DNA of 26,139 nt from a virus. Location of the stretch: positions 1 through 26,139 of the IMG/VR virus record IMGVR_UViG_3300009537_000151. One strand, 5' to 3'. Of this stretch, positions 1 through 26,139 are shown piece after piece. The position numbers and the translations under genes are program-made. The notes under the pieces were generated by a model. That model was not told the DNA's origin and did no database searches. It saw only the letters and a list, made by a program, of their open reading frames with translations. Position 1 is the stretch's first letter, and each line of letters opens with the position of its first letter.

Positions 1-286
1 TCTGCTCAACATGGCATACATTTTCTTTCTTATTCTGCTTAAACTTTGAGTTGTAATGCCCAAATAGGAAGCTATATGTTTTTGATGAATTCTTTGCAAA
101 AGTTCTGGTCGATTTTTTAGTAAATCCAAATACCGCAGATGGGTCTTCACTATCAAAAGTTTCTCTGATATGCCCCGAAAATGAACCACTGCTTATGTCG
201 ATTGGTGTATTGGTTTCGTCCCGTAGTTGAACAAGGGCTTCAAACGTCTCGCCTTGCCCAAGAGTAAGTTCCGTATAATCTGCCAT
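1..286 (-). CDS. Partial virion/tail-associated protein, N-terminal 95 residues
   Basis: The start codon ATG is at 286-284, preceded by AAGGTTCATTCT, a usable ribosome binding site; the gene runs off the left edge. The visible protein begins [20 protein letters not shown] and continues with a D-E-T-N-x-P-I-D-I-S segment. This is the pattern of small beta-rich N-terminal domains in phage baseplate or fibre-associated proteins (BppU-like), recalled from family knowledge. After about residue 52 the sequence turns Lys/Ser/Asn-rich and is less typical of that fold. It follows the tail tube gene after a strong terminator and has its own promoter motif, so it is probably a separately transcribed late gene. 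The exact role is not known. Confidence 0.7.
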
Positions 287-313
287 AGAATGAACCTTGT
301 GAAAGATACTATA

Positions 314-322
314 ATAAATAGT
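314..322 (-). promoter_or_regulatory. CTATTTAT motif, candidate late promoter
   Basis: The minus strand reads ACTATTTAT about 28 nt before the start of the gene at 286, and downstream of the terminator at 409-436. It is one of a dozen similar motifs at operon heads in this window. Its function as a promoter is inferred from position and recurrence. Confidence 0.5.
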
Positions 323-408
323 TGATTTCTAGATAACAACCCCCGTAAACCCTAAGATTCCTTGATATAAGTATAATCCACCAAATAGGTTATTCAAATT
401 CAGCGCAC

Positions 409-436
409 AAAAACCCCCCACAAATAATCGTGGGGG
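409..436 (-). terminator. Rho-independent terminator after tail tube gene
   Basis: A 7-bp GC-rich stem (CCCCCAC at 415-421 with GTGGGGG at 430-436) and an 8-nt loop are followed, on the minus strand, by a T-run at 409-413. It lies about 80 nt past the stop codon of the tube gene. Confidence 0.88.
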
Positions 437-513
437 ATCTTATGAATATGAAACGACAACTTGATTTGTTTATTTTTTGTATAGTTCGTAGCTCGTTGAT
501 ATATAAGAACTTA

Positions 514-1005
514 CTAATAGTTCAATATGCAATAATCAGGTTGAATCGTCACGGTAATGGTTACCAACTCATTATCCGCTACCCAACTTAGATCTTTGAA
601 GCTAACTTGTGTAATCTGTGATCCCTTCAAGATCCACTCTTCAACCTTATCACCAACTGGCCCTAAAACGTGAATAGTTAAGTCCTTCTTATAGAACTCC
701 AAGTATCCATCGCGTCCAGTAACAGATTCGTGATGAAGTCGTACCCATTCCATGACAGCCTGCGCACCAGAAGGTACAATGGCGTCATATAACTCCAGTT
801 CCATCGTACTCCATATGGTACGTCCCTTCACAAACCGAACAACGTTAATGTGAGGAACAGAAACAGCTTCCTGCTTTAAAGACGGGCGGTTGGTCTTTCG
901 TATCATATACGAAGGAACACCGTCCATAAGTAACATAAACCGATTTTGCATCTTCGGTTCAAACGCGGTAAAGAACAGCTCTTGTTCACTAACTAGATTA
1001 GCCAT
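514..1005 (-). CDS. 19: Tail tube protein (gp19-like)
   Basis: This 163-residue protein should polymerise into the inner tube of the contractile tail through which DNA passes. It begins MANLVSEQELFFTAFEPKMQ and has the usual tube layout: N-terminal region, 'NRFMLLMDGVPSYMIRKTNRP', a central 'ELYDAIVPSGAQAVMEWVR' helix, and a C-terminal 'KDLSW' followed by beta strands. These patterns and the length match the T4 gp19 family (163 residues in T4). The ribosome binding site GGAGCC lies about 8 nt before ATG. It sits downstream of the sheath gene as in T4, but a homing endonuclease gene now separates the two. A strong terminator follows it. Confidence 0.93.
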   Translation of the reverse strand: MANLVSEQELFFTAFEPKMQNRFMLLMDGVPSYMIRKTNRPSLKQEAVSVPHINVVRFVKGRTIWSTMELELYDAIVPSGAQAVMEWVRLHHESVTGRDGYLEFYKKDLTIHVLGPVGDKVEEWILKGSQITQVSFKDLSWVADNELVTITVTIQPDYCILNY

Positions 1006-1082
1006 AAGAAGGCTCCAAATCTTGACAATCTGACCTAAGTTTTACAATGGGGCCATCACCATTGGTGGAATGCGTCTTACTC

Positions 1083-1092
1083 AAATAAGTAG
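1083..1092 (-). promoter_or_regulatory. CTACTTATTT variant promoter motif
   Basis: The minus strand reads CTACTTATTT about 78 nt upstream of the tail tube start, in the gap after the endonuclease gene. The same variant occurs at 6301-6310. It may restore transcription of the tube gene, which the inserted endonuclease has separated from the sheath gene. Confidence 0.35.
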
Positions 1093-1116
1093 TTATTATA
1101 CGGAAAACAGACCAAT

Positions 1117-2628
1117 TTAAAATACATATCTGTTGTTTCCACAATCCCACAACCGGTCATATCCATTGTCTTTCATATTTTCCCACTCCGTTTTGTTGGA
1201 ATCAAATATCGGCAATATATGAGACAATTTGTGCTTTTGGAATTTAATTCTAGAGTGTATAGTATTGGACGCCGACACATATCTATAGTTGGGTGGTGTT
1301 TCACCATCAAAAATCATCCCCAATTTAAGATACGACTTTCCAGAAAAAAATCTCTTATCCGAATACGTTACTACAGAATTGGGAGTGTGTGTTTTAATAA
1401 AATGTTTCCACATCTTAGATAGACCCCCCGTAACCGTAACCCCACATTTGGTTGCAACCCTAATTATTTCATACTCTATGCTTTTATTATATCGTGACCT
1501 TGATAGCGTTAATATTGACACTAATTCATCATTGTATTGTAATCCGATACGAATGGATGCCGGCGCTGCCCCTTGTAGATGATGTTGCTGTAAAAACTCC
1601 GTAGTATCTTTGTTGGAAACTGTACCCAATATCGAGCACGATCTAGCCGAAATCCTTTTACTTTTTCCTAATAGTGTCCCCAATATGGATTTTATAATTT
1701 CTGGGGAATCATACCACTCGCAATCCCATATATGTAATAATTTATATCCAATGGACTCACACAATTTAGTTTTTTCCAAATGATATCCTTTATATTTTCC
1801 CTTCAATTCAGTATGCCAATATACGCCATTCAACTCTATAGCTATTTTATGATCCGGAAGTACAATATCCAATTCTTTAGGCCCAATTAATATCCTATCA
1901 CCCTGAACAATGTTTGAAATATGTAATTCATCACGAATATATTGAATTATCTCTACCTCAAATTTAGATTTGGGATAGCACACAGTACATCGGGGAAACT
2001 TTCCATTATCTATACTACTGTAGAATGTATTCTGGCATTTCTTACATTGAAATTCATATTTGGTGTCACTTACACCGGTATATTCACTAATAGTAAACTT
2101 TGGATCATAGTAGGGTCTAATTCTATTCACTACCTTATCAAAAAACATCCTTCGAAACATATCGGTCTGACTATAATTGGATGCTCCATATATCTGCAGC
2201 ATAGTATTACAATGTTTTTCCATATTATTATAATTTGAATTACCATATCGTTCAAATTTAGTTTTTTGTGCTTTTTTTGGATTTACATATTTTGCATTAC
2301 CATACCGTTTCAATTTTGTTTGTTTTGTTTTTATTTTAAATTCATCTAGTGCAAAGTATGTTGAAACTCCATATTTGGAGCGTAATACCTCTGCGGATCT
2401 AGCTGTTCTGTGTTCCACATTCTTTGGAATTTTCTGATATTGTACCCTACAATCTGACGAGCAAAATCGTTTAGTAACTCTTTTACGCACAACAAACACC
2501 TTCTTACATAACTCACACGAGCGTTCTTCTCTACTGTTTTGTTTACGTTGTATATCCCTACATACTAATGAACACGTTCTTTTATTGGTAACAGGAACCC
2601 CACACACCAAACATACACCGGTAATCAT
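1117..2628 (-). CDS. Vsr-like (EDxHD) homing endonuclease with zinc fingers and C-terminal GNAT/Mom-like domain
   Basis: Probably a free-standing homing endonuclease. An in-frame GTG exists at 2658, but AAAGGA followed by ATG at 2628 marks the likelier start (503 residues). Numbering from that ATG: two zinc-finger-like segments (CLVC...CSLVC, about 6-23; CELC...CSSDC, about 38-60); four repeats built on a Lys/Arg/Ile-Tyr-Gly core (about 80-155), probably DNA-contacting modules; a CxxC zinc ribbon (about 195-218); then the nuclease core with KELDIVLPDHKIAIELNGVY followed by WH, a downstream YH, and LLHIWDCEW (about 220-305). That core matches the Vsr-related EDxHD homing enzymes. The C-terminal part (about 340-475) has NHLQG-like, R-I-G-L, GG-S-K and VVTYSDKRF motifs resembling a GNAT/Mom fold. 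It is a paralogue of the gene at 8946-10568 and is inserted between the sheath and tube genes. Confidence 0.82.
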   Translation of the reverse strand: MITGVCLVCGVPVTNKRTCSLVCRDIQRKQNSREERSCELCKKVFVVRKRVTKRFCSSDCRVQYQKIPKNVEHRTARSAEVLRSKYGVSTYFALDEFKIKTKQTKLKRYGNAKYVNPKKAQKTKFERYGNSNYNNMEKHCNTMLQIYGASNYSQTDMFRRMFFDKVVNRIRPYYDPKFTISEYTGVSDTKYEFQCKKCQNTFYSSIDNGKFPRCTVCYPKSKFEVEIIQYIRDELHISNIVQGDRILIGPKELDIVLPDHKIAIELNGVYWHTELKGKYKGYHLEKTKLCESIGYKLLHIWDCEWYDSPEIIKSILGTLLGKSKRISARSCSILGTVSNKDTTEFLQQHHLQGAAPASIRIGLQYNDELVSILTLSRSRYNKSIEYEIIRVATKCGVTVTGGLSKMWKHFIKTHTPNSVVTYSDKRFFSGKSYLKLGMIFDGETPPNYRYVSASNTIHSRIKFQKHKLSHILPIFDSNKTEWENMKDNGYDRLWDCGNNRYVF

Positions 2629-2664
2629 ATATTTTTGTCCTTTATTTATATCACCCACGAATAC

Positions 2665-2675
2665 ATATAAATATG
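2665..2675 (-). promoter_or_regulatory. CATATTTATAT motif, candidate late promoter
   Basis: The minus strand reads CATATTTATAT about 37 nt before the preferred endonuclease start at 2628, right after the sheath-gene terminator. It belongs to the recurrent TATTTAT family in this window. Confidence 0.45.
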
Positions 2676-2704
2676 ATACACATCTACAAAAATCATAAAG
2701 GCAA

Positions 2705-2732
2705 CAAATAACCCCGATTTCTCGGGGTTATT
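2705..2732 (-). terminator. Rho-independent terminator after tail sheath gene
   Basis: AATAACCCCGA (2707-2717) pairs with TCGGGGTTATT (2722-2732) across a 4-nt loop, an 11-bp stem. The minus-strand tail is only moderately T-rich (TTTGTTG). It lies about 40 nt after the sheath stop codon. Confidence 0.78.
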
Positions 2733-2770
2733 CATTCAAATCATGTCATAACTCTTTGTACTTCAACAAG

Positions 2771-5098
2771 TTATGCGGTGGGGAACGTTGCCCCTGTCGA
2801 CATAATGTTAAAGTCGAGTAGAATGAATTCTGCTGTCTTCGTTGGTTGTAAGAACAGTTGTCCGTACATGATATTACGATCAATAATGTCCGGTGTGTTG
2901 TTTGTCTCATCCATGATAACGCGGAACGAGTACAAACCAAACCGTTCTTGCACACTACTGAGGTATGGGTTAACGATACCCAAGAATCTGTTGCGGGTAG
3001 CCTCAACAGTTTGCTCGAAGACCAAGAATCTAGACGCGCTAGCTATAAACTTCTTGACTGCGATCAACAGACGGCGGACGTTAACACGATCCAACGCCGA
3101 TGCCTGCTTTTGTAAGGTCTTTTGTCCCCACACCGAGATACCCTGACCGCTAAATGTTGCAATTGGGTTGACATTTCCTTCATATAGAATGTCTCTCTGT
3201 GGGCCGCTAAGCTTAGAACGAACCCCGACAGCGCCTGGGATTCCACCTCTATTCAAACCAGCAGGTGCGAACCACACTTCCGCAATGTTATCACTATATG
3301 CGTAAACCTCGGGAAGTACGACTGACGGTGGTGCCCATATGATCTTGTTGCTGTTCGTATCTAGTACCCGAACCCACGGATAGTATGCCGCCGCGTAGTT
3401 CGTATCTAGTGTCGTTGCGGTATTAACTACAGAATCAACACTTGCAGTTAACTGTTCAAGATCAATTAAGCAGAAGGCGTCTCCACGATCTTCACACAAA
3501 TCAACTGCAGATTGTGCGACATATGAGTGTAGGGAATAAATTACACCAGGAACAACTAATAGATTGAAATCAAAGTTGTCTGGATTTGCAATTCCATCCA
3601 ATGCCTTCTTATATGCCAACGTGCCACTTGCGGTTGACGTTGACAAATCAAATCCTTGGGTATTCGTTGGAACTATATCTCCACCCACATACTTCGCAAT
3701 GTTTGGTGCCATTCCGTCAAATCCACCTTGGAATGGTACGCTAAACCGACGATAGGTAATGTGTGCCGGGTTTGACAACGAAATTGGATTTGTACCATCA
3801 AATTCATCACTGGACAGGTCTTCTAGCGAGAATGCACTACCAACGGTGGTTGCATTCAACGGAATTGGAGCTAAGAAACTCCAGTTCTTAGTGTTTGTAC
3901 TAGTAAAGTCATACCCATAATGCTTCTTACTATCTGCTACGGACGTTGCGGTGTATCCTTCAACCGATCCACTGCGCCAACGTGACGTAATGTACTTGGG
4001 TGCCAACACAGTTCCGGCGGCCGCAACTACTGGAGCTGATAATGCCGCAAATCCAAACGGAACAGCCTCCGATGGAAGACCCAAAATGTCATCGGTGATT
4101 TCAACACGAACATATTGACTGTTGTTTCTGTAATCACCCTGATATGAAATTTCATTGGTAACAGTATCCGTAAACGGAGCGCTATTTCCAATTCTGCGTG
4201 CTACGAAGTTTGGACTGTTCGGGTCAAGCGTTAGATTTTCCCATTGTTCCAAAATTATTGGCTTTGCATCTGTATCGTTTGCCTGACGGATCAATACACC
4301 GAATGAACCGAATGATCCAGACTCAGCTGCGGGCTTAATACCCACAACACTGATCTTAACGTCACGATTTGCTGCTACACCATCACTTAACGTGTGCACC
4401 TTGAACAAATCAAATGTACTTCCACCGATAGTCTGTGATTGAATCCATGGTGTACTTGCATTAGAATATGCACTTCCACTATGGTTAACTGCGGTACTTG
4501 ATGTTACAAACAACAATGAACTACTCGCTGATGCGCTAACATATGCTTCTGGAAAGAGTGCATACACATATGCATTCTTTGAATTCTTTGGGTCTGTTCC
4601 AAACGCATTCAAGAAATACGCAGAACTTCCAGAATCAGCGGTTAAACCAGAAACTAAAACTCCTGTATTTGTTGATCCAGAAATTGTAAGTTCAAAATTG
4701 GTTGGGCCGCCACTTGACGATACTTCTGTTAGGCTAGTAGCTGCGATGTTTGGGTGGAATGCTGCTAGTAAATATTGTCCTCCCGATCCTGTTGCGTATA
4801 ATAGTGCGGACTGTCTTGAACTTCCCTGATATCCGCTCAATCCCAATACTCTAACAACAGTTGCTACGCCAGCTTCCTGTAAATAGTTCATAACGGAATA
4901 CCCTAGATACGAATTATCCGTAGGTACACCAAACCTATTTTGATACTCTGTTTGGGAACGAACTATGGTCGGAATAAACGCCGGACCTTTAGTTGTTGCA
5001 CCAATAAAAGCGCCCCCGATTTCTGAAATTCCTTGCGTAAGGAATGACAAATCGCGTTCACGCGTAAATACTCCGGGACTAACTATTCTTTCTGCCAT
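2771..5098 (-). CDS. 18: Contractile tail sheath protein (gp18-like)
   Basis: This 775-residue protein should form the outer sheath that contracts to drive the tube through the host envelope. It opens MAERIVSPGVFTRERDLSFL, the typical sheath N-terminus with 'SPGV...E' and then 'IGGAFIGATTKGPA'. The C-terminal domain (about 640-775) has the conserved sheath pattern: 'VNVRRLLIAVKKFI', 'FEQ', 'NRFLGIVNPYL' and 'IMDETNNTPDIIDRN', ending in 'GQLFLQPTKTAEFILLDFN'. T4 gp18 is 659 residues, so this one is longer; the extra length lies in Ser/Ala/Thr-rich central segments (about 100-420), probably surface domains. The ribosome binding site GGAGAG is about 6 nt before ATG. It is closely coupled to the small gene upstream and ends at a terminator. 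Confidence 0.96.
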   Translation of the reverse strand: MAERIVSPGVFTRERDLSFLTQGISEIGGAFIGATTKGPAFIPTIVRSQTEYQNRFGVPTDNSYLGYSVMNYLQEAGVATVVRVLGLSGYQGSSRQSALLYATGSGGQYLLAAFHPNIAATSLTEVSSSGGPTNFELTISGSTNTGVLVSGLTADSGSSAYFLNAFGTDPKNSKNAYVYALFPEAYVSASASSSLLFVTSSTAVNHSGSAYSNASTPWIQSQTIGGSTFDLFKVHTLSDGVAANRDVKISVVGIKPAAESGSFGSFGVLIRQANDTDAKPIILEQWENLTLDPNSPNFVARRIGNSAPFTDTVTNEISYQGDYRNNSQYVRVEITDDILGLPSEAVPFGFAALSAPVVAAAGTVLAPKYITSRWRSGSVEGYTATSVADSKKHYGYDFTSTNTKNWSFLAPIPLNATTVGSAFSLEDLSSDEFDGTNPISLSNPAHITYRRFSVPFQGGFDGMAPNIAKYVGGDIVPTNTQGFDLSTSTASGTLAYKKALDGIANPDNFDFNLLVVPGVIYSLHSYVAQSAVDLCEDRGDAFCLIDLEQLTASVDSVVNTATTLDTNYAAAYYPWVRVLDTNSNKIIWAPPSVVLPEVYAYSDNIAEVWFAPAGLNRGGIPGAVGVRSKLSGPQRDILYEGNVNPIATFSGQGISVWGQKTLQKQASALDRVNVRRLLIAVKKFIASASRFLVFEQTVEATRNRFLGIVNPYLSSVQERFGLYSFRVIMDETNNTPDIIDRNIMYGQLFLQPTKTAEFILLDFNIMSTGATFPTA

Positions 5099-5115
5099 AG
5101 AATCTCTCCACTATG

Positions 5116-5391
5116 TTACTTTTCTGGTATGAACTCGCCGGTATCCAGGTCTAATGACCCGACACCATATTTTTCTGATAACTGTGTTATTAACTTAGCT
5201 TCTTTTGCGGACAACTCTTCAAATTTTGGCACTAATTCGCCCTCCTGCATTTTTATGGACTCCAATCTAGTCAGTAGTGTAATCCTACTCATGGCTAATT
5301 GCCCCGCAGTTGTGATAATGCCAAACATTTGCTCCCGTAATTCTTCAATTTGCGCTATTTCTTCTTTTGAGAAAGTAACTTTATCGCTCAT
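5116..5391 (-). CDS. Small helical protein of unknown function, upstream of sheath
   Basis: This is a 91-residue, charged, mostly alpha-helical protein. The sequence begins MSDKVTFSKEEIAQIEELRE and continues with heptad-like Leu/Ile spacing (EELREQMFGIITTAGQLAM, then RLESIKMQEGEL and ELSAKEAKLITQLSE), which suggests a coiled coil of about 60 residues. I do not recognise the family. It has a GAGG ribosome binding site, is preceded by a TATTTAT-type motif, and lies 17 nt before the sheath start, so the two are probably co-transcribed. A small assembly or chaperone-like role for the tail is possible, but only the context supports it. Confidence 0.75.
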   Translation of the reverse strand: MSDKVTFSKEEIAQIEELREQMFGIITTAGQLAMSRITLLTRLESIKMQEGELVPKFEELSAKEAKLITQLSEKYGVGSLDLDTGEFIPEK

Positions 5392-5426
5392 TTGTATAAC
5401 CTCGACTGCATAAGTGTACTCGTATC

Positions 5427-5435
5427 ATAAATATA
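5427..5435 (-). promoter_or_regulatory. TATATTTAT motif, candidate late promoter
   Basis: The minus strand reads TATATTTAT about 36 nt before the small helical gene that leads the sheath operon. It belongs to the recurrent motif family of this window. Confidence 0.45.
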
Positions 5436-5452
5436 CGGTTATTTTTGCAAAC

Positions 5453-6280
5453 TCACAATTTTGACACAATTTCCTCAGAAAAGACGATTTTCTTGGTGGT
5501 AAACGTGGATTTTGTAGTTGATGAGGGCTGTCGTTGTGTATCCAGCATCGTCTGCGGAAGGAGATACGCCTTGACCGTCATAGTAAACGTACATTTAACG
5601 ATTCTGTCGTGATTATTTACAAAACTATTATCTGTTTTGTATTCCTTCACACTTACCAGAAATTTATATTTGTTCCGTTCTCCCCAATAGTCTTCCGTTT
5701 CAAACGAAATTTGCTCTATAAGGGTGTTCAATTGCGCAATATACTCTGTCCAGACGATCACATCATACGAAAGATCGTAGTAGTCGGGCATAGTAACATT
5801 GATGAGTTCTTGTGACGGATTAACTCCATTAACCACAGCAAATCTGTCGTATGCGTTTCTCTTATTCCACTTGGATGAGAAACTCTGTCCATGATATTTG
5901 TTAACTGGATTGTTTAATGCGTTTCGTGACAATGATGTTCTGCGTAATAAAATAACTGGTAATTGAACCTTGCCCTGTTTATCTCGTAAAATTCCATCTT
6001 TTTGTACCGATTTCCACCGCTCCGCGTTGGCATACAGTACGGGAACTGGAACTTGAACATCGTCTTGAACAACACTGGGCTTAATTTTAGTATTCAAGAA
6101 CGATATCAATGTTTCATCAATGGAATATAATCCAACCCCAACATTTATTAAATTGGACCCCTCAACCTTAGTTTCATCCGCACGAGACGCTGCCGGTTGA
6201 GTGGCCACGTTTGCGTGAGTCACTTGCCTTCCGGTAGTCTTGTCTTTTATATTTGGAGCGCGACTGTTAAATTTCGCCAT
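5453..6280 (-). CDS. 15: Tail completion/sheath terminator protein (gp15-like)
   Basis: This 275-residue protein resembles T4 gp15, which caps the tail and joins it to the neck (272 residues in T4). The family pattern is visible: 'VPVPVLYANAERWKSVQKDG', then 'VQLPVILLRRTSL', 'MPDYYDLSYDVIVWTEY', 'LNTLIEQISF' and 'IVKCTFTMTVKAYLLP'. These correspond to T4 gp15's 'IPVTYAS...', 'LPRINL', 'YELSIFTRYEDDMFQIVEQI' and 'WSLTFEVNGWMYPP'. Its place after the gp13- and gp14-like genes and before the sheath agrees. The N-terminal 40 residues are polar and probably flexible. ATG at 6280 follows AAGAGAACCT, a modest ribosome binding site. Confidence 0.88.
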   Translation of the reverse strand: MAKFNSRAPNIKDKTTGRQVTHANVATQPAASRADETKVEGSNLINVGVGLYSIDETLISFLNTKIKPSVVQDDVQVPVPVLYANAERWKSVQKDGILRDKQGKVQLPVILLRRTSLSRNALNNPVNKYHGQSFSSKWNKRNAYDRFAVVNGVNPSQELINVTMPDYYDLSYDVIVWTEYIAQLNTLIEQISFETEDYWGERNKYKFLVSVKEYKTDNSFVNNHDRIVKCTFTMTVKAYLLPQTMLDTQRQPSSTTKSTFTTKKIVFSEEIVSKL

Positions 6281-6300
6281 AGGTTCTCTTGGGCCTCTAG

Positions 6301-6310
6301 AAATAAGTAG
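6301..6310 (-). promoter_or_regulatory. CTACTTATTT variant promoter motif
   Basis: The minus strand reads CTACTTATTT about 21 nt before the gp15-like start. It is identical to the variant at 1083-1092. Promoter function is inferred. Confidence 0.35.
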
Positions 6311-6332
6311 TATAAAATATTCAGTAGTTCTA

Positions 6333-6794
6333 TTACACTGGCCGTGGTTCTACGTTTAAACCGCTACGACGAGTTAGATATGTCTTACATATTACTGATG
6401 CGTTATATTCGGGGCGGCTGGCGATGAGTTGTTGCTCATTAACAACAAATATCTCATAATAATTTTCATTAAATAAGATAATATCCCCCATTTCGGGATA
6501 CACTTCGCGTTCCTCCAACAGACGACGAATAAATCTAAACTCTACCTCTTGTTTAATGTTCGGACCTTCACCCAGTTCACCCGTGCCCAAATCAATTTGA
6601 TCGTACTTAATAAGTGAATGAAGTTCAATTCCATTATATCGGGTTTTGTCTGTGGCTTCCCCGTATAAATTGACCGATGTATGCTCCACCATCACTTTAT
6701 ATAAAATGACTACGGAATCTATAACAGTTTGAATTAATTCACTATTAATTTTGTTAATGAAGTCGTAATCTCTACGAGTTACAAAACGAGGCAT
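6333..6794 (-). CDS. 14: Neck/head-completion protein (gp14-like)
   Basis: This 153-residue protein is likely a neck component linking the portal vertex to the tail. Visible features are an N-terminal 'RFVTRRDYDFINKINSELIQ' helix, a beta-rich middle, and 'EREVYPEMGDIILFNENYYE', which matches the 'P..GD.I.F....YEI' signature of the T4 gp14 type (T4 gp14 is longer, 256 residues). ATG at 6794 lies 2 nt after the stop codon of the gp13-like gene, with AGG overlapping that gene's end, so the two are translationally coupled. The order gp13-gp14-gp15 matches T4. Assignment rests on the short motif and on synteny. Confidence 0.8.
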   Translation of the reverse strand: MPRFVTRRDYDFINKINSELIQTVIDSVVILYKVMVEHTSVNLYGEATDKTRYNGIELHSLIKYDQIDLGTGELGEGPNIKQEVEFRFIRRLLEEREVYPEMGDIILFNENYYEIFVVNEQQLIASRPEYNASVICKTYLTRRSGLNVEPRPV

Positions 6795-6798
6795 CTGA

Positions 6799-7956
6799 TT
6801 AACCTATATAGAATGGGATGGGCACTTTATTAAAAATTTCTTGCATAGCTATTGCGTTTTCTTTGTGTCGTTCCAACTGCGCTTTCAATCCCACCTGTTC
6901 AAGCGTTGCTTGTAGTTCTTTAATCAATGATTCTTTTTCCGCAGTTGCCTCTCTCCGTAAAATTTCTCCATCCATCATTATTTCTGCACCTGGGATTGGA
7001 ATCCTTTGATATTTGGAACGAATAATTCCAAGTAATTCTTTTGCAGTTGCCAACGTATATTTATAAACCCACATACGTCCAATAGAATTGATGTTATTGT
7101 ATGGAATAAATCTGTATGGTATATTAGAATAGTCCGAAACTCGCCCACTCCCAGATGTAAACATGCCAGATTGCTTTTCGTCTACAACAACATAATCGAA
7201 CCATATAATCTTATCTCGACTAAACGCTGGAGTGAACCTAATTATATTATTACTGATTTGGAATGAAAACGCAGATTTTCTCAATTGATCATTTATTTCA
7301 ATAGCCTGTAATCGTAACAAATCCTCGTATGCAGGCATCATCACGAATGTTACTGCTGGAGAATACCCATCAAATCCAAACTCCGACATCAAATTAGTTA
7401 AACCAAGTCCTGTAGTTGCGAATGGATCATAATAACGAGCTATGGCAGGTGCCATTTGATGATACACCTTTCGTATTTCAATGGCACTACCACTTTCATA
7501 TACATCTGCCCATAATGTCTTTAAATCATATTGAGTAGTCGCTGAACTTGCTGATATATGTCCTCTCTTAACTGTAACATCGCCTCCGCTGTCCGCCTCC
7601 ACTCCATATACCGATGATAGTCGTACAATTTGTGGAAGTGCTGTTTTTACAACATTTTGCCCACCCAGAAATGACGATGTTAACATTCCTTGCGCAGATA
7701 ACATATGTTCCCGTGCATTGAACTGATTAACTTGTGCTCCGTATGTTACTACGGCCTCTTCAAAACACGTATATATGTTTTTATCCGTTAATTCTACGTC
7801 CAATACCGGATATCCAAGACGATGCGCAACAAAATTAGCCACTTTGGGCGCATCATATTGAAATTCTGTTTCTGCATCAAAAAATCCAAAGGGAGTCAAC
7901 CCAACAGGGTTCCCGGGATCACCCTCATAAGTTATTGCTTCCGCGGTAATTGCCAT
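6799..7956 (-). CDS. 13: Neck protein (gp13-like)
   Basis: This 385-residue structural protein is likely the head-completion/neck protein equivalent to T4 gp13 (309 residues). It has 'GLTPFGFFDAETEFQYDAPK', then 'VAHRLGYPVLDVELTDKNIY' and 'FEEAVVTYGAQVNQFNAREH', a pattern I associate with gp13-like proteins of environmental T4-type phages. Its C-terminal 80 residues are helical and charged (MDGEILRREATAEKESLIKE onwards), ending in 'PIPFYIG'. It leads the gp13-gp14-gp15 group and has an upstream TATTTAT motif after a terminator. The start is ATG at 7956, and no strong Shine-Dalgarno sequence is visible before it. Confidence 0.83.
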   Translation of the reverse strand: MAITAEAITYEGDPGNPVGLTPFGFFDAETEFQYDAPKVANFVAHRLGYPVLDVELTDKNIYTCFEEAVVTYGAQVNQFNAREHMLSAQGMLTSSFLGGQNVVKTALPQIVRLSSVYGVEADSGGDVTVKRGHISASSATTQYDLKTLWADVYESGSAIEIRKVYHQMAPAIARYYDPFATTGLGLTNLMSEFGFDGYSPAVTFVMMPAYEDLLRLQAIEINDQLRKSAFSFQISNNIIRFTPAFSRDKIIWFDYVVVDEKQSGMFTSGSGRVSDYSNIPYRFIPYNNINSIGRMWVYKYTLATAKELLGIIRSKYQRIPIPGAEIMMDGEILRREATAEKESLIKELQATLEQVGLKAQLERHKENAIAMQEIFNKVPIPFYIG

Positions 7957-7983
7957 AATAGTTTCAACATATTAAAGGTCTTT

Positions 7984-7994
7984 ATATAAATAGG
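7984..7994 (-). promoter_or_regulatory. CCTATTTATAT motif, candidate late promoter
   Basis: The minus strand reads CCTATTTATAT about 28 nt before the gp13-like start and about 40 nt after the terminator of the previous gene, as expected for an operon promoter. Confidence 0.5.
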
Positions 7995-8033
7995 TCGTTA
8001 ATAATATAGACGATATTTTTACCCCAATAATAC

Positions 8034-8058
8034 AAAATCCCCCCAACGGGGGGATTTT
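8034..8058 (-). terminator. Rho-independent terminator after Ig-like gene
   Basis: AAAATCCCCCC (8034-8044) pairs with GGGGGGATTTT (8048-8058) around a 3-nt loop. The flanking A/T runs supply a T-tract on the minus strand. The stop codon of the Ig-like gene is about 20 nt before it. Confidence 0.9.
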
Positions 8059-8078
8059 GAAAATCACTTCAATTGAGA

Positions 8079-8393
8079 CTAAATCTCTTCTGGAGCTCCA
8101 ACCGAAATTCCAAGAGAAACAGCCTGTCCAGCCACAACATCGACATCAAGTGTTCCAATAAGAGTCTCAACACCCTCACCCATATCCGCATCTGCTGAAA
8201 CGGAAACCTGTGCGCTACCAAGAACTCCAGTAACAGTTGCAACAGCACTCATTCCATCATCCGCCGCTACAACGGTAAGAACAGTATCATCTGAACTTGA
8301 CCACGCCGATGATTCTACTACTGCTGGGTTTCCGGCTTTAGATACCGGTGCAATTGCCAATGTGACTTTCTGTGAATCAGTTAAAATTAACAT
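8079..8393 (-). CDS. Small Ig-like beta-sandwich protein, possible capsid decoration
   Basis: This 104-residue acidic protein is rich in Val, Ala, Ser and Thr and is probably all beta. The pattern 'VESSAWSSSDDTVLTVVA', then 'GMSAVATVTGVLGSAQVSVS' and a final V-V-A-G-Q-A-V-S-L-G-I-S strand, matches bacterial Ig-like (Big_2-type) domains: a W-x-S-S-D strand followed by an 'A-T-V-T-G-x-x-G-x-A-x-V' strand. Phages often use such domains as head or tail decorations that bind surfaces. It has no signal peptide. GGAG lies about 11 nt before ATG. Its location between capsid and neck genes fits a virion decoration role, but that is inference. Confidence 0.78.
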   Translation of the reverse strand: MLILTDSQKVTLAIAPVSKAGNPAVVESSAWSSSDDTVLTVVAADDGMSAVATVTGVLGSAQVSVSADADMGEGVETLIGTLDVDVVAGQAVSLGISVGAPEEI

Positions 8394-8415
8394 ACGCGTT
8401 ACATCTCCTAATAGT

Positions 8416-8625
8416 TTAGTTTTTAGTTGATACGGGACCGATTACTATATCCAATTTTTTATCATCTGGTCGTGGATCACATTCACATCCGTTACATTTA
8501 CAACAAGTACAGTTACAATGCTTTTTAATTGCTTGATATGCTCCGTAACAGTATCCTGCCAATACCAATGCAACCACAAACATAATTGGAAACAAAAATT
8601 GAACTTCGTATTCTACCATTATCAT
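8416..8625 (-). CDS. Small membrane protein with cysteine cluster
   Basis: This 69-residue protein has one predicted membrane helix (about residues 8-30, PIMFVVALVLAGYCYGAY) followed by KKHCNCTCCKCNGCECDP. That segment has seven cysteines in 13 residues (37, 39, 41, 42, 44, 47, 49) plus an adjacent His36. The tail is polar and charged. The cluster could bind zinc or another metal, or form disulphides; I know of no matching family. A weak ribosome binding site (AAGAG) precedes ATG at 8625, and a TATTTAT motif lies about 28 nt upstream. The Ig-like gene follows after 22 nt, so they are likely co-transcribed. Confidence 0.72.
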   Translation of the reverse strand: MIMVEYEVQFLFPIMFVVALVLAGYCYGAYQAIKKHCNCTCCKCNGCECDPRPDDKKLDIVIGPVSTKN

Positions 8626-8651
8626 TACTCTTGTTAAAGTACATGCTACAT

Positions 8652-8662
8652 CTATAAATAGT
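8652..8662 (-). promoter_or_regulatory. ACTATTTATAG motif, candidate late promoter
   Basis: The minus strand reads ACTATTTATAG about 28 nt before the Cys-cluster membrane gene. It is one of the best matches to the consensus. Confidence 0.5.
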
Positions 8663-8695
8663 AATGACTAATAATAAACAAAAAACTATAGGAAT

Positions 8696-8881
8696 CTACG
8701 GATTCACTTTACGAATCAATGCGCCAATCACCTTGGTTGCAATACCCAAAAGCACAACGAATACGCCGGCTTCTACCGTACCATTTGAAATTCCGATAGA
8801 TTGTGAATCCAAAAATGCCTTAAGAGCAACTAATGCGGCACCAGCTGCACCAATTAAAAGTGCGTGTAAATTCTTCATCAT
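8696..8881 (-). CDS. Small two-helix hydrophobic protein, holin-like size
   Basis: This 61-residue protein has two hydrophobic stretches: residues about 4-22 (NLHALLIGAAGAALVALKAF) and about 35-56 (VEAGVFVVLLGIATKVIGAL). A polar loop (DSQSIGISNGT) joins them, and the C-terminus is Lys/Arg. Size and layout resemble class II holins, but no lysis genes are nearby, so this is only a possibility. A good ribosome binding site (AGGAG, 7 nt spacing) precedes ATG at 8881, and a second ATG follows immediately at 8878. A TATTTAT motif lies about 45 nt upstream. Confidence 0.72.
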   Translation of the reverse strand: MMKNLHALLIGAAGAALVALKAFLDSQSIGISNGTVEAGVFVVLLGIATKVIGALIRKVNP

Positions 8882-8924
8882 AAAATACTCCTATAATATT
8901 AAGTATAACCGTACTTCTATACCC

Positions 8925-8935
8925 ATATAAATATA
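8925..8935 (-). promoter_or_regulatory. TATATTTATAT motif, candidate late promoter
   Basis: The minus strand reads TATATTTATAT in the 64-nt gap between the endonuclease stop and the small hydrophobic gene, about 45 nt before the start. Confidence 0.45.
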
Positions 8936-8945
8936 TTCTAGGCGG

Positions 8946-10568
8946 TTAAATGGTCGAATTATTGAATGTTGTCCATTTATATTTAAAACTGCCGCAATCC
9001 CATATTCTATTGAATCCCATAATCTTCATATTTTCCCATTCTGTCAATTGGGGATCGCCCCCCAATAACACCACTTTTTTCTTTGTATAATTAAATCTAT
9101 GATATCTTCTATCACTAGAATTCGCTTTATAATACCAGTAATTTGGATTAGTTACTCCAACATAAGAAAACCCTAGTGTATTATACAGATTATTTATTGG
9201 GGACGACCAACGACGATCTGCATATGAGACGACGGCGTGGGGAGCATACGTTCGTATAAAATAGGAAAACAATTTACTAGCACCACCCACACATAAGACA
9301 TCACCTTTAACTGCAAATCTACTCAACTCATATACATTAGGAGTTTTCACTTTAATCCCACGGGATGCATTTTGGTGAGAAAACGTCATAACCGATATAA
9401 TTTCTTCACCATAATACAATCCAACACGAATTGGTGAGGAATCGGTTCCCTGTAGGTGGTTACTATTAAGAAACTCGGCGCATTCTTTAAAATTCACCTC
9501 TCTCACCTGACATTGTCGTGCTGCAATCTTTATAGACGAAGAAATATGTAATCGTTGCGCTATTTTATCAAGAACCATCTTTCTATAGTTTTTCCATTCG
9601 TCCTCAAATATATGAATGAGTTGTATACCCATAGAGTCACATTCCGTAGTTTTGGAAATATGATACATTCTATCCTTTCCCTGTAATTCACCATGCCAAT
9701 ACAACCCATTAAATTCTACCGCAACATTGTGGTCCGGAAAATATAAATCTAGTTCCTTTTTACTTGGCAATATGCTTCTACTGTTGTGTATTATTGTAAT
9801 ATTTGGAGATAGTTCTCTAATATGCTCTATAATCTCCAACTCTATTTCCGATCTGTGTCTTACATTGCACTTTGGGCAATAAAAATACCACTTGTGAAAT
9901 TGATCCGATACGGTATGGCACGCATTGCATTGAAATTTATAGTAGGGTGGGGATTCTCCATGTAAATATTCCAACATGGTAATGTTAAATTTAGCAGACA
10001 TCCTCTCAATAAAATCCAAGGTTGTTGCTTCCAATTTACGCTTTAAGACATCATCAGCATGCATTGGAAGTTTTTTTCCGGTCAAGCGAATTTGATAAAT
10101 CCGCTCTAACGCCGATCTGCGCATCTTATCCCGAGTGCTGGATTTAATTGGGGTGTTATACCTAGGATTTCCAGATCCTCTACTGTTGTGTCCGGGTAGA
10201 TATTTCCGTATAACATATGGTTTATATGTTACAATGTTAATTGGAGTATTGCATCCACATTTACACATTGGAATTTTATTATTTAACACATGCTGGGTAA
10301 CATAGGTTAATTTATCGATTCCGTGCTTTGCTTTCAAATGCCACGAAAACCCCTTAGCCGTATATTTGTCTGTGGATTTACACAATAAACACTTTGTATC
10401 CAATGGATCTTTATTTCTAATCCTATTAACTCTAAACTCCCCATACAGTTTAACATACTCCTCAGTACTCATGGAATGAGAATCTCGTAAATGTGTATAC
10501 ATCCCCACCGTTTTGTATGGATTATTACATAATTTACATACTATAGTATTAACTGTCCGTTTTCCCAT
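8946..10568 (-). CDS. Vsr-like (EDxHD) homing endonuclease with zinc fingers and C-terminal GNAT/Mom-like domain
   Basis: This 540-residue paralogue of the gene at 1117-2628 is probably a free-standing homing endonuclease. Domains in order: two C2H2-like fingers (CKLC...H26...H31; C60-LLC63...H77...H82), a Cys-rich CKCGC module with a NUMOD-like 'YLPGHNSRGSGNPRY' tail (about 100-137), a zinc ribbon (C214xxC217, C231xxC234), and the nuclease core (about 238-330) with E272-L-D274, E285-F-N-G, W-H292, Y-H303 and LIHIFEDEW. A C-terminal domain (about 360-500) follows, with NSNHLQG, IRVGLYYGEEIISVMTF, YELSRFAV, GGASKL, VVSYADRRW and LYNTLGF. That motif order resembles GNAT-fold Mom proteins. The last 30 residues (TEWENMKIMGFNRIWDCGSF) are conserved in both paralogues. 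The gene has its own promoter motif and a GGGGA ribosome binding site. It lies between the capsid and neck genes. Confidence 0.84.
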   Translation of the reverse strand: MGKRTVNTIVCKLCNNPYKTVGMYTHLRDSHSMSTEEYVKLYGEFRVNRIRNKDPLDTKCLLCKSTDKYTAKGFSWHLKAKHGIDKLTYVTQHVLNNKIPMCKCGCNTPINIVTYKPYVIRKYLPGHNSRGSGNPRYNTPIKSSTRDKMRRSALERIYQIRLTGKKLPMHADDVLKRKLEATTLDFIERMSAKFNITMLEYLHGESPPYYKFQCNACHTVSDQFHKWYFYCPKCNVRHRSEIELEIIEHIRELSPNITIIHNSRSILPSKKELDLYFPDHNVAVEFNGLYWHGELQGKDRMYHISKTTECDSMGIQLIHIFEDEWKNYRKMVLDKIAQRLHISSSIKIAARQCQVREVNFKECAEFLNSNHLQGTDSSPIRVGLYYGEEIISVMTFSHQNASRGIKVKTPNVYELSRFAVKGDVLCVGGASKLFSYFIRTYAPHAVVSYADRRWSSPINNLYNTLGFSYVGVTNPNYWYYKANSSDRRYHRFNYTKKKVVLLGGDPQLTEWENMKIMGFNRIWDCGSFKYKWTTFNNSTI

Positions 10569-10590
10569 GAATTCCCCGATGTGGTAGTCT

Positions 10591-10600
10591 TATATAAATA
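10591..10600 (-). promoter_or_regulatory. TATTTATATA motif, candidate late promoter
   Basis: The minus strand reads TATTTATATA about 23 nt before the endonuclease start at 10568, after the terminator at 10653-10684. Confidence 0.48.
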
Positions 10601-10632
10601 CATCAGAATGAACCAAACGCTTAGTATTATTG

Positions 10633-10647
10633 GACACCCGGGGTGTC
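10633..10647 (-). other. GC-rich 15-bp inverted repeat (GACACC/GGTGTC)
   Basis: On the minus strand, GACACC and GGTGTC flank CCG. There is no T-run after it, so it is not a classical terminator. It lies between the HNH-gene terminator and the promoter motif of the next endonuclease. It could be an auxiliary hairpin or a protein-binding site. Confidence 0.5.
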
Positions 10648-10652
10648 TATAA

Positions 10653-10684
10653 AACAAAAAAGGAGAGATTTCTCTCTCCTTTCT
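10653..10684 (-). terminator. Rho-independent terminator after HNH gene (repeat copy 1)
   Basis: AGGAGAGA (10661-10668) pairs with TCTCTCCT (10673-10680), extended by A/T pairs, with a 4-nt loop and a minus-strand T6 tail. It is identical over 32 nt to the capsid-gene terminator at 11404-11435. Confidence 0.92.
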
Positions 10685-10696
10685 ATTTTACTTGTT
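10653..10696. repeat. Direct repeat copy 1 flanking HNH cassette
   Basis: The first 32 nt are identical to 11404-11435, and similarity continues through CTTGTT (10691-10696) with a 2-nt gap. The copy includes the last codons (Asn-Lys) and the TAA stop (10688-10690) of the HNH gene. The partner copy is the capsid 3' region at 11404-11449. Confidence 0.85.
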
Positions 10697-11347
10697 GCTT
10701 TTTAGTAAATTATCCTTCCACGGTAACATAATCAAATTCTCAATATGCCCTATATCCTGTGGAGAGATTCCGTTCTTCCAACCGGCATCTATAGAAACAA
10801 TATGATCCAACTGATATGCTCCATCAACTCCACATCTCCCGCGGGAATCCCAATTTGGAAGGCCTGTTAATTCCTGTTGATACGTTATTTTCCATACTTC
10901 AGCTTTATATTGTTTTTTCTTGGGGTATCGTTGAACATATTCTTTCCATGATGAAAACCCAGCTTTAGTTGCTCGCATTTTCTTTTTATGCTCTTCTGTT
11001 ATAACCGATCCCCACACCTTATTATATTTGTATGCCGAACAAGAATTACACAATGCTCCTGTTCTATTGGCTCTGTTAACAGAATATTTAGAACAATATT
11101 GTAATTCTGTTTTACAATTCGGACAATTTCGTGTAAACGGTAAAAACTTACCCACCTTTGTATTAGATTTTCTATTTGGATAGGTTCTGCCCGATAAAGT
11201 TACACTAATTTTAGAAGCACTTTCGGGGGTTACTCGTACCGCACAATCACTACAATTACCTGCATTTTGCATAGCACGTAGATAATTACGCTTGCTACTG
11301 TATATTAATACCCGTTCGCATTCTGGACAATTCCGTTGGTGTGGCAT
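10688..11347 (-). CDS. Free-standing HNH endonuclease with duplicated zinc ribbon
   Basis: This is a probable HNH homing endonuclease of 219 residues. An in-frame ATG at 11365 exists, but GGAG lies 7 nt before ATG at 11347, and the promoter motif spacing (about 27 nt) fits that start. The N-terminal half holds two zinc ribbons with identical spacing, CPEC-x21-CSDC (about 7-35) and CPNC-x21-CNSC (about 75-103), evidently an internal duplication. A basic NUMOD3-like stretch (ITEEHKKKMRATKAGFSSW) follows. The HNH core at the C-terminus reads YQLDHIVSID, then G-W-K-N-G-I-S-P and HIENLIMLPWKDNLLKSNK, giving the D-H, N-L and final N residues of the fold. The gene sits just after the capsid gene, bracketed by copies of its terminator. 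Confidence 0.88.
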   Translation of the reverse strand: MPHQRNCPECERVLIYSSKRNYLRAMQNAGNCSDCAVRVTPESASKISVTLSGRTYPNRKSNTKVGKFLPFTRNCPNCKTELQYCSKYSVNRANRTGALCNSCSAYKYNKVWGSVITEEHKKKMRATKAGFSSWKEYVQRYPKKKQYKAEVWKITYQQELTGLPNWDSRGRCGVDGAYQLDHIVSIDAGWKNGISPQDIGHIENLIMLPWKDNLLKSNK

Positions 11348-11374
11348 AGAAATACTCCATATCATCCCACCTAC

Positions 11375-11383
11375 ATAAATAGT
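11375..11383 (-). promoter_or_regulatory. ACTATTTAT motif, candidate late promoter
   Basis: The minus strand reads ACTATTTAT about 27 nt before the HNH start chosen here, 20 nt after the capsid terminator. The insert therefore seems to carry its own promoter. Confidence 0.5.
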
Positions 11384-11403
11384 GTTTTTGTCCCATATAA
11401 GGT

Positions 11404-11435
11404 AACAAAAAAGGAGAGATTTCTCTCTCCTTTCT
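11404..11435 (-). terminator. Rho-independent terminator after major capsid gene (repeat copy 2)
   Basis: It is the same 8-bp AGGAGAGA/TCTCTCCT hairpin, extended by A/T pairs, with a minus-strand T6 tail as at 10653-10684. It starts about 20 nt past the capsid stop codon at 11455. Confidence 0.92.
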
Positions 11436-11449
11436 GTTTATTACTTGTT
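11404..11449. repeat. Direct repeat copy 2 (capsid 3' region)
   Basis: Partner of 10653-10696, 751 nt apart. It contains the terminator plus the capsid 3' untranslated segment matching the end of the HNH coding sequence. Confidence 0.85.
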
Positions 11450-11454
11450 AACTA

Positions 11455-13017
11455 TTAAAGACGACCAAGACCCTCGATGACGATCTTCGCGAAGAATTCT
11501 GGACGAACTACCTTCTTAGCGTATCGAGTCATAACACCGCGTCTCGGGGTGAAATTATCCGGATCGTATACTAACGGAGTCATGATAAGCGGAATGTACG
11601 GTGCGTACACAGCGCCTGTCTCCAAGAAGTTAGACCCACGATAACCCATCACAATGATGTTTTCCGTCATATAAGGGTTCTTATAGATTTGGAAACGGTT
11701 CTGGAATGAACCAACCTTTGTGATACCAGCCGAGAATTCCATCTTATCACCATCCGTTGCGGCGAAGAAGCCGGGGATAGTTTCAATAATGGTTGCTACG
11801 GTTGGTGAGCAAACTGCCCAATTTGCACCACCACGCATTGTAAGCTGATGGATACGATTGGACACCTTCTGCATCTTCTGCCCAAGGGTCTGATACCATG
11901 TCATGTTAGTCCATGCCGTACCAGAATTGGTCGAGGCAACGAACGTACCAGCCACAGAATCGTATTCCTTACCAATTTCAGTTGACCAGAAATCAGTTGT
12001 TTGTGCGTTGACATTCAACATATCAAGGATTTCAAGATCAATTTCAACTGAAATGTAATCACTTAACATTGCCGTAAGCTCGGCCTCTGCGTCTACCGAG
12101 TGGTAGGCGTTCAAGTCCTGTGCTAGTTCGGGTGACCAAACTGCCTTCAACTTACGAGTCTTCGCTACGATTGGTTCCGAACGAAGTTCAAGGTTGATTT
12201 CAGGAATGTTAAGATTTGTCTGCGAACCGTCACGATCTTCAAAATCGCCACGGGTAGTATCAGATGGTTGTCGTACAAAATCCACTGATGTAATCGTTCC
12301 ACCAAGAGGTGCGACGAATTGTACTGCGGTTCCAGCTGCGTTCAACTTGGTATGCACCTGTAGGGTGTTTGCACCAAAGTCAACAACCGATCCACTCGGT
12401 AGGAAAACGCGTGCTGCACTTGCGTCCGGACGAGTTAGTGAGGACAAGTTGACTGAATATAGACCAAGCGACGCAGTTGCGATCCCTGTAAAATCCACAT
12501 CAGCAGCACTTGCAGTGCTGGTTGCGGTTACAGAAAGACCGGTTTCACTTGCATCATTGATTGAATATCCAAAACGACCTGCACCATAAAATCCACCGCG
12601 GGGAAGTGTACCCGAACCACTGGTAATACCATACACCGATTGACCAGATGTTTGGTTATTTGCAGTGTTACCGTACTTGTAATCCATATAGAATACAAGA
12701 CCAGCCGGAAGATTCAAAGGCTGTACTGATACGAAATTCTTACTGGCAATTTGTCCGAAAACCTTGCGAACAAGGGGAAGCGCGACACCAGCCCAGTTTT
12801 CACCGGCCGCACCGGCCGAGTTGGTTTGTGAGGATTCTTGAAGAAGCTGTGTTGACTGGTTCTCAAGAAGAACCGCCATGCCTTGCCGTTCATTGCCGGA
12901 AAGACCTTCAAGAAGTCCCGATTCATCCCACTTGATAGGCAGTTTACGGGTTTCTTCCGTAATACGCGCGTGGGCGGAACTTGCTTCATTGATAAATGAG
13001 GATACATCTGCTGACAT
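11455..13017 (-). CDS. 23: Major capsid protein precursor (gp23-like)
   Basis: This 520-residue HK97-fold major head protein precursor matches the T4 gp23 family (521 residues). The N-terminal about 61 residues form a helical propeptide ending in 'LLENQSTQLLQESSQTNS'; Leu-Gln-Glu61|Ser62 fits the T4 protease rule (L/I-x-E before the cut), close to Glu65 in T4. The mature part has 'WAGVALPLVRKVFGQIASKN', 'VSVQPLNLPAGLVFYMDYKY', 'EINLELRSEPIVAKTRKLKA', 'WSPELAQDLNAYH', then 'VYAPYIPLIMTPLVYDPDNF' and 'RRGVMTRYAKKVVRPEFF'. All are gp23 hallmarks. A strong AAGGAG ribosome binding site precedes ATG. It follows the scaffold gene by 22 nt and ends at a strong terminator, as expected for a highly expressed gene. 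Confidence 0.97.
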   Translation of the reverse strand: MSADVSSFINEASSAHARITEETRKLPIKWDESGLLEGLSGNERQGMAVLLENQSTQLLQESSQTNSAGAAGENWAGVALPLVRKVFGQIASKNFVSVQPLNLPAGLVFYMDYKYGNTANNQTSGQSVYGITSGSGTLPRGGFYGAGRFGYSINDASETGLSVTATSTASAADVDFTGIATASLGLYSVNLSSLTRPDASAARVFLPSGSVVDFGANTLQVHTKLNAAGTAVQFVAPLGGTITSVDFVRQPSDTTRGDFEDRDGSQTNLNIPEINLELRSEPIVAKTRKLKAVWSPELAQDLNAYHSVDAEAELTAMLSDYISVEIDLEILDMLNVNAQTTDFWSTEIGKEYDSVAGTFVASTNSGTAWTNMTWYQTLGQKMQKVSNRIHQLTMRGGANWAVCSPTVATIIETIPGFFAATDGDKMEFSAGITKVGSFQNRFQIYKNPYMTENIIVMGYRGSNFLETGAVYAPYIPLIMTPLVYDPDNFTPRRGVMTRYAKKVVRPEFFAKIVIEGLGRL

Positions 13018-13038
13018 ATTTAAAATCTCCTTAGAAAA

Positions 13039-14496
13039 TTACTTTAAGAGGCCTGCTAGTTCCTGTAAGCGGTGTGCCGTCCGCGCTGCTTCAGTAATGA
13101 TTTCAGCTTTCGGTGCGGTTGATGCTACTGGCTTGCTAGCTAGTCCTTCGGTTACTGTTACCTTCTTACGCGACGGAACTGATGTGCGTGATGCTGCAAC
13201 TAGGGTTTCTGCAAGAGTTGAGTAAATCAACTTAACCTCACGAACCGTTGTTGCGCGATCAAACGTTTCAACAATACGAACTTTTTGCCCATTACCCAAT
13301 CCGCTAATTCTGAATAGCTTATTGGTAAACAAAAGCTTAGCATTGAGAAGATTGACCTCGTTGAGCTTGCCACGTAAGAATCCGACTGCCTCACGATATT
13401 CTGCCAGCTCTGCCCTAAGATCAGCAATTTTTGATGCCATTTTCTGTGGAGTTGCCTCAGCGGCCTCAATCTCTTCAATTATTTCTTGAAGGTTAAATTC
13501 TTCATCCTCTGCAATAGTGGAACCTTCCGCTACACTGCTTCCAACAAAGCCCTTACCAACATTCTTACCGGGCTTATTTGCTGCACCCAACTCTTCGGAG
13601 TCCTTAACATCTTCAGAGGCTTCGTAAGTCTTAACTGCACTTCCTGCCTTCTCAAGATCACTTCCGTCACCGGGTCCACCCTTATTGTCCGGTGCGCTAC
13701 TTCCAATATTACTTGAAGTAAATTCACTTGGACTCTTGTTATCCGCGCCAGCGATTGCAGACGACTTATTAGGTACACTTTCTGCAACTGGTTCGGTTTC
13801 TTCTTCTTCGTCACCATCTTCCGCCGGAACTTCTTCTGCATCATCGTCGGAAGCGCCATCCTTATCTCGTAATTGAGTAAGGGCAGCGATATCATCTTCT
13901 AATTCCTTGATAATTTCGTCAAGATCAAGATCAAATTCATCTAAATCATCAAAATCTGATAATTCATCATCTGACTCATCATCTGCCGGTTCGTCCGATG
14001 CTTTTGCATCATCACCGCCCGCAAACGGAGACTCTTCACCTTCTTCGTCATCGTCATCAGAATCGATATCAATATCAACTTCACCTTCCTTCTTAAAGTT
14101 AGGCATTACTGAGTTATCGTCTGTTGAACTGGATGCTTCGGGAGAGGGAGCTGCGTTATCTTGTGGTCCGATGTTGGAGGTTGCCATCTTCTCAGTACGA
14201 ACCTTACCGGTAGGAATGTTTACGGTGTCTTCGTGGTCTACTGCTGCAAAGTCATCGGGTTCCATTCCAAGTGCTTCTTGTTCCATTCCACCGCCCTGAG
14301 AAATTGCGGCTTGCATTTCTGCTTCTAACTTCTTGTCCGCATCAGCCTCACTCTTTAAGCGCTTAGCAATAATTTGCTTAAATGCCGGGGCAAATGCCTC
14401 TTCTAACTGTTGCTTTGCGTTTGCAATAGCGGTCTGCTTGACTGCTTCTGCGTCTGCAATGGCATCTTTTAGAAGTTGATTGGTAATTTCAGCCAT
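13039..14496 (-). CDS. 22: Prohead core scaffolding protein (gp22-like)
   Basis: This is the likely internal scaffold around which the capsid assembles and which the prohead protease later degrades. An ATG at 14517 is in frame, but AGGAG lies 8 nt before ATG at 14496, giving MAEITNQLLKDAIADAEAVK and 485 residues. The N-terminal about 80 residues are helical and charged. Residues about 140-240 are extremely acidic with Asp/Glu runs, followed by Ser/Gly-rich linkers. The C-terminal about 160 residues return to helices (EEIEAAEATPQKMASKIADL, LRGKLNEVNLLNAKLLFTNK), the part most like gp22-type scaffolds. T4 gp22 is 269 residues, so the acidic middle is an expansion. Its position immediately before the capsid gene supports the call. 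Confidence 0.87.
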   Translation of the reverse strand: MAEITNQLLKDAIADAEAVKQTAIANAKQQLEEAFAPAFKQIIAKRLKSEADADKKLEAEMQAAISQGGGMEQEALGMEPDDFAAVDHEDTVNIPTGKVRTEKMATSNIGPQDNAAPSPEASSSTDDNSVMPNFKKEGEVDIDIDSDDDDEEGEESPFAGGDDAKASDEPADDESDDELSDFDDLDEFDLDLDEIIKELEDDIAALTQLRDKDGASDDDAEEVPAEDGDEEEETEPVAESVPNKSSAIAGADNKSPSEFTSSNIGSSAPDNKGGPGDGSDLEKAGSAVKTYEASEDVKDSEELGAANKPGKNVGKGFVGSSVAEGSTIAEDEEFNLQEIIEEIEAAEATPQKMASKIADLRAELAEYREAVGFLRGKLNEVNLLNAKLLFTNKLFRISGLGNGQKVRIVETFDRATTVREVKLIYSTLAETLVAASRTSVPSRKKVTVTEGLASKPVASTAPKAEIITEAARTAHRLQELAGLLK

Positions 14497-14540
14497 ATAT
14501 GAACTCCTGTTCATCAAGGACCATTACAATTAGTCCCTAT

Positions 14541-14565
14541 CTTTATTTTAAGTACAGTAATAAAG
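14541..14565. repeat. Inverted repeat CTTTATT/AATAAAG upstream of scaffold gene
   Basis: CTTTATT (14541-14547) and AATAAAG (14559-14565) are separated by 11 nt. They lie about 45-70 nt before the scaffold start, where other operon heads have the TATTTAT motif, which is absent here. It may be a regulatory site for the scaffold-capsid operon. Confidence 0.35.
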
Positions 14566-14582
14566 ACACCTTAGAGAAGGTG
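14566..14582 (-). terminator. Weak hairpin terminator after bS21 gene
   Basis: CACCTT (14567-14572) pairs with AAGGTG (14577-14582) around AGAG. The minus-strand tail TCTTTATT is only moderately T-rich. It lies about 65 nt after the bS21 stop codon, in the 150-nt gap before the scaffold start. Confidence 0.5.
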
Positions 14583-14646
14583 CATTTCAATAATATATAG
14601 TATTAGACTTTGAAAAACCTATATTTTTCTATACTATTATACGAAC

Positions 14647-14871
14647 TTAATACTCTTTTGAGTGCTTTTTCTGGTTTTCAGTTCGCTTTTCGTCTCGTTT
14701 ACGCCGTTTAATTGATTCTTGACGTTGCACCACCTTAGCTTCCGATGGTTTTAGATAATATTGTCGTTTACGAACCTCATTTAGTATGTTAGACTTTTTA
14801 ACTCGTCTAGTAAACTCTCGAAGTGCTCTTTGAAGATCATCTGTTCCATCACCATTTACTCGTATATACAT
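14647..14871 (-). CDS. rpsU: Phage-encoded ribosomal protein bS21
   Basis: This 74-residue, very basic protein matches bacterial bS21 (71 residues in E. coli) along its length: an N-terminal beta strand (MYIRVNG), 'DLQRALREFTRRVKKSNILN' (compare E. coli [20 protein letters not shown]), 'EVRKRQYYLKPSE' (compare EVRRREFYEKPT), then a Lys/Arg-rich C-terminal helix. In bacteria bS21 binds the 30S platform near the 3' end of 16S rRNA and helps mRNA binding at initiation. Phage-borne bS21 is known from cultured and environmental phages, including a T4-type pelagiphage. An AAGGA ribosome binding site precedes ATG. The gene lies between a membrane protein and the scaffold gene, so it is expressed with late genes. 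Confidence 0.92.
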   Translation of the reverse strand: MYIRVNGDGTDDLQRALREFTRRVKKSNILNEVRKRQYYLKPSEAKVVQRQESIKRRKRDEKRTENQKKHSKEY

Positions 14872-14890
14872 TCGCCTTCCTTTGTTAATG

Positions 14891-15277
14891 TTAACCTATT
14901 TCGGCCGCTGGTGGAGTGGGGGTTGGAGCCGTCTCTCCCGAGTGAACTATGTCCTTCAACTCTTCAAACTCATCCACATGCTCTTTAAAATCCCCCACAT
15001 GGCTTCCCAAAATCTCTTTAATGCTTCCAACCTTGCTAGATAGCAGCTTAGCCACCCACTTTGGAGTTCCTGCTATAGCTAGTGTTATGAATATTACTAT
15101 AAATACATTCCATGCTTTATCCGGAACCTGAAATTCGTTGACGGTTACTACGGTAAAAATAAACATGAAATATATGACCAGTATCAAAAACATTAGCTGT
15201 AACAAATCTAAATCATCGTCCCTAGTGAAAAACAACCTGTATATAAACTGTTTCGTTTCATCACTCAGTATCCGCAT
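14891..15277 (-). CDS. Two-helix membrane protein of unknown function
   Basis: ATG at 15277 is preceded by GGAG at 7 nt, so I prefer it to the ATG at 15307; this gives 128 residues and a 17-nt overlap with the nucleotidyltransferase gene. Two hydrophobic segments are visible: about 25-46 (LLQLMFLILVIYFMFIFTVV) and about 57-71 (WNVFIVIFITLAIAG). Before them is a charged N-terminus. After them comes a soluble helical tail (KEILGSHVGDFKEHVDEFEE) and a Pro/Thr-rich end. Holins can have this size and layout, but there is no lysis gene beside it. A membrane role in head assembly (T4 proheads start on the membrane) is another possibility. Confidence 0.75.
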   Translation of the reverse strand: MRILSDETKQFIYRLFFTRDDDLDLLQLMFLILVIYFMFIFTVVTVNEFQVPDKAWNVFIVIFITLAIAGTPKWVAKLLSSKVGSIKEILGSHVGDFKEHVDEFEELKDIVHSGETAPTPTPPAAEIG

Positions 15278-16010
15278 ACACCGACTCCACAGATAGGATC
15301 TCATCAAATAACCTATTTTGGAAGTCTTTTAGTTTGTCCAACAGTCCAGAACGACGCATTAATTTAAATGCCATATTTTCAGTAGAATAAACTCCCCCCG
15401 TAGACAATCCGCCCTGTCTAAATAGGCGGATCTTATCCCGGAGTAATACCACAGTTTTGTAAATATCCAACGAATCCTCATTACTTTTATATTGCTTAAC
15501 AAGATCATTATAAACAATGGCAAAATACTTTGCTTTGCTAAGAACATCTTGTTCGTCGTATATCGGAGACTCTTTAGATGGTTTCTTTATCCATCTATTG
15601 TGTAAAACGCTATACAGTCCGGTTGATACGTGGGGGCTGTTTACTTCTTCCACATACACCTCAACTTCATGCCCCTTGATTGCAATATCGTGCTCCTCGT
15701 TCCATTTTGCCTTTGCTAACATAAAAAACTCTTCTATCACCGCCTTCTCAGACTCCATATCCTCGTAATCCACTAAAATATGTAAGTCAATGTCCGATAT
15801 ATTTGAATAATTATAATTTGCAAGGCTCCCCGTCAGCACAATATCTCTAACTTTTGGTTTTTTCTCTAATTTAATCCATTTATAAAAAGATTCTGCTACT
15901 CTGAGCAGAGCTTCTCGTATTTTGGGGTTCAGTTCGTCACCATTGCCCCAAAATTCTGCACTTAAGTCGGGTTGTACCCGCAAAGTCTTAACTAGTTCAC
16001 TAAATTTCAC
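15261..16010 (-). CDS. Predicted nucleotidyltransferase (MNT/Pol-beta fold)
   Basis: This 249-residue protein has the minimal nucleotidyltransferase signature: 'IVLTGSLANYNYSNISDIDL', with G61-S62 and the metal-binding D73-x-D75, and a likely third acid in 'HEVEVYVEE' (about 114-122). Such enzymes transfer a nucleotide to RNA, protein or small molecules. Similar proteins recur in large T4-type phages, but their substrate is unknown to me. It starts with GTG at 16010 overlapping the TGA of the HAD gene (GTGA), so the two are translationally coupled. C-terminal helices (about 150-249) may bind substrate. The coupling to a phosphatase suggests a shared pathway, which is inference. Confidence 0.87.
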   Translation of the reverse strand: MKFSELVKTLRVQPDLSAEFWGNGDELNPKIREALLRVAESFYKWIKLEKKPKVRDIVLTGSLANYNYSNISDIDLHILVDYEDMESEKAVIEEFFMLAKAKWNEEHDIAIKGHEVEVYVEEVNSPHVSTGLYSVLHNRWIKKPSKESPIYDEQDVLSKAKYFAIVYNDLVKQYKSNEDSLDIYKTVVLLRDKIRLFRQGGLSTGGVYSTENMAFKLMRRSGLLDKLKDFQNRLFDEILSVESVYADTE

Positions 16011-16702
16011 GTTCCACGCTTCCGTTTTATGAAATTTATTGCTGCTTGATACGCCGGAGATGATTTGTCATATCCGAGCGCACTTTTTACAAATATAGTT
16101 CGTTTAGTAACCGGATTTACAATTTTTGCAGACGAAACATCCGGAGCATTTCCTGTGGAGACTACTGGCCCTACGTGCTTTTTATTTTTAGCCGACAATG
16201 CCTGATGGATAGCGACTCTAGCCTTCGGAAAATCTGCTCGTAATGTTTTTACAGCCTCAATATTGTGCTTCGCATCGTCAATGAAGTATACATTGGAGTA
16301 TCCTTTGGAAATTTGCTTAGCCAAATACTTCTTTTTGTCTTGAGGATCACCCGAGTCCAATGCAACAACGCCAAGTCCCTTAGTAATTCCCACTGCACGC
16401 ATAAAATTCGCAATTGGTTTTGGTTCTCCTCTTGCCGTTAATATTACAACCTTAACATCACTGCGATCTTTACTTTTTTCCAACACACGTTTAAGTATTT
16501 TTACATATGGCGCAATGGGACGGGGCTTTTTTAACTTCTTAAAATCCGAATAATCCATCTCATCACCATCCTTTTTCTGAAAATTCACATATTGTGCCGG
16601 GGTTAACGACACAATCTTCCCATTGGCACGCTTAACTCGTACTTTTGAGTCCGTCACCGCCAGGGTATCGTCAAAATCAAAGGCAACTATCGTCTTTGAC
16701 AT
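16007..16702 (-). CDS. HAD-superfamily phosphatase
   Basis: This 231-residue protein has all HAD motifs: motif I 'VAFDFDDTLAV' (nucleophile D9, general acid D11, T13), motif II 'VVILTARGE' (T89), a Lys-rich segment (QDKKKYLAKQ) for motif III, and motif IV 'VYFIDDAKHN' (D142, D143). The substrate is unknown; the class includes nucleotidases, polynucleotide 3'-phosphatases and others. The C-terminal about 60 residues (after residue 165) are basic. There is no clear Shine-Dalgarno sequence before ATG at 16702, which lies 6 nt after the previous stop. It is coupled to the nucleotidyltransferase downstream by a GTGA overlap. Confidence 0.9.
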   Translation of the reverse strand: MSKTIVAFDFDDTLAVTDSKVRVKRANGKIVSLTPAQYVNFQKKDGDEMDYSDFKKLKKPRPIAPYVKILKRVLEKSKDRSDVKVVILTARGEPKPIANFMRAVGITKGLGVVALDSGDPQDKKKYLAKQISKGYSNVYFIDDAKHNIEAVKTLRADFPKARVAIHQALSAKNKKHVGPVVSTGNAPDVSSAKIVNPVTKRTIFVKSALGYDKSSPAYQAAINFIKRKRGT

Positions 16703-16708
16703 GGTATT

Positions 16709-17092
16709 TTATATCTGCTTGAGTATTTTGTAGGACACCTCAGCCTTCATCTGTAACGGCAATCTAAGAAATATTGCTTTATTATCTTCGTTTAGATTTT
16801 CGTAGGTGTGTTGCATTAAATTTGAAAGATAGGTGTCGGTCAATGATGCGGATTTTGGAGTTTTCATCTCCAAAAATAATTTATATTCTGTTAAACAGTA
16901 CAACATCAGTTCTACCAATCGTTCTGGAAGGCTGGACCGCGGTGTTGATGCATATTTTTTGACTGTATTTTTTGACATTGACTTCGCAACTTTTCGAATA
17001 GATGGAGATACCGAATCAGGAGATACCTTTCCCTTCTGTACTCCCCGGACCAATCCAAAAAATCTTTGTTGCGACTTACTAGTAGCCGGCAT
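16709..17092 (-). CDS. DUF3008-like small protein
   Basis: This 127-residue protein starts MPATSKSQQRFFGLVRGVQK. It continues with 'SPSIRKVAKSMSKNTVKKYA', the pattern of DUF3008: 'SKAQQRFMGLV', then basic residues, then 'A.SMS...K.fAST'. The function of DUF3008 is unknown; members occur in phages and bacteria. The second half (about 60-127) is helical and distinct, so this is a DUF3008 domain with an extra C-terminal domain. The stop of the upstream gene abuts its start (TAGATG), and GGAGAG overlaps that gene's end. The location among prohead genes suggests a virion-assembly or packaged role, which is inference. Confidence 0.78.
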   Translation of the reverse strand: MPATSKSQQRFFGLVRGVQKGKVSPDSVSPSIRKVAKSMSKNTVKKYASTPRSSLPERLVELMLYCLTEYKLFLEMKTPKSASLTDTYLSNLMQHTYENLNEDNKAIFLRLPLQMKAEVSYKILKQI

Positions 17093-17431
17093 CTATTTCT
17101 CTCCAGTACCCTTTTTACGACGAACTGGTTTCTTTTTTGCAGGAACCTTAGAACCCGCCTTCATTGTTACCTTTGACTTTCTAGTACGGGGTTTTTTAAC
17201 TATTGGGGGTTTCTCATCCAACACAACAGGAGATTCTTCAACAACATCTGTATTTACTGTCGTGCTCGCTGATCCGCTGGGCACTATAACTTTCCATAAA
17301 TCTCCACTCACAGTTGCATTTTGTGGTTTCCACTCCAATCCAACCTGTTCCGTTACTGGAAATTCTGCGTTATCGGATACATCTTCAATTCCAAAAAAAT
17401 CAGCAATCATATTCTTAAATTTCGTCCACAT
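17093..17431 (-). CDS. Small protein with basic Lys/Pro-rich tail
   Basis: This 112-residue protein has an N-terminal region MWTKFKNMIADFFGIEDVSD, a Val/Pro/Ser-rich linker (about 45-80), and a strongly basic tail of repeated K-P/K-K motifs (KPRTRKSKVTMKAGSKVPAK and beyond). I do not recognise the family. A basic tail next to the prohead protease and scaffold suggests a DNA-binding or prohead core/internal protein comparable in place, not in sequence, to the small T4 core proteins gp67 and gp68. An AGGAG ribosome binding site lies 7 nt before ATG. It starts 12 nt after the protease stop codon. Confidence 0.7.
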   Translation of the reverse strand: MWTKFKNMIADFFGIEDVSDNAEFPVTEQVGLEWKPQNATVSGDLWKVIVPSGSASTTVNTDVVEESPVVLDEKPPIVKKPRTRKSKVTMKAGSKVPAKKKPVRRKKGTGEK

Positions 17432-17443
17432 ATAAAACTCCTG

Positions 17444-18028
17444 TTATCGTATTTCACCAAGGAAATCGTAAATCAACCCGTTAATTCTAATAAGAGGATT
17501 CGGCATTGCCGTTACACTTTCGTTAATAAATGCACCAGCAGTAGAAGGATTACTGACGATATCAAAACATATTAAGCTAAAGTCGTCCTGAACTTCCACG
17601 GTTCCCTCGGATACGGATTTTACTGATCCCATTCCACGGGATGATACACCCAATCTAATGTTGTTTCGAATTAACTCTCGAACAATGTGCCCGGCGGGAG
17701 TAGATAGAATTTCAATATCACCAACGATACTATCCCCAGACATCTCCATCCGAACTATATTAGAGCACACATTACGAAGATTAACCACTGGACTTTCTGG
17801 ATGATCCAATTCACCTAATGCTCTACGTTCGTGAACAAATTCATCATTATATTTCTTAGCTTCTCGCAATAAAACTTCACGGGGATATACTCGCCCATTT
17901 TGATTTTTGGCGTCCGCACGTTGTAATACCACATTTCGCAGAACTAATGGCTTAGATGAATCGGCTGCTTCCATTATTAACTGCTTATCGTAATTAATTA
18001 TATTATATTCAACTAATAATCTGCTCAT
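17444..18028 (-). CDS. 21: Prohead core protease (gp21-like)
   Basis: This 194-residue serine protease should cleave scaffold and capsid precursors inside the prohead (T4 gp21 is 212 residues). Visible signatures are 'NGRVYPREVL' (about 44-53), 'ALGELDHPESPVVNLRNV' with catalytic His76, and 'GVSSRGMG' with the catalytic Ser at about 129-130, followed by 'CFDIVSNPS' with D156 as the probable third residue. These are the herpesvirus-assemblin-like motifs of phage prohead proteases. Its ATG overlaps the upstream stop codon (ATGA). It lies in the expected place between the portal and scaffold genes, although five accessory genes intervene before the scaffold. Confidence 0.93.
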   Translation of the reverse strand: MSRLLVEYNIINYDKQLIMEAADSSKPLVLRNVVLQRADAKNQNGRVYPREVLLREAKKYNDEFVHERRALGELDHPESPVVNLRNVCSNIVRMEMSGDSIVGDIEILSTPAGHIVRELIRNNIRLGVSSRGMGSVKSVSEGTVEVQDDFSLICFDIVSNPSTAGAFINESVTAMPNPLIRINGLIYDFLGEIR

Positions 18029-18522
18029 ATTTTCATCTCTCGTAGTTGTTCGGCAATACGAATTAATTTTTGCTCAAGTTTTCCAATTTGATGCATGGTT
18101 TGTTTCCAATATTGAGCAGACTCCAACCCACTTTCTCGTTTCAATCGGGTATTCATTCGAACCATTCGCTCTATCTCCGATAGATGACGATTGATTTCCG
18201 ACATAGAACGGCCTATTTTGTGCCTGGGTGAACGAGGATCTCCTTTGTATTCATGATATCTCGTCCGTCCCTCCGTAAGTTTATCAGAATAACCCATACT
18301 CTTCTTTCCTTGTTGAGTTAAAGTATACCCAAGCTGTTCAGAGTTCTTCTTTTGCTTTTCTGTGTGGTTTCCGGCAAACGACATTGGAGTTAAATACCCC
18401 GGTGAAGCATCCGTACTAGAAATCTCTTCCAGTTCTTCCGTCTGCTGGGTTAATAACTCATCAATAGCACCCCTGACGAGCTTTTTGATAACCATCCGCA
18501 ATCGATCAGTATCATCTTCCAT
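18025..18522 (-). CDS. Unknown helical protein upstream of prohead protease
   Basis: This 165-residue charged, mostly helical protein is unrecognised. It begins with a helix (TDRLRMVIKKLVRGAIDELL), has a disordered polar middle (about 35-80), then 'EYKGDPRSPRHKIGRSMSEI', and ends with a long amphipathic helix (about 120-165) likely to form a coiled coil. The start at 18522 lies 3 nt after the previous stop codon, and its TGA overlaps the protease ATG (ATGA). Tight coupling to the protease suggests a role in prohead assembly. Confidence 0.75.
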   Translation of the reverse strand: MEDDTDRLRMVIKKLVRGAIDELLTQQTEELEEISSTDASPGYLTPMSFAGNHTEKQKKNSEQLGYTLTQQGKKSMGYSDKLTEGRTRYHEYKGDPRSPRHKIGRSMSEINRHLSEIERMVRMNTRLKRESGLESAQYWKQTMHQIGKLEQKLIRIAEQLREMKI

Positions 18523-18525
18523 ATA

Positions 18526-19410
18526 TTATCCCGCCGATTTTGGTTGTAAATTATCTAACTCTTTATCCAATTGATATGAAATTAATAATGATGTGATGTG
18601 ATTACTTTTGATTTCTTTTAACGATTGCATTTTCTTAAGTTGTAGTACCACCTCGTCCAACTTAATCTTAAGTACCTTATTTGGAACTCTGCTAATTTTA
18701 TTATTAATGGACCTCATTAACGTTGAAATTTCTTCCATAACGTATGATCGCAAAACTCCGGTATTTGACACATTATTTATGTAAACCCGCAATAGATTTT
18801 TTTGCTTTGTTGACAAACCCGAATATTTCTCATTAAACCGTTCTATTAATATTTTATAACTAAGTACTCGTAAATCTTCGTCCTGTGCTTTCCATGCTGT
18901 TGTAATAGAACTCTCCACTCTCGCATGCTTGGATATTTGCTTCCCACCTAGATGTTCCAATATGGTGAACCGTGATTTTGATATTTGCTCCACATCACTT
19001 CTATCCGATGGGTCCAATGCAGAGAATTGTTTATATATGGATGCATATGTCTTATAGGACGGAATACGATCCGATAGAAATTCTTTAAGATCATAATGTT
19101 TCTTAATTTCGGAAATTAAATTATATTTTTCAATCTTTATCGTTGCATCATTCAATTTCCGCCTACGCTCACATACCAAATTCAATAGATCCAAAGCACG
19201 AGTTTCGCTAAGTGGTTTGGGATTATTGAAAAATGCTCTGTAAAGAATAAGCTCCTTCCCCAACTCAGTATTTGAGTTCATGAATTGTCTAAGCATACTC
19301 AATGCGGGGGAGTTTTCTTTCAAAGATAACGTATCCGCTGTAGTTAGCCGAACAAGCAATTCAAATAGTATGCCTGTATTCTTTAGTTTATTGTGTTTGA
19401 CACTTTGCAT
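18526..19410 (-). CDS. Conserved-type T4-like structural-module protein of unknown function
   Basis: This 294-residue protein starts MQSVKHNKLKNTGILFELLV. The 'KLKNTGILFELLVR' opening is one I associate with hypothetical proteins found next to the portal in environmental T4-type phages. The rest is predicted helical, with many Leu/Lys residues (about 100-290), no membrane segment and no catalytic motif I can see. It heads the protease group, 50 nt after the portal stop codon, and has a promoter motif about 32 nt before its start. The ribosome binding site is weak (GGATG). No function is assigned. Confidence 0.78.
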   Translation of the reverse strand: MQSVKHNKLKNTGILFELLVRLTTADTLSLKENSPALSMLRQFMNSNTELGKELILYRAFFNNPKPLSETRALDLLNLVCERRRKLNDATIKIEKYNLISEIKKHYDLKEFLSDRIPSYKTYASIYKQFSALDPSDRSDVEQISKSRFTILEHLGGKQISKHARVESSITTAWKAQDEDLRVLSYKILIERFNEKYSGLSTKQKNLLRVYINNVSNTGVLRSYVMEEISTLMRSINNKISRVPNKVLKIKLDEVVLQLKKMQSLKEIKSNHITSLLISYQLDKELDNLQPKSAG

Positions 19411-19441
19411 AATTTCACATCCATGTAAGCAAATTTAGTCT

Positions 19442-19452
19442 TATAAATAAGT
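19442..19452 (-). promoter_or_regulatory. ACTTATTTATA motif, candidate late promoter
   Basis: The minus strand reads ACTTATTTATA about 32 nt before the gene starting at 19410, in the gap after the portal stop codon. It combines features of the ACTATTTAT and ACTTATTT forms seen elsewhere. Confidence 0.45.
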
Positions 19453-19460
19453 ATACCATA

Positions 19461-22400
19461 CTACAGTTCTAACTCTAAAATGTTGTCTTCATTCAAGTAA
19501 TCTGCTTCTTTCGGTTCTGTTCTTGGCTTACCAAATTTATTCGCATTTTCCAAGGTGGTTACCAAATCCTTAAACTCCCGAACCCGTGTGGGATGTGGAT
19601 CGCGGTGAAGCGCCTTCCTATTTTCTTTGTTTCCCAATGGATCTCTTCCTCCGGGATGACGATCTGTTCCGAACAATCGACGCTCTGCGGGCCGACCGAG
19701 CTTTCCATTTTCTCCAATTTCTGGTTCAATGACAATTTCATCATCATCTTCATCAGAAGTTGTGGTTGCCGGTTCTTCGGGAGCTCCGCCGTCCATTCCG
19801 GGTTGCGGCGGTGGTTGTTGTGCCTGCATTAGAATCTTCTGCTCCATCGCCTGCAGATTTGCCAAGAACTCCGCATCTTTCTTCACATCATCCTCAACCT
19901 CCTCCCGTTCACGATCTGTCAACTCTAGAATATTTTCATAGATCCATTTGCGTGATATGAACTTGGATGTTTGTAGATCGTTCGCCAGAGATATCTTATC
20001 TTTCCACAATGCCACCTTTTCCTGCTCATAGATTGTAGATGGATTGGTAAGCGCCAAATCAAATTCTACAAGCTTCTCATCTCGGAACCCCTGAACATAC
20101 AAATGGACAATGGCAATCTTAGTCAGTTCCGAAATTAGAATTCGTTGGATTCTTTCAATTGTTCGAGCAAACCGAACATCTTGCGCTGATAAAGTAGCTT
20201 TACCTGAATTGTGAATAAATATACCAGCAGAAACCCCAAAATTATGATATTTGGAAACTCTAATATCACACGTATTTATAAGCTCTTCTACACGCTCAAC
20301 AGATTTAATCTTATGATTTTTCATATTACTTAAATTATTTATGAAAGTAACATTGTCGTGTGATAATGGCATATGCTCAATAACAAAATTGCGCTTGTTA
20401 ATATCAAATGATTTAAATACTCTATTAAGAGTTCTTCTCGTAATAGATAATTTATTTTCTAATTCTGCGAAAGATTTAGATTCCCCTGCATATCCCATCA
20501 AATCTTTCAAATTAATTTCAAAAAACTTACAATTATATCTACGATCTGCTACATGATATACGTCTGTGCATTCTCGACTACAGCATTTTTGAGTTGATCG
20601 TACCGGTGTTACATAAAATTCATTATCACAGACTAAACAAACTTTGATTTGTCCTGATCTACTACCTTTATTAGAAGGGCCGTTTTCCCGAACCCACGCA
20701 CCTAGCCTATGTCCGGAAAGTAACCCACCTTTTTTGCCAGCTTCCACTAGATGTTTTCTATATTCGGGGTCGTTCATTCTTCGACTTATAGCTTCTGTGC
20801 TATTTAAAGTTTTTTCAATCAGGTTTTGATGAAATTTTCTATGTTCCCACCAATTCATAGAACAATCAAGATTATCAGGATAATTATTTTTCTTATCAAA
20901 ATCCATGTGATGAACCACCAATCCACTTCCACGTTCTATTAAATTATAATGTTCCGCAACCAGCCTATGTACATCTTGATACTCATCTTTAATCGGACGA
21001 TATACAGTTGTATATCCTTTTTTGGTTTTGGTATTTGTTTTGTCCAAATACAACGGCATTACTGAATCCCCGTTTATTAAATCTTGCGCCTCTTTCCATG
21101 ATCCATCCCGCATCATAAATCTATGGTCCGGCGTACACGTAATAGATTCGTCATTATCCAAAATAACTCGTACAACCTTGGCATTTTTTCTAGTATAGCC
21201 CGCCCATTCTATTTCACCGGGTACAACATCTAACGTTTCTGGATCAATTGAATAAACATAATGTTTAATTCCCCTCTCATAATCAGAAATAATATCCTTA
21301 ACCGACATAGATTGCCCGTTAAGTAATTCTATTTTAGTTTCTGGGTGGATACAAACGTCCTCTTCATAACCCAAGAATGAGTTTGGCACCTTAAATGCGG
21401 CTAACAACTTTTTGCGAAGATATTCTATGTCTTCGATTGCGTTGTATTGCAGCCCCTGTAGATTAGTAACATCCGTAGAAGATCCCTTACCACGAACTGG
21501 AAAGTAAAAATCTTCCAATATGTTTTGCATATTGTAACGTAAATTATACTCACCTGTCTTTTCATCAATCAACGGAATCTTCTTAGTCTTATCCATCAGC
21601 CGTTGCATATACTGTTCAACTTCTGCCGGTGGAATGTTTCCAACATCAATGATGAACTTACGTTTGTCTGGAGCACGCATAATTCTGTGAATTAACATTG
21701 CATCTTCCATCAACATCAATTGCTTATGAACTCTACGAGCTCCTTCTAACATACTCCGTCCATACGGTAAGAAATTTGAATCACTCAATAATCTAAAATG
21801 AGCAATTTCAAAGTTTTCAAATTCTTTTTTCCCAAACATATTCATGTAATCGTTTTCAATCTTAAACTTCACACTAAACGGGTTTTGTGGATCATCACCC
21901 TCTATACGGTATGTTTCATATATGGAAAGAGGAATAACGTTTGTTACCCCATACTCCGGATCAATATGAAGATACATGAACAAATCCCCATATTTTGCCA
22001 TATTACGGGTCCAGGGCCATAGATTGAACTCTACATTCAAAATATCATAGAACAGATTGTTTAAGATTTCTTGAATATTTTCATGGGGGGACGTAACGTT
22101 AAGAATTCGTCCGAATTCATTTTGCACGGTACATTCGTCCGCGTAAATGTCTAATACCGAATTCGAAATAATAATGCCCTGTTCAATGGCGAAATTTTCA
22201 AAGTGATCTACTGATAAATCATATACGTCCATGACCACGCCGGTGCGCCGAACTTCTACAACTTGGTGGTTGGTATACGAATATGACTCTTTATACGACG
22301 ACCATGATGTGTATCCAGCTTCTCGCAACCGGCGGTGAATAAATTGGCATATGTGGCGACGGGCCAATTTTAATGATTCAAACTTTTCGTGTTGTGCAAA

Positions 22401-23594
22401 CGAAGTAAGAGTATCATAACCTATACCGGTGGCTAAAATCCATTCATTTGTAATTGAATTATTATATCGGCCGTTCTCAACTCCCGTTCTAACAACACGC
22501 TCTCTAAAAGACGGATCATTCGCATACTTTAACTTCATAGTCATTGAATGATGTGCCTTTTTCCACATTTTCCATTCTGGATTAGACCACAGTTGTTTAG
22601 CGTGTATAGAAAATATCTGTGCCATTTTTGTGGCGTAGTCGATGTCAGTAACCCATCGAGTCTTATTGAGATGTGTTGCGTGAGCAGACATAAATGCATG
22701 TCCTTCATCACTAGCCCGCCACCTCTGCAGCCCAGCCCGTGCTTTCGATCTATACACCGGATCCTTCCATAATTCAGATGACGTTTTCCCACGCTTTCTA
22801 TTTGTTATATCAGATATTCCATGCAATTTCAAATGTTCAATCGGGTCCATTATTTGAAGATTCGATGTACGATTATCGTATTTTTTATGATTGATGTGAT
22901 GTACATTCTTTCCCGTCAAATCTTGGCCCAGTACGTGTTCAGACACATATCGGTGTGCGGGAATATATTGACCGTTCGGAATTCGAACGTGCATATATTC
23001 CCGGTTCTTATATTCAAATGGCATAATACGTGAACCGGATGTCAAATTCTGAGCTTCCTCGTAAGTGCCATCAATTAACATTACTCTATGATTTGGAGTA
23101 CACGAAAATATTTCGCCGTTATCAAGTACAATTTCTAGTACCTCGGACGTTCCAGTTTTACGAGGGTGGTGTGCCTGCCCAATAACATATTTACACGTTG
23201 TTGTGTCCCACGCCCAAACCTCAAATGTATTGCCGGGTACCCAACTATCGGATAATTCCCTGATCGTGCGCGGGCCCTCTAACGTCATAATGCGTGTATC
23301 TCCGGAAATACAGGCCACAATAGGATCACGATCCATAATATCGTAATCTCTAAACATCTGTAGGCGGCCTGCACCAACTGCCGCATTCATGTCATATCGG
23401 CCAGTGGGGTTATACCCTTGTTGACCGGACATAAATACTCGACGATACTTGTCCATAAGTCCGCGAGCGCCATATCCCTGTATACTATCTGTATCTACTA
23501 CCTTAAGTTGATTTTTTCCAACAATACGAACTACTGCTTGTGAAGAAAATAATCTCTTAAGTCTAGCGTATAGTGATCGTTCATCGTCTGCCAT
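19461..23594 (-). CDS. 20: Portal protein precursor with two inteins (gp20-like)
   Basis: The 1377-residue precursor should splice to a 611-residue portal, the dodecameric head vertex through which DNA is packaged (T4 gp20 is 524 residues). The exteins are residues 1-94, 479-747 and 1130-1377. Portal signatures include 'FRDYDIMDRDPIVA' joined to 'SVLDIYADECT', 'FNLWPWTRNMAKYGDLFMYL', 'HFRLLSDSNFLPYGRSMLEG', 'MEDAMLIHRIMRAPDKRKFI', 'KVPNSFLGYEEDV' joined to 'SGKATLSAQDVRFARTIERI'. Each junction falls in a conserved portal stretch and restores it exactly. The extein-3 tail (about 1270-1377) is Gln/Pro- and Asp/Glu-rich and probably flexible. AGGTGGG precedes ATG at 23594. The gene lies between the small genes after terminase and the protease group. 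Confidence 0.95.
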   Translation of the reverse strand: MADDERSLYARLKRLFSSQAVVRIVGKNQLKVVDTDSIQGYGARGLMDKYRRVFMSGQQGYNPTGRYDMNAAVGAGRLQMFRDYDIMDRDPIVACISGDTRIMTLEGPRTIRELSDSWVPGNTFEVWAWDTTTCKYVIGQAHHPRKTGTSEVLEIVLDNGEIFSCTPNHRVMLIDGTYEEAQNLTSGSRIMPFEYKNREYMHVRIPNGQYIPAHRYVSEHVLGQDLTGKNVHHINHKKYDNRTSNLQIMDPIEHLKLHGISDITNRKRGKTSSELWKDPVYRSKARAGLQRWRASDEGHAFMSAHATHLNKTRWVTDIDYATKMAQIFSIHAKQLWSNPEWKMWKKAHHSMTMKLKYANDPSFRERVVRTGVENGRYNNSITNEWILATGIGYDTLTSFAQHEKFESLKLARRHICQFIHRRLREAGYTSWSSYKESYSYTNHQVVEVRRTGVVMDVYDLSVDHFENFAIEQGIIISNSVLDIYADECTVQNEFGRILNVTSPHENIQEILNNLFYDILNVEFNLWPWTRNMAKYGDLFMYLHIDPEYGVTNVIPLSIYETYRIEGDDPQNPFSVKFKIENDYMNMFGKKEFENFEIAHFRLLSDSNFLPYGRSMLEGARRVHKQLMLMEDAMLIHRIMRAPDKRKFIIDVGNIPPAEVEQYMQRLMDKTKKIPLIDEKTGEYNLRYNMQNILEDFYFPVRGKGSSTDVTNLQGLQYNAIEDIEYLRKKLLAAFKVPNSFLGYEEDVCIHPETKIELLNGQSMSVKDIISDYERGIKHYVYSIDPETLDVVPGEIEWAGYTRKNAKVVRVILDNDESITCTPDHRFMMRDGSWKEAQDLINGDSVMPLYLDKTNTKTKKGYTTVYRPIKDEYQDVHRLVAEHYNLIERGSGLVVHHMDFDKKNNYPDNLDCSMNWWEHRKFHQNLIEKTLNSTEAISRRMNDPEYRKHLVEAGKKGGLLSGHRLGAWVRENGPSNKGSRSGQIKVCLVCDNEFYVTPVRSTQKCCSRECTDVYHVADRRYNCKFFEINLKDLMGYAGESKSFAELENKLSITRRTLNRVFKSFDINKRNFVIEHMPLSHDNVTFINNLSNMKNHKIKSVERVEELINTCDIRVSKYHNFGVSAGIFIHNSGKATLSAQDVRFARTIERIQRILISELTKIAIVHLYVQGFRDEKLVEFDLALTNPSTIYEQEKVALWKDKISLANDLQTSKFISRKWIYENILELTDREREEVEDDVKKDAEFLANLQAMEQKILMQAQQPPPQPGMDGGAPEEPATTTSDEDDDEIVIEPEIGENGKLGRPAERRLFGTDRHPGGRDPLGNKENRKALHRDPHPTRVREFKDLVTTLENANKFGKPRTEPKEADYLNEDNILELEL
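20208..21353 (-). mobile_element. Intein 2 in portal, HNH type (382 residues)
   Basis: Portal residues 748-1129. Block A is CIHPETKIELLNG (Cys1), block B is ITCTPDHRFMM with the T-x-x-H, and the end is YHNFGVSAGIFIHN followed by Ser+1, a canonical His-Asn/Ser splice junction. The middle carries an HNH nuclease (VVHHMDFDKKNNYPDNLDC, then WWEHRKFH, about 894-922). A four-cysteine zinc finger (CLVC...CCSREC, about 986-1009) and a NUMOD1-like helix-turn-helix segment (SFAELENKLSITRRTLNRVF, about 1041-1060) follow. All splicing residues are present, so it should be active. Confidence 0.93.
22161..23312 (-). mobile_element. Intein 1 in portal, HNH type (384 residues)
   Basis: Portal residues 95-478. 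Block A is CISGDTRIMTLEG (Cys1), block B is IFSCTPNHRVML, block F is VYDLSVDHFENFAI, and the end is GIIISN followed by Ser+1. The usual His before the terminal Asn is replaced by Ser477. The HNH nuclease is GKNVHHINHKKYDNRTSNLQ followed by HLKLHG (about 228-259). It is followed by basic, Trp-rich repeats resembling NUMOD-type DNA-binding modules (about 270-370). Splicing seems likely because removal restores the portal frame and motif. Confidence 0.92.
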
Positions 23595-23628
23595 AACCGT
23601 TACCCACCTTTATGTAAAGTATACATTA

Positions 23629-23982
23629 TTAGTATGCTGATTGATTCGGAAGTGCTTCTCCGTTTTGTGGAAGTGACTCTGGTTTTGATTTTTCATATTC
23701 AACATGATTAAATACAGATGCAATAGCTTCTGCCGCCTTTGCTAATTTATTGGGTATCCATTCCTCAACAGAATCCGCATCACCAAGCATATTATATATT
23801 GCAGCTGCTTGTTTATGAATTCGCATTAAATCAGCTTTAATTGTTGTTGGATTACCAGATTCACCATCCATATCACCACTCATCCCATCATCATTATCTG
23901 GTTCCGGAGGTAATGTTGGTCCGTCCTCTCGCAATGCCTGTAAATTAACCGTACCACCCATCAAATGTGTAAGTCGTATCAT
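23629..23982 (-). CDS. Small acidic helical protein between terminase and portal
   Basis: ATG at 23982 has AAGGAG 6 nt before it, so I prefer it to the ATG at 24003; this gives 117 residues. The N-terminal part (about 15-50) is Pro/Asp/Gly-rich and flexible. The C-terminal part has 'IKADLMRIHKQAAAIYNMLG' followed by 'EWIPNKLAKAAEAIASVFNH', a two-helix pattern with W-x-x-x-K-x-x-x-A seen in several small T4-type phage proteins of unknown function. It follows the previous stop codon directly. It probably belongs to the packaging/portal expression unit. Confidence 0.76.
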   Translation of the reverse strand: MIRLTHLMGGTVNLQALREDGPTLPPEPDNDDGMSGDMDGESGNPTTIKADLMRIHKQAAAIYNMLGDADSVEEWIPNKLAKAAEAIASVFNHVEYEKSKPESLPQNGEALPNQSAY

Positions 23983-23983
23983 A

Positions 23984-24253
23984 TTACTTCTCCTTTCCAC
24001 CATCTATGGCGCGATTGGTTGCAACAGCCCATAGATAATATTCCCAATCATCACCAAACTTCTTCTTGAAATATTTAACTGCTGCTGGTTTTTCCTTCAT
24101 TTTCTTTCCTATACCATCACGTTTTACTACTTGTGCCGGTGTCATCTTACGAGGAGGGGTTCTGGAAGCAACAGTGCGTTCCGCTAATTCCCCGTTAGTC
24201 ATCATTTCGGTGACAACCTCTCGTACTATTTGACGAAGCTCTTCTACGGTCAT
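23984..24253 (-). CDS. Small basic protein between terminase and portal
   Basis: An open frame extends to 24337, but TAGGAG lies 8 nt before ATG at 24253, which begins MTVEELRQIVREVVTEMMTN; this gives 89 residues and removes an overlap with the EF-hand gene. The protein has an N-terminal helix, a basic central segment (RTPPRKMTPAQVVKRDGIGK), and a compact C-terminal region KYFKKKFGDDWEYYLWAVAT followed by NRAIDGG. The 'IGKK...P....FKKKFGDDW....WAVAT..A' pattern recurs in small phage head proteins, but I know no function. Confidence 0.76.
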   Translation of the reverse strand: MTVEELRQIVREVVTEMMTNGELAERTVASRTPPRKMTPAQVVKRDGIGKKMKEKPAAVKYFKKKFGDDWEYYLWAVATNRAIDGGKEK

Positions 24254-24263
24254 ATCAAAACTC

Positions 24264-24584
24264 CTAATTGTTGACGGTATACGTTGACGGACCAACAACA
24301 CGACCGCGTTCCACAAACTTACCAATTTTCTCCGCAATGGACGAATTCACCATACGATCCTGTGCAGCCGCCATGTGCTTCCGCAAAAACTGCGGGTTTT
24401 CTATGTGGAACAATACGTGTGCCGCATAATCCACCATATCCACCTTACCATCCCCATTGGTATCAAAATGCTTATGTAATTCTTCAGCAGAAATAGTCCC
24501 GTCTTCATTAGAATCGGGGCCTTCTGCGACCATTTCTTTTATGGCCTTCCGCTGTTGTTCTATAAACCCACTCATCTTAATCAT
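24264..24584 (-). CDS. EF-hand calcium-binding-like protein
   Basis: This 106-residue protein has two EF-hand loops: D24-S-N-E-D-G-T-I-S-A-E-E35, fully canonical, and D41-T-N-G-D-G-K-V-D-M-V-D52, which ends in Asp as dockerin-type loops do. Only five residues separate the loops, so one short helix must serve both. The N-terminal helix (about 5-20) and C-terminal helices (about 65-95) are charged. Ca2+ binding is likely from the loop residues; a calcium-triggered role in packaging or stability is speculation. GGAG lies about 7 nt before ATG. It lies between the terminase gene and two small genes. Confidence 0.85.
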   Translation of the reverse strand: MIKMSGFIEQQRKAIKEMVAEGPDSNEDGTISAEELHKHFDTNGDGKVDMVDYAAHVLFHIENPQFLRKHMAAAQDRMVNSSIAEKIGKFVERGRVVGPSTYTVNN

Positions 24585-24637
24585 AAAATTACTCCATCAA
24601 CTAGTCAAGGTAGTGTTGAAAACGTGTATGTCCATAC

Positions 24638-24646
24638 ATAAATAGT
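24638..24646 (-). promoter_or_regulatory. ACTATTTAT motif, candidate late promoter
   Basis: The minus strand reads ACTATTTAT about 52 nt before the EF-hand gene, in the 95-nt gap after terminase. It is an exact match to the core at 314-322 and 11375-11383. Confidence 0.48.
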
Positions 24647-24679
24647 AATTAGCTCGTTATAAACTAAATTACCCGCAAT

Positions 24680-26139
24680 TTATGGTAATAACCATCTAAG
24701 ATCCTCTGTTATGTTATCACCAAGGATCATTTCATACGGATCTTTGGTCCCCAATCGCTTCACTAACACAGCATCGTATGTTGTGGTCCCAATTCGGTCC
24801 AACAACAGCTTGTTAAGCTCTATCCCTTCAGACCGTAATCGTAACGCGGTATCCCGAACCCACAACCCAATACACAATGCTATTGTTAAATCGTCGTTAT
24901 ACCCATCTAAAGCCTCTGCTCGTCCATTTTTCCAAATGAAAGTTTCCAACTCAGACATAGTGCGACTGGATCTGATGGTAATCGAGTTTTCCCGCATGTA
25001 ACTGTCTAGTTTAGATATAATTAGGGGCCTAGTTCGTAGACTTATAGTAAACCCAGGAACCATTCGTCGATCTTCAACGTCAATGTCCATATCCAGTTGT
25101 CGTTCTACATCCACATATTTCAAATCTTTAGACATATAAAACAGATTTTTGTATCCACGATCTATAACCTGTTGTATGGTAGTCCACCCAATATTAGAAT
25201 TATCTGGAATAACAATTGCATCATTATATTCTGTTGCGATTGCCACCAACATATTTCCAAATTCCTTTGGAGGAAGTTTTCCCTTATATTCAGCAACTTG
25301 TATGGATCGTTCAACATCTATAACGTGTAGCGCAGAGTAGTCTCCCCCGTCCCCTCTAGCAACGTCCGCCGCCACCACATATGATGCTGTCCCCGATGGG
25401 TATTCCCACACCCACAAATTGTTATCAAATCCGCGGTACGCAATTGGTTCTTGCATATGTGTTTGTTTGTAAAATTCAATGATTTCGGGATTGATGACGG
25501 TATTTCCCGAAAAGATAAATGATGCATCATGTTCTTGGACTGCCTGCTGTTCTCCCAGGATTTCAGTTTGCTGCTGTCTCCAATCATCGTCTCTCTCCGG
25601 ATGAACTCTCCAATCTAATTTTATTGGATTAAAGGTATTTTGTCTATTTTCAGCATCTTCCCACATTCTATGAAAGAAATTTCCAACACCATTTGGTGTA
25701 CTTAATAGAATAGCTCTACCACCGGTAGCAAGTGTGCCTTGTGATGATGTCCATATATCATCGACTCCATCAATAAATGCTACTTCGTCAATAATTAACA
25801 ACGATAATGCTTCAGAACGACCCGCGTCTTTGCTCTTAGCAACCGCTTTAATCTGCGATCCATTTGAAAATTTCAATGATAATTTATTGTCTTCCGTACA
25901 CGTTCCCCGTAACCATACAGGTAAATTATCATGCATATACTTTACTTTAGTTACTAGGTTTTTAGCGGTATCTTTTTTTGTTGCTATAACCAAACAGTTT
26001 TTATCCGAATGGAATAACAACAACCATAACGCATACCCAGCCACCAATGTAGAAATACCAATCTGTCTAGCCTTCAAAATAATATTATAATCATATTCTT
26101 CAAAAGCATCCACCGTATTTTCTTGATATTTATATAAAT
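24680..26139 (-). CDS. 17: Terminase large subunit, 5' end outside window (gp17-like)
   Basis: This is the packaging ATPase and nuclease that translocates DNA through the portal and cuts it. The frame stays open to the right edge. The GTG at 26113 is not the start, because codons upstream of it read LYKYQENTVDAFEEYDYNII, the conserved segment before the ATPase core. About 485 residues are visible. Motifs: Walker A 'KARQIGIST', Walker B 'LLIIDEVAF', coupling motif 'ILLSTPNG', and an RNase H-like nuclease with 'ADVARGDGGDYSAL', 'VIPDNSNIGW' and 'LDGYNDDLTIALCIG'. It is T4 gp17-like in order and spacing (T4 gp17 is 610 residues). The C-terminus is complete. Confidence 0.95.
   Translation of the reverse strand, partial: LYKYQENTVDAFEEYDYNIILKARQIGISTLVAGYALWLLLFHSDKNCLVIATKKDTAKNLVTKVKYMHDNLPVWLRGTCTEDNKLSLKFSNGSQIKAVAKSKDAGRSEALSLLIIDEVAFIDGVDDIWTSSQGTLATGGRAILLSTPNGVGNFFHRMWEDAENRQNTFNPIKLDWRVHPERDDDWRQQQTEILGEQQAVQEHDASFIFSGNTVINPEIIEFYKQTHMQEPIAYRGFDNNLWVWEYPSGTASYVVAADVARGDGGDYSALHVIDVERSIQVAEYKGKLPPKEFGNMLVAIATEYNDAIVIPDNSNIGWTTIQQVIDRGYKNLFYMSKDLKYVDVERQLDMDIDVEDRRMVPGFTISLRTRPLIISKLDSYMRENSITIRSSRTMSELETFIWKNGRAEALDGYNDDLTIALCIGLWVRDTALRLRSEGIELNKLLLDRIGTTTYDAVLVKRLGTKDPYEMILGDNITEDLRWLLP

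Follow-up and report, generated by a model that had tools for sequence, protein, structure and literature searches.

A Hef-like homing endonuclease with a C-terminal Mom-type GNAT domain lies beside the major capsid gene in a T4-like virus fragment

The window analyzed here is the whole of positions 1–26,139 of IMG/VR record IMGVR_UViG_3300009537_000151, a 26-kb virus fragment rather than a full genome. Its genes make up a T4-like structural set (terminase, portal, prohead protease, g23, sheath, and tube). On the 3′ side of the major capsid gene, g23, lies HEG1, and a second protein of the same kind, HEG2, which is 38% identical to HEG1 over 338 aa (HEG1 residues 196–530), is found among the tail genes (Table 1). 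Between g23 and HEG1 lies a further ORF of 225 aa, which, judging from the motif at its end (DHI..ENL..LP..N..K, read by eye), is a probable further free-standing nuclease. This ORF is bracketed by two copies of the g23 terminator hairpin, as if it had been inserted together with one of them. Elsewhere in the window, the portal (gp20) ORF (19461–23594, minus strand, 1377 aa) contains two apparent inteins, at residues about 96–476 and 748–1130; related portals align straight across both of these points.

Table 1. Features of the window and nuclease–methyltransferase-like fusions at related loci (L numbers denote compared loci)
Feature	Position	Strand	Remarks
HEG1, Hef-like homing endonuclease with C-terminal Mom-type GNAT domain	8946..10568	-	540 aa, ATG
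HEG1 N-terminal zinc-finger module, residues 1-186	10011..10568	-	close relatives all at g23 3′ end
HEG1 second zinc ribbon, C214/C217/C231/C234	9867..9929	-	cysteines >90% conserved
HEG1 EDxHD/Vsr-type nuclease, residues about 236-341	9546..9863	-	E272, D274, E285, H292, E324
HEG1 Mom/GNAT core, residues about 346-494	9087..9533	-	H371, E414, R417, G428, S431, D451, Y462
HEG1 terminal tail TEWENM...RIWDCG, residues about 495-531	8976..9086	-	
g23 major capsid protein, flanking HEG1, presumed HEG1 target locus	11455..13017	-	PF07068, E 1.5e-75
Head-tail adaptor-like gene	6799..7956	-	directly after g23 in HEG-free relatives
225-aa ORF, zinc fingers and HNH/EndoVII-like end, between g23 and HEG1	10688..11365	-	weak PHROG HNH match
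g23 terminator hairpin, first copy	11404..11434	-	
Exact 31-bp copy of g23 terminator hairpin, after 225-aa ORF	10653..10683	-	
HEG2, second Hef–Mom protein, between tail sheath and tail tube	1117..2658	-	513 aa, likely ATG start 2628
Tail sheath, flanking HEG2	2771..5098	-	PF04984
Tail tube, other flank of HEG2	514..1005	-	phrog_4542, E 7e-21
Nuclease–methyltransferase-like fusions, about 590-644 aa	L328:3903-5837, L333:4827-6746, L336:3202-4974, L337:4992-6764		g23 3′ side

The HEG1 ORF had originally been predicted to join an EDxHD nuclease to a Mom/GNAT-like domain, and the motifs cited in that prediction are all present in it (E272-L-D274, E285-F-N-G, W291-H292, LIHIFEDEW, NHLQG, YELSRFAV, GGASKL, VVSYADRRW, and LYNTLGF). 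Both domain calls stood up to tests of profile, fold, and conserved residues. HEG1 falls in PHROG 3339, “homing endonuclease” (E 4e-103), and the 408 phage records that match it are mostly annotated as homing endonucleases. For the nuclease, the family profile matches the homing endonuclease I-Bth0305I (PDB 3r3p, E 1.8e-6), and in 82 sequences D274 and H292 are invariant, with E272, E285, and E324 each kept in 81. The nuclease fold and catalytic pattern are thus common to HEG1 and the EDxHD homing endonucleases, among them I-Bth0305I, a group I intron-encoded enzyme that, unlike HEG1, has no Mom domain. HEG1 is confirmed as a free-standing Hef-like homing endonuclease composed of N-terminal zinc fingers, an EDxHD nuclease, and a C-terminal GNAT domain, and its tail (TEWENM..WDCG) belongs to the homing endonuclease family, not to Mom.

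Assignment of the C-terminal domain to the Mom family draws on profiles and on fold. The isolated domain scores 29.0 bits against Pfam Mom (PF25680, cut-off 27.1), around which the scores of its relatives scatter, and matches the Mom-like PHROG 1384 (E 1e-8). When a profile of 64 C-domains was aligned by hhalign with a profile of 10 Mom proteins, the probability was 97.7% (E 2e-12), compared with 1.5% or less in five column-shuffled controls, which rule out a chance resemblance of motifs. An AlphaFold model based on a multiple alignment has pLDDT values mostly about 95 in this domain and the strand and helix order of a GNAT. In a Foldseek search with the whole HEG1 model, the top PDB matches were the two chains of Mu Mom (8bv8_A/B, E 1.2e-6, TM by target 0.54–0.57), with ordinary GNATs ranked below. 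Because profile scores and fold match agree, the Mom/GNAT call was right. A full-length phmmer search of PDB with HEG1 gave nothing significant over the Mom part, and a single-sequence AlphaFold model of the C-domain (pLDDT 30) was set aside. The fold search also returned a weak match to a protein of Klosneuvirus, a giant virus (A0A1V0SKS9, E 1.4e-6, TM by target 0.23).

The likeness to Mu Mom extends to individual residues: H58, E108, R111, D149, and Y159 of Mom (241-aa numbering) correspond to H371, E414, R417, D451, and Y462 of HEG1, and counterparts are present in both window copies. Across 143 C-domains, H371 is invariant, R417 and Y462 are each kept in 142, and D451 is kept in 128; among 197 columns ranked by conservation, H371 stands at 1, R417 at 4, Y462 at 5, and D451 at 21. 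Equally invariant (143/143) is G428, in a glycine loop that is a candidate acyl-CoA pyrophosphate loop and matches the canonical motif (Q/R-x-x-G-x-G/A) in part, with variation at the Q/R and at the later glycine/alanine position. HEG1 differs from Mu Mom in its fusion to a nuclease, in its C-terminal tail, and in the residue after the His. The Tyr found there in Mom (Mu Y59, invariant in 10 Moms) is absent from all 143 Hef relatives, 132 of which have Ile or Leu at this position (L372 in HEG1). According to the title of PDB 8bv8, the S124A mutant of Mom is inactive. The hhalign and MAFFT alignments and loop counting place the counterpart of S124 in three different registers, of which S431, a Ser in 105 of the 143 domains, is likeliest. 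The position of D451 is Asn in 11 of the 143, among them the copies of coliphage G8 and of Acinetobacter phage Abraxas and the T4-like clade that holds the copy between nrdA and nrdB; in HEG1, the Asp is intact. In that T4-like clade (L251:3182–4774; L252:1859–3286), the helix before this position is also shortened, yet purifying selection on the domain persists in the one pair compared (L252/L307, w 0.10). Counts of synonymous and non-synonymous changes over 11 related pairs, not all of them independent, put pN/pS at 0.19 in the Mom core, compared with 0.17 in the nuclease and 0.23 in the N-terminal region. The value for the core indicates that the Mom domain is being maintained and is not decaying.

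Close relatives lack HEG1 and HEG2 at the same gene junctions, a pattern of sporadic insertion and empty sites. In relatives whose g23 is 70–82% identical, the adaptor gene often comes directly after g23: among 106 loci, some of them overlapping contigs, 85 have less than 300 bp between the two genes (median 140 bp), compared with 3499 bp in the window. The gap between sheath and tube is short in 111 of 111 related loci, compared with 1766 bp in the window. HEG1 and HEG2 behave as mobile elements. In distant phages, Hef genes are found on the g23 side (between g23 and g24 in Abraxas; after g23 in LR756508) and on the sheath side (between sheath and tube in LIMEstone1; after the sheath gene in PA5oct and LR756508). 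Of the loci fetched with the C-domain, 70 of 80 have a g23, sheath, or tube gene, which lies within 500 bp of the Hef ORF in 49 of 68. Five divergent Hef-like genes are present in PA5oct. The coliphage G8 homologue sits between nrdA and nrdB. A review reports that U5 hef cleaves nrdB (PMC2988022), and from its locus and name, U5 Hef would be the same protein as that of G8.

Several variants were also seen among these loci. LR756508, a 484-kb phage record and the source of locus L328, holds at least six Hef–Mom copies, six of them full, with one after g23 and one after a tail sheath gene; an apparent full-length HEG1 homologue in this record (84% coverage) proved to be two adjacent ORFs merged and was not counted as one. 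Within the g23-to-adaptor gap of one related locus (L112:7539–8174), the sole Hef sequence is a C-domain ORF that lacks both the nuclease and an upstream start and is probably a remnant. Two other ORFs (L038 at 3490 and L294 at 2280) have the zinc fingers and the nuclease and finish with a short WDCG/YDCG sequence, without the Mom core. In a quick nuclease tree, resolution was too poor for Mom-domain gains and losses to be counted.

The N-terminal module of HEG1 (residues 1–186) is rare, with its sole match among phage records in LR756508. A search of viral contigs with this module alone gave 11 strong loci in six independent lineages, several of the compared IMG/VR loci being near copies. At all 11 of them, and in LR756508, the ORF with the module is found at the 3′ end of a g23 homologue; at the 11 loci, it follows g23 by 26–209 bp, is the next gene but one, or converges with g23. 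Of 50 loci with weaker matches to the module, about 7 have a g23 in the vicinity, and the difference in linkage gives a Fisher p of 1e-5 by lineage, an approximate value for groups that were defined after the search.

At some of these loci (L329–L332, L335, and L336), the N-terminal module is joined, as in HEG1, to a nuclease and Mom domain; at others (L328, L333, and L337), it is joined to a Vsr-type nuclease and a methyltransferase-like domain. The modules of the latter are about 35% identical to that of HEG1, and the insertion locus is the same. A second gene at L336 is of the same nuclease–methyltransferase type, with a weak match to the module. All four of these proteins differ from HEG1 in having a variant of the Vsr-type nuclease and a methyltransferase-like domain instead of Mom. 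Assignment as a putative methyltransferase draws on two motifs (DPC[AS]GFGGR and FTSIPY[FY]) and on homology to an annotated N4-cytosine methylase of a Vibrio phage, which alone of the two passes the Pfam N6_N4_Mtase cut-off. A PDB profile search with the domain gave weak matches only, and a scan of viral contigs with a whole 644-aa fusion gave none, unlike the N-module alignment, which did find relatives. At L336 (3202–6353), the methyltransferase-type protein and a Mom-type protein follow each other behind g23. At L335 (2833–4932), the parts are reordered within one 700-aa ORF, with the nuclease and Mom domain first and the g23-linked zinc-finger module C-terminal. The occurrence of two unrelated domains of DNA-modification type, in comparable proteins at one locus, is best explained by DNA modification as their common function. 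On sequence grounds, this swap favors a DNA-modifying, probably self-protecting, role, and it supports, short of proof, the original suggestion that HEG1 could protect its own allele.

Much of this architecture has precedent. HEG1 shares its length class, zinc fingers, EDxHD-type nuclease, Mom-like C-domain, WDCG tail, and free-standing position beside conserved phage genes with the Hef-like proteins of T4-like, Campylobacter, and jumbo phages (U5 Hef; PHROG 3339/559), to which the window copies are about 30–45% identical. It differs from these known proteins in the rarity of its N-terminal module. The original prediction knew of no functional description of a nuclease–Mom fusion, a statement overtaken by Iyer et al. 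2021 (PMC7824862), who described jumbo-phage proteins that join a Mom domain to a REase-fold nuclease and predicted for them both modification and restriction; the fusion itself is thus already known. The same authors credit PA5oct with “five momylating enzymes” (PMC7824862), which, going by the number, are almost certainly its five Hef-like genes. Some GenBank entries are already named “putative nuclease/acetyltransferase.” Iyer et al. read the jumbo-phage fusions as restriction-modification, whereas position here points to homing. What is new here is the linkage of the N-terminal module to g23 and the methyltransferase version at the same locus; a search of the open-access literature, with most subscription papers outside its scope, found no paper on either.

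We infer that HEG1, settled close to the 3′ end of g23, is a homing endonuclease gene. The zinc fingers of the N-terminal module would direct its product to the g23 locus, the EDxHD nuclease would cut that locus in co-infecting phages without HEG1, and recombination repair would copy HEG1 into the cut genome. The Mom-type GNAT would modify DNA, probably at adenine as Mom does, marking the element's own DNA and so lessening self-cleavage. Position and homology support the recognition, cleavage, and gene-copying part well; self-protection we infer. Taken whole, this explanation of homing with self-marking seems to us modestly probable. One counterpoint to self-marking is that in a co-infected cell modification in trans would shield the rival genome too.

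Other counterpoints lead toward a different reading, in which a Mom-like fold was recruited as a DNA-binding or structural part and modification was lost, or kept in some lineages only. Loss of the Mom Tyr (L372), the Asp-to-Asn change and shortened helix 3 in a T4-like clade whose domain is nonetheless still under selection, the incomplete conservation of Ser at position 431, and the existence of relatives without the Mom core would all fit it. However, H371, R417, and Y462 are conserved beyond most structural residues, and mere DNA binding does not predict an unrelated methyltransferase-like domain in the place of Mom; we consider this reading unlikely, although it is the strongest of the rivals.

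The prediction made for the jumbo-phage fusions (PMC7824862), together with the anti-restriction modification carried out by Mu Mom, would suggest instead a phage-borne restriction-modification system, in which Mom would shield the entire genome of the phage and the nuclease would be turned on host DNA or on superinfecting DNA. Such a system accords poorly with genomes that carry several divergent copies (five in PA5oct, six full ones in LR756508), with the reoccupation of particular junctions by genes that close relatives lack, with an N-terminal module linked to one locus, and with a homologue at the locus of the Hef reported to cut nrdB, and we regard it as improbable. Finally, other phage GNATs act on proteins, and the GNAT fold and invariant glycine loop would suit acylation of a non-DNA target, be it a nucleotide or a protein of the host or phage. 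This seems very improbable, as the nearest family by both sequence and fold is Mom and the domain that takes its place in other fusions looks like a DNA methylase.

These results unite Hef-like homing endonucleases and “momylating” restriction-modification fusions, the subjects of two separate literatures, in one protein family, and they offer a testable reason for a selfish nuclease to keep a DNA-modifying domain under purifying selection. We tentatively suggest, as a possibility somewhat short of even, a group of self-marking homing endonucleases in which a locus-recognizing module and a nuclease are combined with either a Mom GNAT or an N4/N6-type methyltransferase for discrimination between self and non-self alleles. 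If true, such proteins would make up a class intermediate between homing and restriction-modification enzymes, and the ones seen here would be specialized for g23. Should the domain mark DNA, it would offer free-standing homing genes, which lie outside their own cleavage site, a chemical means of sparing the genome that carries them, and local base modifications could be present, unrecognized, around the capsid and tail genes of phages.
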